Below are positions 1 to 64,000 of a stretch of DNA of 64,000 nucleotides, one piece after another. Made by a program: the position numbers and the translations under genes. The notes below the pieces were generated by a model, which was given only the letters and a program-made list of their open reading frames with translations, was not told the origin of the DNA and searched no databases. Source of the stretch: Paeniglutamicibacter sp. Y32M11 (lineage in GTDB: Bacteria > Actinomycetota > Actinomycetes > Actinomycetales > Micrococcaceae); contig NZ_CP079107.1 in NCBI RefSeq assembly GCF_019285735.1, positions 3,162,001 to 3,226,000 of the forward strand, written 5' to 3'. How positions within the stretch are numbered: the first letter of the stretch is position 1; every line of letters starts with the position of its first letter.

Positions 1-1
1 C

Positions 2-187
2 GGTGAGGAATCAGCCCGCAACACTGTCGCTTCCTTCATCACCGCCGCTGGCATGCGTCCGATCGAGGTGGGCGGCCTGCACCACGCCCGTGAGCTCGAG
101 GGCTTCCAGCTGTTGGTCATGGCCATGCAGGTCAACCCGGCACTGCCCGACTTCAACTGGGGCACCGCGCTGAAGATTGTTGGCTAA
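2..187 (+). CDS. NADPH-dependent F420 reductase-like protein, C-terminal part
   Basis: The window opens inside a reading frame whose last 61 residues are seen; the start lies outside. The segment has the pattern ARNTV...FI.AAGMRPIEVGGL..AREL, then a closing NW...LKIVG tail. This resembles the C-terminal helical part of the NADP oxidoreductase, coenzyme F420-dependent family, where an N-terminal Rossmann domain (not visible here) binds NADPH. The family passes hydride between NADPH and F420 or a related substrate in the cytoplasm. The gene ends just before a strong hairpin terminator at 221-268. The assignment rests only on this tail, so the exact substrate is open. Confidence 0.6.
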   Translation, partial: GEESARNTVASFITAAGMRPIEVGGLHHARELEGFQLLVMAMQVNPALPDFNWGTALKIVG

Positions 188-220
188 TTTCCCCCTCCAC
201 GGAGCGAGTTAGCTCCGCCA

Positions 221-268
221 GATGGGAGCCGGAAGACCAATATGGTCTACCGGCTCTCATCTTTTTTT
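221..268 (+). terminator. Rho-independent terminator after the F420 reductase-like gene
   Basis: A 12-bp stem (221-232 with 251-262, one G-T wobble) closes a 18-base loop and is followed by a run of seven T. It lies 34 bases after the stop codon. Because the downstream gene comes from the opposite strand, it may serve both directions. Confidence 0.8.
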
Positions 269-286
269 AATCCCGAGAAAAACGAG

Positions 287-1009
287 CTAAATCAGCCCGG
301 AGGTACCCAGCCAGGTGCCAAGAGCAAAGGTGACGGCCAGTGCGGCCGCCCCACCGATCAGCACCCGCAGCGTCGGGCGCAGTATCGGCGCCCCGCCCAG
401 CTTGGCACCGAGCCCACCGGTAATACCCAAGGCCAATAGCACGGCAACAATGGTGATCGGGATCCGTAGGTCCACGGGCAGGAAGACCGCCGTGGCAAAA
501 GGTAATATCGCACCCACGGTAAAGGCCAGCGCCGAGGCCAGGGCGGCATGCCACGGGTTCAGCACCTCGTCCTCATCCAATTGAAGCTCGGCATCCAGAT
601 GAGCCTTCAGCGCATCGTGCGCCGTCAGCTCCTGGGCTACGAGACTCGCGGTGGCCGGGCTGAGTCCCTTGGCCTCGTAGAGTCCGGTGAGTTCGGCCAG
701 CTCTTCGGCCGGCATTTCCGCTAACTCACGACGTTCCTTTTCGATGAGGGCCTTTTGTGAATCCGAGGCACTGGAGACCGAGACGTACTCCCCCAGAGCC
801 ATCGAGATGGCACCGCCAATGGCTGCCGCCGCGCCCGCGGTGAGCACCGGGCCGATTGCCGGGGTGGCACTGGCAACACCAACCACCACCGCCGCGACCG
901 AGACGATGCCATCGTTGGCACCGAGGACTCCGGCCCGCAGCCAGTTCAGCCGTTCGGCCACTCCCTGGCCATGTGGTTCATCCTCGTGCGCACTTTCTAG
1001 CTCATTCAT
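287..1009 (-). CDS. VIT family (VIT1/CCC1) membrane transporter
   Basis: A 240-residue membrane protein of the VIT1/CCC1 family, which moves Fe(II) or Mn(II) across membranes in plants and yeast; bacterial members are less studied. The family hallmark LNWLRAGVLGANDGIVS is near the N-terminus, followed by two membrane segments, a charged acidic cytoplasmic stretch (KERRELAEMPAEELAEL and LDEDEV) and three more membrane segments at the C-terminus. I chose ATG 1009 because it gives the short N-terminus usual in actinobacterial homologues. A GTG at 1081 would add 24 residues of atypical sequence. It lies downstream of the GDSL hydrolase on the same strand and could be co-transcribed with it. Confidence 0.85.
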   Translation of the reverse strand: MNELESAHEDEPHGQGVAERLNWLRAGVLGANDGIVSVAAVVVGVASATPAIGPVLTAGAAAAIGGAISMALGEYVSVSSASDSQKALIEKERRELAEMPAEELAELTGLYEAKGLSPATASLVAQELTAHDALKAHLDAELQLDEDEVLNPWHAALASALAFTVGAILPFATAVFLPVDLRIPITIVAVLLALGITGGLGAKLGGAPILRPTLRVLIGGAAALAVTFALGTWLGTSGLI

Positions 1010-1091
1010 GGTCCCCAGCAAATCATCTTGTTGCTCCTCTGACCAGTACGTGCGCCTCGGTTGCGCCAGCGCGGCGGCCACCTACCGGGCC

Positions 1092-1868
1092 TCAGACCCC
1101 GGACGGCACCTGGAGCGAGGTGAAGTGCGGGTATTTGGGACTCAGGGCATCACCCGATGAGGTTCCGGTCAGTCGACGCTTCACCCAGGGCACCAGGTGT
1201 TCCTTGGCCCAGGCGGCATCCTCACGCAGCTTATTTAGGCGCGTGAGCGCGGCAGCGTCGGTGAGTACCGGCAGCGGAATTCGCGACTGGTTGCCGAGGA
1301 GCTCAAGCACTTTTGCGGCCATGAGGGTATGCCCGGCGGTGTTCATGTGCAGTCGATCGGTGGCCCAATAGCGGAGGTCAGAAAATTCACGCCAGCGCCA
1401 GTAGTCGGCGATCAGCGCGCCGGTGTCCTCGGCGATCTCACGCACCGCTTCGTTGTAGATGGCGGTACGTCCGCGGGTGGTACCGAAGATGGCCGAGTCC
1501 CCGGAGTCGAAACCGGTAAAAAGCACCAGGGTGGCCCCGCTGTCGGCCAGCTTGATGATCATCTGCCGATACCTGAGCATCAATGCGTCGATGTCCACAG
1601 CTGGGCGCAAAATGTCGTTTCCACCCACATACAGCGTGATCAGTGTCGGCTTCAGGGCCAGCGCCGCCGGTAGTTGCTCGATGATCACCTGGTTAATTTT
1701 TTTGCCGCGGATGGCCAGATTGGCGTAACCCCAGCTCGGATCCGCACACAACACCTCGGCGACCCGATCGGCCCAACCGCGCACCTGGTTCGGACGTTGC
1801 GGTTCCACGTCACCCATGCCCTCGGTGAAGGAGTCGCCCAATGCCAAATATCGATTCGTAAATTCCAC
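1092..1868 (-). CDS. SGNH/GDSL hydrolase
   Basis: A 258-residue cytoplasmic esterase/lipase-like protein of the SGNH superfamily; no signal peptide is seen. Block I GDSF contains the nucleophile Ser13, GGND is at 82-85, and the Asp-x-x-His pair (DRLH, Asp171 and His174) completes the triad. The start is GTG at 1868, which places the GDSF block at the usual distance from the N-terminus. The last 50 residues are a polar extension after the catalytic core. The substrate cannot be told from sequence; homologues act on acyl or acetyl esters. The VIT gene follows on the same strand. Confidence 0.88.
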   Translation of the reverse strand: MEFTNRYLALGDSFTEGMGDVEPQRPNQVRGWADRVAEVLCADPSWGYANLAIRGKKINQVIIEQLPAALALKPTLITLYVGGNDILRPAVDIDALMLRYRQMIIKLADSGATLVLFTGFDSGDSAIFGTTRGRTAIYNEAVREIAEDTGALIADYWRWREFSDLRYWATDRLHMNTAGHTLMAAKVLELLGNQSRIPLPVLTDAAALTRLNKLREDAAWAKEHLVPWVKRRLTGTSSGDALSPKYPHFTSLQVPSGV

Positions 1869-2089
1869 GGCTCTAGCCTAGCCCCGCAGTCCGCCGCGAT
1901 CGGAAACGGCCGCCCGGGTGGGAGGACTCCCGCGCACCCTCAGCCGGGTCTTGGCCGAGTTGTTGACGATGTGTTGTTAGCCAAGACTTGGGCGGATGGC
2001 GCATGAGCGTCCGATTAAGCCAAATTGCCGACCACAACATACAGTGGGGAGCGACTTTTACACGCGATAGAAAAGCAGGGGGTGCTGCC

Positions 2090-2689
2090 ATGCCGGAACG
2101 GCACGCACGCATGCTCCGTGCCGCCGTGGTGAGCCTGGTCGTGCTGCTACTTTCCGCCGGCGCGCACCTGGGCGGCGGCGGCAACCTGCCGCACCCCGGT
2201 GTCCTGCTCGGGCTCGGCGCCCTGACCATGCTCTCGGTGACGGTCCTCGCCAAACGGCGGCTCAGGCTTCCGGCCCTGCTGACGGTCTTGGGTGGCGGGC
2301 AATTCGCACTCCACCATGCCTTTGGCCTGCTGAGCAGCACGGCCACCACCATGGTGTGCCATCCGGATGCCACGCACAGTGGACATTCCGCGGCGCTGAG
2401 TTGTGCGCTCGGGTCGACCGAAATTCAATCCCACGCCCACGCCGGCGAAATCAACATCGCCATGTTCGCGGCCCACGTCATTGCCACCCTGGCTGCCGCG
2501 ATGCTGATTGCCCGTGGTGAAGAAGCGCTGGGCGCGGTAGCCCGTTGGCTGCGCCCCCTGTTCACGGTGTTGCAGCCCTCCCCCATCGATCCACCGGCTC
2601 GCCTCGCTCCGGTGCTCACCGTGCCCCGCCTGCATGCGGTGGCTTTCCTGATCTCTCCGCCTTTGCGCGGACCACCTGCCTTTCGCTGA
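2090..2689 (+). CDS. His-rich membrane protein upstream of ycnI and copC
   Basis: A 199-residue membrane protein without a family I can name. It has four or five hydrophobic segments (about residues 8-22, 29-44, 52-72 and 118-136) and a small loop with clustered histidines and one cysteine (CHPDATHSGHS, then HAHAGE). The ATG at 2090 is preceded by an AGGGGG ribosome-binding site; a longer frame back to 1988 has none. It lies 62 bases before ycnI and in the same direction as ycnI and copC. A role in copper handling is inferred from that context and from the His-rich loop. Confidence 0.7.
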   Translation: MPERHARMLRAAVVSLVVLLLSAGAHLGGGGNLPHPGVLLGLGALTMLSVTVLAKRRLRLPALLTVLGGGQFALHHAFGLLSSTATTMVCHPDATHSGHSAALSCALGSTEIQSHAHAGEINIAMFAAHVIATLAAAMLIARGEEALGAVARWLRPLFTVLQPSPIDPPARLAPVLTVPRLHAVAFLISPPLRGPPAFR

Positions 2690-2751
2690 TTCCGACTTCT
2701 TCCCATATTTCGTGCCCGCCCCATGGGGTCGTGCACAGCGAAAGGCATGCC

Positions 2752-3441
2752 ATGAAACTCCGTCGTACCCTCTTTGTGTCCGCAGCAACCGCCGGTCTGA
2801 TGGCCGTTGGCTTGGCTTCGGCCAGCGCCCACGTCACCGTCACCCCCGATACCACCGATGCCGGCGCATATTCCGTGTTGACCTTCGCGGCCTCACACGG
2901 CTGCGAAGGCTCACCCACCTCCAGTTTCACCATCTCGATCCCCGAGTCCATCAGCGACGCCAAACCCACCATCTATCCCGGCTGGGACGTGAAAAAGGTC
3001 GAGGAAAAGTTGAGCGAACCCATGACCACCGCCGATGGGTCCACCGTGACCAAGCACATTGGCAAGATCATCTACACGGCCACAACACCGTTGGAAGACG
3101 GTTACCGGATGGCCTTTGAGGTCCAGGTCAAGAATCCCGATTCCTCGGGTGAAATCCTGGCCTTCCCCACGCTGCAGAGCTGTGTGAAGGGCCAGACCGA
3201 TTGGTCCCAGCTGCCGGCCGAAGGTGCTGACCCGCACGAGCTTGAGGCGCCCGCCCCGAGCTACACGCTGACGGCTGCCAGCGCTCAGGCAGAGCATCAC
3301 GGAGCCGGAGCGCCGTTGGTGCCGGCGTCGGAGAATACTGCCTCCCCGGTTCCCGGTTACCTGGGTCTGGGCGCCGGAGTCTTGGGATTGCTGACCGGTG
3401 GCGTGGCTCTGAGCCGCACCCGCAAAAACGCGGGCAAGTAA
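2752..3441 (+). CDS. ycnI: YcnI-like DUF1775 copper-binding protein
   Basis: A 229-residue exported, membrane-anchored protein. The signal peptide (MKLRRTLFVSAATAGLM...ASA) is followed at residue 27 by the histidine that starts the mature domain (HVTVTP), which in YcnI proteins is part of the copper site. The YcnI/DUF1775 domain spans about 27-165, a Pro/Ala-rich linker follows, and a C-terminal membrane segment (about 203-222) ends in RTRKNAGK. YcnI is known as a copper chaperone outside the membrane, working with CopC/CopD-type proteins. The ATG at 2752 has AAAGG upstream. copC begins 3 bases after the stop, so the two are almost certainly one transcript. Confidence 0.9.
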   Translation: MKLRRTLFVSAATAGLMAVGLASASAHVTVTPDTTDAGAYSVLTFAASHGCEGSPTSSFTISIPESISDAKPTIYPGWDVKKVEEKLSEPMTTADGSTVTKHIGKIIYTATTPLEDGYRMAFEVQVKNPDSSGEILAFPTLQSCVKGQTDWSQLPAEGADPHELEAPAPSYTLTAASAQAEHHGAGAPLVPASENTASPVPGYLGLGAGVLGLLTGGVALSRTRKNAGK

Positions 3442-3444
3442 CCC

Positions 3445-4053
3445 ATGATGATGGATTCCCCCGAGCTGCGGCGATTCGGTCTCCTGCGTGCGGTGCGTCG
3501 ATCACTCGCCGTAACGCTCACCCTGGGGTTAACTCTGTTGCTTCCGGTATCGGCTGCCTCGGCACACGATGTCCTCACGGGAACGGTTCCTTCGAACGGG
3601 CAAACGGTGAAGGTGCTCCCGAAAGCCATTGAGCTGTCCTTTAACAACATGCCGCTGGCCATCGGGACCGAGGTGGCCATCGAGGATACCGCGGGAAAGA
3701 ACTGGGCCTCCGGCGAGGTCAAGATCGTGGACAACGTCGTTAGCCAACCGCTGCTCCCCGCAACACCCGGTGGGAAGTACACGGTGAACTGGCGGGTGGT
3801 GTCCTCCGATGGACATCCGATCGAGGGCACCTTTGTCTTCATCGCGGCGGCCGGCGGTGCCGGGGCTACGTCGGCCCTGACACCGGCGTCGGAACCGGCA
3901 GCGGATTCCGTTGCTGAGCCGCAAGCGCCAGCATCCGGTGCCTTCCCCGTGAGCCCGCTCATCGGATCGTTCGTGGTGCTGCTGGCTCTGGTGCTGGCAC
4001 TGATCGTGGTGCGGTATCTGCGACGGCGAAAGCAGAGTCACGGTTCCGAGTGA
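3445..4053 (+). CDS. CopC-domain copper-binding protein
   Basis: A 202-residue exported protein. The signal peptide ends at ASA-H41, giving a mature N-terminal histidine as in CopC. His41, Asp122 and His124 (SSDGH) match the Cu(II) ligand pattern of CopC. The CopC beta-sandwich covers about 41-135, then an Ala/Pro-rich linker, then one membrane helix (about 167-186) and a basic tail. Methionines for a separate Cu(I) site are few. There is no CopD-like multi-pass domain, neither fused as in YcnJ nor next to it, so copper delivery into the cell may involve the upstream membrane protein or a partner elsewhere. The first ATG of a triple ATG is used. Confidence 0.88.
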   Translation: MMMDSPELRRFGLLRAVRRSLAVTLTLGLTLLLPVSAASAHDVLTGTVPSNGQTVKVLPKAIELSFNNMPLAIGTEVAIEDTAGKNWASGEVKIVDNVVSQPLLPATPGGKYTVNWRVVSSDGHPIEGTFVFIAAAGGAGATSALTPASEPAADSVAEPQAPASGAFPVSPLIGSFVVLLALVLALIVVRYLRRRKQSHGSE

Positions 4054-4064
4054 TGTGAGGAACC

Positions 4065-4112
4065 GATAAGGGGAAGAATCAGCCGTTGCACGGTTGGTTC
4101 TTCCCCTTATTC
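4065..4112. terminator. Bidirectional terminator between copC and the serine hydrolase
   Basis: A 14-bp stem (4065-4078 with 4098-4112, GATAAGGGGAAGAA against TTCTTCCCCTTAT) sits between two convergent genes. T-rich bases flank the right arm and A-rich bases the left, so it can work for both strands. Confidence 0.65.
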
Positions 4113-4161
4113 ATTCCACCGATTCCGCCGTGGATCCAGGCCACCACGGCGGTGTGGCGTT

Positions 4162-5334
4162 TTAGCCGCCGAGCAGCACCTGACGGGTCAGGACGCTCAG
4201 GCGTCCGCCGCGCGATCCGGTGCCGTTGGGCTCGCCGCGCGCCGGAATATAACCGAATGCCAGCCCGTAGGCCGGGTCGGCATAGGACAGCGAGCCGTTG
4301 GCGCCGTCGTGGCCGAAGGCCCAGGCGGAGCCAAAGTCGTTAACCGGATGGGCCTTCATGAAGCCAATGCCAAAGGCTCCCGGGGCCGACCTGGCCCGAT
4401 CAATGCCATAAACCTGATCCTGCGAGACGGCGGTGATGGTCGCCGGTGTCAGGAACGGTGCATGTTCGTCCCCCGCCTCATCAACAAAACCTGTGGTTGC
4501 TGCCGCGTAGAGCCGCGCCAACCCCTGGGCATTGGCCACCCCACCAATGGCTGCGAGTCCGGCCTCACGGATGGCGCGGACGTTTGGCACCTCGAGGATT
4601 TCAAAACTCGGACCCTGCGGTCCATCAAAGCCACCGGTGGAATTCAGCGCCAGGCCCAGCGGTGAATAGGGGTCAATGAAGGGTGCCGGTTCTCCGCCTT
4701 CCGGAAGCAATACCGGAACGAAGCGCGGCTCCAGGGCCTCGGGCAGCCCCAAATAGAAGTTGATGTCGTGCGGGGCACGGATACGGCGCTCGAAGATGCT
4801 CTGCAGCGACTCCCCGGCCGCGCGACGGGCCAGTTCTTCCATGAAGACACCCATGGTTAGCGCGTGATACGAGTACGTTCCCGGGGCCGACCAGAGTGGG
4901 GTGGTAGCGGCAAGAATGCTCGCGGCCAGACGCGAATCAATCAGTTCTTCCTGGGTGAATCCGCCGTTAACGCCGGGCAGTCCGCCCTGGTGGCTCAGCA
5001 GCTGAGCCACGGTCATGCTTTCCTTGCCTCCGGCGGCAAATTCGGGCCAGTACAGGGCCACCGGCGCGGCCAGGTCAAGGATTCCTTCCTGGACCAGCAG
5101 TGCCATGACCATGGCTCCCGCTCCCTTGGAGCAGGAGAACACACCGGTCATCGACTCGGGGGTGGAATCCTGACCCACCACCGAATCAAGCACTAGGGCT
5201 CCGCCCTGGTAGATGGCCAGCTGTCCCGAATAGCTCGGGTCCTCGGCGGCGAAGGATTCCATCAGCTCGGCCACGGGGGCAAAGCGCTGATCAATGACGT
5301 GGGTTTTTTTCATCTGCGTGCTCACGTGTTCCAC
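4162..5334 (-). CDS. Serine hydrolase, beta-lactamase/EstB family
   Basis: A 390-residue protein of the class C beta-lactamase-like (EstB, family VIII esterase) group. The SxxK motif is Ser67-Cys-Ser-Lys70; the catalytic tyrosine is probably Tyr156 in YSYHALTMG; a GHDG motif near the C-terminus takes the place of the KTG box. No signal peptide is present, so it is likely cytoplasmic and an esterase or peptidase rather than a resistance enzyme. The first start is GTG 5334; GTG 5325 and ATG 5313 are alternatives, and none has a strong ribosome-binding site. It lies just downstream of the RNase H gene on the same strand. Confidence 0.88.
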   Translation of the reverse strand: MEHVSTQMKKTHVIDQRFAPVAELMESFAAEDPSYSGQLAIYQGGALVLDSVVGQDSTPESMTGVFSCSKGAGAMVMALLVQEGILDLAAPVALYWPEFAAGGKESMTVAQLLSHQGGLPGVNGGFTQEELIDSRLAASILAATTPLWSAPGTYSYHALTMGVFMEELARRAAGESLQSIFERRIRAPHDINFYLGLPEALEPRFVPVLLPEGGEPAPFIDPYSPLGLALNSTGGFDGPQGPSFEILEVPNVRAIREAGLAAIGGVANAQGLARLYAAATTGFVDEAGDEHAPFLTPATITAVSQDQVYGIDRARSAPGAFGIGFMKAHPVNDFGSAWAFGHDGANGSLSYADPAYGLAFGYIPARGEPNGTGSRGGRLSVLTRQVLLGG

Positions 5335-5361
5335 ATTACAGATTGATGGGCGGCGCTGCGC

Positions 5362-6327
5362 TTAGTTCGCCAGTGTTTCCTGACGGTAGCGCAACAACCA
5401 GCTCTCCCCCACCCGCTGCCAGAAGGAGGAACACAGGACGGCACGCTCGCCGGCGAGCAAACGGTAGGCCAATTGAATCTGGTCTTCGCCCCACGGGGTC
5501 GCGGCCAAGACTTGCAGTGGGCCGCCGGCGGGAAGTGCGTGGCCACCGTCAAAGGCTGCAATGATGGAAGATCTATCGGTCAGCGATCCGTCCCGGCTGA
5601 TCTCCTGAAATTCTGGGTGCAGGAACGCCAAAACCTCACCCAGATCTCCGCGCACCGTCGGGGACTGCAACTCGGTTTCCAGCTCGAAGACCATCTGCAC
5701 CGCGGCCGTCGTGCTCGCCGCCGGATCGGTGGCGCGTTTGGCGCTGGCCGCCGGTGCCGGGGCGACGGGCAAAGCAGCAGCCGGGGCTCCTGCCTCCGTT
5801 CCCGGGGCGATTGGCGGTTCGGGCTCGGGGGTGATTGCGGTGCCGCCCGCAGTGCTTGCTGCGCCCTCTAGCCCGGGGCCGGAGTTCGGTTCCTTACCGG
5901 CTTGGTAGGCGGTGGCTGCATCGCGTGCCCGTACATCGGCGGCCTCGTTCAGCTCGTGTCCGGCATGGCCCTTGACCCATTCAAAGGTGTACTTGCGTCC
6001 CTTGATGGCCTCGTCGATTTCCTTGAGCAGCTCCAGATTCAGCACCGGCTTACCGTCGGATTTTTTCCAGCCCTTTTTCTTCCAACCCGGCATCCACTTG
6101 GTGACGGAGTTGATCACGTATTGCGAGTCGCAGAGGATGTGCAGATCCTCGTCGGGCAGGTGCGCGGTGGAGCGGAAGAGATCAAGAACGGCCATGAGCT
6201 CGCCCATATTGTTGGTGCCGTGTGCCCAACCACCGGAGCGCCAATGCGCATCGTCGATGTACCACGCCCATCCGGCGGGTCCTGGGTTTCCGAGTGCTGA
6301 TCCGTCTGCGGCTGCGGTGATCGTCAT
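5362..6327 (-). CDS. rnhA: Ribonuclease HI fused to a DUF4440/SnoaL-like domain
   Basis: A 321-residue two-domain protein. Residues 1-140 are a full RNase HI, which cuts RNA in RNA-DNA hybrids: Asp8, Glu43, Asp67 and Asp131 form the metal-binding carboxylates, and His124 lies in GHAGHELNEAAD. A low-complexity Ala/Pro/Glu linker covers about 141-205. The C-terminal 115 residues (from VFELETELQSP) look like a DUF4440/SnoaL NTF2-like fold, with LHPEFQEISRDG and a closing FWQRVGESWLLRYRQE, the pattern seen in stand-alone stress-related DUF4440 proteins. Typical bacterial RNase HI ends after about 155 residues, so this is a fusion. No active-site role for the second domain can be read from the sequence. 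Confidence 0.9.
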   Translation of the reverse strand: MTITAAADGSALGNPGPAGWAWYIDDAHWRSGGWAHGTNNMGELMAVLDLFRSTAHLPDEDLHILCDSQYVINSVTKWMPGWKKKGWKKSDGKPVLNLELLKEIDEAIKGRKYTFEWVKGHAGHELNEAADVRARDAATAYQAGKEPNSGPGLEGAASTAGGTAITPEPEPPIAPGTEAGAPAAALPVAPAPAASAKRATDPAASTTAAVQMVFELETELQSPTVRGDLGEVLAFLHPEFQEISRDGSLTDRSSIIAAFDGGHALPAGGPLQVLAATPWGEDQIQLAYRLLAGERAVLCSSFWQRVGESWLLRYRQETLAN

Positions 6328-6395
6328 ATATCAATCCTGCCACGGCCCCACCGACGCTTTCGCCTTCACCTCCCGCCCCGGCACAAACACCGGCA

Positions 6396-6437
6396 CAAAA
6401 CGAAACACCCCACCGGAGTGACCGGCAGGGTGTTTCG
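6396..6437 (-). terminator. Terminator after the flotillin gene
   Basis: A perfect 10-bp stem, CGAAACACCC (6401-6410) with GGGTGTTTCG (6428-6437), lies 33 bases after the flotillin stop. Read on the minus strand the stem is followed by TTTTG. Confidence 0.7.
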
Positions 6438-6469
6438 GTTGAGCTGCTGTCTCTTAGGACAGCTGGGTA

Positions 6470-8053
6470 CTAGTACAGCTCGGCTACCGCTTCATCCTGT
6501 GCCACGGTTGCTGCCGGAGCCTTGGTGGCCGGAGCTTGGGCCTCGCTCGGAGTCTGCGTGGTCCCGTTGCTTCCCAGTAGACCGGAGAGCATGGCCGCGA
6601 GGTCAATCTCGGTACTGCCCTTGATCATGGCCAGTCCCTCGGTGACGATGCGGTTGGCCTGCTTGACGGCATCCGAGGCACCATCGGAGCTGATCACCGT
6701 GTAGTTGTCGATGCCGGCGACGGCATCGGAGCTCGCCTTGACGATCTCCGGCAGCGCGTTGATTGCCAGGAACGCCAGCGAGGACTGGGTGTGACCGGTC
6801 AGGGCCACGGCCTTGGCGTCTTCGGCCTTGGCGGTGGCTTCACCGATGGCGGCGATCGCTGCGCCCTCGGCTTCACCACGCACCCGGACGGCGTCGGCTT
6901 CGGCCTTGGCCTTCAGCTCGATGGCCGAGGCCTGACCCTGGGCCTGGAAGACCTCGGCGTTCTTGGAGGCCTCCGCCTCAACGGTCTTAGCCGCTGCTCG
7001 GGCTTCCGCGTCGGCGATCGACGCCTTCTTGGAACCCTCTGCTTCAATGGTCTTGGAGTTGGCTCGCGCGGTGGCGCTGAAGACGTCTGCATCGCGCTTG
7101 GCCTCGGCGTCGGTACGCATCTTGTAGGCCTGAGCATCGGCGGGCTTGTGGACCTCGATGTCCAGGCGTTCCTGCTCCACCAGTGCCTGCTCGGTCAGTG
7201 CCTTGCGTTCCAGGGCGGCAACCGTGACATCCTGCTCTGCCTTGGCGATGCCCTTGGCGGCATCGGCGATGGCCTCGGCGCGGTCCTGCTCGGCCTTAAA
7301 CTCGGACTTTTTGATGGCGAGGTCACGCATCAGGGCGGCGGTGGCGCCTTCCTGCTCGATGCGCGCGGCTTCCGATTCTTGGAAGGCCTTGGAGGTGGCC
7401 ACGCGGGCTTCACGCTTGGCTCGTTCCAGACCCGGCTTGCCGACTTCCTCGAGGTAGTCGATGGTCGTGGGCATATTGTCCGGGCCGATGACGGTGCGCG
7501 ATGGGGTGCTGACCGAGGAGATGTTGAACGCGTCAATCTGAATGCCCTGCTCGGCGAACTGGGTGACCGCCGATTCTAGGGACTGATCCTGGAATTCCTT
7601 GCGGTTGTTATTCGCATCCTCCACCGACATCGCCGATACGATGCCACGGAGCACGCCTTCGGCGGACTTGGTCACCGAGGCGTTGAGGTCTTCCTTGGAG
7701 TGTGTGAGGAAACGCTGGACGGCCTTGCTCATGCCCTCCACCGAGTCATCAAACTTGAAGTTCAGGCTGGCCGTTACCGAGGTGGTGATGAAGTTCTTAT
7801 CCACGCCTTCCACGGCAAGTTCCACCTGGCGCTGTTCCAGGGACATCACAAACTTCTGGTGGATGATCGGCAGGAAGAGCACAATGCCCTTGGTGAAGAT
7901 CTGGACCTGACCCTTGGCGCCCTTACCGGCTCGGATCACGGCCTGGTTGGGTGCAACGGTGACCAGTCGTGTGGTGGCGTACCAGACGAGGGCAACGAGG
8001 ACGGCGATGATCGCGACGATGGCGATCACGGTTCCGTTGATGGGAGAGTCCAT
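6470..8053 (-). CDS. Flotillin/SPFH-domain membrane scaffold protein
   Basis: A 527-residue flotillin (FloT/YuaG type). One N-terminal membrane helix (about 8-26) is followed by the SPFH/PHB domain (about 30-210), then a long Ala/Glu/Lys-rich coiled coil (about 215-430) with repeated EAEAxKxA-like units, and a C-terminal tail with an Ala/Pro-rich end. Flotillins form membrane microdomain scaffolds that affect fluidity and the activity of membrane complexes. The ATG at 8053 begins 2 bases after the stop of the NfeD-like gene, as in the B. subtilis yuaFG order. Together they form a two-gene operon. Confidence 0.92.
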   Translation of the reverse strand: MDSPINGTVIAIVAIIAVLVALVWYATTRLVTVAPNQAVIRAGKGAKGQVQIFTKGIVLFLPIIHQKFVMSLEQRQVELAVEGVDKNFITTSVTASLNFKFDDSVEGMSKAVQRFLTHSKEDLNASVTKSAEGVLRGIVSAMSVEDANNNRKEFQDQSLESAVTQFAEQGIQIDAFNISSVSTPSRTVIGPDNMPTTIDYLEEVGKPGLERAKREARVATSKAFQESEAARIEQEGATAALMRDLAIKKSEFKAEQDRAEAIADAAKGIAKAEQDVTVAALERKALTEQALVEQERLDIEVHKPADAQAYKMRTDAEAKRDADVFSATARANSKTIEAEGSKKASIADAEARAAAKTVEAEASKNAEVFQAQGQASAIELKAKAEADAVRVRGEAEGAAIAAIGEATAKAEDAKAVALTGHTQSSLAFLAINALPEIVKASSDAVAGIDNYTVISSDGASDAVKQANRIVTEGLAMIKGSTEIDLAAMLSGLLGSNGTTQTPSEAQAPATKAPAATVAQDEAVAELY

Positions 8054-8055
8054 GG

Positions 8056-8532
8056 TTAATATCCGTTCAGTTCGGAGGTGGATGCGACCCTGATGCGGTC
8101 TTCAACAATTGCCACAACGACAATTGGGGTGCCCTGCTTGATGGGGCTGGATGAAAATACGAGGCGCTGATTGATCTCATCGGGGTGCTCCAGCTGAACT
8201 TTCCCGACGTTCTCGTTAATGTCTGTGGTGGCCACGCCGAGAAGTCCGATGACTTCGTGCGGCTGGACGTTGGAGATGCGGGCCATCTTGCGGGCCAGGA
8301 ACGCGACGCCGACAATGCCGATGATTCCTACCAGTGCTCCGGCGGCGTAGGCCAGAAAGAGTGGACCGTCATTGAGCAACACAATCGCGCCCGCGGCGCC
8401 AAATAGCGTGGCTGCCGCACCGACGGCAGTGGTGGAGATGATTCCGTCGAAAAAATCGACAATCTCTCCCAAGGTCATGGACACGACGAGGAGCAGGAGG
8501 CCGATGCCTCCGATCACTGCGAATGTCAGCAT
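8056..8532 (-). CDS. NfeD-like membrane protein (flotillin partner)
   Basis: A 158-residue protein with three to four membrane segments in the first 100 residues and a C-terminal small beta-barrel (OB-like) domain of about 50 residues (GVATTDINENVGKVQ ... IVEDRIRVASTSE). This is the NfeD/YuaF arrangement without the ClpP-like protease half. NfeD proteins are paired genetically with SPFH proteins and are thought to assist them in the membrane. ATG 8532 is chosen because it begins directly at the first membrane helix and has GAAAG upstream; 15 extra residues from 8577 would be unusual. Confidence 0.85.
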   Translation of the reverse strand: MLTFAVIGGIGLLLLVVSMTLGEIVDFFDGIISTTAVGAAATLFGAAGAIVLLNDGPLFLAYAAGALVGIIGIVGVAFLARKMARISNVQPHEVIGLLGVATTDINENVGKVQLEHPDEINQRLVFSSSPIKQGTPIVVVAIVEDRIRVASTSELNGY

Positions 8533-8818
8533 GCGGTTTCTTTCGTCAGGTCCTTGCCGGGCCGATCGGCGCAGCATGATTCAAAGGAGAGAACAACCAG
8601 GGTTCCTGTCTCGAGGTCTGCCACGATGCAAATATCCCCCGAGGCCCAGTTTCCGTTGGCCGCTCGATTGCCTCACTCAATATAAAGTCTATCCGTTAGC
8701 GGTAAAAAGCCGAGGTAAGCGGCGTCACAAGTCGGTTGGCTATTTCCAGGCCCCACGTTGGCACCCCAAGCGCGGGCATGGCGCCACAGATCATCACGGC
8801 GCGGATGCTGCTCGGCGG

Positions 8819-9385
8819 CTATGCTTCGCGGATCGATCGTGCCGCCGGATTCACTGAGGCAAGGGAACGGGCAAAGACCACCGAGTCCTGCGCGACACCA
8901 TCAATGAGTTTGTGCCCTCTCAGATAGCCGATCCGCAGCAACCCCAGCTTCTCCAAGACGCGGACCGAGCCGATATTATCCGGTCGGCAGGTCGCCAACA
9001 GGCGCGTGATCCCCAGCTTCTCGACCGCCGCGGCGGCCAGTGCGGTGGCGGCCTCGGTGACATAACCCAGCCCCCAGGACTCGGCCCGCAAGACAAATCC
9101 GATCTCGGCATCAGAGGCGTGCTCTATAAGATCAGATGCCCCGCACATCAGAGCGATCGATCCGATGACCTGGGCATCTTGGGTGATCGCCAGGGTCCAG
9201 GTGGTGCGCGGGTGCACCAATTGTTCGGCCAAGCAGTCGGAGATGAACGCAGTACTGTCCGCCAGGGCATTAGGGCCCCATTCGACAAAGGCGCAAACCC
9301 GGGGATCGGAGGCAAATTCATGAACAGAGCCCACATCCGAGATGGTGAATTCACGCAGCCGCAGGCGTTCGGTGATGATCTCCAT
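8819..9385 (-). CDS. GNAT family N-acetyltransferase (RimJ/RimL-like)
   Basis: A 188-residue acetyltransferase of the RimJ/RimL type. It opens with ITERLRLREFTISD, has an acceptor-site stretch around TWTLAI and the acetyl-CoA loop in LRAESWGLGYVTEAA, and then TCRPDNIGSVRVLEKLGL, the usual motif B region. It would transfer an acetyl group from acetyl-CoA to an amine; the substrate is unknown. ATG 9385 is preceded by CAGGA at good spacing; the longer frame to 9484 adds a non-homologous leader. It is divergent from the methyltransferase gene. Confidence 0.88.
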   Translation of the reverse strand: MEIITERLRLREFTISDVGSVHEFASDPRVCAFVEWGPNALADSTAFISDCLAEQLVHPRTTWTLAITQDAQVIGSIALMCGASDLIEHASDAEIGFVLRAESWGLGYVTEAATALAAAAVEKLGITRLLATCRPDNIGSVRVLEKLGLLRIGYLRGHKLIDGVAQDSVVFARSLASVNPAARSIREA

Positions 9386-9513
9386 AGATCCATCCTGACA
9401 TGGCGGTTCGTGAATACCTGCGCTGTTACGCCTAAACCATGCAGTGCCTCGGTTTCGGGGGCCCCGGAATCCCAGTGGTGCCATAAGTCCACCGATTGGC
9501 TTATGATCTCCCC

Positions 9514-10248
9514 ATGGAATCTCTCCTTACCGCCGCACAGCACGCAGATCTGTACGATGCGGAAAATCTCTGGACCACTGCCGAAGACTTCTTTCTCCGG
9601 TTCACCAATGCCACTCCCGCGTCCCGTGTGCTGGATCTGGGCTGCGGCACCGGTCGCCTGACCATCGCCCTGGCCCAAGCCGGCCACGAGGTCAGCGGTG
9701 TTGACCCGCACTCCGGTTCGATGGCCGCCGCCCGCGCCAAGCCGGGCGCCGATGCGGTGCGCTGGATTGACGGCACCTCCTCGGTCTTGGGTGAAGAGGA
9801 AGTTTTTGACACGGTGCTGATGACCTCGCACGTGGCCCAGGCGATCGTGGATGAGGATGAATGGACGCGTACGCTGGCTAACATCAAGCGGGTATTGGTC
9901 CCCGGAGGGCGACTTGTCTTTGATTCGCGGGACCCAGCGGCACGCGCCTGGGAAACCTGGACTCCGGCACAGACGCGCAGCGAATTCACACTCTCCGACG
10001 GCACTCATCTGCAGTCGTGGATTGATTCGGCCCTGCACGATGAAGGACTCATCAAGATCACCGAACACCGGCTTTTTGCCGACAGTTCTAGGGAAATGCA
10101 GGATGCGCTATTGGCCTTCCGTAGCGAGGACCAATTGCACGCCGACCTGACCGCGGCCGGTCTGCAGGTTGATGAGGTGTTCGGCGGCTGGAGCCACGAG
10201 CCGGTGGGTAACGGCGCCGGGGAACTAATTTTCCTGGCCCACGCATAA
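9514..10248 (+). CDS. Class I SAM-dependent methyltransferase
   Basis: A 244-residue methyltransferase. Motif I (VLDLGCGTGR, residues 39-48) binds S-adenosylmethionine, an acidic residue at the end of strand 2 (SGVDPH) binds the ribose, and LVPGGRLVFDSRDP corresponds to the post-motif region. The core spans about 35-135, and the C-terminal 110 residues form the substrate cap. Its substrate cannot be named. The ATG at 9514 gives a normal N-terminus; an earlier TTG at 9496 has no support. It stands alone, with a hairpin after the stop. Confidence 0.88.
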   Translation: MESLLTAAQHADLYDAENLWTTAEDFFLRFTNATPASRVLDLGCGTGRLTIALAQAGHEVSGVDPHSGSMAAARAKPGADAVRWIDGTSSVLGEEEVFDTVLMTSHVAQAIVDEDEWTRTLANIKRVLVPGGRLVFDSRDPAARAWETWTPAQTRSEFTLSDGTHLQSWIDSALHDEGLIKITEHRLFADSSREMQDALLAFRSEDQLHADLTAAGLQVDEVFGGWSHEPVGNGAGELIFLAHA

Positions 10249-10275
10249 GGCCCCGCCCCTAATGGGGCGAGGCCT
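10247..10275 (+). terminator. GC-rich hairpin after the methyltransferase gene
   Basis: The stem AGGCCCCGCCCC / GGGGCGAGGCCT with a four-base TAAT loop immediately follows the stop. There is no T-run, so termination strength is uncertain. Confidence 0.5.
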
Positions 10276-10305
10276 CGGACGGCAGGTATCTGCCGAAGCT
10301 TCTAA

Positions 10306-11418
10306 CTACGCGGGATAGAGCGGATTGTGGCCGGAGGTCACACGCTCGGATTCACGAACGGGTTCCGGCGCGGTTCCGGCACCCCAAGGGTTTCCACCCA
10401 TGGCTTCGCGACCGTGCGGTTCCAGCCAATTGGCAAGATCCGGACCCACCGGAATGATCTGGGTGGGATTGATATCCTCATGCACCACGTAGTAGTGCTC
10501 CTTGATCTGCTCGAAGTCCACGGTGTCTCCGAACCCGGGAAGGGCAAACAAGTCCCGGGCGTAGGCCCAAAGGTTCGGCATCTCGGTGAGCTTGTTGCGG
10601 TTGGTCTTGAAGTGTCCGTGGTACACCGGATCAAAACGAACCAGCGTGGTGAACAGACGCACATCGGCCTCGGTGATCGAATCCCCCATCAGGAAGCGTC
10701 GAGTCGCTAGGCGTTCCTCGAGCCAGTCCATGGTGTCCCAGAGACGATCGTAGGCCTGGTTGTAGGCTTCTTGGCTGCCGGCGAAGCCGCAGCGGTAGAC
10801 CCCGTTGTTAACTTCGGTGAAGATGCGTTTGATGATCGGCATCATCTCTTCGATCTTGTCTTCAGGCAACAAATCCGGGGCACCGGCGCGGTGGAATTCT
10901 TTCCACTGGGTGGAGAGGTCCATGGTGATTTGTGGGTAGTCGTTAGTCACCACGGCGCCGCTGTGCACATCAACGATGGCCGGTACGGTAATGCCGCGTG
11001 GGTAGTCGGCAAAGCGCTTAAAGTAGTTCTCCTGGATGCGCTCGGTGCCCAGCACCGGGTCGATTCCGCCCTCGTCGAGGTCGAACGTCCAGGAGCGAGC
11101 ATCGTGCACGGGTCCCGGGGTGCCCAAGGAGATGGCGTCCTCCAGGCCCAGGAGGCGTCGCACGATGATGGTGCGGTTGGCCCAGGGACAGGCGCGTGCT
11201 GCCACCAAGCGGTAGCGTCCGGCCTCAACAGGCCAGAGCTCGGCGCCCTCGGCGATGCCAGCGTGCACATTGCCGATACTTCCGGCCGTTGAACCGCCGG
11301 AGGCACGTACCGCGGCGGGATCCGCAACGATTCGGTCCTGAATGTATTGGGTGTCGCGCGTGAATTCCGCGCCAGTGACATAGGCACCCGCGGTGCTGTA
11401 TTGATCGTCGCTCATCAT
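10306..11418 (-). CDS. Glutathione S-transferase, xi class (glutathionyl-hydroquinone reductase-like)
   Basis: A 370-residue homologue of YqjG/ECM4. The active-site cysteine is Cys77 in ACPWANR, where the proteobacterial form usually reads CPWAHR. Residues about 65-150 form the thioredoxin-like half (with VPAIVD as the cis-proline motif), and residues 175-330 the helical half with DSITEADVRLFTTLVRFDPVYHGHFK, a hallmark of this class. Actinobacteria mostly lack glutathione, so the thiol here is likely mycothiol, an inference from physiology. The class reduces thiol-hydroquinone conjugates. The second of two adjacent ATG codons (11415) would serve equally. Confidence 0.9.
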   Translation of the reverse strand: MMSDDQYSTAGAYVTGAEFTRDTQYIQDRIVADPAAVRASGGSTAGSIGNVHAGIAEGAELWPVEAGRYRLVAARACPWANRTIIVRRLLGLEDAISLGTPGPVHDARSWTFDLDEGGIDPVLGTERIQENYFKRFADYPRGITVPAIVDVHSGAVVTNDYPQITMDLSTQWKEFHRAGAPDLLPEDKIEEMMPIIKRIFTEVNNGVYRCGFAGSQEAYNQAYDRLWDTMDWLEERLATRRFLMGDSITEADVRLFTTLVRFDPVYHGHFKTNRNKLTEMPNLWAYARDLFALPGFGDTVDFEQIKEHYYVVHEDINPTQIIPVGPDLANWLEPHGREAMGGNPWGAGTAPEPVRESERVTSGHNPLYPA

Positions 11419-11464
11419 TCCACCTTAGAATTTTGTGCCGCGAAGCACCATGGGAGAAAAAGTT

Positions 11465-11502
11465 CGGGCCCGTCCCAAGATCGTTCTCAAGGGGCGGGCC
11501 CG
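11465..11502 (-). terminator. GC-rich terminator after the FMN reductase gene
   Basis: A 12-bp stem (CGGGCCCGTCCC with GGGGCGGGCCCG, one mismatch) closes a 14-base loop. On the minus strand it is followed by AACTTTTTC. It lies between the FMN reductase stop and the GST start. Confidence 0.55.
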
Positions 11503-11643
11503 CTGCGACCGGCCGGTTCGCCGCTACTTGCGAGGGTAGCGGAGAACCGGATAGTCAGGGGAAAAGAAGTCATGAGGGGCTCTGGAGCCCGAACAAGCCC
11601 AAGGTGCTCGGGTTCGGCGCCTTCATCACGTCAGGGGGTTGAA

Positions 11644-12225
11644 TTAGGCCGAGGCGGAAACCAGGGCTGCTTCGCGCACGGACTTCATGGCAACGGTCCA
11701 CGGCACCAGCTGGTCCAAGACCGGGGCGAGCGAGGCTGCCTGCTGTTCGGTCGGCTTGAACACCGAGAAGTTCTCGAAGTCGGTGAACAGCGAGAACATG
11801 CCGGTCTTCTGCACGTGAGCAACCTGGAGCTCGGAGAGGATGCCACGCAGGTGCTCAACGGCACGCACGCCGAAGGCCGAGCCGTAGGAAACGATGCCCG
11901 CTGCCTTGTTGGCGAATTCGGCGTTCAGGTAGGACAGTGCATTGGCCAGAGCCGGAGCGACGGAGTGGTTGTACTCGGGGGTGACGAAGACGTAACCATC
12001 AAACTCGGCGATCTTTGCTGCCCAGGTCTTGGTGGCCTCATTCTGGTAGTTCTGGTAGGCAGCCGGGTAAGCTTCATCAAGCAACGCGAGGTTGAAGTCC
12101 GCGATGTCTACAAGCTCGTAATCGGCATCGCCGCGCAGCTGAGCCTGCTCCAAAACCCACTGGGCAACGCCGGCATTGTTGCGTCCCGGACGGGTTGAAC
12201 CTGTGATGATCGCGATCTTAGTCAT
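11644..12225 (-). CDS. NADPH-dependent FMN reductase
   Basis: A 193-residue flavodoxin-like reductase of the NADPH-dependent FMN reductase family (ArsH/azoreductase/ChrR relatives). The FMN phosphate loop is GSTRPGRN (9-16), and the isoalloxazine-contacting motif TPEYNHS is near residue 83. It would reduce FMN, quinones or similar acceptors with NAD(P)H. It is transcribed away from a MarR-type regulator, and the shared intergenic region contains inverted repeats, so the MarR protein probably controls it. Confidence 0.9.
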   Translation of the reverse strand: MTKIAIITGSTRPGRNNAGVAQWVLEQAQLRGDADYELVDIADFNLALLDEAYPAAYQNYQNEATKTWAAKIAEFDGYVFVTPEYNHSVAPALANALSYLNAEFANKAAGIVSYGSAFGVRAVEHLRGILSELQVAHVQKTGMFSLFTDFENFSVFKPTEQQAASLAPVLDQLVPWTVAMKSVREAALVSASA

Positions 12226-12275
12226 GCGTGAACTCCTTGGAAGTGAGGGTCGATGCGCCGAAACTTTGCTGACGC

Positions 12276-12327
12276 ATCAACTAGAACTTGATATTTATAT
12301 CTTGCCGCGAGAAGATTGACGTGTCAA
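12276..12327. promoter_or_regulatory. Inverted repeats in the FMN reductase / MarR divergent promoter
   Basis: Two dyads sit in the 130-base gap. One is ATCAA-7-TTGAT (12276-12280 and 12288-12292) before an AT-rich ATATTTATAT stretch. The other is a compact TTGAC-GT-GTCAA (12316-12327), a perfect 5+5 palindrome just upstream of the marR start. Both suit binding by a dimeric winged-helix regulator. They are read directly; the regulator assignment is inferred from position. Confidence 0.5.
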
Positions 12328-12355
12328 CTAAATGAAAACAAATGTGAGGCATGCC

Positions 12356-12823
12356 ATGTCCGAGCCCCGATGGCTCAGTGAAGAAGAAGCACAACGCTGG
12401 CTGGAAATCCGCGAATTCCTCTGGGGCTTCCCCAGCGCGATGGACCGTCAGCTCGCCCGGGACGCGGAAATGTCCAGTGGCGAATACTCGGTGCTGGCCG
12501 CAGTGTCGCAGGCGGCACCTCAGGCCCTGCGTTCGGGCGATCTTGCAGCGCAGCTCAATTGGGAACGCTCGCGCGTCTCGCACCTCCTGCGCCGCATGGA
12601 AGCCAAGGGCCTGATCAGTCGCTGTGCCTCCAGCTGCGACGGGCGCGGTCAGGACATCACGCTGAGCGAGGCCGGCTGGGAGACGGTACGCAGTGCCGCT
12701 CCCGGACACGTGAATTTCGTGCGGGAGACAGTTTTTGACTCGCTCTCCCCCACCGAACAGGAACAATTCAGCGCGATGCTGAACAAGATCCGTGCCGCCG
12801 TGGTGGAACGCGATCTTTGGTAG
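12356..12823 (+). CDS. MarR family transcriptional regulator
   Basis: A 155-residue winged-helix regulator. The helix-turn-helix lies about 58-85 (LRSGDLAAQLNWERSRVSHL), followed by the wing (RCASSCDGRGQDITLSEAG). The ATG at 12356 has GAGG with a 6-base spacer; an in-frame ATG at 12332 would add eight residues with no ribosome-binding site. The wing contains one cysteine pair (CASSC), which could sense thiol stress, although this is only an inference. It is divergent from the FMN reductase gene and likely represses it. Confidence 0.88.
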   Translation: MSEPRWLSEEEAQRWLEIREFLWGFPSAMDRQLARDAEMSSGEYSVLAAVSQAAPQALRSGDLAAQLNWERSRVSHLLRRMEAKGLISRCASSCDGRGQDITLSEAGWETVRSAAPGHVNFVRETVFDSLSPTEQEQFSAMLNKIRAAVVERDLW

Positions 12824-12833
12824 GCGTGAAGAG

Positions 12834-13283
12834 TTATTCCCCGTGTTCGGCGACCGAGGGCCACTGACCATTCGGGGTGAAGGATGTCGCCCAGTAGAAC
12901 GGATTGAGCTCTCGCAGGGTCCGCATTTCCCAGGCGCTTCCACCGGCGGATCCGGGCACCGCGGCCAAAACTTCAGGACCCCAGATAGCCAAACGCTCCT
13001 GGCAGATCCCGCAGGGGGCCAGCACTTGGTAGGTCCCCTCCGCGGTTCCGGCGGTAACGCAGGCGGAGGCAATGACCGCTTTGCCCAGCGTATAGGCCTG
13101 CGCAACCGCGCCGGTTTCAGCACATAGGGTGGCCGCCGCGTTGTAATTATCAAAGCTGACACTGGTAAGAATGTCTCCGCCCTCGAGCATCAGCGCCGCC
13201 GCGGCTACCGAATCGCGAGCCCCCGGCCACCTGCTTCGGAGCTGTTCAATGGCTGCATCAACGATTTTTTGGTTCGGATCCAT
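12834..13283 (-). CDS. Cytidine deaminase-like zinc enzyme
   Basis: A 149-residue protein of the cytidine/blasticidin deaminase family. The zinc site is Cys54-Ala-Glu56 (the catalytic glutamate) with Cys91 and Cys94 in PCGICQE. The three-cysteine zinc set is that of homotetrameric cytidine deaminases such as B. subtilis Cdd. It would hydrolyse cytidine or deoxycytidine to the uridine form. The stop is 10 bases beyond that of the convergent marR. No partner nucleoside genes are nearby, so a drug-type deaminase is possible too. Confidence 0.85.
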   Translation of the reverse strand: MDPNQKIVDAAIEQLRSRWPGARDSVAAAALMLEGGDILTSVSFDNYNAAATLCAETGAVAQAYTLGKAVIASACVTAGTAEGTYQVLAPCGICQERLAIWGPEVLAAVPGSAGGSAWEMRTLRELNPFYWATSFTPNGQWPSVAEHGE

Positions 13284-13898
13284 GACTAAAGTCTGCCACT
13301 GAATCTGTCCACTTGGCCCGAAGCTCGGCCAAGTATGACTCCGCTGGCGGGTGAATATTTTTCCTGGCCCCCGATCGTCGCCGCAACTTGGGCTCGGCGG
13401 ATGCTCCAGTTCATCGAATGTTATCCGCGGTTTTAGAACAGCTACCTCAGCAGCGTGTCGGCCGTGCGGAACGGATTTCCTAGGCCTTACTAATACCCAT
13501 TTCCTAGTTCCACCATCGACGCGCCACCGACGTTGCCACCCCGAATGTCTATGGGAATGGAACAGCGATTAGCACCGGAAAATATGCGGCGCGCGTTGCG
13601 GACTGACAACGACGACCGTCCGTGTTCCGCTACCAAAATAAGGTAACCCGGAGCAATTCCCGCGCCCCTATGCCTACTGGAGCCAGCCCCACTCGGCGCT
13701 ACTTCTGGGGCAATACTTTTCCGAACATCGAGCCTATTTTTAGGCGATTAATCCCCCGGTAGAGAATTCTCCTATTTTGCATCTGTGGGGACTGGAATTG
13801 GAGAGAAATTGGAGAGTCAAACGCCGCTGGCGTGGCCCTGAGATTAGTGCAGGATTCCACGTCAGCGGCGCTATTGTTGCCTAGACCAGTAAACCGCC
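13284..13898. other. 615-base region without a recognised gene
   Basis: No frame in this stretch has convincing coding character. It holds the deaminase promoter side (13284-13340), an AT-richer centre with stop codons in all frames, and a hairpin at its right end that belongs to the ABC exporter gene. I see no tRNA, repeat or promoter that I can defend. Confidence 0.6.
13822..13870 (-). terminator. Terminator after the ABC exporter gene
   Basis: A 14-bp stem with one mismatch (13822-13835 with 13857-13870, CGCCGCTGGCGTGG type) and a 21-base loop. On the minus strand it is followed by TTTGACTCTCC. Confidence 0.6.
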
Positions 13899-15851
13899 CT
13901 AGCCATTCACGCTGGCATTCTCCCGCGGGCGAGAGGCCACCTTCACGGCCATCTCGGTGACCCGCTCGGCGGTTGAATCCCCGGCGGCCAGGAGCCGGGC
14001 AAACGCACCATCGGCGTCCCGCAAGTGCGCAGGAGTTCCGCGCTCAATGATTCGTCCGCCCTCAAGGACCACCAGCTGATCGGCATTTTCCACGGTGGAC
14101 AGACGGTGGGCGATCATCAGCGTGGTGCGTCCCACGGCGAGTTGGTCCAACGCCTCCTGGACGAGGGCCTCGGTGGTGTTGTCCAGAGCACTGGTGGCCT
14201 CGTCCAGCACCAGCACCTTGGGGTTGCGCAGGATGGTGCGGGCGATGGCCAAGCGCTGTTGCTCACCTCCGGAGAATCGATGGCCGCGGGCACCAACCAT
14301 GGTGCTCAACCCGTCGGGCAGCCCACTAATCAGTGTGGCAATCTGCGCCGAGTCCAGCGCCCGCCAGAGCGTGGCGTCATCTGCGTCGGGATCGGCCAAC
14401 AGCAAGTTTTCGCGGATCGTGGCGTGAATCAAATACGTCTCCTGCGAGACCATGCCCACGATCTTGTTCAGGTCAGCCGGTGCCATGTCACGGATATCGA
14501 TCCCGTCAATGGTGATTTTCCCGCGCCCAACCTCGTGCAAACGCGGCAAGAGTGAACCGAGCGTGGATTTGCCCGATCCGGTGGGCCCCACGATGGCAGT
14601 GGCGGTGCCAGGAGCCAGCTCCAGATCGATCGAGCTCAGCACATCAGCCGAATCTTTGTAGCCAAAGCCCACACCCTCAAAGCGCACTCGTCCCTCGATC
14701 GCCTCCAGATCCACCGTCGCCGGTTGCCGCGGGGGCTTGATCTCCGGATCCATGTCCAGATATTCAAAGATACGACTAAAGAGTGCCATGGCGGTCACCC
14801 ACTGCACCCCGACGTTGAGCAGACCCATGATGGGGCGGAAGATGGCACCCTGCAGCGCGGTAAACGCCACCAACGTACCGATGCTCATGTTTCCCGAGGT
14901 GGCGGGGAACCCGGCGGCCAGGTAGATGACCGCGGGAATGGCCGCGAAGACAATGCTCATGGTGGCCATGCGCCATTGCCCGGCCAATTGGCTGCGCATT
15001 TCCAGATCCACCAGGCGGTGTGAGGAGGCGGCGAAGCGGTCCACGTCGCGTCCGGTGGTGCCCAGGGTCTTGGCCAGGCGGATGCCGGAAATCGACAGTC
15101 CCTCCTCGATCTGCGTATACATTCCGGCCAGTTCCCGCTGCCGTGCGCTGGTGATGTCCCGGCGGCGCAGTGCCACCTTGCGCGACAGCCAGATGGCCGG
15201 TGGCAGGACCACCAGAGAGAGCATGCTCAGCTGCCAGGACAGGGCAATCATCGCGATGGCGGTGGCTACGGCGGTGGTCAGGTTGGAGGCGACCGAGGTG
15301 GCGGTTGAGGTCACGACGTTCTGCATCCCGGCGATGTCGTTGGTGAGCCGAGATTGCACCTCTCCCCCGCGAGTCCGAGTGAAGAAGCCAAGTGATTGCG
15401 CCTGCAGGTGGGTGAAGAGTCGGGTGCGCAGGGCATGCATGACCTTTTGACCCATGGAGGTGGCCATCCAAGTCTGCACCACTCCGATGGCGGCAGTGGA
15501 TGCTGCAACCACCACCAATCCGCCGGCCAGCCAGGCCAACAACCCGGTATTTTGGTGCGGCAGCGCATCGTCAATGATCGAGCGGATGATGAACGGTTGA
15601 GCCAGTCCAATGATGGAGGCCAGAGAAATCAGCAACACCACGATGGTGATGCTCAGTTTGTGGGGAGCAAAGAGGGCGGCGATCCGGGAGAGCTTCACCG
15701 GGTGGGCGCTGACTTGTTTTAGGTCTGCGGGGTTCACACGGGATATCTGGCCGCCGCCGCGGCCTTGGCCGCCGCCGGTCGGTTTGGAATCACCCGTGTT
15801 GTGGGTGGGGCCCGTGGGGGCAGCTGCGGAAGAGAGTCTCGATTCCGTCAT
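13899..15851 (-). CDS. ABC exporter, fused membrane and ATPase domains
   Basis: A 650-residue half-transporter of the MsbA/LmrA type, acting as a dimer to export lipids, drugs or peptides. After a polar Gly/Pro-rich leader of about 50 residues come six membrane helices (about 65-340) and the nucleotide-binding domain with Walker A VGPTGSGKST, signature FSGGEQQRLAIAR, Walker B VLVLDEATSALD and the H-loop in MIAHRLST. ATG 15851 is chosen: AAAGGTGG lies upstream, and the remaining frame to 16205 overlaps the divergent regulator. A MarR gene begins 107 bases away on the other strand, the usual layout of a regulated drug exporter. Confidence 0.92.
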   Translation of the reverse strand: MTESRLSSAAAPTGPTHNTGDSKPTGGGQGRGGGQISRVNPADLKQVSAHPVKLSRIAALFAPHKLSITIVVLLISLASIIGLAQPFIIRSIIDDALPHQNTGLLAWLAGGLVVVAASTAAIGVVQTWMATSMGQKVMHALRTRLFTHLQAQSLGFFTRTRGGEVQSRLTNDIAGMQNVVTSTATSVASNLTTAVATAIAMIALSWQLSMLSLVVLPPAIWLSRKVALRRRDITSARQRELAGMYTQIEEGLSISGIRLAKTLGTTGRDVDRFAASSHRLVDLEMRSQLAGQWRMATMSIVFAAIPAVIYLAAGFPATSGNMSIGTLVAFTALQGAIFRPIMGLLNVGVQWVTAMALFSRIFEYLDMDPEIKPPRQPATVDLEAIEGRVRFEGVGFGYKDSADVLSSIDLELAPGTATAIVGPTGSGKSTLGSLLPRLHEVGRGKITIDGIDIRDMAPADLNKIVGMVSQETYLIHATIRENLLLADPDADDATLWRALDSAQIATLISGLPDGLSTMVGARGHRFSGGEQQRLAIARTILRNPKVLVLDEATSALDNTTEALVQEALDQLAVGRTTLMIAHRLSTVENADQLVVLEGGRIIERGTPAHLRDADGAFARLLAAGDSTAERVTEMAVKVASRPRENASVNG

Positions 15852-15905
15852 GTGCACCACCTTTCGTGGTGGTTGTGGGGTGCGGGATTGGCACCGCTTC
15901 TTTAA

Positions 15906-15930
15906 TGAGGTTACCTCACTATGTGGTAAC
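15906..15930. promoter_or_regulatory. Palindromic operator between the ABC exporter and marR
   Basis: Two overlapping dyads: TGAGGT-T-ACCTCA (15906-15918, perfect 6+6) and GTTACC-9-GGTAAC (15910-15915 with 15925-15930). They lie in the 106-base divergent gap, 28 bases before the marR ATG, where a bound dimer would block both promoters. Confidence 0.6.
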
Positions 15931-15957
15931 CCGTCAAACTTCCGGTAGAGTGATGGT

Positions 15958-16425
15958 ATGCCAACCAGTGCCAATATCACTCCGCCCAGGGATCTTTCCG
16001 AGCTATTTCGCCGCTCGACGCACCGTTTGCGTCGGACCTGGACCGCAAAGCTCGCCCCGTTCGAACTGACCCCGTACCAGTCCCGCGCACTGAATTGTCT
16101 TGACCAACAACGCTGGGAAACCGAGAGCAGTGCCACGGCCGGCTTGCGTCTGAAAGACATTGCCGAGCGCATGCGTATTGCCCCGCGCTCGGCCACCGAG
16201 GTCATCGATCAGCTCGAGGCCAAAAAGCTCGTCACCCGCAGCGCAGATCCGCTGGATCGACGTGCCACCTTGGTGTCCCTGAGTGATGAAGGAGCCGCAC
16301 TGGCACAGCAGGTTCGATCCGCTCGGCGCATTCACACCGAGGAATATTTCGGTCGCCTTGACGCCCAAGAACGCGCCGAGTTGGCCCGTATCTTGGGAAA
16401 ATTGGCCGGTTCTACCGATTCCTAA
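15958..16425 (+). CDS. MarR family regulator of the divergent ABC exporter
   Basis: A 155-residue winged-helix protein. The recognition region is LKDIAERMRIAPRSATEVIDQLEAKKL split around residue 75, and the wing contains RSADPLDRRATLVSLSDEG, the classic D-x-R-D-R/D-R-R-A signature of MarR. The N- and C-terminal helices form the dimer interface. It probably represses the exporter and itself through the palindromes in the shared gap. The start ATG at 15958 follows GAGTG at about 7 bases. Confidence 0.9.
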   Translation: MPTSANITPPRDLSELFRRSTHRLRRTWTAKLAPFELTPYQSRALNCLDQQRWETESSATAGLRLKDIAERMRIAPRSATEVIDQLEAKKLVTRSADPLDRRATLVSLSDEGAALAQQVRSARRIHTEEYFGRLDAQERAELARILGKLAGSTDS

Positions 16426-16437
16426 ATAGGCCCACAA

Positions 16438-16480
16438 CAAAGGTCAGACAGCGAGGTTCCCCTCAGCTGCCTGACCTTTG
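16438..16480 (+). terminator. Terminator after marR
   Basis: A 15-bp stem with one mismatch (CAAAGGTCAGACAGC at 16438-16452 with GCTGCCTGACCTTTG at 16466-16480) lies just past the stop. It also faces the end of the convergent ATPase-reductase gene and could serve both. Confidence 0.7.
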
Positions 16481-16527
16481 GTGTGATCCGGGGTTTGTAA
16501 CGGTGAATCACCCGGTGTTGGAGATCC

Positions 16528-18540
16528 TTAGAGCTCGGACTTGCCGCGGCGCCAGTAGCCCATGAAGGCCACTTGTTTGCGATCGATGCCGGCATCGCGG
16601 ACCAGGTAGCGGCGCATCTCCTTGATCATGCTCGCCTCCCCCGCCAACCAGGCATAAAACGGCTGCGTCGATTCGGTGGTGGTTTCCCACAGAATCTGTT
16701 CATCAACATCAACGTCTTCCGGATCGGCACCGGTGACCACGGCGCCGGCCGCGGGAATGGCGACGATGGAGCGCACCGCGGCGGCCAGCATTTCACCGTG
16801 CGGATGTGAACCACGCGGCAGCCACTGCACACCCACACCCGAACGGGTGGAGGATCCCAGAATGTCGCCGGTGTCCGGAACTTCGATCAGCGCGTGACCG
16901 GTGATCCCCGCAGGCAGGGATTCCAAGATGGCACAGATCGCCGGAGCGGCCGTTTCATCACCGGCCAGCAGGATACGTTTGGCCGTGCCGGGACGGAACT
17001 CGATGCCGCCGTATGTCTCATCGCACAGGGCATTATTTGGGCCCAGCACTAGCATCGAATCGCCCACCTCCGCGGTGGCCGCCCACACGGTGGCCGGGCC
17101 GCCGGTGAGCTGACCATCAAGCTTTTGCAGGTGAAGGACAAAGTCAATGTCTATTTCCGGGTGCTCACCGACATTGTCCCGGTGACCGGCCGGGCGCAGT
17201 GCCCGCACCGTATAGGTACGCATATCTCCCCGACTCTCTGCGGGAAGTGCCAGCCAACGCTTGTACCAGCCGCCGGCGTCCTCGCTGTTCAGCAGCGCTC
17301 CGGGGCGCAGGGCGGCAAAGTCGGACCCCAACACGCTTTCGGGTTCCGCCGTGGAGGCGGCAGCCGAAGCCGGCGGGATCATGAGCTTGATGCGCAGGTC
17401 CAGCGGGTGGGCGCCGGCGCCGAAGTGCAAAAGGTCGGCACCGCTGAGGGTGACGCGCTTGAAGTTGGCACTCAATTCCTCGGTGGCCAGCACGCGGGTG
17501 GAGAAGGCCAGCATGGCGCTGATTTCCTCCGCACGTCTCAGGCTCGATTCCTCGGCAACGGGCAGCGGCGCAACCGCCTGCGCTGTTGCGTCGGTGGCCT
17601 TGGTGGTGTCGGTGGCCGTGATGGTATCGATTTGAGGCTCCCTGGTGGTGATTTCTTCGGCGGTGAGAAGGCTAGTTGTGTCTTCACCGATGGCGGCGTC
17701 GGGCTGGCGTGTGCGGTGGATGCCGTTGGCGGCCAGCACGGATTCGGCGCGCAGCACACGGTGCCGACCTATGGGCAGTACCAACGGGGTGCCGGCCACC
17801 GGGTCCGGAATCACCCGGCAGGGCATCCCAAAAACGCTTTTGACCAGTTCCTCGGTGACCACGGTGCTGGGGTGCCCCGCGGCAACAATCTTGCCGTGTT
17901 TCAGCGCCACCAAATGATCCGCATAACGGGCGGCCAGGTTCAGGTCGTGCAACACAATCACCACGGTGGTGCCGCGTGAGCGATTCAGCTCGGAGATCAC
18001 ATCCAGCACCTCCAACTGGTGTGCCACGTCCAGATAGGTGGTCGGCTCATCCAGCAGCAGCAGTTCGGTTTCCTGAGCCAACGCCATGGCAATCCAGACG
18101 CGCTGGCGCTGACCACCGGAGAGTTCATCAACCGCGCGCTCGGCCAACTCCACGGTACTGGTCAGCGTCATGGCACGCTCCACGGCGTCCTCATCCTGGG
18201 CGCTCCAACGCTTAAACCAACCCTGGTGCGGGTAACGGCCGCGACCAATCAGTTCGCGCACCGTGATGCCGTCGGGGGCGGTGGGTGTCTGCGGCAGCAA
18301 CCCGAGCATCTTGGCGACCTCACGAGCGCCACGGGTGTGGATGTCTTCTCCGTCGAGCAGCACCTTGCCGCCGGCGGGCTTCAGCAACCGGGCCAGGCCC
18401 CGGAGCAGGGTGGATTTCCCGCAGCCGTTGGCGCCCACAATGATCGTCACCTCGCCGGCGGGAATCTCCAGCGACAGTTCATCAACAATGCTGGGCCCGT
18501 CGTAGGCCAGCGTTAGGTCTTCGGCTAGAAGAAGTGCCAT
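16528..18540 (-). CDS. Siderophore ABC ATPase fused to a siderophore-interacting reductase
   Basis: A 670-residue fusion. Residues 1-265 are a FecE/FhuC-type ATPase: Walker A GANGCGKS (36-43), Q-loop Gln84, signature LSGGQ (140-144), Walker B LLLLDEP (160-166) and an H-loop near 196. A Thr/Ala-rich linker (about 270-345) leads to a siderophore-interacting protein domain: an FAD-binding half with [10 protein letters not shown] near residue 455, then the NAD(P)H/SIP half with [12 protein letters not shown] and a closing GYWRRGK. One chain would thus power ferric-siderophore import and reduce the iron on the cytoplasmic side. It is downstream of two FecCD permeases, 7 bases after the last of them, so it completes the importer. 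The two functions are normally separate genes. Confidence 0.92.
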
Positions 18541-18547
18541 GGAAACC

Positions 18548-19624
18548 TCAGGTTCCTTCCTTGTTGGTGCGCACCAAAACCCAGATCAGGAATGGTGCTC
18601 CCAGCGCGCCGGTGACGACGCCAACTGGCAATGGTGTCTCGGGCAGGATGTTTCCTGCAAGGTACGTGGCGGCGGTGACCAGCAGGGCGCCGGTCAGTGC
18701 CGCGGCTCCCAGATGGCTTCGGCCCTGGCACAGGCGCAGGGCCAAGGGCCCGGCCAGGAAGGAGACGAAGGCCAGCGGGCCGGTGACGGCGGTGGCCACT
18801 GCCGTGAGGGCAACACCCAGAATGATCAGGCCAAGCCGGGTCCCGCGTACGCGCAGACCCAGACCGGCGGCGGTGTCGTCCCCCAGTTCAAGAATGCGCA
18901 GGCGCGACGCGGCGGGCAGCAAGAGCGGCAGCAGAATCACCAGCGCACAGCCCAGGAGTCCCGCCCGTTCCCAGGTGCTGGCCGAGAGCGAGCCGGTCAG
19001 CCAGCGTAGGGCGTCGGAAGCGTTGCGCACGTCGGTGCGGGTCAGGAGGTATTGAATGATGCCTTGAAGCAGGGCCGCTACGGCAATACCGGCCAAAATC
19101 AGCCGTGCACCGGTATGTTTACCCGAATCGGCAATGACGTAAATGACCAGGGCCACCACCAGCGCCCCGGCAAAGGCCAGCAGCGACAGGCCAAGGCCTT
19201 GGGCGCCGAAGAACAGCATCCCGGCAACGGCTGCGGCACTGGCTCCGTAGCCGACGCCAATAACATCGGGGCTGGCCAGCGGGTTGCGTAGCAGGCGCTG
19301 GAAGATGGCACCGGAGGCACCAAATGCGGCACCGGCAAGAATTCCCACCGTGGCCTGCGGCAGTCGGTCCTCCCACAACATGAAGGAGACGCCCGGGACG
19401 CGCTGTCCGCCAAGGGCGGCCAGAAGGTCGGAGAATTCGATGGGGTGGCGTCCGGTGAGCAGATTCAGCGCAATGGCCAGCAGGATCCCGACTCCGAGGA
19501 GCAGATTCACCCGACCCACACTCATGGTGCGTCCGGAGCGCTGGGCACCGGCGGGCTCGAGTGCGGGGACGGGAGCGGGCTTCAGGGCGGTGAATTTTGT
19601 ACCGCCTCGCTGAGCGCGGGTCAT
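18548..19624 (-). CDS. FecCD-family iron-siderophore permease, second subunit
   Basis: A 358-residue permease with about nine to ten membrane helices. The FecCD markers [19 protein letters not shown] and [10 protein letters not shown] are present, the latter belonging to the ATPase-contact loop before the last helices. It pairs with the upstream permease to form the membrane channel. ATG 19624 overlaps the upstream stop as ATGA, which is a sign of translational coupling; the longer frame to 19657 runs into the upstream gene. The N-terminal 45 residues are polar and cytoplasmic. Confidence 0.92.
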
Positions 19625-20622
19625 AGTGAGATCTTCTTTCCGCGACGCAACAACCACAGGAACAGTGGTGCTCCGATGATCGCCGTCATGACGCCCACCT
19701 GAATTTCGGCCGGTGGGGCAATAACGCGGCCCACCACGTCCGCACCCAACAGCAGGAGAGGTCCGGCCAGCAGGGAAAGCGGCAGCAGCCAGCGGTAGTC
19801 GGCTCCGGCAATCATGCGGATGGCGTGGGGAACAATGAGCCCCACAAAACCGATGGGCCCGGCCAGCGCGGTGGCGGCGGCACAGAGCAATACCACTCCG
19901 GCCGCGGTGATCCCGCGACCGCGCCCCACCTTAAAGCCGAGTCCGCGAGCCGAATCATCGCCCAGGGCCAGCGCATTCAAGAGGCGGGCTCCACCGAGCA
20001 CCAGCACCGCACCCAGGATCAGCAATGGCGCGACGGAGAGCATGTCGGGGACCTCGCGGGCACCGAGGGTTCCGACCTGCCAGAACCTGAAACGGTCCAG
20101 CGTTTGCTGCCCGATCATCAGCACCGCGTTGGTCAGCGAGCCAAGCCCGGCAGCCATGGCGGCCCCGGCCAGCGCGAGTTTCAATGGGGTGGCGCCGTCG
20201 CGGCCCAGTGCCGCTACCGCGTACACCAGTAGTGCCGCGGCGCCGGCACCTAGGAAGGCGCACAGAATATAACCGTGCAGGGTGGCCACGGTGAAGAAGT
20301 GGATACCCACCACCACACCCAGGGCAGCCCCGGCGTTAACGCCCAGAATGCCGGGGTCCGCCAGCGGGTTGCGGGTGACGCCCTGCATGCCCGCGCCGGC
20401 AAGTCCCAGCGCGGCACCGATTAGTAGTCCGGCGATGGTTCGTGGGATGCGCGAGGCGATCACCGCGTGATCCCCATTGGCCGGATCCATTCCGGAGAGC
20501 GCCTCAAAAACGGTGGCCGGAGCGATGGTCCGGGCCCCAATAAGCAGGGAGGCGAACACCATCACCAACAGGGCAACCAGCAAGACGAGGGCCAGTACCG
20601 GTGCGCGACGGAGGTGAGTCAT
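19621..20622 (-). CDS. FecCD-family iron-siderophore permease, first subunit
   Basis: A 333-residue permease of the BtuC/FecCD fold with about ten membrane helices, an RIPRTIAGLLIGAALGLAG segment and NPLADPGILGVNAGAA, the conserved second-helix region. It starts the operon permease-permease-ATPase/reductase. ATG 20622 has GGAG upstream at long spacing; ATG 20640 would add six residues. I favour the shorter form because the chain then begins MTHLRR directly before the first helix. The start is divergent from the metallo-hydrolase gene, and I see no clear iron box in the short gap. Confidence 0.9.
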   Translation of the reverse strand: MTHLRRAPVLALVLLVALLVMVFASLLIGARTIAPATVFEALSGMDPANGDHAVIASRIPRTIAGLLIGAALGLAGAGMQGVTRNPLADPGILGVNAGAALGVVVGIHFFTVATLHGYILCAFLGAGAAALLVYAVAALGRDGATPLKLALAGAAMAAGLGSLTNAVLMIGQQTLDRFRFWQVGTLGAREVPDMLSVAPLLILGAVLVLGGARLLNALALGDDSARGLGFKVGRGRGITAAGVVLLCAAATALAGPIGFVGLIVPHAIRMIAGADYRWLLPLSLLAGPLLLLGADVVGRVIAPPAEIQVGVMTAIIGAPLFLWLLRRGKKISL

Positions 20623-20681
20623 CGGATTTTCACGCTCCATCCACAGCTAATATCATGATTTCCGGCCCTAGACTGGTGCCC

Positions 20682-21476
20682 ATGAGCAACCCGCACATCA
20701 CCAAAGTGTCCGATCAGGCAGCGTTCCTGCTGGCACCCAACCCCGGTCCCATGTCGCTGGACGGTACCAATTCCTGGATCCTGCGGGCTCCGGGAGAAGA
20801 ACATTCGATCATTGTGGACCCGGGGCCGGAGGATGCCGGGCACCTCGGTGCCCTGGCCGCCCAATCCGTTGAGCTGATCTTGATTACGCACCGCCATGGG
20901 GATCATACCGCCGGCATTGATACCCTGCATCGACTCACCGGCGCCCCGGTCCGTGCGTATTTGCCGGAGTTTTGCCGTGATGCGCAACCGCTGAAACCCG
21001 GGGAGGAAATCGGTGCCGCGGGGCTGCGGCTGAATGTTCTGGCCACCCCGGGGCATACCTCCGATTCGCTGAGCTTCCTGCTGCCCGATGATGGGCCCAC
21101 CGGCTCGATGCTCACCGGAGATACGATCCTGGGCCGGGGCACCACCATCATCGATGCCCCGGATGGGACTCTGGGCGATTATTTGGCATCCCTTGATGCC
21201 CTGAGCGCCGCCCCCGATGCGCTGGTGCTCCCGGCCCATGGGCCGGTCTTGCCGTCGTTGCATGAGGTGGTGGATCGCTACCGCACTCATCGGCACGAAC
21301 GTCTTGAACAGATCCGCGCCGCGTTGGCACAATTGCGCGCCAACGGCGGCGAAGATCCCACGATCGAGCAGATCACCGATCTGGTCTACCGGGACGTTGA
21401 TCCACAGGTTCGTGGCGCCGCGGAGACCTCGGTGGCAGCGCAACGGCGCTACCTGCTCGAGTTTGAAGCGTTCTGA
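20682..21476 (+). CDS. MBL-fold metallo-hydrolase
   Basis: A 264-residue metallo-beta-lactamase-fold hydrolase of the LACTB2/RNase Z-like group. The metal motif THRHGDHTAG is near residue 71, then the third-ligand region LATPGHTSDSLS and a GDTILG aspartate, with LPAHGPV for the last histidine. A C-terminal helical part (YRTHRHERLEQI...) resembles the LACTB2 winged-helix tail. It would hydrolyse a thioester, phosphoester or similar bond; the substrate is unknown. ATG 20682 is used, being the start of the conserved part. It sits between siderophore genes on the other strand, probably by chance. Confidence 0.88.
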   Translation: MSNPHITKVSDQAAFLLAPNPGPMSLDGTNSWILRAPGEEHSIIVDPGPEDAGHLGALAAQSVELILITHRHGDHTAGIDTLHRLTGAPVRAYLPEFCRDAQPLKPGEEIGAAGLRLNVLATPGHTSDSLSFLLPDDGPTGSMLTGDTILGRGTTIIDAPDGTLGDYLASLDALSAAPDALVLPAHGPVLPSLHEVVDRYRTHRHERLEQIRAALAQLRANGGEDPTIEQITDLVYRDVDPQVRGAAETSVAAQRRYLLEFEAF

Positions 21477-21523
21477 CATTCGGTACTGCAACTTCCCTCG
21501 GGTGTAACAGGCGGTGATACCGA

Positions 21524-22558
21524 CTACTTGCCGGTTGCTGCCTGAGCACCAGCGGCCAACGCCGGAACAATCTTATCGATGGCGTACGGAACCGAGAGCG
21601 GGGATGCTGCCGAGATGGCCAGGACATCCGCGTCGCTGCTGATTCCTACGAGCCCACCCTTCTTGACCGCGGGGATCTGCGCGAAGAGCTTGTTGGCCTT
21701 GATGGGATCAACGCCCGCGGTGGCCGAGGTGAAGAAGATATCGGCATCAAGTTCGTTGGCGCGCTCGGCTGCCCAGGCGAAGTAGAACTCGCCGTCCTTG
21801 GCGTTTTCGTCCACGATCGGGGCCTGGGTCATGCCCAGAGCGGTGAGGAGGCGCGGGCGTGAGTCGCCGGTGGCGTAGAGGTTGATCTCGCTTTTGACCA
21901 CGTCCAGGTCACCGGCGATGAACGAGGTGTCCTTGAAGACCGGGTTGGCTTCGCCTGCCGCGCTGATCTTGGATTCAACATCGGTGATGACCGCCGCTGC
22001 CTCGGCGTCCTTGCCCAGTGCCTGACCCACCGCGGTGGTCACATCCTGCCAGCCGGCGGTGTAGCTCGGTGCCACGGGGCCTACGACGGGTGCGATCTTG
22101 GAGAGCTTGTCGTATTCGTCCTTGGTCAGGCCCGAGTAGCCGGCGACAATCACATCGGGTTCCAGCTCGGCGATGGCGGTGAAGTTCACGCCATCTGCTT
22201 CGGAGTACTGCTTCGGTGCCTTTTCGGTGCCGATGGAGGCGCCGAGCTCTTCGAGCTTGGCATCCTTCCAATCGGTTGAACCCTGCTTGTTACTGCCCCA
22301 GACGTCTTCGGCCATGCCCACCGGGACCACGCCCAGTGCCAACACGGCGTCGGCGTTGACCCACGAGATCGTCACCACGCGCTCGGGCTTCTTGGCGATC
22401 TCGGCGGTGCCGTAGATGTTCTTGACGCTCACCGGGAAGGCGGCATCGGCGGCGGCATTGCTGGCGGGGGCGCTTTCGGCGGTTCCGCCACATGCACTCA
22501 GGGTCAGGGCAAGTGCGGCTGCTGCGGCTAGGAGGCCGGTGCGTCGAATGAATTTCAT
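21524..22558 (-). CDS. Iron-siderophore ABC transporter substrate-binding lipoprotein
   Basis: A 344-residue lipoprotein. The signal peptide ends in the lipobox LSAC, with Cys23 lipidated. The FepB/FhuD-type fold (periplasmic_binding_2) follows, with PERVVTISWVNADAVLALGVVPVGM as an N-terminal lobe signature and a long connecting helix around residue 185. It captures ferric siderophores outside the membrane and delivers them to the permeases, most likely those at 18.5-20.6 kb. ATG 22558 is chosen as the start of the signal peptide, with AGGA upstream. An iron-box-like palindrome lies about 90 bases upstream. Confidence 0.9.
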   Translation of the reverse strand: MKFIRRTGLLAAAAALALTLSACGGTAESAPASNAAADAAFPVSVKNIYGTAEIAKKPERVVTISWVNADAVLALGVVPVGMAEDVWGSNKQGSTDWKDAKLEELGASIGTEKAPKQYSEADGVNFTAIAELEPDVIVAGYSGLTKDEYDKLSKIAPVVGPVAPSYTAGWQDVTTAVGQALGKDAEAAAVITDVESKISAAGEANPVFKDTSFIAGDLDVVKSEINLYATGDSRPRLLTALGMTQAPIVDENAKDGEFYFAWAAERANELDADIFFTSATAGVDPIKANKLFAQIPAVKKGGLVGISSDADVLAISAASPLSVPYAIDKIVPALAAGAQAATGK

Positions 22559-22647
22559 GTGGTGGGCAATCCTTTGCAATCCTGCGATGGGCGAGCTGGT
22601 GAATCGGTGCTTGCCGGGCATAATCGTTTCGCAAGCAACCGCGAAGC

Positions 22648-22659
22648 AAGGCTAGCCTT
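22648..22659. promoter_or_regulatory. DtxR/IdeR-like iron box upstream of the first siderophore lipoprotein
   Basis: A perfect 12-base palindrome, AAGGCTAGCCTT, flanked by AT-rich sequence lies 90 bases before the lipoprotein gene. Its core AGGCTAGCCT is one base from the AGGCTAACCT half-site arrangement of DtxR/IdeR operators. The call rests on this similarity and on the gene it precedes. Confidence 0.55.
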
Positions 22660-22778
22660 CCTTCCTCTAATTACGCAACACGGATCATCCCTATTTGATT
22701 TGTCGACTCCAGGTCATTCGGGGGTCGATCGCCGTCATCTCGCGCATCAAATCCATCCACAGTGACTAGGCTCACATT

Positions 22779-23579
22779 ATGAGTGAATCGACGCCACCAG
22801 CCCGAACTAACCCCCACCGCTCACGTGGCACCGCCCTCATCACCGGGGCCACGGCTGGACTTGGGGCAGAATTTTGCACCCAACTTGCCGCCGCCGGCCA
22901 CGACCTGGTGATCGTGGCACGTGACGAATTGCGACTCGAAGAGTTGGCCTCCCGATTGCACGCACGATTCGCTATCCATGTTGAGGTCTTGGGCGCAGAC
23001 CTGACCACGGCCGTCGGTACGACCGCGGTGGCGGAGCGCATTTCCGCGGAACCCTCGCCCATCTCCGTATTGGTCAACAACGCTGGTTTCGGATTGCTGG
23101 GGAACTTCGCCGATAACGACCTCGAGGCCGAACTTGGCCATCTCTACATTCACAACCAGGCACCACTGACGTTGATGCACGCGGCCCTTAATGCCATGGG
23201 TGCCTCCGGCGGTGGACGCATCATCAATGTCGCTTCCGTCGCCGCTTTCACTCCGCGCGGCAGCTATTCGGCGGCCAAGTCACTCATCGTGAATTTCAGC
23301 CGCTGGGCCAACGTCTTTTATAAGGACCGCGGCATCAGCGTCACGGCCCTCTGCCCGGGATTTGTCCGGACGGAATTCCACGATCGAATGGGGGCCAACA
23401 AGACCTCGATTCCCGCCTGGGGTTGGCTTGATGCCGCTCGGGTGGTTCGCGAGGGTCTGAGTGCCAGCGAAGCGGGAAAGTCAGTATCCATCCCCTCCAA
23501 GCGCTACAGATTTGTTATTGGGCTTTCGCGCCTGGCTCCCGACGCGCTGGTGGAACGACTGGCCCGGCGCGGGCGCTGA
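22779..23579 (+). CDS. SDR family oxidoreductase
   Basis: A 266-residue short-chain dehydrogenase. The nucleotide loop TGATAGLG is at residues 22-29, NNAG follows strand 4, the catalytic serine is in INVASVAAFT, and the Tyr-x-x-x-Lys pair is in GSYSAAKS, followed by the PGFVRTEF cap. The Arg-Asp pattern after strand 2 (VARDELRLEEL) favours NADP. It belongs to the DltE/YqjQ-like classical SDRs, with unknown substrate. It is a single gene with its own promoter region. Confidence 0.9.
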   Translation: MSESTPPARTNPHRSRGTALITGATAGLGAEFCTQLAAAGHDLVIVARDELRLEELASRLHARFAIHVEVLGADLTTAVGTTAVAERISAEPSPISVLVNNAGFGLLGNFADNDLEAELGHLYIHNQAPLTLMHAALNAMGASGGGRIINVASVAAFTPRGSYSAAKSLIVNFSRWANVFYKDRGISVTALCPGFVRTEFHDRMGANKTSIPAWGWLDAARVVREGLSASEAGKSVSIPSKRYRFVIGLSRLAPDALVERLARRGR

Positions 23580-23787
23580 GTTGGAACACGGCATCAACAT
23601 TTCGTTGCATAGTTCCCAGTGATGCTCGCGGTACCAGGACGCCTCCGGAGCGTAAGGTTGGCCACAATCCGACTTTTTCCAAGAATCGCATAAATGGCAT
23701 TTGACCAGTATCTATTGATGGAATTTCGTCAGATTACTGGCGAGTATCTAATAATCATGGATCGACGTCTGGTGCGATGATTTATGC

Positions 23788-25251
23788 ATGACCACGCAAA
23801 AGATTGCACCGGGATCCACCCGGCCATCCCTACGCCAGCAGCTGAGCGCGCGCAAGCCCATCGAGGCATTCATCGCCGATGCGGGTTCCGGAACCGGCGG
23901 CCCGAAGCTGCGCCGCTCACTAGGACTGCTGCACCTGACCATGATCAGTGTGGGTGCCACCCTGGGAACGGGCATCTTTGTGGTGCTCTCTTCCGCCGTT
24001 CCGCTGGCGGGTCCCGCGGTCTGGATTTCCTTTGCGATCGCCGGCCTGGCCGCGCTTTTTGCCGCCCTCTCCTATGCGGAGATGGCAGGTGCCGTCCCGG
24101 TATCGGGGTCTAGTTATACCTACACCTACGCCACCATGGGTGAGGGGCTGGCCTGGATCTGTGGTTGGTGCTTGGTGCTTGAATATGCCGTTTCCGTGGC
24201 GGCCATCGCCGTGGGTGCCGGTGAATACATCAACGAAATGGCCAACACCATCGGCCTCGATCTGCCCGCGGCGCTGACCAATCCCCCGGGCACCGATGGC
24301 GGCGTCTTTAACATCCCCGCACTGGCCATCGTCCTGTTCGCCACGGTTCTGCTGGTGCGCGGCACCAAGGAATCCGCGGTGGTCAACACCGTGCTGGTGC
24401 TGATCAAGATCGCCGTGCTAATTTTCTTCATCGTCATCGCGTTCAGCGCCTTCACTTCCTCGAACTTCGACCCGCTGCTGCCCATGGGCACGGCAGGCGT
24501 CTCGGCCGCAGCCGCCCGCCTGTTCTTCTCCTACATCGGCTTTGATGCCGCCTCCACGGCCGGCGAGGAAGCAAAAAACCCGCAGCGGGATCTGCCGCGC
24601 GCCATCATCCTCTCGATGATCATCATCACCACGCTGTACATCCTGGTGGCGATCACGGCGATCGGCGCCCGCCAGTGGATGTGGTTCGACGGCAAGGAAG
24701 CCGCCCTGGTGCAGCTGCTGGAGGAGGTCACCGGCCAAAGCTGGGTGGCCCTGGTCTTTGCCATCGGCGCCGTGTTGGCCATCGTCTCGATTGTGATCAC
24801 GGTGCTCTACGGACAGACTCGTATCCTGGTGGCCATGAGCCGCGATGGCATGGTCCCGAAGGTGTTCGGCAAAATCTCTGCGCGTAATGGCGCTCCGGTC
24901 GCCGGCACCTGGATCACCGGTGGTGTGGTGGCGGTCGTGGCCGGGTTGGTCCCGCTGGGGCAGCTGGCCGACGCCACCTCCATCGGTACGCTCTTCGCGT
25001 TCTCGCTGGTGTCCCTCGCGGTGATTTACCTGCGCCGTTCCTCCCCCGAGCTGCCGCGTACCTTCAAGGTGCCGCTGTACCCGGTGACCCCGATCCTGGC
25101 GATCATCTTCTGCGTCTACCTGATGCTGAACCTTGGCGTGATCACCTGGGTGGTCTTCGGCCTCTGGATCCTCGTCGGCGCCGCGCTCTACCTGGGCTAC
25201 GGACGCCGCCACTCGGTGCTGGCCTCCGCGGGTGTCACTACGCGGCGCTAA
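23788..25251 (+). CDS. APC-superfamily amino-acid permease
   Basis: A 487-residue cationic amino-acid transporter-like permease (CAT/YfnA type) with twelve membrane helices. Key sites are GATLGTGIFVV in helix 1, the conserved SYTYTYATMGEGLAWICGW split around helix 3, and FFSYIGFDAASTAGEEAKNP in helix 6 with its loop. An N-terminal cytoplasmic tail of about 45 residues is polar. It would import an amino acid or amine by proton symport. A very strong hairpin terminator follows 50 bases after the stop. Confidence 0.92.
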   Translation: MTTQKIAPGSTRPSLRQQLSARKPIEAFIADAGSGTGGPKLRRSLGLLHLTMISVGATLGTGIFVVLSSAVPLAGPAVWISFAIAGLAALFAALSYAEMAGAVPVSGSSYTYTYATMGEGLAWICGWCLVLEYAVSVAAIAVGAGEYINEMANTIGLDLPAALTNPPGTDGGVFNIPALAIVLFATVLLVRGTKESAVVNTVLVLIKIAVLIFFIVIAFSAFTSSNFDPLLPMGTAGVSAAAARLFFSYIGFDAASTAGEEAKNPQRDLPRAIILSMIIITTLYILVAITAIGARQWMWFDGKEAALVQLLEEVTGQSWVALVFAIGAVLAIVSIVITVLYGQTRILVAMSRDGMVPKVFGKISARNGAPVAGTWITGGVVAVVAGLVPLGQLADATSIGTLFAFSLVSLAVIYLRRSSPELPRTFKVPLYPVTPILAIIFCVYLMLNLGVITWVVFGLWILVGAALYLGYGRRHSVLASAGVTTRR

Positions 25252-25286
25252 GTACCGCCGACACCACCATGAGCACCGTGTGCTCT

Positions 25287-25386
25287 GTGTGAGGTACAAA
25301 AATGCCCGGTGGGCAGAACCGTTTTCGGTTCTGCCCACCGGGCATTTGCCTGCCCTAAGTATCCGTAGATCGCGAAGTTGGAGCGG
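25287..25386. repeat. Direct repeat, left copy (around the permease terminator)
   Basis: This segment matches 26294-26395 over its whole length: the terminator stem and loop, then TTTGCCTGCCC, TAGATCGC and GTTGGAGC at the same spacing. There are few mismatches and only small gaps. The two copies enclose the lipoprotein gene. Confidence 0.8.
25302..25345. terminator. Strong bidirectional terminator after the permease
   Basis: A perfect 20-bp stem (25302-25321 with 25326-25345) around a TTTT loop, with A-rich and T-rich flanks. It is half of the duplicated pair. Confidence 0.9.
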
Positions 25387-25625
25387 CTGCCGGTGTGCCT
25401 ATTGCAACGGCTCCAGCGCACGCTTCGAACAATCCGGCCACCCCCCGTTTATTACTCGAAGATTGGCCTAGCAATGACGCCTGCTAAGAGATTCCACGTT
25501 TTTCCTGGATTTTCCAGCGACGTCGAAAAATTTGCCAATGTTAATTCCGAATGCAGAGAAATAATCTTGGTTCGTCAGGCACTCAGGCTATGGTTACTTG
25601 AATATACAACTTCCTTGGAGGATTC

Positions 25626-26264
25626 ATGAACCACAAGTTTCTAGCTGTCGCTTCGCTTGCGACGCTGCTACTCACCGGCTGCGCAGACACTAACCAGGCC
25701 CCCACGGCGCCTGATGTTACTCCGATCGCATCGGGCAGCCCATCTTCCGCATCGACGGAGCCTTCAGCGGCTACGCCAAGCGCTACTGCGGAAACAAGTG
25801 ATCGCGGAAACTTGATTAAAGTAATTGGTCAACCAGCGGGCACCGTCAATACCGCAGGCGACCAAACTGTGAGCTTTGTTGTAAAGAAAATCGATATGAA
25901 GATCAAGTGCAATGCTCCGTATGCAACGAAGGCTGAGAACGGTCATTTGATCGGCATCAAGATGGACGTACAGACGTTCAAGGAGCTCAATGATCCAGAC
26001 TATCCGGGTATGACTTTCGACGCGCATCCAAGTTCTTGGACATTCATATCCAAAGAAGGAACAACATTCAATGGCGATCTCGGCACATCATCTGCCTTCA
26101 TGTGCCTCGAAGATGACGATCAATTGCCGAACAGCATCGGGCCAGCTCAGAAGGCCACGGGGTGGATCGTACTTGATGTGCCCGCAACAACTGGCACCCT
26201 CATCTTCTCCACGCAGCCAGGCACTGGATGGGAATGGGAGTTAGCAGAAGGTCCTAACGCTTAG
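25626..26264 (+). CDS. Secreted lipoprotein, DUF4352-like, laterally acquired
   Basis: A 212-residue lipoprotein with lipobox LTGC (Cys19), a Ser/Thr/Pro/Ala linker (about 22-58) and a C-terminal beta-rich domain (about 60-205) with two cysteines (KIKCNAPY and AFMCLEDDD) that could form a disulfide. The sequence layout (an exposed beta-domain with a VQTF.ELNDPDY... region and a final W-rich strand) resembles DUF4352/immunoglobulin-like lipoproteins; I do not claim a function. Codon choice is less GC-biased than that of its neighbours, and it lies between two copies of a terminator. Both suggest recent arrival. GGAGGATTC precedes the ATG. Confidence 0.8.
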   Translation: MNHKFLAVASLATLLLTGCADTNQAPTAPDVTPIASGSPSSASTEPSAATPSATAETSDRGNLIKVIGQPAGTVNTAGDQTVSFVVKKIDMKIKCNAPYATKAENGHLIGIKMDVQTFKELNDPDYPGMTFDAHPSSWTFISKEGTTFNGDLGTSSAFMCLEDDDQLPNSIGPAQKATGWIVLDVPATTGTLIFSTQPGTGWEWELAEGPNA

Positions 26265-26293
26265 CTCTTGATCTTCGCTCAAGCTTGACCTTC

Positions 26294-26395
26294 GGTGAGT
26301 CACAAAAAAGGCCCGGTGGGCAGAACCGTTTGCGGTTCTGTCCACCGGGCTTTTGCCTGCCCGTCAGGGCGGTTAGATCGCCAGGTTGGAGCAGC
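26294..26395. repeat. Direct repeat, right copy (terminator of the second siderophore ATPase)
   Basis: This is the second copy of the segment at 25287-25386. It ends 3 bases before the stop of the ATPase gene. The two copies differ at scattered positions, including one G-T wobble in the stem. Confidence 0.8.
26311..26354. terminator. Strong bidirectional terminator between lipoprotein and ATPase genes
   Basis: An 18-bp stem (26311-26328 with 26333-26350) with a TTTG loop. It has an A-run before it and a TTTT run after it, so it works for the lipoprotein gene and the convergent siderophore operon. Confidence 0.88.
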
Positions 26396-26397
26396 GT

Positions 26398-27153
26398 TTA
26401 GTAGTAAACGGCGAGCGGGCCGCGCGGGCCGTCAATGACCGTCACAGGGGTCTCAAAGACCCGGGTCAGGACATCGTCGCGCATGATCTCCGCCGGGGTG
26501 CCAAACTCAACGACCTTGCCGTTCTTCACCGCGCAGATGTGATCGGCATAGTGGCCGGCAAAATTGATATCGTGCAGCACAATCACGATGGTGCGGCCCA
26601 GCTCCTCAGCGGCCCGGCGCAGGTGCGCCATCATCTGCACCGAGTGCGCCATATCCAGGTTGTTTAGCGGCTCATCGAGCAGCACGTACTCGGTATCCTG
26701 GGCCAGCACCATCGCCACGTAGGCGCGCTGCCGCTGTCCACCGGAAAGTTCGTCGAGGTATCTTCCCTCCAGCGCACCGAGATCCAGGAAGTCGATGGAG
26801 CGCGAAACGATCAGCTCATCCTCCGCGCTCAGCCGGCCCTTGGAATGTGGGAAACGGCCGAAGCCCACCAGCTGCCGCACGGTTAAGCGGGTGACAAAGT
26901 GGTTTTCCTGACGCAGGATCGAGACGATCTTGGCCAAATCTTTGGAGGCGGTGGACGCCACGTCAAAGCCGGAAATCGAGATGGTGCCCTCATCGATGCC
27001 CATCAACCGCCCGACCATGGTCAGCAGCGTGGATTTTCCGGCGCCGTTGGGACCCACCAGCGCGGTGATCCCACCGGCGGGGATGCTGATGCTGACCGGG
27101 CCAATGGCGACGTCGTTGCTGTATTTCTTGTGGACGTTTTCGAGGGTGATCAC
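26398..27153 (-). CDS. Siderophore ABC transporter ATPase (second importer)
   Basis: A 251-residue FecE/YclP-type ATPase. Walker A GPNGAGKST is at 34-42, the Q-loop in ILRQENHF, the signature [13 protein letters not shown] near 136, Walker B VLLDEPLNNLDM and the H-loop VIVLHDINFAGHYADH. The PLNNLDMAHSVQMM segment is typical of the petrobactin/enterobactin-type group (YclP, CeuD, FatE). The start is GTG 27153, overlapping the permease stop as GTGA. A much longer frame back to 27741 is the shadow of the permease gene and is rejected. It is the last gene of the operon binding protein-permease-permease-ATPase. Confidence 0.92.
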   Translation of the reverse strand: MITLENVHKKYSNDVAIGPVSISIPAGGITALVGPNGAGKSTLLTMVGRLMGIDEGTISISGFDVASTASKDLAKIVSILRQENHFVTRLTVRQLVGFGRFPHSKGRLSAEDELIVSRSIDFLDLGALEGRYLDELSGGQRQRAYVAMVLAQDTEYVLLDEPLNNLDMAHSVQMMAHLRRAAEELGRTIVIVLHDINFAGHYADHICAVKNGKVVEFGTPAEIMRDDVLTRVFETPVTVIDGPRGPLAVYY

Positions 27154-28208
27154 AAGCGACCCTTTCGCAGGATGAAGATGAGGAAGACGGTGCCGCCGAT
27201 GACCTCGATGATGATCGAGACCACGCCCTGGGCGTAGAACAGGTTTTTCATGATGAAGTAGGCGCCGGACAGGATGACAAAACCGGTCAACACCGCCACG
27301 GGGAAAATGTAGCGGTGATCGTAGGTGTCGGCGAGTTGGTAGGCCAGGGTGGCCACCAGGAAGCCAAGGAAGGTCATCGGGCCGATCAGCGCGGTGGAGA
27401 CGGCCATCAGGATCGAGACCAGCAGCAGGGTCTTCATGACCTCGCGGCGATGATTGATCCCGAGATTGATGCTGGTCTCCTTGCCCAGGGACACCACGTT
27501 CAGGCGTCGGGCATTGAGGATCAGCCCGGTGCCGGCCAGTAGGCACAGTGGGATGGCAATTGGGAAGTAGGAGGGGTCGGCGTTGGCCACCGAGCCGAAG
27601 AGTCGGGCGGTGAGTACGTCGAATTCGCTCGGGGAAAGTAGGCGCTGCATGAAGGTAGAGACCGAACCCAACCCGGCACCGATGATGATGCCCACCAGCA
27701 GCATGATCTGGATGTTGCCGTATTTGCCCGAGAGTAGCCACCCGTAGAGTGCCACCGAGAGGGCGACCATGATCAGCACCTGGAGCACAAATTGCCCCAC
27801 CCCCTGGATCGCCACCACGCCGGCGGCTCCCAGCAGGAAGACCGCGGCGGTCTGTACCGCAACATACAGGGATTCAAAACCCATGATGGAGGGGGTGATG
27901 ATGCGGTTATTCGTCACGGTTTGGAAGCTGACGGTGGCAATGGCCTGGCAGAAAGCCACCACCAGCATGACCAGCACATTGCTGGCCCTCATCTGCGCGA
28001 TCAGCCAGAAGCCACGGGATCCCGGAGGCATCGGGTTATCCCAGGCCAGTAGCCCGAAGCCGAAGCCCAGGGACAAGACGATGAGGATGGACAGCACGAT
28101 CCAGTAGCGTTTACCCACTTTTTTACTGGGCAGTGGCCCGGAGGAACGCCTGCTTCCGGGCCGAAGCTTGGGGGTGGTGCGCGGTGCGGTGATCGTTGAT
28201 TCAGCCAT
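27150..28208 (-). CDS. FecCD-family permease, second subunit (second importer)
   Basis: A 352-residue permease with about nine membrane helices after a basic N-terminal tail of 33 residues (PGSRRSSGPLPSKKVGKR). NNRIITPSIMGFESLYVA and LGKETSINLGINHR are the FecCD markers seen in YclO/CeuC/FatC proteins. It forms the membrane pore with the product of the overlapping upstream gene (8-base overlap). The family imports iron bound to catecholate, hydroxamate or mixed siderophores. Confidence 0.92.
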   Translation of the reverse strand: MAESTITAPRTTPKLRPGSRRSSGPLPSKKVGKRYWIVLSILIVLSLGFGFGLLAWDNPMPPGSRGFWLIAQMRASNVLVMLVVAFCQAIATVSFQTVTNNRIITPSIMGFESLYVAVQTAAVFLLGAAGVVAIQGVGQFVLQVLIMVALSVALYGWLLSGKYGNIQIMLLVGIIIGAGLGSVSTFMQRLLSPSEFDVLTARLFGSVANADPSYFPIAIPLCLLAGTGLILNARRLNVVSLGKETSINLGINHRREVMKTLLLVSILMAVSTALIGPMTFLGFLVATLAYQLADTYDHRYIFPVAVLTGFVILSGAYFIMKNLFYAQGVVSIIIEVIGGTVFLIFILRKGRL

Positions 28209-29181
28209 TTCGACGCTGCCTTAGAAGTAGAGCAATGAACACGACCGCGCCCAGCACGCCGAGGATCAACGAGACCGGAACCTCGAAGGGCATGATGATG
28301 GTGCGGCCCACCAGATCGCACACCGTCACGATGCCTACGCCCAGCAGCACCACCCATGGGAGGTTCCCGCGCAAGTCATCGCCGCGGAACATGGAGACGA
28401 TGTTGGGCACGATCAAGCCCAGGAACGGTAGGTTGCCCACCACCACGGTGACAACACCGGTGGCAATGGCGATCAGCCCGGTGCCCAGGAACATCACCTG
28501 TTTGTAGTTCAGTCCGACGTTGGTCGCGATTTCCTCGCCCAATCCCGCCACGGTGAAGCGGTCGGCTACCAGGAAGATGGCCACAGCGACGATTGCCACG
28601 ATCCACAGCACCTCATACTGGCCGCGCAGGATCGAGGTGAAGGAGCCGGCGAACCAAATCCCCAGGGACTGGAGCATATTGGTTTGCAGGGCGATGAAGG
28701 TGGAGATGGCACCCACCACGGAGCCGAGCATGATGCCCACGATCGGCACGGTGAGCGAAGCCTTGAGCGAGACGCGGCGCAGGAAGAGGAAGAAGACCAT
28801 GGTGCCGATGAACGCGGCCAGAATCGCGAAGGTCATCTTCGTCAGCAGATCCGCGCCGGGGTTAACGATCATCACCAGCAGCAGGCCCAGGCCCGCCCAT
28901 TCGGTGGTTCCGGTGGTGGTGGGTTCCACAAAACGGTTTTGCGTCAGCAGCTGCATGACCAGTCCGCTCATGGCCATCGCCGCACCGGCCAAGACCAGCG
29001 CGATGGTGCGCGGAATACGGGTGATGGCGAACATTTCCCCGCCGTCCTGGGCACCAAAGATGTCATACACACCGGTAAACAAGGAGATGACCAAAAGGAC
29101 GGCCACCACCACGATGCCGATGATCAATTTGGGTTCAAAGAGCCTGCCCTTGGAGGCTGCGCGCAGCGTGGTCGTGCTCAT
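28201..29181 (-). CDS. FecCD-family permease, first subunit (second importer)
   Basis: A 326-residue permease of the YclN/CeuB/FatD type, with ten membrane helices. IPRTIALVLAGAAMAMSGLV, QNRFVEPTTTGTTEWAGLG and a VAGLGEEIATNVGLNYK loop mark the family. It begins 104 bases downstream of the binding-protein gene, and a stem-loop lies in that gap. The pair with the next permease is the membrane part of the second siderophore importer. Confidence 0.92.
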   Translation of the reverse strand: MSTTTLRAASKGRLFEPKLIIGIVVVAVLLVISLFTGVYDIFGAQDGGEMFAITRIPRTIALVLAGAAMAMSGLVMQLLTQNRFVEPTTTGTTEWAGLGLLLVMIVNPGADLLTKMTFAILAAFIGTMVFFLFLRRVSLKASLTVPIVGIMLGSVVGAISTFIALQTNMLQSLGIWFAGSFTSILRGQYEVLWIVAIVAVAIFLVADRFTVAGLGEEIATNVGLNYKQVMFLGTGLIAIATGVVTVVVGNLPFLGLIVPNIVSMFRGDDLRGNLPWVVLLGVGIVTVCDLVGRTIIMPFEVPVSLILGVLGAVVFIALLLRQRRNG

Positions 29182-29216
29182 GTCTTGTTCGTCATTTCAC
29201 GTCGTCTCCGGACGCA

Positions 29217-29262
29217 GAAAAGTGGTGGATTATGCCTCCGCGAGGCAAAACCACCACTTTTC
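29217..29262 (-). promoter_or_regulatory. Intercistronic stem-loop between binding protein and permease genes
   Basis: A perfect 12-bp stem, GAAAAGTGGTGG (29217-29228) with CCACCACTTTTC (29251-29262), closes a 22-base loop. On the minus strand it ends in TTTTC, so it may stop part of the transcripts or protect the 3' end of the upstream message. Either would give more binding protein than permease. Confidence 0.6.
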
Positions 29263-29285
29263 CGCTCAACTATCGTTGGAAATTG

Positions 29286-30269
29286 TTACTTGCCTTCAAA
29301 CGCATCAGCCACGGAGTTGAAGAACTCGGTGTAGGTCTGAATGCCCTCGTTGGTGTAGGTATCGGCCGGCATGTACACGATGTTGCCGTTCTTCGAGGCG
29401 GTCACGTTCTTCAGTGCCTCGGAGCTGTCCAGCAGTTCATTGGCCGGCTCGTAGCTCGGATCATCGGCGCTGACGGCAGCGTCGCGGTCCATGGCCAGGA
29501 TCCAGTCCGGGTTGGAGCTGGCGATGGCCTCCACGGAGATGTCATCACCCTGGTGATCTTCCGAGGAGTCCTTGACCTCAAGGGCCGGGGTCAGACCCAA
29601 GATGTCAAAGACGGGGCCGAGCGTGCGACCGTTGGAGGGTGCGGCGTAACCGATCTCGCCACCGGAAGTGATCACTGCCATGACCTTTTCGCCGGGCTTG
29701 TAGGCTGCCTTGGCGCGGGAGATGGCGGCGTCGAGCTCATCATTGAGCTTCTTGGCTTCGGTCTGCTTGCCGAAGACCTCACCCAGGGCGGTGGTCTGAC
29801 GCTTCAGTTCGGCGTCCAACGGCTGATCCTCGCGCGGGTCCAGTTCCAGGACGGTGGCGTTGGGGGCCAACGTGGTGAACTTATCGTGGAACTGAGCGAA
29901 GCGCTGACCATTGATGATCAGATCCGGCTCCACGGCGACCACTGCTTCAAGGTTGGGCTCCTTGTGGCTGCCCAAGTCGATGATGCCGGCATCCTTCTTG
30001 TACTTGGAGGTACCGGGCATCAGTGCCACGGCGCCGGCGCTCAGCTTCACGTCCCAGTCGGCCAGGGTCTCAAAGGTGCGGTTGTCGGTAGCAACGACGG
30101 ATTTCAACGGCAGATTAATGCTCTGCTCACCGTTGTTGTCTTCCACGGTGATGGTGGAACCGGCAGCCGCGGCATTTTCCGTCGGAGCCTCACTCGTGGA
30201 ACCGCAAGCAGTCAATGTGAGAGCAGCTGCACCGATGAGTACGCCAAGACGCAATTTCAGAGAAGACAT
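29286..30269 (-). CDS. Siderophore-binding lipoprotein (second importer)
   Basis: A 327-residue lipoprotein with lipobox LTAC (Cys22). It resembles YclQ/CeuE/FatB: an N-terminal lobe beginning TITVEDNNGEQSINLPLK, then VVATDNRTFETLADWDVKLSAGAVALMP split by the ligand cleft, and a C-terminal lobe ending in a helix (TEFFNSVADAFEGK). This group binds catecholate or petrobactin-type ligands. It is the first and probably most highly expressed gene of the operon. An IdeR-like site lies 69-87 bases upstream of its ATG. Confidence 0.92.
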   Translation of the reverse strand: MSSLKLRLGVLIGAAALTLTACGSTSEAPTENAAAAGSTITVEDNNGEQSINLPLKSVVATDNRTFETLADWDVKLSAGAVALMPGTSKYKKDAGIIDLGSHKEPNLEAVVAVEPDLIINGQRFAQFHDKFTTLAPNATVLELDPREDQPLDAELKRQTTALGEVFGKQTEAKKLNDELDAAISRAKAAYKPGEKVMAVITSGGEIGYAAPSNGRTLGPVFDILGLTPALEVKDSSEDHQGDDISVEAIASSNPDWILAMDRDAAVSADDPSYEPANELLDSSEALKNVTASKNGNIVYMPADTYTNEGIQTYTEFFNSVADAFEGK

Positions 30270-30651
30270 GATTTCCTAACCGTGGTGCGATGCCCACAGT
30301 CATTGGGGACACCGTTTATCTTTCAAGTTCTTCCGGTAGCTTAGCCTAGCCTTACTCGATTAAACCAATGAAACATGTCCTAGCCTGCGGACGCTATGGC
30401 GGCCCACATCGGCCCCCAACAAGGACTCGGGGCGGTGAAACTTTGCGGCCCTGACCACCACTGACCCGTATATACGCGGCGTAGGCGCTGCCGACCGCCG
30501 TGGATACAGCGGGCGCCACAAGGGCGAGTAAGCGTGATGGGAACCACACTCACTTGCCCTTTGTGACGTAAAACTACTTATTGTCTGCCTTTCACCGCTT
30601 CTGCCGCGGTCGGCCGGTGTTCGCAGCCGTCTGTGGCACCGCCGATTGCCT
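30270..30651. other. 382-base gap with the iron-regulated promoter of the second importer
   Basis: The left 90 bases hold the ribosome-binding region and an iron box. The rest (30370-30651), toward the FtsX-like gene end, has no supported frame and no clear hairpin; I see nothing further in it. Confidence 0.55.
30338..30356 (-). promoter_or_regulatory. DtxR/IdeR-like iron box of the second siderophore operon
   Basis: Read on the minus strand, AGTAAGGCTAGGCTAAGCT follows the 19-base DtxR/IdeR pattern TTAGGTTAGGCTAACCTAA closely, with the central GGCTA and flanking AGG/CTAA elements conserved. It lies 69-87 bases upstream of the binding-protein ATG. Iron-bound regulator would repress the operon when iron is plentiful. 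Confidence 0.65.
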
Positions 30652-31968
30652 CTAGTGAGCCAACGTTTGACTCACGGGAGTCATGGCCACCGCGCCGCGC
30701 ACCGCCAGCACACCGACCACCAGCGTCACCAGGATCACGGCCACCGATAGTGGGGCAAAGATGATGGCCATGCCCGCCAGCGGGAAGACGAGTGCGGCAC
30801 TGACGATGATCGAGCCAATGCCCATGCCAATGACCGGGGCCATGACCGAACCGACGCGGGCGCTCTCCATGACCGCTGGTTCCATGCCGAGTTTGTGCAA
30901 TCCGGCGTAGAGGTCAGCTCGGTCTAAGGTTGCCGCCGCCTGGGTAATGGCGGTGGAGCACGCCACCGAGATGAAGGAAACCGCGATGGTCAGCAGCACA
31001 CCGGTCATCACATCGGTTGCCAGAAGTGCGTCAGGAGAATTCGGATCCATCCCGGTGCCGGTGGAGTTCATCAGTGCCGCTCCGCTGCCACCGACCACCG
31101 CCACAAATGCGGTCATGGCGATACCCGAGACCTGTCGCCAGGCCTGGGCCGGGTTTTCTAGGATCATGCGCGCGGCAAGTAACTGCGCCGGCGACTTCGC
31201 CTTCTTCAGCTTGGCCTTGCCAATCAGCGCCACCGCCCACGGTCCCACCAGATTCAGCGCACCGATTCCCATGGCAAACCCGGTGAGCAGAACACCCACC
31301 ATGATGGCCAGGGATGCCACGGAACCGATCACGGAGAAGACCAGCGAGATGCAAATGATGAGCCCCAGTACCACCACCGCGCGGATCCAGCGCGGTTTCG
31401 GCGTCACGGTGCGGTTGCGTACGCCCAGTGGGGAGACAATGATTTTGCGCAGTCCCACCGCACCGGAGAGCGCGGCGACCAGCACCACGCCGGCAATGAC
31501 CAGGGCGATGATGCGCGGATCTAACCACATCGCCGATCCGATGGCCGATCCCTGAAAGTGCACCAGCCCCACAGCCGGTGCCATTGCGGCATAAAGCAGC
31601 ACGCCGCCCAGTGCTCCGGCGAGCGCCGTGGCCGCGGATTCGAGCATGGTGATGCCCACGACCAGCCCCGGTGTTCCGCCGAGCAGGCGCACGGTGGACA
31701 GACGAGTGTCTTGGCTGCGGGCCGAGAGGCGGGCCGCTGCGGCGCCGAGCACCGCTAGGGGCACCACCAGCAAGACCACCGCCAGCGCGGCGAGCACTTG
31801 GTACATCCCCGTCAGCTCGTTCTGCACACGATCGAAGGACAGCGCTCCGGCGGTGACGATGAGGACCAGGGCACAGACCAGCGTGTAGGCCCCCGCCGTA
31901 AGTAACAGTGGGCCACGGCGCCCGCGGCTGGGTTTGCCCAGAAGCCAGGCCAAAGAAAGAGTGCGCAT
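30652..31968 (-). CDS. FtsX-like ABC transporter permease
   Basis: A 438-residue permease with about eight to ten membrane helices and two FtsX-like regions. It opens MRTLSLAWLLGKPSRGRRGPLL, a typical short cytoplasmic start, and has a large hydrophobic content with PRIIALVIAGVVLVAALSGAVG. The ATG at 31968 overlaps the upstream ATPase stop as TAATG, so the pair is translationally coupled; the frame beyond 31968 is a shadow. With its ATPase it forms a MacB/BceB-type transporter, used for peptide or antibiotic export or for sensing. Confidence 0.88.
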   Translation of the reverse strand: MRTLSLAWLLGKPSRGRRGPLLLTAGAYTLVCALVLIVTAGALSFDRVQNELTGMYQVLAALAVVLLVVPLAVLGAAAARLSARSQDTRLSTVRLLGGTPGLVVGITMLESAATALAGALGGVLLYAAMAPAVGLVHFQGSAIGSAMWLDPRIIALVIAGVVLVAALSGAVGLRKIIVSPLGVRNRTVTPKPRWIRAVVVLGLIICISLVFSVIGSVASLAIMVGVLLTGFAMGIGALNLVGPWAVALIGKAKLKKAKSPAQLLAARMILENPAQAWRQVSGIAMTAFVAVVGGSGAALMNSTGTGMDPNSPDALLATDVMTGVLLTIAVSFISVACSTAITQAAATLDRADLYAGLHKLGMEPAVMESARVGSVMAPVIGMGIGSIIVSAALVFPLAGMAIIFAPLSVAVILVTLVVGVLAVRGAVAMTPVSQTLAH

Positions 31969-32741
31969 TAGTTCGTGTCTCCCGCAGCGGACCGCTGGGT
32001 CGAGGCACCCGGTGTGGATGCCGCTTGGGCCAGAATGCGTCCATCCCGCAGGTGGATGACGCGATCGCATTGGGCGGCAACATCCGCGTCGTGCGTGACC
32101 ATGATCAAGGTGTTCCCGCGCCCCACGGTGGAATTCAGCAGGATACTCAAAACCTCGGCACCGGTTGCCGAGTCGAGGGCACCGGTGGGTTCATCGGCGA
32201 AGGTCACCTGCGCGCCGGTCACCTGGGCACGGGCAATCGCCACACGTTGCGCCTGGCCGCCGGAGAGCTGGCCAATGCGCCGCTCCTCCATACCACCCAG
32301 ACCCAGTGCGCCGAGCCACGGTATGGCTTGTTCCTGTGCGGCAGCGCGCGGTACGCCATTAATCATCAGCGCCATCATCACGTTTTCCACCGCGGTGAGT
32401 TCGGGGATCAGCAGCCCCGACTGAAAAACAAAGCCGAAGGATTCGCGGCGGAGTTTTGAGCGTTCCTTTTCTCCCAGCGTGGCAATATCCCGCGGCGTAG
32501 CTGCGGAGGTGCTCAGGAGTACCGAACCGAAGTCGGGCCGTTCAATACCCGCCAGGGTGTGTAACAGGGTGGATTTTCCCGAACCCGAGGGGCCCATGAT
32601 GGCCACGGATTCTCCGGCACGGATATCCAGGTTCACGCCATCTAGCGCCAAGGTAGATCCATAGGCGCGGCGTAGGTCCCGGGCACTGAGCACGGGGTGG
32701 GTGTTAAGAGTGTTCCCGGAGGCGGGATGAGCTTCGATCAT
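31968..32741 (-). CDS. ABC transporter ATPase, LolD/MacB type
   Basis: A 257-residue ATPase. Walker A GPSGSGKST (near 50), an elongated Q-loop region FGFVFQSGLLIPELTAVENV characteristic of the LolD/MacB/BceA family, signature LSGGQAQRVAIARA, Walker B VTFADEPTGALDS and the H-loop MVTHD. These signatures define the ATPase of FtsX-partnered exporters rather than importers. It precedes the FtsX-like permease and overlaps it by one base. No sensor kinase or regulator is adjacent, so the stimulus is unknown. Confidence 0.92.
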   Translation of the reverse strand: MIEAHPASGNTLNTHPVLSARDLRRAYGSTLALDGVNLDIRAGESVAIMGPSGSGKSTLLHTLAGIERPDFGSVLLSTSAATPRDIATLGEKERSKLRRESFGFVFQSGLLIPELTAVENVMMALMINGVPRAAAQEQAIPWLGALGLGGMEERRIGQLSGGQAQRVAIARAQVTGAQVTFADEPTGALDSATGAEVLSILLNSTVGRGNTLIMVTHDADVAAQCDRVIHLRDGRILAQAASTPGASTQRSAAGDTN

Positions 32742-32892
32742 GCAACAAGCTTGTCAAATCCCATGGCCTGCGGCATCGGAGCAGATGATGATCTCGCAGC
32801 CTTCACTCTCCTACCCAGGGTGGAGCCCGCCCGGGCGCTGGTGCCGGGAAGCGCGGGAATGTCCCGGGCCCCGGGGTGGTTGAAGCACGGTG

Positions 32893-33153
32893 ATGGAACT
32901 CGTTCTTTACACCTCAGCCTTCTGCGCACCGTGTGTGCGTGCCCGCTCCGTCCTCGGTCAGGCCCGGGCGCTACTACCCGCCGCCCAGGTCATTGAGGTG
33001 GATGTGCTCTCACATCTGGAGGAAGCCGAGACCGCGGGCATCACCTCGACCCCGACCCTGGTGGTCAGCCGGGGCGGCACCGAAGTGTTCCGCGCCACCG
33101 GTGTGCCCAGCGTTCCCCAGCTTCTAGCGGCCGCAGCACTCGCCCTCGACTAG
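32893..33153 (+). CDS. Small thioredoxin-fold protein
   Basis: An 86-residue thioredoxin-like protein with CAPC as redox motif (Cys11 and Cys14), the cis-proline stretch STPTLVV and a last helix. The size is at the lower limit of the thioredoxin fold, close to glutaredoxin or the small NrdH/TrxA variants. It would reduce disulfides in the cytoplasm. The ATG at 32893 is used; a GTG directly before it is in frame. It is divergent from the ABC ATPase and alone on its strand. Confidence 0.85.
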   Translation: MELVLYTSAFCAPCVRARSVLGQARALLPAAQVIEVDVLSHLEEAETAGITSTPTLVVSRGGTEVFRATGVPSVPQLLAAAALALD

Positions 33154-33265
33154 GGAATTGTCCGGCCTGACGTGGGATCGAGCGATCGCTCCGGACCGTT
33201 TTCGGGCCGGTGCGCCAGCGGGGCGACGATGAGTGGGTTCGCGGTGGTGAGTTTTATTGTGAACA

Positions 33266-33925
33266 ATGGGTCAGGTGATCCCCTCCCCCGTTGAGCCAGC
33301 CCACGCAGCCTGCCTGCAACGCATCGTTGCCGATTCTTCCAATCGCATCGCGTGGCTCCGGGCCCGTTCGCAGGGCATCACCGCCACCGACGTGGCCAAG
33401 CTATCCACCCCGAAGTCGATCGCCTCAGCGGCCTGGGACAAGCTCCACGGCTCGGGCTTCGGCGGGAATCCCTATACCGACCATGGGCGGGCCCGCGAAC
33501 CGGTGATCGCCGCGTGGGTGCAAGAAAACTTTGACATTTTGCCCTCCAGCCAGCTGTTCCATGCGGCGGAGAATCACATCCACCTGGCCACCCCCGATGG
33601 ATTGGGCATCCGTGCCGGCGGACACGTGGAATTGGCGGAAATCAAAACCACCAATAAGCCGTTCAAAACGATTCCGCGGAATTACCTGCGTCAGATGTTT
33701 TGGCAGCAATACGTCTTGGGAGCGCAACGCACCCTCTTTGTCTGGGAACCACATAAAGATTTTGTGCCCACCCACGATGAGCCGCTGACCCGCTGGGTGG
33801 ATCGCGATGATGCGGAGATCAGCGATCTGATCGTCAAGGCCGATGCGATGGTGGCAATCCTGCGCGAGCGCACCGCCGCGGCCCGCGCTCGCGAGGACTA
33901 CGGACCGGCGGCCCTGTACCTCTAA
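33266..33925 (+). CDS. YqaJ-type exonuclease/recombinase family protein
   Basis: A 219-residue nuclease of the YqaJ/lambda-exonuclease fold. The catalytic elements are visible in order: ITATDVAKL near the N-terminus, GRAREPVIA (Glu for metal), ATPDGLG (Asp) and ELAEIKTT (Glu-x-Lys), followed by YLRQMFWQQYVLG. In phages these enzymes resect double-stranded DNA for annealing recombination. No phage gene or partner single-strand annealing protein lies beside it, so its role here may be cellular. Its reading frame and composition match the host. Confidence 0.82.
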   Translation: MGQVIPSPVEPAHAACLQRIVADSSNRIAWLRARSQGITATDVAKLSTPKSIASAAWDKLHGSGFGGNPYTDHGRAREPVIAAWVQENFDILPSSQLFHAAENHIHLATPDGLGIRAGGHVELAEIKTTNKPFKTIPRNYLRQMFWQQYVLGAQRTLFVWEPHKDFVPTHDEPLTRWVDRDDAEISDLIVKADAMVAILRERTAAARAREDYGPAALYL

Positions 33926-33937
33926 ATCCGTTCGGGG

Positions 33938-35035
33938 CTAGGCCGCCGGGGCAGTCCCGGGAGCCAACGGCTTGGGCAGTGCCTCGGGGTGATCCCGGCG
34001 CAGCTCGGAGATCAGGTGTTCGCGGATGAAGTTGCGCAGATCGTAGAGGTCCCCCGGATTGCGCGCGGATACCGCAATCGTGACCTTGAGGATGCCACCG
34101 ATGGCATCTGTAACGTTCAAGTCGCCGGTGCGTCCGTCCCACAAATCAGTGGAGGCCAACAGCTGTTCGGTACGGGTGCGCAGGTGCTCGATGGGTGCGT
34201 TCCAGTTCAAGTCCAGCAACACCGTCCCACTGATCTCATTGCTGCGCCGCGACCAGTTCTCAAATGGAGTGGTGGTGAAGTAGGTCGAGGGAATAATCAG
34301 CCGGCGACCATCCAGCAAGAGCACCACCACGTAGGTGAGAGTGATTTCCTCAATGGCCCCGCGCTGGGTCTCCACCACCACGGTGTCATTGACACGGATG
34401 GCGTCGGTGAAGGCGATCTGCAAACCGGCAAAAACATTGGCCAGCGTGGATTGGACGGCCAGTGCGGCCACCACGGAGATCAGGCCGGCGGAGGCCAACA
34501 GACCGGCGCCCAACGCCCTGACCTCGGGAATTGTGAGCAAGGCTCCGGCCACCGCCAGGGTGATGACCAGTGCGGTGGCTACCCGGCGCAGCAATCCGAC
34601 CTGCGTCTGGATCTTGGCCAGACGTCGCGGATTGCCCTCATCCTCGCGGTACTTGGCCAGCACAATCTCTTCGAAGATGCCCATGATGACAATCAGCAGC
34701 CAGGCGATGGAACAGATCAATCCCAACAGCAGCACAAATTGCCAGATGTTCACCCAGGGGTGCGCGGCAAAGGACGCCGCCACGGTGACCTTGGTGAAAG
34801 CAAAAACCAGGGTGAGGGCCAACGGCATCCGCCGCATCCGGCGTTCCGGGGCTAGCCCCGGAACGCGGTGCAGCATCCGGTTAATAATGAAGCCCAGCAC
34901 CACGGTGAGCAGCACTGCGGCGAGTAACCCGATCGCAATAACTACCCATGGCTTCAGCATCTCGGGTAATACATCTGTGTTCTGAACAACGTCGCTGACG
35001 GTGTCGTCCAATGTTGAAGAGGCAAAAATCTGCAT
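33938..35035 (-). CDS. MscS-family mechanosensitive channel
   Basis: A 365-residue channel. Several membrane helices occupy residues 25-225, and the pore helix is in RALGAGLLASAGLISVVAALAVQSTLANVFAG split around residue 190. The MscS beta domain follows (AIRVNDTVVVETQRGAIEEITL), then a mixed alpha/beta cytoplasmic part. It opens on membrane tension to release solutes during hypo-osmotic shock. It ends close to the nuclease gene end (convergent) and is divergent from the next secreted protein. Confidence 0.92.
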   Translation of the reverse strand: MQIFASSTLDDTVSDVVQNTDVLPEMLKPWVVIAIGLLAAVLLTVVLGFIINRMLHRVPGLAPERRMRRMPLALTLVFAFTKVTVAASFAAHPWVNIWQFVLLLGLICSIAWLLIVIMGIFEEIVLAKYREDEGNPRRLAKIQTQVGLLRRVATALVITLAVAGALLTIPEVRALGAGLLASAGLISVVAALAVQSTLANVFAGLQIAFTDAIRVNDTVVVETQRGAIEEITLTYVVVLLLDGRRLIIPSTYFTTTPFENWSRRSNEISGTVLLDLNWNAPIEHLRTRTEQLLASTDLWDGRTGDLNVTDAIGGILKVTIAVSARNPGDLYDLRNFIREHLISELRRDHPEALPKPLAPGTAPAA

Positions 35036-35221
35036 ATCAACAAGGGTGTCACATCAAGATGTGCCTCCGCCCTCCGCAGTTGCTGATTCGCCTATATATC
35101 TCCTGTGCATTGCAATGACGTGGAGTGTACGCATACCCCCTTGCCGCACCATTTAGCCCGCGCGCATGCTGAATCCGTCACCCCTTCCACTCGCAACACC
35201 ACACCACTTCAGAGGCACATC

Positions 35222-35785
35222 ATGAAAACCCGTATCGGCGCCGGGGTTGCCGGCGCACTGCTTGTCGCATCACTTGGCCTCAGCCCGGTTTCACCGGCTG
35301 CCACCGCCACCGCTCTCACCGCTCCGTATTGCGGTATTACCTGGGGATCGGTTGCCGACTCGGTCGCCGGCTACTCCAGCGCCACCATCACCAATCTGCG
35401 CACCGGACGACACGACTGCTTCGACCGGGTGGTCATTGACCTCAAGGGCAAGGTGAAGGGCTACGACGTGCGGTATGTCAGCGCCGTGTACACCGAGGGT
35501 CAGGGCAAATTGGTACCGCTAGCCGGCGCAGCTGATTTGCGCGTGATTGTGCGGGCTCCGGCCTACAATTCCTCCGGAACCCCCACGTACAACCCGAGCA
35601 ATCGGCTCAACGTCAGGGACGTCTCCGGCTACACCACCTTGAGGCAGGTGGCCTTCCTGGGCAGCTTTGAGGGACAGAGCTCCTTCGGAGTCGGGGTCCG
35701 GGCCAGGTTGCCGTTCCGCACCTTTGTGCTCACTGGAACCGACGGAACCAGTCGTCTGGTGATCGATGTGGCCCACCGTTGGTAG
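35222..35785 (+). CDS. Secreted AMIN-like domain protein
   Basis: A 187-residue exported protein. The signal peptide is residues 1-32 (MKTRIGAG...SPVSPAATATA). The rest is a beta-rich domain with two cysteines (YCGITWG and HDCFDRVVIDLKG) and the pattern GYDVRYV...VR.PAYN...TYN, then a final TDGTSRLVIDVAHRW. It matches the AMIN-like cell-envelope domain found in many actinobacterial exported proteins. AMIN domains bind peptidoglycan or other wall polymers, but the role here is not known. ATG 35222 has AGAGG upstream; earlier residues of the frame are non-coding. Confidence 0.8.
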   Translation: MKTRIGAGVAGALLVASLGLSPVSPAATATALTAPYCGITWGSVADSVAGYSSATITNLRTGRHDCFDRVVIDLKGKVKGYDVRYVSAVYTEGQGKLVPLAGAADLRVIVRAPAYNSSGTPTYNPSNRLNVRDVSGYTTLRQVAFLGSFEGQSSFGVGVRARLPFRTFVLTGTDGTSRLVIDVAHRW

Positions 35786-35804
35786 GTAGACCAGAGGCGA
35801 ATGG

Positions 35805-35863
35805 ATCGCGCGGAGGCGGTTGGATGACAAAACCACGTCATCCTCCCCCTCCGCGCGGTCTTT
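35805..35863 (+). terminator. Long terminator after the AMIN-like gene
   Basis: A two-part hairpin: outer stem CGCGCGGAGG with CCTCCGCGCG (35807-35816 and 35848-35857), inner stem GGATGAC with GTCATCC (35822-35828 and 35837-35843), then TCTTTGTG. It ends 17 bases before the phzF-like start. Confidence 0.75.
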
Positions 35864-35879
35864 GTGTCACGATTCATTT

Positions 35880-36872
35880 ATGAGTATTGCGCGCCCATAC
35901 AAGCAAGTGGATGTCTTTTCCTCCTCCCCCTACACCGGTAACGGTCTGGCCGTGGTCCTTGACGGCGAAGACCTCAGCGACGCCCAGCTGCTGGCTTTCG
36001 CCAACTGGACGAACCTTGCGGAGACGGTTTTCCTGTTGCCCGCCACCCACCCGGACGCCGACTACCGGGCCCGCATTTTCACCACCACCACCGAGCTGCC
36101 CTTCGCCGGGCACCCCACGCTGGGAGCCGCCCACGCGTGGCTCGAGGCCGGCGGTGTACCCAAAAACCCCGAGGCGCTGATCCAGGAATGCGGGGCCGGG
36201 CTCATTGAGATCCGCCGCGTACCGGGCGAGCACCCACAAGATCCGGAGTCGCTGGCCTTTAAGGCCCCACCCTTGATGCGCACCGGTGAGCTGGAAGAGG
36301 ACGTGCTCGACTGGGCGCTAGCCGGACTGGGCATCACTCGTGATGATGTGCTGGCCCACCAGTGGTTGGTTAACGGGCCGAACTGGGCCGGGTTGCTGTT
36401 GCGTGACGCGGAGCTGGTCCTGTCCCTGGAACCTGACTTTGTGGCGCTGGCCGGGCTCGAAATCGGCGTGATCGGAGCACACACCGTCGGTGCGAAGCAA
36501 TCGACCTCCTATGACCCGATGGTTCACCAGCAGCGTCCGGCCGGAGCCCGTGAGGAATTGCGCCCGGTCTCCGAGGCGGATGTGCAACGTTCCCAGCGCT
36601 TCCGCAATGTGGTCACCGGAGCACCGGCCGATTACGAGGTTCGGGCCTTCTGCCCCGGCGAGGGATTGCAAGAGGATCCGGCGACCGGGTCACTGAATGC
36701 CGGCTTTGGTGCCTGGCTCACCGGTTCCGGGTTAGCCCCCTCGTCCTATACCGTGCGTCAGGGAACTCGCGTGGGGCGTGCCGCGATCGTGCAGGTGGAT
36801 TCGGACGCCGACGGAATCTGGATTGCCGGGCACTCGATGACCTGCATCGATGGCACCGTCATCCTGCCGTAA
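35880..36872 (+). CDS. PhzF family epimerase/isomerase
   Basis: A 330-residue protein with the diaminopimelate-epimerase fold in two similar halves. It opens QVDVFSSSPYTGNGLAVV; the catalytic glutamate is Glu48 in NLAETVFLL, and LPFAGHPTLGAAHAW and EDPATGSLNAGFGAWL are the family signatures. PhzF isomerises an intermediate of phenazine synthesis, but most bacterial members lie outside phenazine clusters, as here, and their substrates are unknown. ATG 35880 is chosen because it fits the family N-terminus and lies just past the terminator. Confidence 0.92.
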   Translation: MSIARPYKQVDVFSSSPYTGNGLAVVLDGEDLSDAQLLAFANWTNLAETVFLLPATHPDADYRARIFTTTTELPFAGHPTLGAAHAWLEAGGVPKNPEALIQECGAGLIEIRRVPGEHPQDPESLAFKAPPLMRTGELEEDVLDWALAGLGITRDDVLAHQWLVNGPNWAGLLLRDAELVLSLEPDFVALAGLEIGVIGAHTVGAKQSTSYDPMVHQQRPAGAREELRPVSEADVQRSQRFRNVVTGAPADYEVRAFCPGEGLQEDPATGSLNAGFGAWLTGSGLAPSSYTVRQGTRVGRAAIVQVDSDADGIWIAGHSMTCIDGTVILP

Positions 36873-36894
36873 AGCCGGTCAGCTGGCTCTTCCC

Positions 36895-36942
36895 CCACCA
36901 CCGCTGTGAGCTTGCGCTCAGGAGCCCTCCCAGCGGTGGTGG
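36895..36942 (+). terminator. Hairpin between phzF-like and MFS genes
   Basis: A perfect 12-bp stem CCACCACCGCTG with CAGCGGTGGTGG around a 24-base loop. No T-run follows, and the MFS start is 20 bases on, so it may be an attenuator rather than a full terminator. Confidence 0.5.
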
Positions 36943-36961
36943 ATGAGCGTAGGCTCGTGCG

Positions 36962-38476
36962 GTGAGTGTGAACAAGGCGACGGCCGAAACAACAAAAGAC
37001 AAGCAAGCCTGGGGTGCCCTCTGGGCGCTCGTGATCGGCTTCTTCATGATCCTGGTGGATTCCACCATTGTCTCCACGGCGATGCCGGCGATCATGAACG
37101 GACTGGACACCGACATCAACGGTGTTATCTGGGTCAACAGCGCCTATCTGCTGGCCTTTGCGGTGCCGCTGCTGATCACCGGCCGTCTGGGCGATCGATT
37201 TGGCCCGCGCACCATCTACGTGATTGGCCTGGTAATTTTCACCTTGGCCTCGCTGTGGTGTGGACTCTCCGGGGACATCACCACGCTGATCATTGCGCGA
37301 GTGGTCCAGGGCCTGGGTGCCTCGATGATGAGCCCGCAAACCATGACCTTCATTACCCGCATGTTCCCCTATGCCCGCCGCGGCGCGGCCATGGGCGTCT
37401 GGGGTGCGGTGGCCGGTATCGCCACTCTGGTGGGTCCGATTCTCGGCGGCATCTTTGTTGACACCCTCGGCTGGGAATGGATCTTCTTCGTCAACGTTCC
37501 CGTGGGCATCATCGCCATCTGGCGGGTGCTGCTTAAGGCACCGGAACTCGAACGCCACTCCACGTCCTTTGATTGGCTGGGAGTCATCCTCAGTGCCGCT
37601 GCCATGTTCGCCCTAGTCTTTGGCATTCAAGAGGGTAACGCACATGAATGGGGCCCGTTTATTGGCCCGATTGGTTCCTGGCACCTGATCATTGGTGGCC
37701 TGGTATTGCTGGGGGTCTTTATCTGGTGGCAGAGTGCCACGCGAGCGGCACCATTGGTGCCGCTGCGCCTGTTCAAGGACCACAACTTTTCACTCGGCAA
37801 CATCGCCATTGCGTTCATGGGTTTGGCCATCACCGCCATGAGCTTCCCCATGGTGCTCTACCTGCAGTCGGTCCGCGGCATGAGCCCCACCGTCTCCGCT
37901 CTGATGCTGGCCCCCATGGCGGTCATCGCCGGTGTGCTGGCCCCGCTGGTGGGCAAGAACATTGCCAAGTTTGAAGCCAAGTACTTTGCCGTCCCGGGAT
38001 TCTTCCTCTTTGGCGCGGGCATCACCGTGTACGGTCTGATCCTGCGCGAGGACACCCCCATCTGGCTATTGCTGCTGCCGCCGGTAATTATGGGCGTGGG
38101 TTCGGCCATGATCTGGCCCTCGGTCTCGCTGGCCGCCACGCGTGGTCTGGGCCAGGCGGATGCCGGAGCGGGATCGGGCGTCTACAACACCACCCGTCAG
38201 GTCGGTGCGGTACTGGGTTCGGCGCTGATTGCGCTGATGATGGAGTCGCGTATCGCCGTTGAATCCGAAAAGGCCGTGGCCTCGATGGCCGCCGGTTCCG
38301 CTGGTGCACCTAGCGGTGTGGGATCGTCGGAAATGGGCGGTGGCGCGGCAGTCCCGGAATTCCTGCATCACGCCTTCTCGCTGGCTCTGGGCCAGGCACT
38401 GCTGCTTCCGGGCATCGTGGCCATGGCCGCAGCCCTGGTGGCGCTGATGTTCCGCAAGGGCGCGCACAAGAACTAA
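36962..38476 (+). CDS. DHA2-family MFS multidrug efflux transporter
   Basis: A 504-residue MFS protein with fourteen predicted membrane helices, the EmrB/QacA (DHA2) size. The DHA2 motif D1 is in FFMILVDSTIVSTAMP, motif A in GRLGDRFGPRTIYV, and motif C-like sequence in WGAVAGIATLVGPILGG. These antiporters export toxic compounds using the proton gradient. A Gly/Ser-rich loop between the last two helices (about 443-470) is variable. GTG 36962 is the start (MSVNKATAETT). No regulator is adjacent. Confidence 0.92.
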   Translation: MSVNKATAETTKDKQAWGALWALVIGFFMILVDSTIVSTAMPAIMNGLDTDINGVIWVNSAYLLAFAVPLLITGRLGDRFGPRTIYVIGLVIFTLASLWCGLSGDITTLIIARVVQGLGASMMSPQTMTFITRMFPYARRGAAMGVWGAVAGIATLVGPILGGIFVDTLGWEWIFFVNVPVGIIAIWRVLLKAPELERHSTSFDWLGVILSAAAMFALVFGIQEGNAHEWGPFIGPIGSWHLIIGGLVLLGVFIWWQSATRAAPLVPLRLFKDHNFSLGNIAIAFMGLAITAMSFPMVLYLQSVRGMSPTVSALMLAPMAVIAGVLAPLVGKNIAKFEAKYFAVPGFFLFGAGITVYGLILREDTPIWLLLLPPVIMGVGSAMIWPSVSLAATRGLGQADAGAGSGVYNTTRQVGAVLGSALIALMMESRIAVESEKAVASMAAGSAGAPSGVGSSEMGGGAAVPEFLHHAFSLALGQALLLPGIVAMAAALVALMFRKGAHKN

Positions 38477-38496
38477 GGTTTCTAGGTTCTTGCCCG

Positions 38497-38539
38497 CGCC
38501 CCCGGCGTTTGCCCCACGGCAGGCACCGGGGGCGTTTTA
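38497..38539. terminator. Bidirectional terminator between MFS and DoxX genes
   Basis: A 9-bp GC stem, CGCCCCCGG (38497-38505) with CCGGGGGCG (38526-38534), followed by TTTTAC. It separates convergent genes. Confidence 0.75.
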
Positions 38540-38540
38540 C

Positions 38541-38984
38541 TTACTTCTTGACGGCAACTTCCTTGATTTTGGTCTTGGTCTTGCCTCGACCAAAGACCAA
38601 GGCCACGGCGATACCGGCAAGCCAGAAGTCCTTGGCCATGGCCACTCCGTTGGGAGTGGGACGGATGCCGTCGGACTCGGTCATCCCCGGAGTCTTGAGG
38701 TAGGTGGCGACCAGACCCGCGGCGAAGGCACCAAGACCCAGGCCGGCCAGGCGTGAGGGGATGAACGGGGTGAGCAGGGCCGATCCCACGGCGATTTCCC
38801 CGGCGGCAAGTGCCTTGCCGAAGAGTGCCGGTTCAACCTTGTTAACCTGCGGGATGGCGTTGGCGGTCATGGACTGCAGGCCCTCGGCCGATTCGGCCGG
38901 AAGGCGCAGCTTGCCGATGCCGCTGTTGAGGATATAGGCACCCGCGACGAGTCGTAGTGCTACGTTGGCGATGTTCAGGCCCAT
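38541..38984 (-). CDS. DoxX family membrane protein
   Basis: A 147-residue membrane protein with four helices. It has the DoxX look (LRLVAGAYILNSGIGKL, FGKALAAGEIAVGSALL, then two more hydrophobic segments and a Lys-rich tail). DoxX proteins in actinobacteria join thiol-redox complexes of the membrane; that role is known in Mycobacterium, and is only possible here. ATG 38984 has AGGAG at ideal spacing, while the frame to 39146 is non-coding. It is divergent from a TetR-type regulator. Confidence 0.85.
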   Translation of the reverse strand: MGLNIANVALRLVAGAYILNSGIGKLRLPAESAEGLQSMTANAIPQVNKVEPALFGKALAAGEIAVGSALLTPFIPSRLAGLGLGAFAAGLVATYLKTPGMTESDGIRPTPNGVAMAKDFWLAGIAVALVFGRGKTKTKIKEVAVKK

Positions 38985-39187
38985 GGGTGATTCTCCTGGT
39001 CGTTGGGTGGTGAAAATTTTGATGTATACCCCCACCCTATGGTTTGGAACTTCACCAAGGCTAGGGTCTCCCCGGTGTGGCGGCTGCCAACTATCTGCAA
39101 GGCAGGCGGCATTGGCTTGGCCACATTCTGCTGCTATTGGCGTCATCGGCAGGCATTGCGCTGGCTGCTCGTGCTAAATTCGCGTTC

Positions 39188-39871
39188 ATGATTACCTCCT
39201 CCGCGGTTCCCGATGCCGCGCTGCGTTTGTTGGTTGAAAAGGGCTTTGATGCCACGAGTGTGGATGCCTTGGCACAGGCGGCCGGCATTTCGCGGTCTAC
39301 CTTCTTCAGGCGCTTTGGATCAAAGGAGGAAATGGTCTTCGCCGATATGGAGACCATCATTCACCATCTGGAAACGGTGTTGGCTACTTCTTCGGCCGGT
39401 CCCGTGCGCTCACTGGTGAATGCCGGGCTGACTGTTTTTGATCAGCACACCGCGCGCCCCGAGGCCGCCGAGCTGCGGCACCGACTGCTGCTCGATGTCC
39501 CCTCGTTGCGTGATCGCGAGCTGGTCTCCATCCACCGGTACGAGCGGGTCTTCCGTAACCACCTGCGCGATCGCGGCCTCTATTCACTGACGCATGGACG
39601 GGCCATGTGTATAGCCTTCGCCTCCGGCGTGGTCGCTGTGCACAATGACCACCTGCGCCGTTGGTTGCGCCATCCCGAGGAGGCCAGGCGTCCGGAGTTG
39701 GAGCGTGAGCTCAACGCGCTCGGTGCGCTCTATGCCCCGGTGCTTGAACCCCAGGAATCGGCACCGACCCCGGAGCCCACCACCGTGGTCATCACGATCG
39801 CTGGCGGTGCACCAGACACCGAGGCGGTGCTCGCGCAGGTGCGCGATGCTCTGGACAATGCCCGAGCTTGA
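39188..39871 (+). CDS. TetR family transcriptional regulator
   Basis: A 227-residue regulator. The helix-turn-helix is ATSVDALAQAAGISRSTFF with FRRFGSKEEMV after it, at residues about 20-58, close to the N-terminus. The ligand domain is about 65-200 and ends in a variable tail. The start is ATG 39188, which leaves a short arm of about 10 residues before the first helix; there is no strong ribosome-binding site, so an earlier start is possible. It overlaps the following GNAT gene by 14 bases and may control it or DoxX. Confidence 0.82.
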   Translation: MITSSAVPDAALRLLVEKGFDATSVDALAQAAGISRSTFFRRFGSKEEMVFADMETIIHHLETVLATSSAGPVRSLVNAGLTVFDQHTARPEAAELRHRLLLDVPSLRDRELVSIHRYERVFRNHLRDRGLYSLTHGRAMCIAFASGVVAVHNDHLRRWLRHPEEARRPELERELNALGALYAPVLEPQESAPTPEPTTVVITIAGGAPDTEAVLAQVRDALDNARA

Positions 39872-40463
39872 GTCCCGCGTGGCACCATCGCTGCGCGAGG
39901 TGCCCTGCTGGCCGCTGAGCACACCACGTCTGGTGCTGCGCCCGGCCACCGTCGCTGATGCCCGGGCAACGTGGGGCTACCGCAAGCTGCCGGAGAATTC
40001 GCGCTGGGTGACCAGCCTCTGGGATGACTACGCCGAATACCTTCGGTCGTTTCGAGAGCCGGAGCATCTGCGTGAGCGCCTCGTGGTGGAGTTATCCGGC
40101 GACGTGGTGGGTGAGGTGGTGATTCGCCGTCAGGATGCCTGGTCGCAAACCGAATCGAGGAAGGCTGCGAGCGGAGTCGAGGCCGAACTTGGGTGGTCGT
40201 TGAATCCGGCATGTTCCGGTCGCGGCTTGGCCAGCGAGGCGGTGTCGGCGGTACTACGTCTGGGTTTTGAAGAACTGGGCCTGCGCCGCGTTCGGGCGCG
40301 GTGTTTCAGCGCCAATGTTCCCTCCTGGAAGCTCATGGAACGGATCAGGATGCGCCGGGAGGCGCATCTGGTCTCAGGAGTTCTGCACCGTGATGGCCGA
40401 TGGATGGATGGCTATTCTTACGCGTTGCTCAAAGACGAATGGCTGGCCCAACAAGGCCAATGA
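39858..40463 (+). CDS. GNAT family N-acetyltransferase (RimJ/RimL-like)
   Basis: A 201-residue acetyltransferase. It has LSTPRLVLRPATVADARA at the start, acceptor contacts near RLVVELSGDVVGEVVIR, and the acetyl-CoA loop in LNPACSGRGLASEAVSAVL, then RARCFSANVPSWKLMERIRM. It overlaps the tetR end by 14 bases in another frame, so the two genes are coupled. The substrate is unknown; RimJ/RimL relatives act on protein N-termini, aminoglycosides or small amines. Confidence 0.85.
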   Translation: MPELESRVAPSLREVPCWPLSTPRLVLRPATVADARATWGYRKLPENSRWVTSLWDDYAEYLRSFREPEHLRERLVVELSGDVVGEVVIRRQDAWSQTESRKAASGVEAELGWSLNPACSGRGLASEAVSAVLRLGFEELGLRRVRARCFSANVPSWKLMERIRMRREAHLVSGVLHRDGRWMDGYSYALLKDEWLAQQGQ

Positions 40464-40492
40464 AACGCAGTGCCTTGACCTGACACTGCGTT
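40464..40492 (+). terminator. Hairpin after the GNAT gene
   Basis: A perfect 9-bp stem AACGCAGTG with CACTGCGTT around an 11-base loop, directly after the stop. The following bases are only TTCC, so it is a weak terminator. Confidence 0.5.
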
Positions 40493-40550
40493 CCAGTATG
40501 CTTGGTGATCTAGCTCATCATCACAGTCCACGAAAGGTCACCACCGCGCC

Positions 40551-41783
40551 ATGAACATTGCAGCCGAGTCGAGCATCGAGTTTCCCGCCGGTGTCATTGA
40601 ACCGGAGTACGAACTCTGGGGCGAGGTGGATGTTGATCCCGCAGGCCTCTTTGAGGACATCAATGACGCGGATCGCGCCTACTGGGACCGCGCCCGCGCC
40701 TTCGGCCTCCATGAGGTCCGCCCGGTCATCGACGGATACTGGGACAAGGCCGACTACCCACTCGAGCTGGCGAAGCGACTGGGCGAGCTAGATCTGCTGC
40801 GCGACGGCCTCACCCTGGAGGGTTACGCCCCCATGAGCGTGCTGGCCGCCGGACTGGTGAACATGGAACTCTCTCGCGCCGACGGATCGGTGGGAACCAT
40901 CGCCGCCGTACAGGCAGGGTTGGCCCTGCGCTCGATCACCGAGTGCGGCTCCCCCGAACAGATCGCCGAGTGGGGCCCGAAGCTGGCCAACGCCGAGGTG
41001 CTCGGAGCCTTTGCGCTGACCGAACCCACCCATGGCTCCGATTCGGTGTCCCTAGAGACCCGCGCGGTGCGGGTTGCCGGCGGGTACCGGATCAGTGGCG
41101 AAAAGAAGTGGATCGGCAACGGCTCGGTCGGTGGCATCACCATCGTGTGGGCACGCGATGAGGAGAAGAAGGTCCGCGGCTTCATTGTGCAGCAGGAGTG
41201 GGAGGGTTACACCGGCACCACGATCGAGGGCAAGCTCTCACTGCGCGCCATCTGGCAGGCACACATCCGCATGGACAATGTTTTTGTCCCGGATTCTCAC
41301 GTTTTACCCGAAGCCAATAGCTTCAAGGACACCTCCAAGGTCCTCTTTGCCACCCGCCTGGGTGTCGCCTGGTCCGCGGTCGGTCACGCCACCGCCTGCT
41401 ATGAGAGCGCCGTGCAATATGCCGCCCAGCGCATCCAGTTCGGCCGCCCGCTGGCGGCCAGCCAGATTGTGCAGGAACGTCTGACGCGTATGCACTCGGA
41501 GCTCGCCACCATGCAGCTGAGCGTCATGCAGGCCACCCGCCGCGAAGAAGCCGGAACGCTGACCCCGGTCCAGGCATCGCTGGCAAAGTTCACCTGCACC
41601 CGCTTGGCGCGCGGTATCGCCTCGAACGCCCGCGACCTACTCGGCGGCAACGGCATCCTGCTCAAGCACCGCGTGGCGCGGCACATTGCCGATATTGAGG
41701 CCATCCACACCTATGAGGGCACCGAGACGGTACAGGCACTGATCATTGGTCGCTCCATCACCGGGATCTCCGCCTTCGCCTAA
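40551..41783 (+). CDS. Acyl-CoA dehydrogenase (glutaryl-CoA dehydrogenase-like)
   Basis: A 410-residue FAD enzyme. The FAD/substrate region FALTEPTHGSDS (near 165) and the WIGNG motif are typical, and the catalytic base is Glu389 in HTYEGTETVQ. Close relatives are annotated as glutaryl-CoA or short-chain acyl-CoA dehydrogenases. The N-terminal 45 residues are a variable acidic leader (EFPAGVIEPEYELWGE). Electrons would pass to ETF. The last 159 bases of the gene, with its terminator, occur again at 42576-42805, so this locus has been partly duplicated. Confidence 0.9.
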   Translation: MNIAAESSIEFPAGVIEPEYELWGEVDVDPAGLFEDINDADRAYWDRARAFGLHEVRPVIDGYWDKADYPLELAKRLGELDLLRDGLTLEGYAPMSVLAAGLVNMELSRADGSVGTIAAVQAGLALRSITECGSPEQIAEWGPKLANAEVLGAFALTEPTHGSDSVSLETRAVRVAGGYRISGEKKWIGNGSVGGITIVWARDEEKKVRGFIVQQEWEGYTGTTIEGKLSLRAIWQAHIRMDNVFVPDSHVLPEANSFKDTSKVLFATRLGVAWSAVGHATACYESAVQYAAQRIQFGRPLAASQIVQERLTRMHSELATMQLSVMQATRREEAGTLTPVQASLAKFTCTRLARGIASNARDLLGGNGILLKHRVARHIADIEAIHTYEGTETVQALIIGRSITGISAFA

Positions 41784-41854
41784 ACCCAAGTAGCCCTACA
41801 CAGAACCATGGTGCGGTGGCCCGCGAGATGATATCCCGCTGGCCACCGCACCAT
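41625..41854. repeat. 230-base direct repeat, original copy (dehydrogenase tail and terminator)
   Basis: Positions 41625-41854 and 42576-42805 align without gaps and differ at only about a dozen bases. The repeat begins in the codons for NARDLL and runs through the stop to the end of the terminator stem. The first copy belongs to the intact gene. Confidence 0.95.
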
Positions 41855-41859
41855 TTTTG
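41808..41859. terminator. Terminator after the acyl-CoA dehydrogenase
   Basis: A 14-bp perfect stem, ATGGTGCGGTGGCC with GGCCACCGCACCAT, followed by TTTT. It is included in the 230-base repeat. Confidence 0.85.
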
Positions 41860-42059
41860 GTTGTGAGACCAACCGTTGGACTCCACCAAATATCTTCGGC
41901 AGGAAAAATTGTTCAAAAAATTCTTTTTAACGTGCCAAAAAATATTTTGCTACAAATGTTCCATCGTTTCTTATTTTTCTTACTCAATCAAAATCACTGT
42001 TACGGCAACGTTACGATTTCGAATTGAAAATCTACCCATTAAATGAATACGGTTAAGAG

Positions 42060-42224
42060 GCGGATAAGGTTGCCCCCAAGCCCCGAATCCGCATCGGGAG
42101 TGCGGATATCCCCAAGCTAGCCGCCCCCCACCGAAGGAGCATGGCTCCTTCACACCAAAGAGTCCAACCCGCGGGAGGATTCTTAGAACGGGGTCTTCCT
42201 GCACTGCGTGCGGGAAGATCCCCG
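42060..42224. ncRNA. Candidate structured RNA element, copy A
   Basis: Five hairpins in the same order as copy B at 45559-45718: 42060-42092 (GCGGAT/ATCCGC), 42102-42124 (GCGGATA/TAGCCGC around CCCCAA), 42133-42151 (8 bp), 42163-42179 (weaker) and 42189-42224 (long stem). Many bases differ from copy B, but the pairing is kept, with paired changes in the second and third hairpins and in the last stem. The left flank is AT-rich. Which strand is transcribed cannot be told. Alternatives are a terminator array or a decayed mobile repeat. Confidence 0.5.
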
Positions 42225-42375
42225 CCTCCGCTTCATGAACTATCCCGATCCACGAGCCACAGCCTTCCGCGCAACACACCGTTCGCTGTTTACATTTGTC
42301 CGCAGTGCCATAAGGATTCCTTGCAGTAGTCGTTGGTTCTTGACGGCCGCCAAAGGACGACGTTCCCACCCGCTT

Positions 42376-42577
42376 ACCCATCTGCCTCTTAGCGTTTTGC
42401 GTCCGAGGGCAGTCCCCGGGTCCTCGGGCCACGCGCGCTTGGGGTACCGGCCCCGTTTTTCGGCGCGCACCTGCGCATAGGGACCCGACCGAAAGAGGCC
42501 AGATCCTCTGTGACAGCTCGCGGGCGTCCGGCCGGGGAAAGTAGACGGATGAGGACCTAGATCCTACCCTTGACCAA
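42376..42577 (-). pseudogene. Decayed C-terminal fragment of an hrpB-type helicase gene
   Basis: Read on the minus strand this matches the last 65 or so residues of HrpB encoded at 45726-48383. ALVKGR, LLSPAGRP and VRAEKRGRYPK.-WPEDP are conserved. A TAG stop replaces a serine codon shortly after ALVKGRI, and one T is missing in the run of T before the FWSGPYAQ equivalent, shifting the frame. The upstream end fuses to the copied dehydrogenase tail at about 42576. This is clearly a remnant and not a functional gene. Confidence 0.85.
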
Positions 42578-42805
42578 CGCCCGCGATCTGCTCGCGGGCA
42601 ACGGCATCCTCCTCAAGCACGGCGTGGCTCGGCACATTGCCGACATTGAGGCCATCCACACCTATGAGGGCACCGAGACGGTACAGGCACTGATCATTGG
42701 TCGCTCCATGACCGGGATCTCCGCTTTCGCCTAAACCCCAGTAGCCCTACACAGAACCATGGTGCGGTGGCCCGCGAGATGATATCCCGCTGGCCACCGC
42801 ACCAT
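42576..42805 (+). pseudogene. Duplicated 3' tail of the acyl-CoA dehydrogenase gene, with terminator
   Basis: This is the second copy of the 230-base repeat. It would encode the last 52 residues of the dehydrogenase with few changes (for example LLAGN for LLGGN, HGVAR for HRVAR and SMTG for SITG) and includes the stop and the terminator stem (42759-42805). It has no start and no upstream domain. It now serves as the right border of the inserted segment, next to the dioxygenase end. Confidence 0.9.
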
Positions 42806-42824
42806 CAGTTTTAGCTGGTGGGGG

Positions 42825-43790
42825 CTAGCTGCTGGAGCCCGGAGCGCCCGGTGCGCCGATGGGCGGTGTTCCGCCGCCCATCCCGCCACCACCGCCCATG
42901 CCGCCGGCGGCGGGGGTTGTCGCGGTATCCACACCAACGTCCAGGACCACCGTGTAGCCGGAGCCCGTATCCCCGGTAACGGTGGCCAGCTGGCTGGCAC
43001 CGCCGTCGTCGCCAAAAATGCCGTCGCTCTCCAGGGATACCTGGGCCAAAGTCCGCACCGAGGCTTCGTAGCCGGCGGTCGCGTAAACGGCCTCCGAAAC
43101 ATCCTTCGGCAACGCCACCTGGGAGGTGGCAATGGCCTTGGTGGCGTCGGTGATCGACGCGGCGTCCGGGTAAACCTCAAAGTGGATATGCGGCCAGCGA
43201 CCCGTGTAACAAGCCGGGAAGATGCTGGTGAAGCGGACCGTGCCGTTGGCGTCGGCCACCTGCACACCGCGGAGGTAGTTTTCCTCCTCAACAGCGGCGG
43301 TATACATCGAGTAGTTTCCCTCTCGGTCGCAGTGCCAGACGTAGACGGCCACCCCGGCAAAGGCCGTCGAGGAATTCGCCATGTCCTTGATGTTCAGTTC
43401 GATGGTCATCGGGATTCCCGCGGCGGTCCCGCTGGCGTCCCCGAAGCTGGTCCGAATGTCGCTGCGCACGATGCCGCTTTGTTCCAGGATGTCGGGCCCG
43501 TTGGAGCCGTCGCCGGGGTAAGGGCCGGCGGTTTCATCGGGGATTTCCCCGGAGGCCGTGCCGGTGGCCGAGCTGGAGGCGCTCGAGTTACCGGTGGTGG
43601 TACATGCCGCCAGAGTGAAGACCAGTGCGCCGGCGCCCAAGGCCTTCAGCGCCGTGCGGCGCCCGAGCAGCATCTGGACGTCAAAGCCCAGCCCCTGGTC
43701 CTCGAGGTCTTCATCGGGCCGCGGCAGGGTCCGGCCCCGGTAGCTCGGGTGCCCCGAGGTGGACGAGGCGTTCGAATGCTGGATGGCCAT
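42825..43790 (-). CDS. Exported intradiol-dioxygenase-like protein
   Basis: A 321-residue protein of the intradiol ring-cleavage dioxygenase fold. The N-terminus has a twin-arginine-like signal (LLGRRTALKALGAGALVF) followed by a lipobox-like LAAC. The iron-site residues appear in order: Tyr in VYVWH or ENYLRG, Tyr in ACYTGRWPHIHFEV, and the two histidines of that motif. A Gly/Pro-rich tail (GGMGGGGGMGGG) closes the chain. Classical members open catechol rings, but exported members of this group have no proven substrate. ATG 43790 has AGGA upstream; the frame beyond it is antisense to the neighbouring SDR gene and rejected. Confidence 0.85.
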   Translation of the reverse strand: MAIQHSNASSTSGHPSYRGRTLPRPDEDLEDQGLGFDVQMLLGRRTALKALGAGALVFTLAACTTTGNSSASSSATGTASGEIPDETAGPYPGDGSNGPDILEQSGIVRSDIRTSFGDASGTAAGIPMTIELNIKDMANSSTAFAGVAVYVWHCDREGNYSMYTAAVEEENYLRGVQVADANGTVRFTSIFPACYTGRWPHIHFEVYPDAASITDATKAIATSQVALPKDVSEAVYATAGYEASVRTLAQVSLESDGIFGDDGGASQLATVTGDTGSGYTVVLDVGVDTATTPAAGGMGGGGGMGGGTPPIGAPGAPGSSS

Positions 43791-44063
43791 GTGATGGGGT
43801 CCTAAGCTCTTGGTTGCGGCCCCCGCGGGGGCACCTGGTGAATTGATAACTACAGTAGATGGCAGGGGTATGCCAGAGCTGTGACCGGACCCAGTGCCGC
43901 CTATGCGGATCGGGGGTGGAAGTGCGCTCGAGAATCCGGCGCATCGCGAAGCACGATCCGAGCCAAGGACCGCTCCGCGATCCTTACGGCCACGCGCCGC
44001 CGGCCGGACGAGTAGGCTTCGAAGCGGGGTTGTTACCCCGCTCCCCCGGTGAAAGGCACACAC

Positions 44064-44894
44064 ATGCGACGACAAACGATCATTATCACCGGGGCGAGTG
44101 ATGGAATCGGGGCGGAGGCTGCACGTGCGCTCGGCCGCCAAGGCCATGAAGTGGTCGTCGTGGGCAGGAACCAAGAAAGGACCGCTTCCGTCGCCCGGGA
44201 AATCAACGCCGATTACTTCCTCGTTGACTTCTCCGATCTTGGCGAGGTCCGCAATTTGGCGGCACTGCTGCTGGAAAAGTATCCACGCATCGACGTCCTG
44301 GCCAACAATGCCGGCGGCATCTTCACCCCCGCGCGCCAGGAGACGACCGACGGTTTCGAGATGACATTCCAGGTCAACTACCTTGCCCCGTTTCTCCTCA
44401 CCCATCTTTTGCTGGACCGACTCGTCGCCTCCCGCGCGACGGTCATCAATACCTCGAGCGTGGCCAACCGGCTTTACGGCAACGTGGATCTTTCCGACCT
44501 GAACGCCGAGCGTTATTACGATCCCAAGCGTGCCTACGGAAATGCCAAGCTCGAACAGATCATGTTCACGCGAGAACTGCATCGCCGCTTCGGGCCGCAG
44601 GGACTGACCTCAGCGTCTTTCCACCCGGGGATCGTCAGCACCGGCTTTTCCCGCGCCCCCGGCGCATCGATGGAAGGCATCTACGGCAATTGGTTCATCT
44701 CCAAGTTCCTCGCAAGCCCGCGGAAGGGCGCCGATACGCTGATTTGGCTCGCGTCGGAGGACCGCGGGAAAACCTGGCCCTCCGGTGAATTCTTCACCCG
44801 CCGCAAGGTCGCCCCAACAAACCCGCAGGCCAATGATGCATCGCTCTGCGCAGAACTCTGGAACCAAAGCCAGGAACTCCTGCAGATCGGTTGA
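44064..44894 (+). CDS. SDR family oxidoreductase (retinol dehydrogenase-like)
   Basis: A 276-residue short-chain dehydrogenase. The nucleotide loop TGASDGIG is at residues 9-16, NNAGG follows strand 4, the catalytic serine is in INTSSVANR, and the Tyr-x-x-x-Lys pair is in AYGNAKLEQ, followed by FHPGIVST. The long insert before the active site (YGNVDLSDLNAERYYDPKR) is typical of the WWOX/retinol-dehydrogenase-like class. ATG 44064 follows GAAAGG. It is divergent from the dioxygenase gene across 273 bases. Confidence 0.9.
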   Translation: MRRQTIIITGASDGIGAEAARALGRQGHEVVVVGRNQERTASVAREINADYFLVDFSDLGEVRNLAALLLEKYPRIDVLANNAGGIFTPARQETTDGFEMTFQVNYLAPFLLTHLLLDRLVASRATVINTSSVANRLYGNVDLSDLNAERYYDPKRAYGNAKLEQIMFTRELHRRFGPQGLTSASFHPGIVSTGFSRAPGASMEGIYGNWFISKFLASPRKGADTLIWLASEDRGKTWPSGEFFTRRKVAPTNPQANDASLCAELWNQSQELLQIG

Positions 44895-45725
44895 TCCCCT
44901 GCTACCCGCCGCCGGGTTCCAGACATTGTCCTGAATCTATTTCTGGCACTTACCGGGATTCACCACCTGAGTATTGCCCGCAGGGAGGTCTAGTTCTTGG
45001 ATCCCGACCGGGTACAGGTCGACAGCGATACTAAGGCTGTATGGCTGACTCGCCTGTTCTTTCGGCCACTACCGGTGGCATAAGCGGCGCGGTCAAAGGG
45101 CACGACCGTAGAAACATTACGAGATCCCGACCACGCATGAACCAGCCGAGCGAAGCGGCGAATCAGTGGATGCCGCTGGCCCATCACCTGGCCGACGTTC
45201 GTCCAGACCGTGCCACGACCATTGGCACGCTTACCGTTCGCTTGCCCAAGGTATACGGTGGTTCAAAACAACTTTCAGGGTGGCCTCCGTGGCACTGGTC
45301 ATGACGATGATTTTCTCAACGTGACACAACACGAACTCCCTGGACTTGCTTCTCTTCGTAACGCCAACAAGTTCACCGCGTATGTTCGGCACGATATTTT
45401 CTTAGAAAAAACGATATTTCGCTATCCCGATATTTTTTCTGGTACAAATACCCATCAGCTTAAGCTTTCTTGTGAACGGAAAATACCGTTACGGGAACGT
45501 TATGATGCTGGATTCAAAATACACCCATCGGATCAAATAGGATTAAAAAGCGGACAAGGGCGCCCCCCAGGCACCGAACCTGCGCCGAGAAGGCGACCAG
45601 CCCCAAACTGGACGCCTCCCACAGAAGGAGTGTGACTCCTTCGCACCGAAGAGTCCACCCCTGCGGGTGGATTTCTGGTACGGGGTTTTCCCACACGATG
45701 TGTGGGGAGGCCCCGTACGAACTTG
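44895..45725. other. 831-base gap: unassigned sequence, AT-rich stretch and RNA-like element
   Basis: 44895-45400 contains several short frames, none with recognisable motifs or a good ribosome-binding site; part of it may be a decayed gene I cannot name. 45400-45500 is AT-rich, and 45559-45718 is the hairpin-rich copy B that abuts the hrpB stop. Confidence 0.6.
45559..45718. ncRNA. Candidate structured RNA element, copy B
   Basis: Five hairpins follow each other: 45559-45586 (GGCG..CAGG/CCTGCGCC), 45592-45616 (GGCGaCCAG/CTGGaCGCC), 45624-45642 (GAAGGAGT/ACTCCTTC), 45654-45671 (TCCACCC/GGGTGGA) and 45678-45718 (GTACGGGG and CCCACAC stems). The last lies 8 bases from the hrpB stop. On the minus strand it could be the hrpB 3' UTR, ending in TTGTCCGCTTTTT. 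On the plus strand an AT-rich region precedes it. Copy A shares the order and pairing. There is no match to a riboswitch, tmRNA, RNase P or SRP RNA that I recognise. Confidence 0.55.
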
Positions 45726-48383
45726 CTAGCCCATCCGCTTCTTGACATGTCGAGTTGCTGGAGCAGTCCAAGGGTCTTCGGGCCAAGGATGCTTGGGATA
45801 TCGTCCTCGGTTTTCGGCACGCACCTGCGCGTAGGGACCGGACCAAAAAGAGGCCAGATCGTCGGTGACGGCCAGCGGCCGCCCGGCCGGCGACAGCAGA
45901 TGGAAGAGGACCGAAACTCGGCCTTTGACCAGTGCAGGTGAAACTGCCAGCCCAAAGCATTCCTGCAATTTCACGGCCACCACGGGAGGTGCCTCGGGCT
46001 GGTCAAGAGGAGGGTAGCTGATGCGGATCCTCGAACCACTGGGTACCGTGAGGTGCTCAGGCACCAACTCATCCATGCCCGTGGCTTCGGGCCAGGGCAG
46101 TAACCGGCGCAGGGCGTCGGTCAGATTCAAGGATCCGGGAGACTTTCCGCCGGCGAGCGCCTCAAGTTCCGGGGCCAGCCAGTTCTCCGCACCCGCCAGC
46201 AACGATTCGTCATCCATTGCCGGCCACGGATCACCAAGGATGCGGTGCACCATGGCCAGGCGGCTACGCAGTAGGGATGCGCTCTCGGAGAAGCTCAGCA
46301 TCCCCAGACCGTTTTCACGCAGGGCATCAAGCACCGCGGCCCTGCCCTGCGCACGGGTTGGAGCCACCGGTGTGCTGGCTAGTTCGATGGCACCTAGGCG
46401 GTGTTCCTTGCGGGCGTTGAGCTTGCCCCGGGCAAAGGTGGTGGTGACTTCGGTTTTTTCAAGGTGCGCGGCGGCCAATAGGGCAACTGACTCATCCAGT
46501 GGTGCTGCGGCACGGATTAGCGCCCCGGTACCCGCCGCGTCACGGCCGGCTGCACGGGCCACCTCGGCCACGGCAATCCAAGGGTGGTGAGCCAACGGGC
46601 TTCCTGCAGGTAGCCCGGCACGAGTTCCGGAAGCCAAGAGGTACGTGGCGCCAGCTGCGTGTTGCACCCGGCGTGCCACCTGACCGGGGTAGGCAAGCGC
46701 TACCACGGTGCCCAATTCCAATCCCGCGACAAGACTGCGATCGCTCGGCGCTACGGAGCCCGCCGCCGGTGCTGCTCGCTTGATCAGGGATTCCAAGCGT
46801 GCTGCTTCACGCTTCCAGATAGCGGATTGTGGGTGTCCCCCATTGCGCAAGGCTGAGAGCAATGCACCTAGGTCTGCGCCTTGGGCGCGGTAGTCTCCGG
46901 CGAGCAGGGCCACGGCCTGTGCCACGGTGCTATTCCCCAGCAATGGGGCTCCATCTAATAACGCCCGGCCCAAGCGTGGGTCCGCTGGAATACTGGCCAG
47001 CCGCCTACCCAGCGCGGTGGCGTGCCCCGACGCATCAATGGCGCCGAGGTGTTCAAGCACCAGGGTGGCAGATTGCAGACTCAAGGCTGGCGGTGCCTCC
47101 GGCAGGTGTAGACCGGCGCCGCCCGGAGCGCCCCAGCATGCCAGGGTCAGGGCCGCGGAGGTCAAATCGGCGACGGTGATTTCGGCCCGGGCGTGCGCGG
47201 GGGCAGCGGCAAAGCTCTTTTCGGCAAAGGCGCGCACCACGCGTCCCGGTCCTTGACGGGCAGCACGTCCCGCGCGCTGGATGCTGGAGGCTCGCGAGGC
47301 CGAGACGGTGACCAGCCCGCTCATTGAGCGTGCCGCGTCCCGTCGTGGTTCGCGGGCTAGGCCCGAATCGATGACCAAGCGCACTCCGGGGACGGTCAGT
47401 GAGGATTCTGCCAAGGAGGTGGAAACTATAATGCGTGGGAGTCCACCGGGTTCCCGCCCGGAGACCGCTCTATCCTGCATGGCGGCGGTGATCTGCCCGT
47501 GGAGCTCCAAAACCTCGGTCCCCGGTGCATAGGTGCGGATTTGCGCGGCAACTTCCGCTACTTCCCAGGCCCCGGGCACAAAGACAAGTGCGTCGATGCC
47601 TGGATCGGATTCCAGGGCGTGAGCGTGGGCCGAGGCTGCCGTGGCAGCTACGTGGGTCAGGAAGGTCCGGGAGACCCCACGGTCAGTCAATCTGGGGGCA
47701 GCGGCGGGCTCCCACTGAATGGAAAGTTCGTGCAATGCCGAGGGGCAATCAATCACCGGAGCAGGGCCCGTGCCCTCCGCGTTGCCGAGCAACTGAGCAA
47801 AACGTGGCGCATCAAGAGTTGCCGACATGGCGATCAGCATCAGATCCCCGCGCAGCTCATGGACCTCGCGCAGCATGCCAAGTAGCAGGTCGGTTTCCAG
47901 GCCACGTTCGTGGACCTCATCAATGATCACCGCTGCGATACCGTCCAGACCGGGGTCGGCCAAGAGCCGACGCAACAGGATCCCGGGGGTCACAAATTCC
48001 ACGATGGTGCCCGAACCCGTGGTGTTCTCACCACGGACGGTGAATCCCACCTTCAACCCCGGCCCACTAGCATCCAGCACGGCTAGGCGCCTGGCTGCCG
48101 AGCGTGCTGCCACGCGGCGCGGTTGGGTCACGATGATGCGCACCGGGGAACCTGCCCGTGCTGCAGCAACATTGGCCACCAATGGTGGCACCAACGTGGT
48201 CTTACCCGTTCCGGGAGGTGCTTGGATCAGTGCTGTGGCGGCTTCTCCCCCGTCCTGAAGTACCGCTTCCAGTTCGGGCAGCGACCCGGCAAAGACCAGT
48301 CCTGCGGAGATCTTCTCTAGATCAAAGGGCGTTATCGCTGGGGATAAAGACTTGTTGAATGCTTGCTCGCTCACCAGCCCCAT
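45726..48383 (-). CDS. hrpB: ATP-dependent helicase HrpB
   Basis: An 885-residue DEAH/DExH helicase. Walker A APPGTGKT is at 55-62, the box DEVHERGLETD at 155, motif III SATLDA, motif VI QRAGRAARQGPGRVVR, then HA2 and the HrpB-specific C-terminal domain ending in RGRYPKHPWPEDP. HrpB remodels RNA or RNA-protein complexes; its exact role in actinobacteria is unclear. ATG 48383 begins MGLVSEQAF; the frame to 48476 is not supported. A broken copy of its last 65 residues lies at 42.4 kb, and a hairpin-rich element follows its stop. Confidence 0.93.
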   Translation of the reverse strand: MGLVSEQAFNKSLSPAITPFDLEKISAGLVFAGSLPELEAVLQDGGEAATALIQAPPGTGKTTLVPPLVANVAAARAGSPVRIIVTQPRRVAARSAARRLAVLDASGPGLKVGFTVRGENTTGSGTIVEFVTPGILLRRLLADPGLDGIAAVIIDEVHERGLETDLLLGMLREVHELRGDLMLIAMSATLDAPRFAQLLGNAEGTGPAPVIDCPSALHELSIQWEPAAAPRLTDRGVSRTFLTHVAATAASAHAHALESDPGIDALVFVPGAWEVAEVAAQIRTYAPGTEVLELHGQITAAMQDRAVSGREPGGLPRIIVSTSLAESSLTVPGVRLVIDSGLAREPRRDAARSMSGLVTVSASRASSIQRAGRAARQGPGRVVRAFAEKSFAAAPAHARAEITVADLTSAALTLACWGAPGGAGLHLPEAPPALSLQSATLVLEHLGAIDASGHATALGRRLASIPADPRLGRALLDGAPLLGNSTVAQAVALLAGDYRAQGADLGALLSALRNGGHPQSAIWKREAARLESLIKRAAPAAGSVAPSDRSLVAGLELGTVVALAYPGQVARRVQHAAGATYLLASGTRAGLPAGSPLAHHPWIAVAEVARAAGRDAAGTGALIRAAAPLDESVALLAAAHLEKTEVTTTFARGKLNARKEHRLGAIELASTPVAPTRAQGRAAVLDALRENGLGMLSFSESASLLRSRLAMVHRILGDPWPAMDDESLLAGAENWLAPELEALAGGKSPGSLNLTDALRRLLPWPEATGMDELVPEHLTVPSGSRIRISYPPLDQPEAPPVVAVKLQECFGLAVSPALVKGRVSVLFHLLSPAGRPLAVTDDLASFWSGPYAQVRAENRGRYPKHPWPEDPWTAPATRHVKKRMG

Positions 48384-48418
48384 TATCCAGCCTTCGGCAC
48401 CACGCCGGCGCCGCCGAC

Positions 48419-49153
48419 TCAGGCTGTTCGGCGACGCAGCGTCAGTGAACCGATAATGATGGCGCCGAGGATCCATGCAGCAATGAACCCGATGCGCACC
48501 CAGATGTATCCGGTATCGGTATCTCCGTTGGCCACGGCGGTCAAGGCATCAATAGCGTGACTCAGTGGCAACACATCCCCAATGGCTTCAAGCACCGAGG
48601 GCAGTTGCTCGCGCGGTAGGAAAATTCCACCGAGCAAGATCTGCGGGAAGACTAGGGCCGGCATAAATTGGACTACCTGGAATTCACTGCGGGCAAAGGC
48701 GCTGGCCAGCAACCCCAATGCGGTGCCCAGCAACGCGTCAGCGATGGCCACCATGAAGAGTAGGCCCACGTTGCCACTGACCTCGAGCCCCGCAACCCAC
48801 ACAGCGAATCCCACCGCGATCCCCGTCTGCACAATGGCCAACAGCCCGAAGGCCAGCGCATAACCCAGAATGAAGTCGGCCTTGCCCATGGGCAGTGATA
48901 GTAATCGTTCTAGGGTGCCGCTGCGCCGCTCGCGCAGGGTCGCAATGGACGTCACGAGGAACATCACGATAAAGGGGAAGAGTGCAATCATCGCCGGGCC
49001 AATGCGCGCAAAGACCGGGGTATCGGTAAAGATCCAGGCGACCAGCCCCACGAGCAGTGCGGGGACCAGCAATAACAGGACCAGCGTGCGGTGGTCGTGG
49101 CGTATTTGGTTCAGTACCCGTGCTGCCGTAGCAAGGATTCTCGAGAGTTTCAT
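48419..49153 (-). CDS. ABC-2 type transporter permease
   Basis: A 244-residue ABC-2 permease with six membrane helices. ARVLNQIRHDHRTLVLLLLVP at the start, a RRSGTLERLLSLPMGKADFILGYALAF region split in helix 2-3, and a QILLGGIFLPREQLP segment in the fifth helix are typical of the family (YadH/DrrB type). It exports drugs or polymers with its ATPase. ATG 49153 overlaps the ATPase stop as ATGA. hrpB lies 35 bases downstream on the same strand and might be read with it. Confidence 0.92.
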   Translation of the reverse strand: MKLSRILATAARVLNQIRHDHRTLVLLLLVPALLVGLVAWIFTDTPVFARIGPAMIALFPFIVMFLVTSIATLRERRSGTLERLLSLPMGKADFILGYALAFGLLAIVQTGIAVGFAVWVAGLEVSGNVGLLFMVAIADALLGTALGLLASAFARSEFQVVQFMPALVFPQILLGGIFLPREQLPSVLEAIGDVLPLSHAIDALTAVANGDTDTGYIWVRIGFIAAWILGAIIIGSLTLRRRTA

Positions 49154-49920
49154 GATGTCGCCCCTGTTGCCCGGTGCTTCCCTGCCGGAGGCAGCTTTGC
49201 CTCATCTGTTCCTTGTATCAAGGCCAGAAACGCGTCCTCGGCCGTGGAAGTTCCGGTGCGCTCCAAAAGGCCAGCCGGGGTATCACTGGCAATAATGCGA
49301 CCCTCACGCATCAAGATCAGTCGACCACAACGAGTAGCCTCATCCATCACATGGCTGGATACCAACAAGGTCACCCCATTGGATGCCAAGTCGGCAAAAA
49401 GTTCCCACAAGGAAACCCGCAGCACCGGATCCAATCCAACCGTTGGTTCATCCAAGACCAAGAGTTCAGGGTTGCCCAGCAGCGCGATGCCGAGCGAGAG
49501 TCTGCTGCGTTGACCTCCGGAGAGATCTCGCGCCATTGAATCTGCCACCGACCCCAGATCGGTGCGTTCGATGATGTCGGGGACTTGAGGTGCTGCGGCA
49601 CCAACGATCTTGGCGAAGTAGGAAAGGTTGGCCTTGACCGTAATGTCGTCGTAAATGCTTGCTTCTTGGGTCATATAGCCCACGCGGTGACGGAGCCCCA
49701 CGGATCCGGCGGGCTCCCCCAGCACCGTGATTTCACCGGAGGAAATGATTTGTGTGCCCACGATCGAACGCATCAACGTTGATTTGCCACAACCGCTGGG
49801 ACCCAATAATCCCACCACTTCCCCGCGGGGTACCTGTAAATCAAGGTGGGGCAACACTAGTGTCTTTCCGCGTTTCACCTGAAGTCCGGTGATTGCGACC
49901 GCTGCGCTCGAGTCATCCAT
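49150..49920 (-). CDS. ABC transporter ATPase (DrrA/YadG type)
   Basis: A 256-residue ATPase. Walker A GPSGCGKST (near 43), Q-loop MTQEASIYD, signature LSGGQRSRLSLGIALLG, Walker B LLVLDEPTVGLDP and H-loop SSHVMDEA. The sequence belongs to the group with ABC-2 permeases that export antibiotics or lipid-linked compounds. ATG 49920 (MDDSSAAVAI) is chosen because the conserved beta strand follows at once; the extra N-terminal 35 residues to 50025 have no homology pattern. The permease gene overlaps its end. Confidence 0.92.
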   Translation of the reverse strand: MDDSSAAVAITGLQVKRGKTLVLPHLDLQVPRGEVVGLLGPSGCGKSTLMRSIVGTQIISSGEITVLGEPAGSVGLRHRVGYMTQEASIYDDITVKANLSYFAKIVGAAAPQVPDIIERTDLGSVADSMARDLSGGQRSRLSLGIALLGNPELLVLDEPTVGLDPVLRVSLWELFADLASNGVTLLVSSHVMDEATRCGRLILMREGRIIASDTPAGLLERTGTSTAEDAFLALIQGTDEAKLPPAGKHRATGATS

Positions 49921-50497
49921 TCTTTGAGTGTTGACCCGCGTTCCCGCCCCGTCAAGGCCGGTGGCCAATGGAAGGTGGGACGCAGGCCAAACCTCGGGCC
50001 ATTGGTGCTTTTCACCGCCGGTCATAGCGTCACTTCACTCGTACTGGGCAAACCAAGCTGCCCGAAACGAACCCGTTCAGACTGCGGAGCACTACATTAT
50101 CGACCACGACTCAGAAGCAAGATCGGCTTTGCCTGTGGCGATTCTTGTGGTCGTGATTGACCGCCAGCATCCCGAGGTTCTTAACACGACAGCGAGGCTT
50201 GCCGCCTCGCTCAAGTGGGACTTGGTTAGCACCTTTGCCGTGACAGAGCTTGAAGCCCACGAGTAGCGGGAACGCAGCGCCATTAACTTCGAGACGCTGA
50301 AATCTGACGCGCTTGAGGATCTTGGGGTCGAACCGATTCTGCGGCTACGAGCATCCGTGGATGCTGCCCCGCGATCCAAGTTTTGGGTCCCCGGAATTCC
50401 CAGGAAGCGAATCTTCGGATTCACCGCGGCAAGGCCTCACAGCTCAACAGTGGCGCGTTTGCCGTTCAACCGCAAAGTTCCGTATTGGTGATGCCAA
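49921..50497. other. 577-base gap with a possible broken universal-stress-protein-like piece
   Basis: The ABC promoter is at the left. From about 50100 to 50266 one plus-strand frame reads VAILVVVIDRQHPEVL...AARLAASLKWDLV, similar to the first strands of UspA-type proteins, before a TAG stop; the frame continues open afterwards. I mark it as a possible remnant only. The remainder has no supported gene. Confidence 0.35.
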
Positions 50498-52691
50498 ATG
50501 GGCTCCTCGCATCCGCTGGAATTAGCCCCGTTCGAAGCTGACTCCGCAGTCGATCACCCTACGCCTTCAGGGATGAGCCCTCTCATCGCCACTGCACTAT
50601 CCGCCGCAATTGATGACCAAGCGACAACACAAGACGGTAATGGAAACATGGCTTTCTCGTCGGAATTTGCCCATGTACAGGCGGGCGCAACTCCGTCATC
50701 CCGCTCACGACTATTCGCTGGTCAAGAACCGTCCGTTGAGTTCGTAGACGGTCAATACCACATGATCTACAACCTTCCGGGAAGTGGACTCATGCACCGA
50801 ACATGCGCAAGCAACTCGGACCCTACGAATCCGACGGCATGGTCCGCCCCTGAACCAACTGGGATCACAGGGATACACCACGCGGCACTTTACGTAGAGG
50901 GTTCAAATCTCTATGTTTACGGGGGGAAATGTCACGACCCAGAACCTCATGGTGGCAACGGCAACAACGGCAAATTGGTTGTCTTGGACAGTTCGCTCAA
51001 CTCCTGTCATGAGCGCACCCATCGGGAATACGGGGCCAACGTCAGGCACAGGAAATCCCTTTGTCATCAAGCGTGGCCCCGGTGATTACGTGATGTTCAT
51101 CGAGGCGGGATGGACAGGCACCACCAATGGTCTAACCAAGTTCATGTGGCAAACGTGGGTCGCTATTGGCACAAGCCCCCTAGGACCATTCGTCAAAGTC
51201 CGTGAGGATGCTTTGCAGTCACTACGACCATTCGGAATCGGCATGGGTGGTGGGCCGTACGTGGTCCGCGAAAACGATCAGTGGCTCATGCTCTTCCACG
51301 GCACGGGAACTCATCAGACGGTCATGCCTACAGACGGATACCGGGCGGTAAATAACGGGAATCTTACCGATGACACCTGGGAAATTCTGGACATTAATCG
51401 CTCATTTATCCGCCGCTCGCGCCCGTCCGAAGTGGATCAAGTTGCAGATCTCCACGGGTGTGAAGGACCGGACGGGGCGAAATATATTTTCTACTCCGGG
51501 AACCAGAACGGCAACAGCGACGCTGCTGCCGGTGTATTCAACGTCATGGCTACCCGCACGCGGCCTGCGGTGCTTCGAACTGCGTCCGGGGGAAGGCTGG
51601 AGCAAGTCCCCACGGACGGGCAGAAGCCGGTGTCCGCGCAGCCCACAATCGTGTGGACCGATCTACCTCAACTGAATCCGGCCGGAACGCTATCCACCGG
51701 CCCCTGGGGCGTCGAGGTGCAACCTGCGGCGCTGGGCGGTGTGGTGCGGACAAACTACGTCGGTCAAGAGGGTGACTATATTGCTTTCCAGAATCGACTG
51801 GTGACAGGTAAGTACGCTTTCCGAATCCTCACCGAGCATGGACCGGACATGGGGCGGCTAGCATTTCGAGTACGTGGTGGAACCATCAGGGATGGTGTGA
51901 TCTTTACCGAAGTGGCCGACCTATACGCCCCAACAAAGTCATACAACAATGCCCACGAATTCCGTTTCGAGCTGCTCGGAGACTATGACGGACTGGTCTG
52001 GATACAGCTACAGGTGGCCACGGAAACGAATGCAGGATCGACTGGATACCGCATCGCTGACCAAGGTTGGCGCATGTACCGGCTAGACATGGTGGAAGCC
52101 GCGTTCGATCCATTGCGCCGACCTGGGGTATCTAGTGTTGTTACGGATTCTTTCGACCGCGCCGACACCGCTAACACCCCCGGCGCGTCGTGGGTACAGT
52201 ACTACGACCCAGACGGGTCACCTTCAACGCGGTTCCGCATCGCCTCCAACATGATGACGCTCACCGCAGGTTCGTCGTCCGCAGACCAGTGCGTGTGGGG
52301 TACCGACCTTGGATCACCAGACTTCCGCGTCAGGACATGGATTGATCTGGGTAGCTCTACCAGTGCCGGAATCATTGTGCGCTGGGTGGACTACCGCAAC
52401 TTCATCGGAGTTCGATTCAACGCAACCGGACAGGGTCTCCTTTACCGAGTGGTGGACGGCGCTACCGCCGCGATCCAGTCGGCGGAAGCGGCACTCACTA
52501 CACCGAGTGAAGTCACGGTAACCGTCGCCGGGAACACAGCAACGGTATATGTGGGAACCACTCAGATCATCAGCAACACCCTAGGAACCCTCCCCGCCGC
52601 AATGAACACCGCGCAAAAGGTCGGGCTTAGGGCTAACTCTGCTGGGGCAACGCCACCAAGATTCAACAACTTCTTGGCAACGCCCGCCTAG
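50498..52691 (+). pseudogene. Frameshifted phage tail-spike-like / lectin-glycosidase-like gene
   Basis: Two overlapping frames encode one protein. The first (50498-51085) carries a five-bladed-propeller-like start (FAGQEPSVEFVDGQYHMIYNLP...LYVYGG). The second (open to 52691) continues GGNVTTQNLMVATATT. They join at a run of six G (50921-50926); with five G, the frame is continuous (VYGGNVTT). The C-terminal part has two concanavalin-like domains (from GDYIAFQNRLVTGKYAFRI and from DSFDRADTANTPG) as in phage tail spikes and polysaccharide-binding proteins. No signal peptide is seen. Composition and content suggest transfer. The break may be real decay, slippage-based switching or a sequencing error. 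The exact start is uncertain; ATG 50572 is another option. Confidence 0.7.
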
Positions 52692-52718
52692 CCCACCTAT
52701 CTGCCTATATTGGGGCAT

Positions 52719-54095
52719 TCAGGCTGGCGGGACGCGATGGGAACTGTCGTCTAGTCTGGCTATAGCTGTGCGTCCGCGAGTCTGCGGACGCACAGCTTCC
52801 CTCGGTCTGGAAACGCAGATAACCAGAATCGGTATGATCGCAATCGGGAACATTGAATCGAAGTCACGGAACCGCCCGGCTACTTCAAGACAGGCTGTCA
52901 CGAAGAATGTTGCCATATAGGCAGCCGGGAAATTGATTCCAAGGCGTGCGTATTGGGTCGCTCTAACGGAGGCGAGTATTAGCAGCATCGCCACGCTTGC
53001 CGTCAGGACGAGCCCGCCTGTACTCATCATGTGGACATAAAGGTTATGACCATTGAACGCAATGTCGATCAGGGAATTTTCCTCGGCACTGATGGCGCTG
53101 TACCACGAGTAACCGTTGCCGGTTAGGTAGTTCCCGGTCAGGTATTCAGCGCTTCCTAACCAAATTTGTCCGCGCAGTGAAAAGGCTGTCGGGTCGTCTG
53201 TACTGACCGGGATAAGAATGGCCAAAGCCGATGCGGCGAGCAGAATTGCGCAGGAAAGACCACTCCTCACCCTGCCTTTCCTGAGCATGGATATGATCCA
53301 GTAGGTTGCCATGCCAACTCCGCCAGCTACCAGCCCGGTCCGCGACGCTGACCAGAGGAGCGCCCAGAACACGACTGCGAAACCCAGCAGTCGTGCCCCT
53401 TTCCGCCGCATGAGAAAGATGGTCGGCACCCCCAGCCCAAGCATTACTCCCAAGATATTGGAGTGGTTAAACGGGCCCGCAAGTAGATTGTCACCAATGA
53501 TGGCTTTCTCCGCTAAGGAAATATTGCCGCTGTATCCATGCAGGAATGCACGTCCAGGCACAAGCAGTGCCATCAAGATAGAACCCCCAGCAATAGCAAC
53601 AGTTGCATGCGCCAGTGTTCGAAGGGGCCAGATTGTTGGTTTGATGGCACCAAGGAAAATGACCACTGTCGGGTAGACCAACGTTTGGTAGCTAAAGGAA
53701 GCGTGAGTCGCGTATGAGTTGATGCAGCTGATAACCCATGGAAGTAGTGCAACGAGTAGGACGCCCGGCCGGGGGGCAATGCGACTCATCAGCGATGTCG
53801 CATAAAAAGCGCACATCGCCAGTAAGATGCCAACCAGAATCATGGAAGCCATCGCGGACTGTCGCGTCGATCCAACCGTATCGAGGAGAGTGTTAGCTCT
53901 TCGCTCGACCTGCATCACTTGGATCAGGGCTGGCACTAGTGAGGCCAGTACGGCGACCCGCAGAACTCCGGTAATGCGCTTGTCCCCGCGATCCGAGATG
54001 GGGAGCCGTGTGGTTTTAAGCCACCGCATAGCGATGAGCGGTGCAAATAAGGCGAGTGGATACCCCACGAGTAACACGATCCAGTGCGCTTCCAA
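52719..54095 (-). CDS. O-antigen ligase/polymerase family membrane protein (Wzy/WaaL-like)
   Basis: A 458-residue protein with about twelve membrane helices. A large loop near residues 330-370 (SAEYLTGNYLTGNGYSWYSAI...FNGHNLYVHMMSTGG) has the HN.Y pattern of the Wzy_C/O-antigen ligase family. Such enzymes polymerise or attach polysaccharide repeat units outside the membrane. The start is a TTG at 54095, with GGGGG just upstream; no better start is present. It lies between a tail-spike-like pseudogene and a hydrolase-thiolase pair. A role in surface or exopolysaccharide synthesis is inferred; other pathway genes are absent from the window apart from acyltransferases. Confidence 0.85.
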   Translation of the reverse strand: MEAHWIVLLVGYPLALFAPLIAMRWLKTTRLPISDRGDKRITGVLRVAVLASLVPALIQVMQVERRANTLLDTVGSTRQSAMASMILVGILLAMCAFYATSLMSRIAPRPGVLLVALLPWVISCINSYATHASFSYQTLVYPTVVIFLGAIKPTIWPLRTLAHATVAIAGGSILMALLVPGRAFLHGYSGNISLAEKAIIGDNLLAGPFNHSNILGVMLGLGVPTIFLMRRKGARLLGFAVVFWALLWSASRTGLVAGGVGMATYWIISMLRKGRVRSGLSCAILLAASALAILIPVSTDDPTAFSLRGQIWLGSAEYLTGNYLTGNGYSWYSAISAEENSLIDIAFNGHNLYVHMMSTGGLVLTASVAMLLILASVRATQYARLGINFPAAYMATFFVTACLEVAGRFRDFDSMFPIAIIPILVICVSRPREAVRPQTRGRTAIARLDDSSHRVPPA

Positions 54096-54241
54096 GATAC
54101 CCCCACGTAATTGATCAAATATTCGTAGTCTACCGGCACCCCGCTTAGTGCCCTATCTGCCGGGATTGTTAAGTCTCACCGACTGAAGCACATAAGAACT
54201 CGATTGCCGGCTACTTGCTCCGAGGCTCCAATGGACGTGGA

Positions 54242-55033
54242 CTACGGGTTTACCCGTAGAAACGGCAAGAGTTGCTCCAGAATGGGTTCGGGAGGAAACA
54301 GCGTGCCGCCGTGAGTGCGCCCTACCAGTTCCACCATCCGGGCGTTGGGCATGACCGAGGCCATGGTGCGAGAGTGGTCAATGCGTGGCACATCCCGGGT
54401 CCCGGTCATCAGCAGTGTCGGAGTAGCCAACTGCGCCAGCAACATCTCACTGACCGCATTTCCCGCCTCGGTGGATTCAAAATATGCGGCCAAGGCCAAA
54501 GCATCATTGGAGGCAAAGGCCAGTCGAGTGGCCGGGTCAAGCTTGCCACCATCTGATTCCATGCCGGCAACGAAGGCATCCATGGTTCCGGTTTTTAAGG
54601 CTTCAAGATAGCCGTCAAAGAAGAGGGTACTGATGTGTTGAGCCTCGATGGCGTGTGTACCACCGAGCATCGTCAGGGAGCGCACCTTCGTTGGGTAGTT
54701 AATCGCAAGGGACAAGCCGACTCGGGAGCCAAATGAATAACCTACGACGTGCACGGATTCATGGCCGGTAGCTTCAAGCACGGCGAGCACATCGGCGACG
54801 ACCAAATCCATGGCGTAGGAAGCCGGATCGTGCGGTTTACTCGAACGTCCGTGACCGCGCAGGTCCATCCGGATGGTGTCGAATTCCGGTTCCAAGGCCT
54901 TCACATATCCCAGCCCGCGCCAGATAGACCGGGACAGTGCAGAACCGTGCAGTAACAAAACCGGTGGGGAACCGTTGCTACTGGCGTCGAAGTAGATAGT
55001 CTGGGCATCAACCGGGTTCACTGCAGAGGGCAT
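54242..55033 (-). CDS. Alpha/beta hydrolase
   Basis: A 263-residue alpha/beta-hydrolase fold protein. The oxyanion motif LLHGSALSRSIWR and DLRGHGRSSKP are in the first third, the nucleophile Ser is in GYSFGSRVG (near residue 98), the acid Asp in TGTRDVPRID and the histidine in GRTHGG near the end. It resembles 3-oxoadipate enol-lactonase and MhpC-type hydrolases. The divergent thiolase gene suggests work on acyl or ring-cleavage products, an inference only. ATG 55033 is 53 bases from the thiolase start on the other strand. Confidence 0.9.
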   Translation of the reverse strand: MPSAVNPVDAQTIYFDASSNGSPPVLLLHGSALSRSIWRGLGYVKALEPEFDTIRMDLRGHGRSSKPHDPASYAMDLVVADVLAVLEATGHESVHVVGYSFGSRVGLSLAINYPTKVRSLTMLGGTHAIEAQHISTLFFDGYLEALKTGTMDAFVAGMESDGGKLDPATRLAFASNDALALAAYFESTEAGNAVSEMLLAQLATPTLLMTGTRDVPRIDHSRTMASVMPNARMVELVGRTHGGTLFPPEPILEQLLPFLRVNP

Positions 55034-55085
55034 AATAGTGAGCTTATGGCACAGAACCTCCCTTTACCCAAGCGAAGGAAACGCC

Positions 55086-56273
55086 TTGAATGATGATCTA
55101 ACTCCCGTGGTTGTTGGCGGGGCACGCACTCCCTTTGGAAAATTCCGAGGATCACTTTCTTCACTTTCAGCCGTCGATTTGGGAGCCCATGCCATTACGG
55201 CAGCCCTGGAGCGTAGCGGGGTTTCGGCCACGGATATTAACCACGTCATCATGGGCCAGGTCATCCTGGCCGGATCCGGCCAGGGTCCGGCGCGCCAGGC
55301 TGCATTAAAGGCCGGCATCGGCTGGGAAGTCCCCACGGTGACAATCAACAAGCTTTGCCTTTCCGGTTTGACGGCGGTGATTGATGCCGCCAGGATGATC
55401 CGCGCGGGGGAAGCCGACTTCATCGTTGCCGCGGGCCAGGAGTCGATGACAAACGCTCCACACCTGGTGCGTGGAATGCGGTCCGGGATGATGATGGGTG
55501 ACAAGATGATGGAGGATTCGCTCAACCATGACGGCCTGGCCGACCCATTCACCGGTGAGTTGATGGGTTCGGCTACCGAGACGGGCAACACCAAGCTCGG
55601 GATCAAGCGCTCGGATCAAGATGCTTTAGCGGCTAGATCGCACCAACGTGCAGAGGCTGCCCGGTCAATCTTCGAGTCCCAAATCGCGCCCATCACGATT
55701 ACCCAGCGCCGAGGCGCGGACGTGGTGGTGTCGGTTGATGAAGGCGTGCGCCCCGAAACCACCGAAGAGCAGCTTTCGTCCCTGCGTCCAGCGTTTTCCA
55801 AGGATCCGGGTGCCACGATCACCGCTGGTTCTTCCTCGCAACTTTCGGACGGCGCGGCAGCCGTGATTATCGCTTCTAAGGGCGCTGCCCGCCGAGCCGG
55901 GCTGAGTTGGTTATGTGAAATTGGGGCGCACGGGCAGACCGCTGGACCTGACGGACAACTCCATTCCCAGCCGAGCACCTCGATCCTCGCCGCGCTGGCT
56001 AAGGACGGCCTGGCCATCGAAGATGTGGATCTCATAGAAATCAATGAAGCCTTCGCCTCGGTGGTACTTCAGTCGGCTAAGGACTTGGGTGTGGATCCGG
56101 AGCGCATTAATCTCCAGGGCGGCGCCATTGCGTTAGGTCATCCGGTGGGTGCTTCGGGTGCGCGCCTGGTTCTTCACCAAGCAATGGAGTTGGCCAAGCG
56201 AGGTTCGGGCACCGGCGTGGTTTCACTTTGCGGTGGCGGCGGCCAAGGTGACGCACTCATCATGCGCGCTTGA
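55086..56273 (+). CDS. Acetyl-CoA acetyltransferase (thiolase)
   Basis: A 395-residue thiolase. The nucleophile is Cys91 in NKLCLSGL, the NEAFA motif follows, His352 is in GGAIALGHPVGASG and Cys382 in SLCGGGGQG. It condenses two acetyl-CoA or cleaves 3-oxoacyl-CoA. TTG 55086 is chosen: AAGGAAA lies 5-7 bases upstream and the resulting N-terminus (MNDDLTPVVVGGARTPFGKF) matches the family, while a GTG at 55038 would add 16 residues with no ribosome-binding site. It is followed by a terminator with a leader that recurs at 62.2 kb. Confidence 0.93.
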   Translation: MNDDLTPVVVGGARTPFGKFRGSLSSLSAVDLGAHAITAALERSGVSATDINHVIMGQVILAGSGQGPARQAALKAGIGWEVPTVTINKLCLSGLTAVIDAARMIRAGEADFIVAAGQESMTNAPHLVRGMRSGMMMGDKMMEDSLNHDGLADPFTGELMGSATETGNTKLGIKRSDQDALAARSHQRAEAARSIFESQIAPITITQRRGADVVVSVDEGVRPETTEEQLSSLRPAFSKDPGATITAGSSSQLSDGAAAVIIASKGAARRAGLSWLCEIGAHGQTAGPDGQLHSQPSTSILAALAKDGLAIEDVDLIEINEAFASVVLQSAKDLGVDPERINLQGGAIALGHPVGASGARLVLHQAMELAKRGSGTGVVSLCGGGGQGDALIMRA

Positions 56274-56345
56274 TTTCACCCAGCACTGACTGTTCGCCTG
56301 CAGGCGGTTCAAAGGTTCACCGAATAAATTTATAGACGCCCCATG

Positions 56346-56361
56346 AAGGTGCGAGTGATGA
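56346..56361 (+). repeat. 16-base direct repeat before a terminator, left copy
   Basis: AAGGTGCGAGTGATGA is identical to 62155-62170. In both places it immediately precedes a terminator stem with a shared ACCGGTCG core. The spacing to the stem is 0-3 bases. Confidence 0.85.
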
Positions 56362-56417
56362 GAGCACCGGTCGGACTAAAGATTCCCCCCAGTCTTCCGA
56401 CCGGTGCTCATTCTTTT
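56362..56417 (+). terminator. Terminator after the thiolase gene
   Basis: A perfect 14-bp stem, GAGCACCGGTCGGA with TCCGACCGGTGCTC, followed by ATTCTTTTAAA. It lies about 90 bases after the thiolase stop. Confidence 0.85.
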
Positions 56418-56551
56418 AAAGGGCGACGTTGGGTGTCGGCGTGAAAGCGCCGCCGACGGAGCCATATAACAAATGGGCACGATATACCGAGGACGTGCTG
56501 CTCCCGGCGCAGGTACTGCGTCGACGTGTGGACCGAGCCCGTCAGAGTCGC

Positions 56552-57679
56552 TTAGCGGATGGGGGAAGTCGGACGAACTCCAGATTCCTGTCCCACGATG
56601 CCGGCCTGTCGAAACGTGCGCTCGAGTCCCCGCTGCCGTCTTGCTTCCAAAGGCCTATCGAACGCCAAGACCACGATTATTCCCGCCGCCAACGACGCAA
56701 CGATGGCAGTCGCGCCATCAAGGTGCAGCCCTACCGAGGCGAAAGCGCTAATGACCAAGATGTGTACGAGATAGACAGGATAAGAGAGCTCGCCTATCCA
56801 TCGGTCGACGGCTGACTTCTTGGTGCTCTCGAAGATGGCGGGGACAAACAGGGCGAAGACCAATGGGAAAGCCAGGGTTGCCAGCAGGTACACGGGTGGG
56901 ACGGCTTTGAGGAAGGGCATCGCCAAAAACGCAAGAAGAACCGTCCCGAGGGGAAGAAACCGTGGTGTCCCAGCGGGAATGTAGGAGCGGAAGCGGTAGG
57001 CGAGCATCCCGGCAATGAAGATGGACAGTTCAAACGGGAAGAAACGATATGACCATGGGTCGGCGCGGAGGCCGAAAAACATGCCGCATATGACCCGCAA
57101 GGCAATCGACCCGAAGAGTAGGCCGATCAGTGTCCGAGTGCTCCGGCGCGCAAGTAAGGGTGCCAGAAGGTAGAACGTGATCTCAAGTCCAACGGTCCAT
57201 GCTTGTGGCACCAAAAAGTACTGGTAGGCGGGGGCCTCAGCTGAGCGAAAATCGGAGGTAAAGTGTAGTGATCCTTCTGGGTTTATGGCTGCGAAGAGCG
57301 ACCAGTCCTGAGTAACGATGGTTATATTCGAGATAACTATTGGCAGCCAAGTAGTCAGAGGGTACTCGAACATATCCCGGATGGGGAACACCGAATGGCC
57401 TAGAAAAATATTCCCACCCAGGAGTATGAGCAAAATGCTTGCAGCAATCGTTAGCAGGTAAACTGGAAAAAGCCTGACCAGCCGAGATTTCATAAATGTA
57501 ATCCATGGCTTGGATGCAACCCTCAGGTACTTGGTTTCAAGCACCATGGCCATATAGAAGCCACTAATCACGAAAAAGCATTCCACGGCAGTACGCCCAG
57601 AAACCAGAGGGAATCCCAGCACCTCACTCGTGTGGGCAGAAATCACGGCCAACGCCAAGAAGACACGCAAAAAACCCAA
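56552..57679 (-). CDS. OafA/YrhL-type membrane acyltransferase
   Basis: A 375-residue acyltransferase 3 family protein with ten membrane helices. It opens LRVFLALAVISAHT, where the His in the first helix is the catalytic residue usual in this family, followed by TAVECFFVISGFYMA. It would O-acylate a surface sugar or lipid. The start is TTG 57679, with GGAGG and a 5-base spacer, better placed than the TTG at 57691. There is no C-terminal SGNH domain, in contrast to the acyltransferase at 59.6 kb. Lower GC and neighbouring pseudogenes mark it as accessory. Confidence 0.85.
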   Translation of the reverse strand: MGFLRVFLALAVISAHTSEVLGFPLVSGRTAVECFFVISGFYMAMVLETKYLRVASKPWITFMKSRLVRLFPVYLLTIAASILLILLGGNIFLGHSVFPIRDMFEYPLTTWLPIVISNITIVTQDWSLFAAINPEGSLHFTSDFRSAEAPAYQYFLVPQAWTVGLEITFYLLAPLLARRSTRTLIGLLFGSIALRVICGMFFGLRADPWSYRFFPFELSIFIAGMLAYRFRSYIPAGTPRFLPLGTVLLAFLAMPFLKAVPPVYLLATLAFPLVFALFVPAIFESTKKSAVDRWIGELSYPVYLVHILVISAFASVGLHLDGATAIVASLAAGIIVVLAFDRPLEARRQRGLERTFRQAGIVGQESGVRPTSPIR

Positions 57680-57860
57680 CTCGACCTCCAATTAGGAACA
57701 CGGACAACCGGGTCACTTTACCATTGCCTAGCCCCCGTGAATTCGTCGAGCAACGAAACAATAAGCGATCGTTTTTTGGTCACCATCAACGCCCCGGCTA
57801 TCTGCCCCCGACCCTGCGGCGGTTTGCAGCTTTCAGCGGCGAGGAAAATCGGCCATCCGG

Positions 57861-59480
57861 ATGCGCCAACCGGGGAACGATCCGCTAATGATCGGAGGTA
57901 ATTTTAAAACAGTTTCAACGCTCAGTGTTATCGCTGCAGCTGGCCGCCTACGCGCGCTCAGCCTGTTCACGGCTGGCTCCGTTCGATGGGAGGTAGTTGC
58001 AAACGATGTCCCTGAATCGGGTGCTATTCCATTTAGCGGGCTTGAGATTTGATGGTATTCAGAGTCGGGAGCATCGCTATCCTTCCTGCTAGCGCAGTCC
58101 ACGACCATTGTCACCGAACCTAAGTCGAAAGCTTGGGATATGCGTGAAAAATGCCAAGTGGTGTTCGCCCTCGCAGGGGACTCGAAAGGCGCCTCGCACA
58201 CCGAATGGTTTGAAGTTTCGTAGGGTCAGGCACTGCCTAACCTTTGGCCGGAACGACCCGCGCAACTGATGGTATGGAACAACACCATTGAGACTCACGA
58301 AGCTTTGGAGCTAATGCAGACAGGGCCCGACTCAATCCCAAGTTCACCGTTTACAACGAATCGGCCCCCGGCATAGCCCTGTCCTGTCATAGACCTGCAT
58401 GGCGCAGATCTGTCCGGTCCTCCCTAATCTTCTGCTCATCAACTTTGGGCTCAACTACACCACCGATCATGTCGTGCTTCGTTGCTGACATTGATGATCG
58501 CGTTGAACCTGTCCGGGCTCAATACCCCGGTGTGCGCGGCCTGCCTCTCGCAGAACTCCCCGATCTCCATGGGTGCTAGGACGCAGGCGGAAGTCGATCT
58601 CCACTCGGTCCGTCAGTTGGCCTCGCGTGCACACGGTCTTGGCAATGGGCACGGTACATTCCGGCATTCGAGGCATTCGGGATGCTGGGTGACTACGGGC
58701 AGTCCCTGAGGAATGCAGATGGTGTTCGCCCGCTCCCGGCAAGCTCATTAGAATCGACCTCGACCGGCGCACCGCCACGGGCGAACATTAGCTATGCCTG
58801 GATCGCCACAATTTCACTGCGCCAGCACACCGTAACCTTCCCCGAAATTGGTGTCGTTGTATATGGCCGTCTGTATCTGTCGTCAAGGTTCGATGAGGCG
58901 AGTGTGGAGCCTATCGTTGGTGCAAATTTTGACGCACGGTGGGATCAAGGCACGCCGCAAGAGGGCGTGGGCAATTCGGCTGGTTCCATCGGTGCGGCAT
59001 GTACGGACAACTCAATTACGCCCGGGAGCATGTGCTATATTTTTCGATCCGCACAGTTGACGGTCAACTTCATGCAGGCGGTCACCTAGCGATTGCGCCG
59101 CATCGTCGGCGGAACGTGGGCGGATTCCAACGTGGCCGAAACCCTGACCCTTGCCGGTGACAACAGCTAGACGTTCTTTAAGGTCGGGCAGGACGGTGCG
59201 CGCAGCGTCTTTTCGCATCATTGACACCGAAGTAACGGTTACAACCGCGTTCACGCCCGATTACTAATCCCATCCCGGTGTCGTCTTGGCCACCGGTTCT
59301 CCTAACGATTACAAGCTGTTCGAATATGCAGGGATCGTGTCCGGGCCATTAGCACTGTCGGCTCCCGAACATGACACCATCCACAGCGTGATGCGGTCTG
59401 AGCACTCCCTTAGCGAAGGGGCCCTACCTGCGTATTTGACCAGCGGCGGAGATGTCTCAGCGCTGCCCATCAATGCTTGA
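57861..59480 (+). pseudogene. Decayed SGNH-hydrolase / phage tail-like gene
   Basis: One frame from 57861 shows a beta-domain (SLFTAGSVRWEVVAN) and then the SGNH block GDSK with nearby EWF, but is broken by TGA at 58050 and TAG at 58221 and later shifts frame. Traces of the other blocks are INFGLN, ADIDDRVEPVRAQYPGV and DYGQSLRNADGV in several frames. Downstream, two more domain traces (58790-59089 and 59290-59480) look like phage tail beta-domains. It would have been a tail-tip or surface-polysaccharide esterase; no intact product is possible. Confidence 0.65.
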
Positions 59481-59558
59481 CCACAAAATCCGCTAAAAGG
59501 ATTCCAAAATTTCGCAAGGTAGACTTACCGTCGAAATGAAGAGAGCGATAGAGGCCCA

Positions 59559-61703
59559 ATGACGTATCAAATAACTCGAAATAAGCTCGCAATTAGGGCC
59601 TCATCAAGTCGGGTAGACATCCAAGGCTTGAGGGCAATTGCAGTCACTCTTGTGATCGCGGATCACATGCGAATTTTCCAGCAATTGCCTGGAGGGCTTG
59701 ACGGCGGTTTCATCGGTGTGGATGTTTTCTTTGTTATTTCTGGATTCCTGATTACTGGGCATCTATTTAAGGAAATTGAGGCCAATGGGAGGATTTCGTT
59801 TGCATCGTTCTATGTAAAGCGCGCTCGAAGGATTCTTCCGGCGGCAATCCTAGTGCTCTTGGTTGGAAGCTTGGCCGCGTGGTTGATCTTCTGGCAGGCC
59901 AGGGCCCAAAGTACGGGCGTTGATGCACTCTGGGCACTATTCCTCATGTCAAATATCAATTTCGCAAGAGCCGGCACAGACTACTTCTCCGATGGTCAAG
60001 CATCCTTGTTCCAACATTATTGGTCCTTGTCGGTGGAGGAGCAGTTCTACCTAGTGTGGCCACTATTGATCCTAGGTGCTTACCTTCTCTCTAGAAACTC
60101 ACCCAGGCCAATGCGACGTGTGATGCTCTACGTCGTTGCGGTGGTCGGAATACTATCGTTTGCGTGGGCTTGCATCTCGACAGCGGCGTCGCCAGTCACA
60201 AGTTACTTTTCTACTACTGCAAGAGCTTTTGAATTCATGCTCGGCGCAATGATTGCCATCTTGGCAGTCAAGCTGACGGCTCAGAGTTGGCCTAGGCTGG
60301 TTCGAATTTCTCTCAGCATAAGTGGGTTGGCATTGATCGCCGCAGCAGTCATCCTTATCGATCCGGGCAACTCAGTCCCTGGGCCGTGGGCACTCTTGCC
60401 TGCGGTCGGGGCAGCTGTTTTCATTGCGGCGGGGACCGGGGTGAAGGGAGGTGTTCAATTGCCGATTCTCAGGTCAAAGCCCGTTGGTTACATCGGGAAT
60501 CTTTCCTATTCGCTCTATCTATGGCATTGGCCTGTCATTGGCCTCACCGCAGCAGTAATGCCAAGCGGGAGCTTCGTGTACCTTGGCGTCGTAGCCTTTT
60601 CCACGACGATCTTGTCGGTAATTACTTACCATTTCGTGGAACAGGCATTCCGATACCAGAAACCCTCAAAAGATAGAGACAAACACCGAAGCCCAAAGAG
60701 CAGTGCAGGAGCCGTTAGGACTGGCCAGGCAGCTTCCGTCGTGGCAGCGGGGCTGGCTCTAACAGTGGTCATCACAGCCGCCGCATCAATGAGTTCAAGG
60801 GTCCCCTTTGAATCGACTGCTTCCGCCGGATTGGAATATCAAATAGAAAACCGCGCTGCTGAGACAGCAGTGAAGTCCATCCAGCATCAAGCGTTGGCGG
60901 CAATCGAGACCGATTCTTGGGAAGGTCTGTCACCCGCAGTAAACATGGCCGGAAACAGCAAGGAATCAATATTAACAGATAACTGCTGGAACAATCGTTA
61001 CGAAGCCCGCGAAAGTTGCATCCTTGGTGATGAGCAAGCTGAAAACACCTTGCTTGTATTCGGTGATTCCATGGCAATGAACTGGGTTCCTGCACTTTGG
61101 AATGTCGTCCAAAAGCATGAAGGGTGGAACCTCGCAGTATTTGCCAAAGTGGGATGCCCTTACGCATCAGTATCCGTTTACGATACTGATGGATCAGAGT
61201 ATGAACGCTGTGAAAGTTTTCGAAGTTGGGCATTGGATCAAATTCAGGATCTAAATCCCACTACTGTTATCTTGGCGTCTGCGCTCAAGAAAGAACTTCC
61301 GGCTGCTGGCGATATCGCAACGACTTGGTCGGTTGGCGCAGAAGGGACAATCAAAGAGTTGGCGGAAATTGAGAATGTGTTCGTTCTGGCTCCGCCACCC
61401 GAAGGAGTAAACGTTGCATCGTGTGCGAACAAATTCAGTTCCCCTTCGGACTGCGCATCCATTGTCTCCGACTTATGGTTAGACACCAGCAAAAAGACTC
61501 AGATCGTCACTCAGGATCTGGGCCGCTCCTTCATAGACTCTGGGTTGTGGTTCTGCCTACCTAACGGAATTTGCCCTTCCGTAATTGGGGACCATGTTGT
61601 GCGTCGAGATTCGGTACACATGACTGAGGAGTACAGTCGCTCTCTAGCGCCAGCAATCGATGCTTGGTTGTTCCCGCCAAGTCTCGGTTTCAACACCGAC
61701 TGA
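59559..61703 (+). CDS. OafA/YrhL acyltransferase with C-terminal SGNH domain
   Basis: A 714-residue protein. Residues 20-370 are the acyltransferase 3 membrane domain with ten helices: GLRAIAVTLVIADHMRIF (catalytic His), GGFIGVDVFFVISGFLITG and FYVKRARRILPA. Residues 480-705 are an external SGNH hydrolase-like domain, with Ser504 in FGDSMAMNW and a C-terminal DSVHMTEEYSRSLAP carrying the Asp/His pair. This is the classic arrangement of enzymes that acetylate lipopolysaccharide, peptidoglycan or secreted polysaccharides. GAGAG lies upstream of the ATG. The codon use is less GC-biased than the flanks. Confidence 0.92.
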   Translation: MTYQITRNKLAIRASSSRVDIQGLRAIAVTLVIADHMRIFQQLPGGLDGGFIGVDVFFVISGFLITGHLFKEIEANGRISFASFYVKRARRILPAAILVLLVGSLAAWLIFWQARAQSTGVDALWALFLMSNINFARAGTDYFSDGQASLFQHYWSLSVEEQFYLVWPLLILGAYLLSRNSPRPMRRVMLYVVAVVGILSFAWACISTAASPVTSYFSTTARAFEFMLGAMIAILAVKLTAQSWPRLVRISLSISGLALIAAAVILIDPGNSVPGPWALLPAVGAAVFIAAGTGVKGGVQLPILRSKPVGYIGNLSYSLYLWHWPVIGLTAAVMPSGSFVYLGVVAFSTTILSVITYHFVEQAFRYQKPSKDRDKHRSPKSSAGAVRTGQAASVVAAGLALTVVITAAASMSSRVPFESTASAGLEYQIENRAAETAVKSIQHQALAAIETDSWEGLSPAVNMAGNSKESILTDNCWNNRYEARESCILGDEQAENTLLVFGDSMAMNWVPALWNVVQKHEGWNLAVFAKVGCPYASVSVYDTDGSEYERCESFRSWALDQIQDLNPTTVILASALKKELPAAGDIATTWSVGAEGTIKELAEIENVFVLAPPPEGVNVASCANKFSSPSDCASIVSDLWLDTSKKTQIVTQDLGRSFIDSGLWFCLPNGICPSVIGDHVVRRDSVHMTEEYSRSLAPAIDAWLFPPSLGFNTD

Positions 61704-61933
61704 CTGCCGGGACTGCTAAGGCTCTGCACACCACAATGAGGGCTCGGCACCGCAAAAGGACTCACCGTCAGCTCAGAAGTCCATTTTGTTCACACAGGCA
61801 GATCAAAGGTGCCGCTTTCCTTCCTCTGCCCTCCCTCACTTCCCTCGACAATAAACTCCCTTGGGACCAGACTGAAGGTATCGGTTGTGCTGGCCAAGAG
61901 TCCGCACGTTCTAGGGATTAAGGAGCACGCGTG
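61704..61933. other. 230-base AT-richer leader before the small acidic gene
   Basis: No gene is seen. It includes a strong AAGGAG ribosome-binding site at its right end for the small acidic protein. Confidence 0.5.
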
Positions 61934-62083
61934 ATGAGTGAACAACCAGTCGGCGACGAAGTAGAAGAAGCAGAAAAACCCACTGAAAAGCCGGAGCATG
62001 TATCGAGCGAGCACGACGAGGCGCTGGTGCAGGAATGGGAAGACGAGTCTTTTCCTGCTTCGGATCCACCGTCGAATTACTGA
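61934..62083 (+). CDS. Small acidic protein with FPASDPP tail
   Basis: A 49-residue, strongly acidic protein that ends QEWEDESFPASDPPSNY. The FPASDPPS.(W/Y) ending recurs in small uncharacterised proteins of many bacteria, as I recall it; the function is unknown. About one third of the residues are Glu or Asp and no hydrophobic segment exists, so it is a cytoplasmic disordered protein. AAGGAG lies at good distance upstream of ATG 61934; a GTG three bases earlier is in frame. It is followed by the second copy of the 16-base repeat and a terminator. Confidence 0.75.
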   Translation: MSEQPVGDEVEEAEKPTEKPEHVSSEHDEALVQEWEDESFPASDPPSNY

Positions 62084-62154
62084 CTCAAAGCTGAATGACA
62101 CCATTCGCCCAGCTTCCACACAGCTTCCCATTTTAGGCTAGTAACTACCTTCTC

Positions 62155-62170
62155 AAGGTGCGAGTGATGA
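62155..62170 (+). repeat. 16-base direct repeat before a terminator, right copy
   Basis: The sequence is identical to 56346-56361. The pair encloses the 5.8-kb acyltransferase island. Confidence 0.85.
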
Positions 62171-62173
62171 TCA

Positions 62174-62233
62174 GAAGAACCGGTCGCGGCGGAGTTTCAC
62201 CTCCTTTGCCGTCACGACCGGTTCTTCACTTTT
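62174..62233 (+). terminator. Terminator after the small acidic gene
   Basis: A perfect 13-bp stem, GAAGAACCGGTCG with CGACCGGTTCTTC, followed by ACTTTTAACC. Confidence 0.8.
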
Positions 62234-62406
62234 AACCTTTCTGCCTTCCACTCGGAGTCAAGTCACATTGCTGCATATTGGACCGCATCACCGCATGCCG
62301 AAGCCCAATACCGTGGACGTGACGGGAATGTGGGGCAAGAATGGGATCCGCGGACGCAATGTTAACTTTCCGCCTTCCCCACGAAATCCAGGAGAACACC
62401 CACCCC

Positions 62407-63450
62407 ATGGCCGAAGAACTCCGTTACTCCCCCATCCCAGAAACCCACGCACCGTATCTGGCTGCAGCTGACCGATATGAATCCACCGGATACCGCCGCG
62501 TGGGCACCTCGGGACTTATCCTTCCCCCGATTTCCTTGGGACTGTGGTGGAATTTCGGTGACAACCGGCCCTTCGACACCCAGCGCGAAATCCTGCGCCA
62601 CGCCTTTGATCACGGCATCACCCATTTCGATCTGGCCAATAACTACGGCCCTCCGTATGGCTCTGCAGAAGAGAACTTCGGCCGGATGATGCGCACCGAC
62701 TTCAAGGCCTACCGCAATGAACTCATCATTTCCTCAAAAGCCGGCTGGGACATGTGGCCAGGTCCCTATGGAAACCTGGGATCACGCAAATACATCCTGG
62801 CATCCGCGGACGAGTCCCTGTCCCGCATGGGTCTTGACTACGTGGATATCTTCTACTCGCACCGCCCCGATTTGGACACCCCCATTGAGGAGACCATCGG
62901 AGCACTTGATACCTTGGTACGCCAGGGCAAAGCGCTCTACGTCGGGATCTCTTCGTACTCCCCTGAGCGCACCGCACAGGCAGCAGCAGTGGCCAAGGAG
63001 TTGGGCACCCCCCTGGTGATCCATCAGCCGTCGTACTCGATGCTGAACCGCTGGGTCGAGGACGGGCTTCTCAACACGCTGAGTCAACATGGCATGGGAT
63101 CTATCGCCTTCACTCCACTGGCGCAGGGCCTGCTGACCAATAAGTACCTCGGCAATGATGCGGCCACTCCCGCCGGCGGTCGCAACTCCGTACAGGCGCA
63201 CCTCACCGAGGAAAATTTCGCCAAGGCCCGAGCCTTGGCGACTGTTGCGGAATCACGCGGTCAGTCGCTGGCCCAGCTCGCTATCTCCTGGCTCTTGCGG
63301 GCCGGTGGAGTGAGCTCGGTGCTGATCGGAGCCTCCTCGACGGCTCAGTTGGACGAGAATCTTGGCGCACTCACCAACACCTCGTTCACGCCCGAGGAGC
63401 TTGAATTGATCGACAAGATCACCATTCCAGAGGGCTCCAGCAACCTCTAG
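62407..63450 (+). CDS. Aldo/keto reductase (YghZ/L-glyceraldehyde 3-phosphate reductase-like)
   Basis: A 347-residue AKR of the AKR14/potassium-channel-beta-subunit group. It has LPPISLGLWWNFGDN, the catalytic Asp/Tyr in HFDLANNYGPPYGSAEENFG, the Lys in SSKAGWDMWPGPYG and His in YSHRPDLDTP. The NADPH-binding end is SSVLIGASSTAQLDEN. YghZ reduces L-glyceraldehyde 3-phosphate and methylglyoxal, so a detoxifying role is plausible. ATG 62407 follows AGGAG; the frame to 62341 is not needed. Confidence 0.93.
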   Translation: MAEELRYSPIPETHAPYLAAADRYESTGYRRVGTSGLILPPISLGLWWNFGDNRPFDTQREILRHAFDHGITHFDLANNYGPPYGSAEENFGRMMRTDFKAYRNELIISSKAGWDMWPGPYGNLGSRKYILASADESLSRMGLDYVDIFYSHRPDLDTPIEETIGALDTLVRQGKALYVGISSYSPERTAQAAAVAKELGTPLVIHQPSYSMLNRWVEDGLLNTLSQHGMGSIAFTPLAQGLLTNKYLGNDAATPAGGRNSVQAHLTEENFAKARALATVAESRGQSLAQLAISWLLRAGGVSSVLIGASSTAQLDENLGALTNTSFTPEELELIDKITIPEGSSNL

Positions 63451-63488
63451 TCTCAGCTGACCACCGGTTACGTAGGCACCAGATCCAC

Positions 63489-63536
63489 AGCCAGAAACCC
63501 TACTAACAATGATTCCGTAGGGTTTCTGGCTTTTTT
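63489..63536 (+). terminator. Strong terminator after the aldo/keto reductase
   Basis: A perfect 15-bp stem, AGCCAGAAACCCTAC with GTAGGGTTTCTGGCT, followed by six T. Confidence 0.92.
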
Positions 63537-63694
63537 CAACGAAAAACCACAGAAAGTAATTCGCTTACGGCGGATATCGATACGATCGGCGCGTGACGGC
63601 CTTCACAAATTGCCACTTTCGCGACATGATGGATGGGTACGTGGCGCGCAAGATACAGCCTTGCCGCCCAACGACCACCAAAAGGAGCATGGCC

Positions 63695-64000
63695 GTGACT
63701 TCCACCGCCCAGACGCCGACCGCCCCCGGATACCGAGTCCTCAATCCAGCCACCGGAGCAATTCTCGAGGAATTCGCCACGGCCACCGACACCGATATTC
63801 AGGAAGCTCTCGCCGCCGCCGAAAGCGGTTACCAGGCGTGGAAGAACGTCGACATCAACGAACGTGCCAAGATCGTGGCACGCGTGGGTGAGCTATTCGC
63901 CGAGCGAGCCGACGAGTTGGCCGCAATCGCCACCGCGGAAATGGGTAAGCCGCTCTCCGAGTCCAAGGGTGAAGCAGAATTCTGCAAAGACATCTTCGAG
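63695..64000 (+). CDS. Aldehyde dehydrogenase (succinate-semialdehyde type), N-terminal part
   Basis: The first 102 residues of an NAD(P)-dependent aldehyde dehydrogenase run off the window. VLNPATGAILEEFATAT, then AWK..DINERAKIVARVGELFAERADELAAI and AEMGKPLSESKGE are typical of succinate-semialdehyde dehydrogenases. These oxidise succinate semialdehyde to succinate in GABA breakdown. I prefer GTG 63695: AAGGAG then sits 7 bases upstream, while for ATG 63689 the spacing would be only one base. Confidence 0.85.
   Translation, partial: MTSTAQTPTAPGYRVLNPATGAILEEFATATDTDIQEALAAAESGYQAWKNVDINERAKIVARVGELFAERADELAAIATAEMGKPLSESKGEAEFCKDIFE

Follow-up and report, generated by a model that had tools for sequence, protein, structure and literature searches.

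The genome of the soil actinobacterium Paeniglutamicibacter sp. Y32M11 contains two diverged copies of one non-coding structured stretch, and compensatory changes between these two copies keep the structure, which makes the element a precise and testable candidate. Judged by models of its folding, the element may be an independent small RNA gene on the plus strand, absent from Rfam and found so far in two genomes; we give this reading a probability of about one half. Of the three options left by a preliminary description of this DNA, the free small RNA on the plus strand fits best, whereas a minus-strand hrpB 3' UTR element or terminator array fits less well. The element is perhaps a regulatory RNA that was carried between species along with a fragment of the gene beside it. 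A literature search found no report on small RNAs of the genus Paeniglutamicibacter and little for the wider group; four small RNAs are reported in Arthrobacter oxidans (PMC6696678).

The two copies and the neighbouring gene

Positions refer to the window, the whole 64-kb stretch of DNA that was analysed. Copy 1 (42054..42224, plus strand) and copy 2 (45544..45719, plus strand) are each about 170 nt long and align along their whole length with 72.5% identity (129/178); the initial match had covered 98 nt at 76%. Both segments are thus present and alignable where the preliminary description had placed them. A third sequence came from the genome of a close relative, G009, where it flanks hrpB at the corresponding position. 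Between the source genome and G009, 159 of the 183 positions of the RNA part are identical (86.9%), which is not above the level of the adjoining spacer (88 and 85%).

As had been claimed, an hrpB 3' end lies beside each copy. The gene next to copy 2 is intact (45726..48476, minus strand); it encodes an ATP-dependent helicase with an HrpB_C domain and is convergent with the RNA, and its stop codon lies 7 nt past the last hairpin. In the case of copy 1, a decayed and frameshifted remnant of the hrpB 3' end (42409..42576, minus strand) lies 184 bp beyond the copy, in a rearranged place flanked by 230-bp repeats that are 95% identical. Compared with hrpB of the same genome, the remnant has one-base gaps and an in-frame TAG, and it differs at 9 first, 10 second and 35 third positions of 71 codons. 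Given these differences and the 95% identity of the flanking repeat, a recent local tandem duplication is unlikely. Because the remnant differs mainly at third codon positions, copy 1 probably came with its hrpB piece from another species. In a tree of the short hrpB piece, the remnant is on a long branch beside the sequences of the source genome, G009 and G006 (supports 63, 73 and 91); this placement is not firm, so we only infer a donor species. The remnant may be an old duplicate instead.

Common fold and compensatory changes

Copies 1 and 2 have four hairpins in common, in identical order, at about 42096-42128, 42133-42151, 42158-42184 and 42189-42224 in copy 1 and at about 45587-45619, 45624-45642, 45650-45676 and 45678-45718 in copy 2. 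The preliminary description had listed five hairpins in the same order; the order stands and four are conserved, but its first hairpin is not. The 43 alignment columns at the 5' end have no common fold: the centroid structure of copy 2 is open there, and copy 1 pairs its 5' end. The changed stems that had been quoted for the second hairpin in the earlier numbering (GGCGaCCAG/CTGGaCGCC against GCGGaTA/TAgCCGC, with the CCCCAA loop kept) were found as described, as was the closing pair of the third, T-A in one copy and C-G in the other.

Among the three sequences, two of which are closely related, 139 of the 147 pair cells are standard pairs, a count matched by 1 of 500 shuffles, with slid controls at 37 to 54%. 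Changes on both sides occur in 7 of the 50 pairs, and each of the four helices contains such a pair; none of the 500 shuffles reached a count of 7, and the slid controls gave 0 to 2. These counts and shuffles used the alignment as made. For the broken-pair test, in which the fold of one sequence is laid on another, the terminal gap of copy 1 was shifted by hand. On the plus strand, all six comparisons, which are not independent of each other, gave fewer breaks than when the changes were placed at random (p = 0.063, 0.019, 0.009, 0.007, 0.003 and 0/5000; five of six at p < 0.05). The pair cells, the both-sided changes, the shuffle controls and the broken-pair test support the earlier claim of selection on RNA structure.

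No open reading frame of at least 10 amino acids is common to all three sequences, and a toxin peptide or a leader reading frame was rejected on this ground; several short frames are common to copy 2 and G009 only. A conserved RNA structure with no shared reading frame is one trait of a trans-acting small RNA; a promoter of its own and a discrete transcript would be the others.

Strand of the proposed RNA

The minus strand reached p < 0.05 in one of the six broken-pair comparisons, and when changes were placed on stem positions only, five of six comparisons passed on the plus strand and two of six on the minus strand. Fold z-scores were -6.35 on the plus strand versus -5.00 on the minus strand for copy 2, and -4.97 versus -2.02 for copy 1. 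The non-Watson-Crick cells that distinguish the strands, when read as plus strand, are 12 G-U and 3 A-C. The fold energy of the alignment, however, is lower on the minus strand (-78.7 versus -72.3), as are the energies of single folds (-92 versus -88 and -78.5 versus -77.6). The broken-pair tests, the fold z-scores and the G-U variants among these predictions favour the plus strand, and the alignment fold energy does not.

This bears on whether the element is a structured 3' UTR or terminator of hrpB on the minus strand, or a terminator that lies between hrpB and the convergent dehydrogenase gene and serves both. The long hairpin begins 7 nt past the hrpB stop codon, and several hairpins fold on the minus strand too, with the lower energy just mentioned. 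In copy 2, three overlapping terminator-like matches were found on the minus strand (45569-45544) versus 0.7 expected, and the equivalent place in G009 gave one such match on the minus strand versus 0.5 expected. However, the scan of 41800-42300 around copy 1 gave no terminator-like match, and conservation of the minus-strand structure is above chance only in the few comparisons given above. An intrinsic terminator consists of a hairpin and a T run; the last hairpin is not followed by a T run, and the scans reported the long hairpin on neither strand, their hits being confined to the minus-strand matches of copy 2 and G009. Moreover, hrpB is present in all 15 genomes of the genus, whereas a credible copy of the element is present in 2 of the 15, and a terminator would not need the conserved AT-rich stretch on the far side. 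We consider these terminator and 3' UTR readings unlikely.

Upstream region and C-rich segments

The upstream part is AT-rich in both copies (copy 1, 41895..42053, 69% A+T; copy 2, 45385..45543, 62% A+T; both plus strand). A candidate promoter was recognized by eye in each: TTGAAA (-35-like, 42024-42029) and TACGGT (-10-like, 42048-42053) in copy 1, and TTCAAA (45513-45518) and TAGGAT (45538-45543) in copy 2. The -10-like hexamer lies 6 nt ahead of the conserved GCGGATAAGG in copy 1 and 6 nt ahead of GCGGACAAGG in copy 2. A scan for consensus sigma-70 promoters found no site in copy 1, copy 2 or the G009 sequence. Identity between the two copies climbs towards the RNA, from 49/90 in the distal AT-rich part and 45/66 just upstream to 129/178 in the RNA; as a comparison level, 36 of 71 third positions of the hrpB pieces are identical.

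Two C-rich segments are invariant in all three sequences, namely CCCCCA at the 5' end and CCCCAA in the loop of the first conserved hairpin. Both are predicted to be largely unpaired, with a mean probability of 0.66 to 0.84 in the 5' tract and of 0.92 to 1.0 in CCCCAA, and most of the remaining C tracts are predicted to be paired. The plus strand of the RNA is 33% C, and this general C-richness may be all that the invariant segments reflect.

If the element is a small RNA gene, the AT-rich stretch of about 160 bp would carry its promoter, and a transcript of about 170 nt would start at about 42060 in copy 1 or 45550 in copy 2, fold into the four conserved hairpins and end with the long last hairpin, just ahead of the convergent hrpB stop codon. 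We infer that the RNA would act in trans, with the open CCCCCA and CCCCAA segments pairing with G-rich ribosome-binding-site sequences, and that the remaining hairpins would stabilize and terminate it. Copy 1 would then be a second version.

It is somewhat unlikely that activity is confined to copy 2, with copy 1 as a dead relic, a view compatible with the small RNA reading for copy 2. The hrpB piece next to copy 1 is decayed, and 3 of the 12 pairs in its first conserved hairpin are mismatched; its other three hairpins, however, have 1 mismatched and 3 gapped cells of 38, and copy 1 retains the -10-like hexamer along with both invariant C segments.

Search for relatives

The covariance search of Micrococcaceae genomes proposed in the preliminary description was performed, and no further credible copy was found in 395 genomes of the family and 396 of the order (overlapping samples); the credible copies are two in the source genome and one in G009. 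Beyond these, the covariance model (R1) gave weak matches in G381, G282, G179, 13 genomes of the genus, G731 and minor ones, and the letters of eight matches, plus that in G731, were inspected. Five (L046, L052, L053, L054 and L056) each consist of one long hairpin that matches the last helix, L048 consists of two hairpins, and L047 (in G282) combines the end of an open frame with a hairpin. The G731 match is likewise the end of a reading frame, which we take to encode ribosomal protein S20, with a hairpin. L055 (in G012, 23.1 bits) is not a simple hairpin.

A DNA search with copy 2 missed copy 1 in the source genome, so such searches miss relatives this distant. With copy 1 as the query, G009 was matched at 1.2e-25 and other matches were just 21 to 26 bases. 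No match was found for copy 2 in phage or plasmid collections, for copy 1 or the spacer 44895-45385 in plasmids, or for the hairpin-3 pattern in viral contigs; the hairpin pattern search matched one named genome.

These results also concern the idea that the element acts as DNA, as clustered palindromes to which proteins bind or as a relic of a small mobile element. Its inverted repeats are strong, and the source genome has it twice, with copy 1 in the rearranged place between the 230-bp repeats. The small number of credible copies and the lack of matches in the phage, plasmid and viral searches above nevertheless speak against it, and an RNA would be expected to show G-U-type changes and open loops that stay invariant. 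In addition, an hrpB piece is present at both places, so the element seems not to have moved alone. We regard action as DNA as quite improbable.

A narrower form of the small RNA reading, which we hold to be rather doubtful, is that of a young, genus-restricted family with C-rich loops downstream of hrpB, of which a second diverged version was acquired from another species and kept near the resident one. If so, one cell would contain two versions that share their scaffold and pairing segments and differ in their 5' parts, and their target sets would possibly differ.

Comparison with known RNAs

The preliminary description recognised no known RNA family, and this is borne out by Rfam 15, which gave no match in the window at the gathering score. 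Four sub-threshold matches (E<=5) in 41800-45800 were taken as chance; the one in copy 2 is RNAI (22.3 bits versus a cut-off of 47). The 6C RNA (RF01066) is absent from the window at the gathering score and from these four matches. In the source genome it gave no match at E<=0.001 among the 150 of 653 first-look candidates that were scored, a test of low sensitivity: of 14 known genomes, one gave the control, with a score under the cut-off.

A genome with REP sequences contains multiple, closely similar copies of a short palindrome, 14-40 nt long in E. coli (PMC12306157), whereas the element consists of two copies of about 170 nt that are 72.5% identical. ANTAR-target RNAs, actinobacterial stem-loop RNAs described also from Arthrobacter, are defined by two stem-loops with six-base loops that have A at position 1 and G at position 4 (PMC8164766); the loops of the common fold have 7, 3, 4 and 3 columns, and no six-base loop of this kind is among them.

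We likened the element to B11 and sX13 by their described features and do not assign it to either. Xanthomonas, the host of sX13, belongs to a different phylum. Like the actinobacterial 6C/B11 RNA, the element would be a compact structured RNA, and it may have a C-rich loop in common with it. The C-rich loop of B11 acts on G tracts near ribosome-binding sites (PMC12395582). This loop belongs to the terminator of B11, whereas the C-rich parts of the element are the 5' stretch, which is outside the conserved hairpins, and the CCCCAA loop; its terminal hairpin has a 3-base loop with neither a C tract nor a T run. The apical loops of B11 contain six and nine C, whereas the element has CCCCAA in one loop in all three sequences. 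sX13 is strongly structured; its 5' region is open, and its stems carry C-rich loops that act on G-rich mRNA sites (PMC3771888). By this description the element resembles sX13 in its predicted strong structure, open 5' region and C-rich loop; sX13 has three stem-loops, whereas the element has four, one of them with a C-rich loop. By analogy with B11 or sX13, the mostly unpaired C segments suggest that the RNA pairs with mRNAs at G-rich sites.

Location and surroundings of the element

The hairpin-rich non-coding element at 42054-42224 (copy 1) and 45544-45719 (copy 2) is real and its structure is conserved, and it is most likely a new, lineage-restricted candidate sRNA gene present in two versions. 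It is a clean sRNA candidate, ordinary in kind. The source genome is a single contig of 4.17 Mb. The two copies can be aligned end to end, as can the stretches upstream; an AT-rich segment of about 160 bp precedes each. Copy 2 has a short-chain dehydrogenase gene (+) on one side and the helicase gene hrpB (45726-48476, -) on the other; its last hairpin is 7 nt from the hrpB stop codon. The spacing between the dehydrogenase and hrpB alignments is about 841 bp here versus about 106 bp in G010, another of the genomes compared. Copy 1 has an acyl-CoA dehydrogenase 3' end to its left and, 184 bp to its right, a remnant of the hrpB 3' end (42409-42576, -), followed by a second copy of that dehydrogenase end.

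Copy 1 and the remnant are flanked by repeats (41625-41854 and 42576-42805, 95% identity) that each cover the terminal 159 bp of this dehydrogenase gene together with the next 71 bp, which contain a long hairpin; this repeat is single in the stretches fetched from G010 and from G009, a close relative in the same genus. The stretch from copy 1 to the remnant (42227-42408, about 180 bp) had no noteworthy alignment among 15 genus genomes, apart from a trace of the hrpB end that by eye adjoins the last hairpin. About 160 bp at 45096-45256, found at a single place in this genome, are absent from G009.

Distribution

With copy 2 as a DNA query against the 15 genus genomes, matches were obtained in the source genome and in G009, at the same place beside hrpB; this search missed copy 1 in the same genome. 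A contig named Paeniglutamicibacter terrestris, probably the same genome as G009, carries the element as well. A covariance model built from the three sequences, which it matches by construction, found no further credible copies in the 15 genus genomes (laxer filters) or in 396 order genomes, a sample that overlaps the family sample and in which G009 was not among the matches. In 395 family genomes, where the preliminary description had suggested such a search, only the known copies were credible. Distant relatives can escape the family and order searches because of the stricter filters and sampled groups. Four weak matches (L046, L052, L053, and L054), three in genus genomes and one in another genome of the family, are hairpins similar to the last helix, with 16 to 19 pairs and a loop of 3 bases, and are perhaps terminators.

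The search of Rfam matched no family, which agrees with the earlier statement that no known RNA family is recognizable, and the 6C family was not found in the source genome. No reading frame common to all three sequences was found.

Conserved fold and strand

Four helices with 50 pairs in all make up the common fold, in which 139 of 147 cells hold standard pairs. The claim that pairing is kept while bases change was borne out: seven pairs are altered on both sides, a number matched by none of 500 shuffles, and by sliding the partners 0 to 2 were obtained, a control that is disadvantaged since the fold was derived from the same sequences. As only three sequences are compared and two of these are closely related, the covariation evidence is good but not final. 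The first of the five hairpins originally described lies outside the fold used, and single folds of the copies disagree there; some 5' columns were paired by RNAalifold in one alignment.

Part of the derivation bias is avoided by folding one sequence and counting broken pairs in another. In six comparisons, observed/expected breaks were 11/16.1, 5/7.9, 10/15.7, 8/17.2, 3/7.1, and 10/16.7 on the + strand (p = 0.012, 0.009, 0.232, 0.003, 0.018, and 0.004 with changes restricted to stem positions), versus 12/14.6, 5/5.7, 13/13.2, 10/13.8, 5/6.1, and 12/17.0 on the - strand (p = 0.068, 0.186, 0.314, 0.020, 0.082, and 0.025). Fold z-scores also favour the + strand. Non-Watson-Crick stem cells on this strand comprise 12 G-U (10 columns), 3 A-C (3 columns), and 5 others; the one-sided sign test on columns (G-U versus A-C, p = 0.046) is only supportive, because the fold itself had been selected on that strand. 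The alignment fold energy (-78.7 on the - strand versus -72.3 on the + strand) counts against the + strand.

The identity between copies 1 and 2 climbs from 49/90 in the distal AT part through 45/66 immediately upstream to 129/178 in the RNA, the gradient expected of an RNA preceded by its promoter. By eye, a TAnnnT hexamer ends 6 nt ahead of the conserved GCGGA(C/T)AAGG in both copies, with TAGGAT at the aligned position in G009. A promoter scan of the three sequences found no promoter.

Constraint and origin of copy 1

The RNA part is 72.5% identical between the copies, against 36/71 identical third positions in the hrpB pieces. Between the source genome and G009, the RNA part is identical at 159/183 positions (86.9%), no better than the adjoining spacer (88 and 85%), which would argue against constraint.

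Compared with the intact hrpB of this genome, the remnant differs at 9 first, 10 second, and 35 third codon positions (71 of each) and contains one-base gaps and an in-frame stop. As the differences are mainly at third positions, most of the divergence seems to predate the loss of gene function. In total, 54 positions separate it from that intact gene, and 53 to 72 from the hrpB of 14 other genomes; the best DNA match outside itself among the 395 family genomes was a genus member (83% over 151/174 positions). Copy 1 was not found in G009, whose fetched stretch has a single dehydrogenase end. The simplest account of these sequence comparisons is that copy 1 was acquired together with a portion of hrpB from a different species outside the sample. 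A short tree, which does not prove transfer between species, places the remnant on a long branch beside the hrpB of its own genome, G009, and G006 (another of the genomes compared), so an old duplicate or a near-relative donor is possible.

Possible mode of action

Among the bases outside the conserved stems that do not vary are a 5'-side CCCCCA, whose C tract is predicted to be unpaired with a mean probability of 0.66 to 0.84, and a CCCCAA within the loop of conserved hairpin 1 (0.92 to 1.0). Most of the remaining C tracts are predicted to be paired. C-rich stretches have been noted in mycobacterial sRNAs, in a review that also describes a known Hfq as lacking there (PMC4109619). The C-rich loops of B11 (PMC12395582) and sX13 (PMC3771888) are reported to act on G-rich sites near translation starts. 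By analogy with these two RNAs, we propose that the invariant C-rich segments of the candidate RNA, predicted to be mostly unpaired, may pair with G-rich sites near translation starts.
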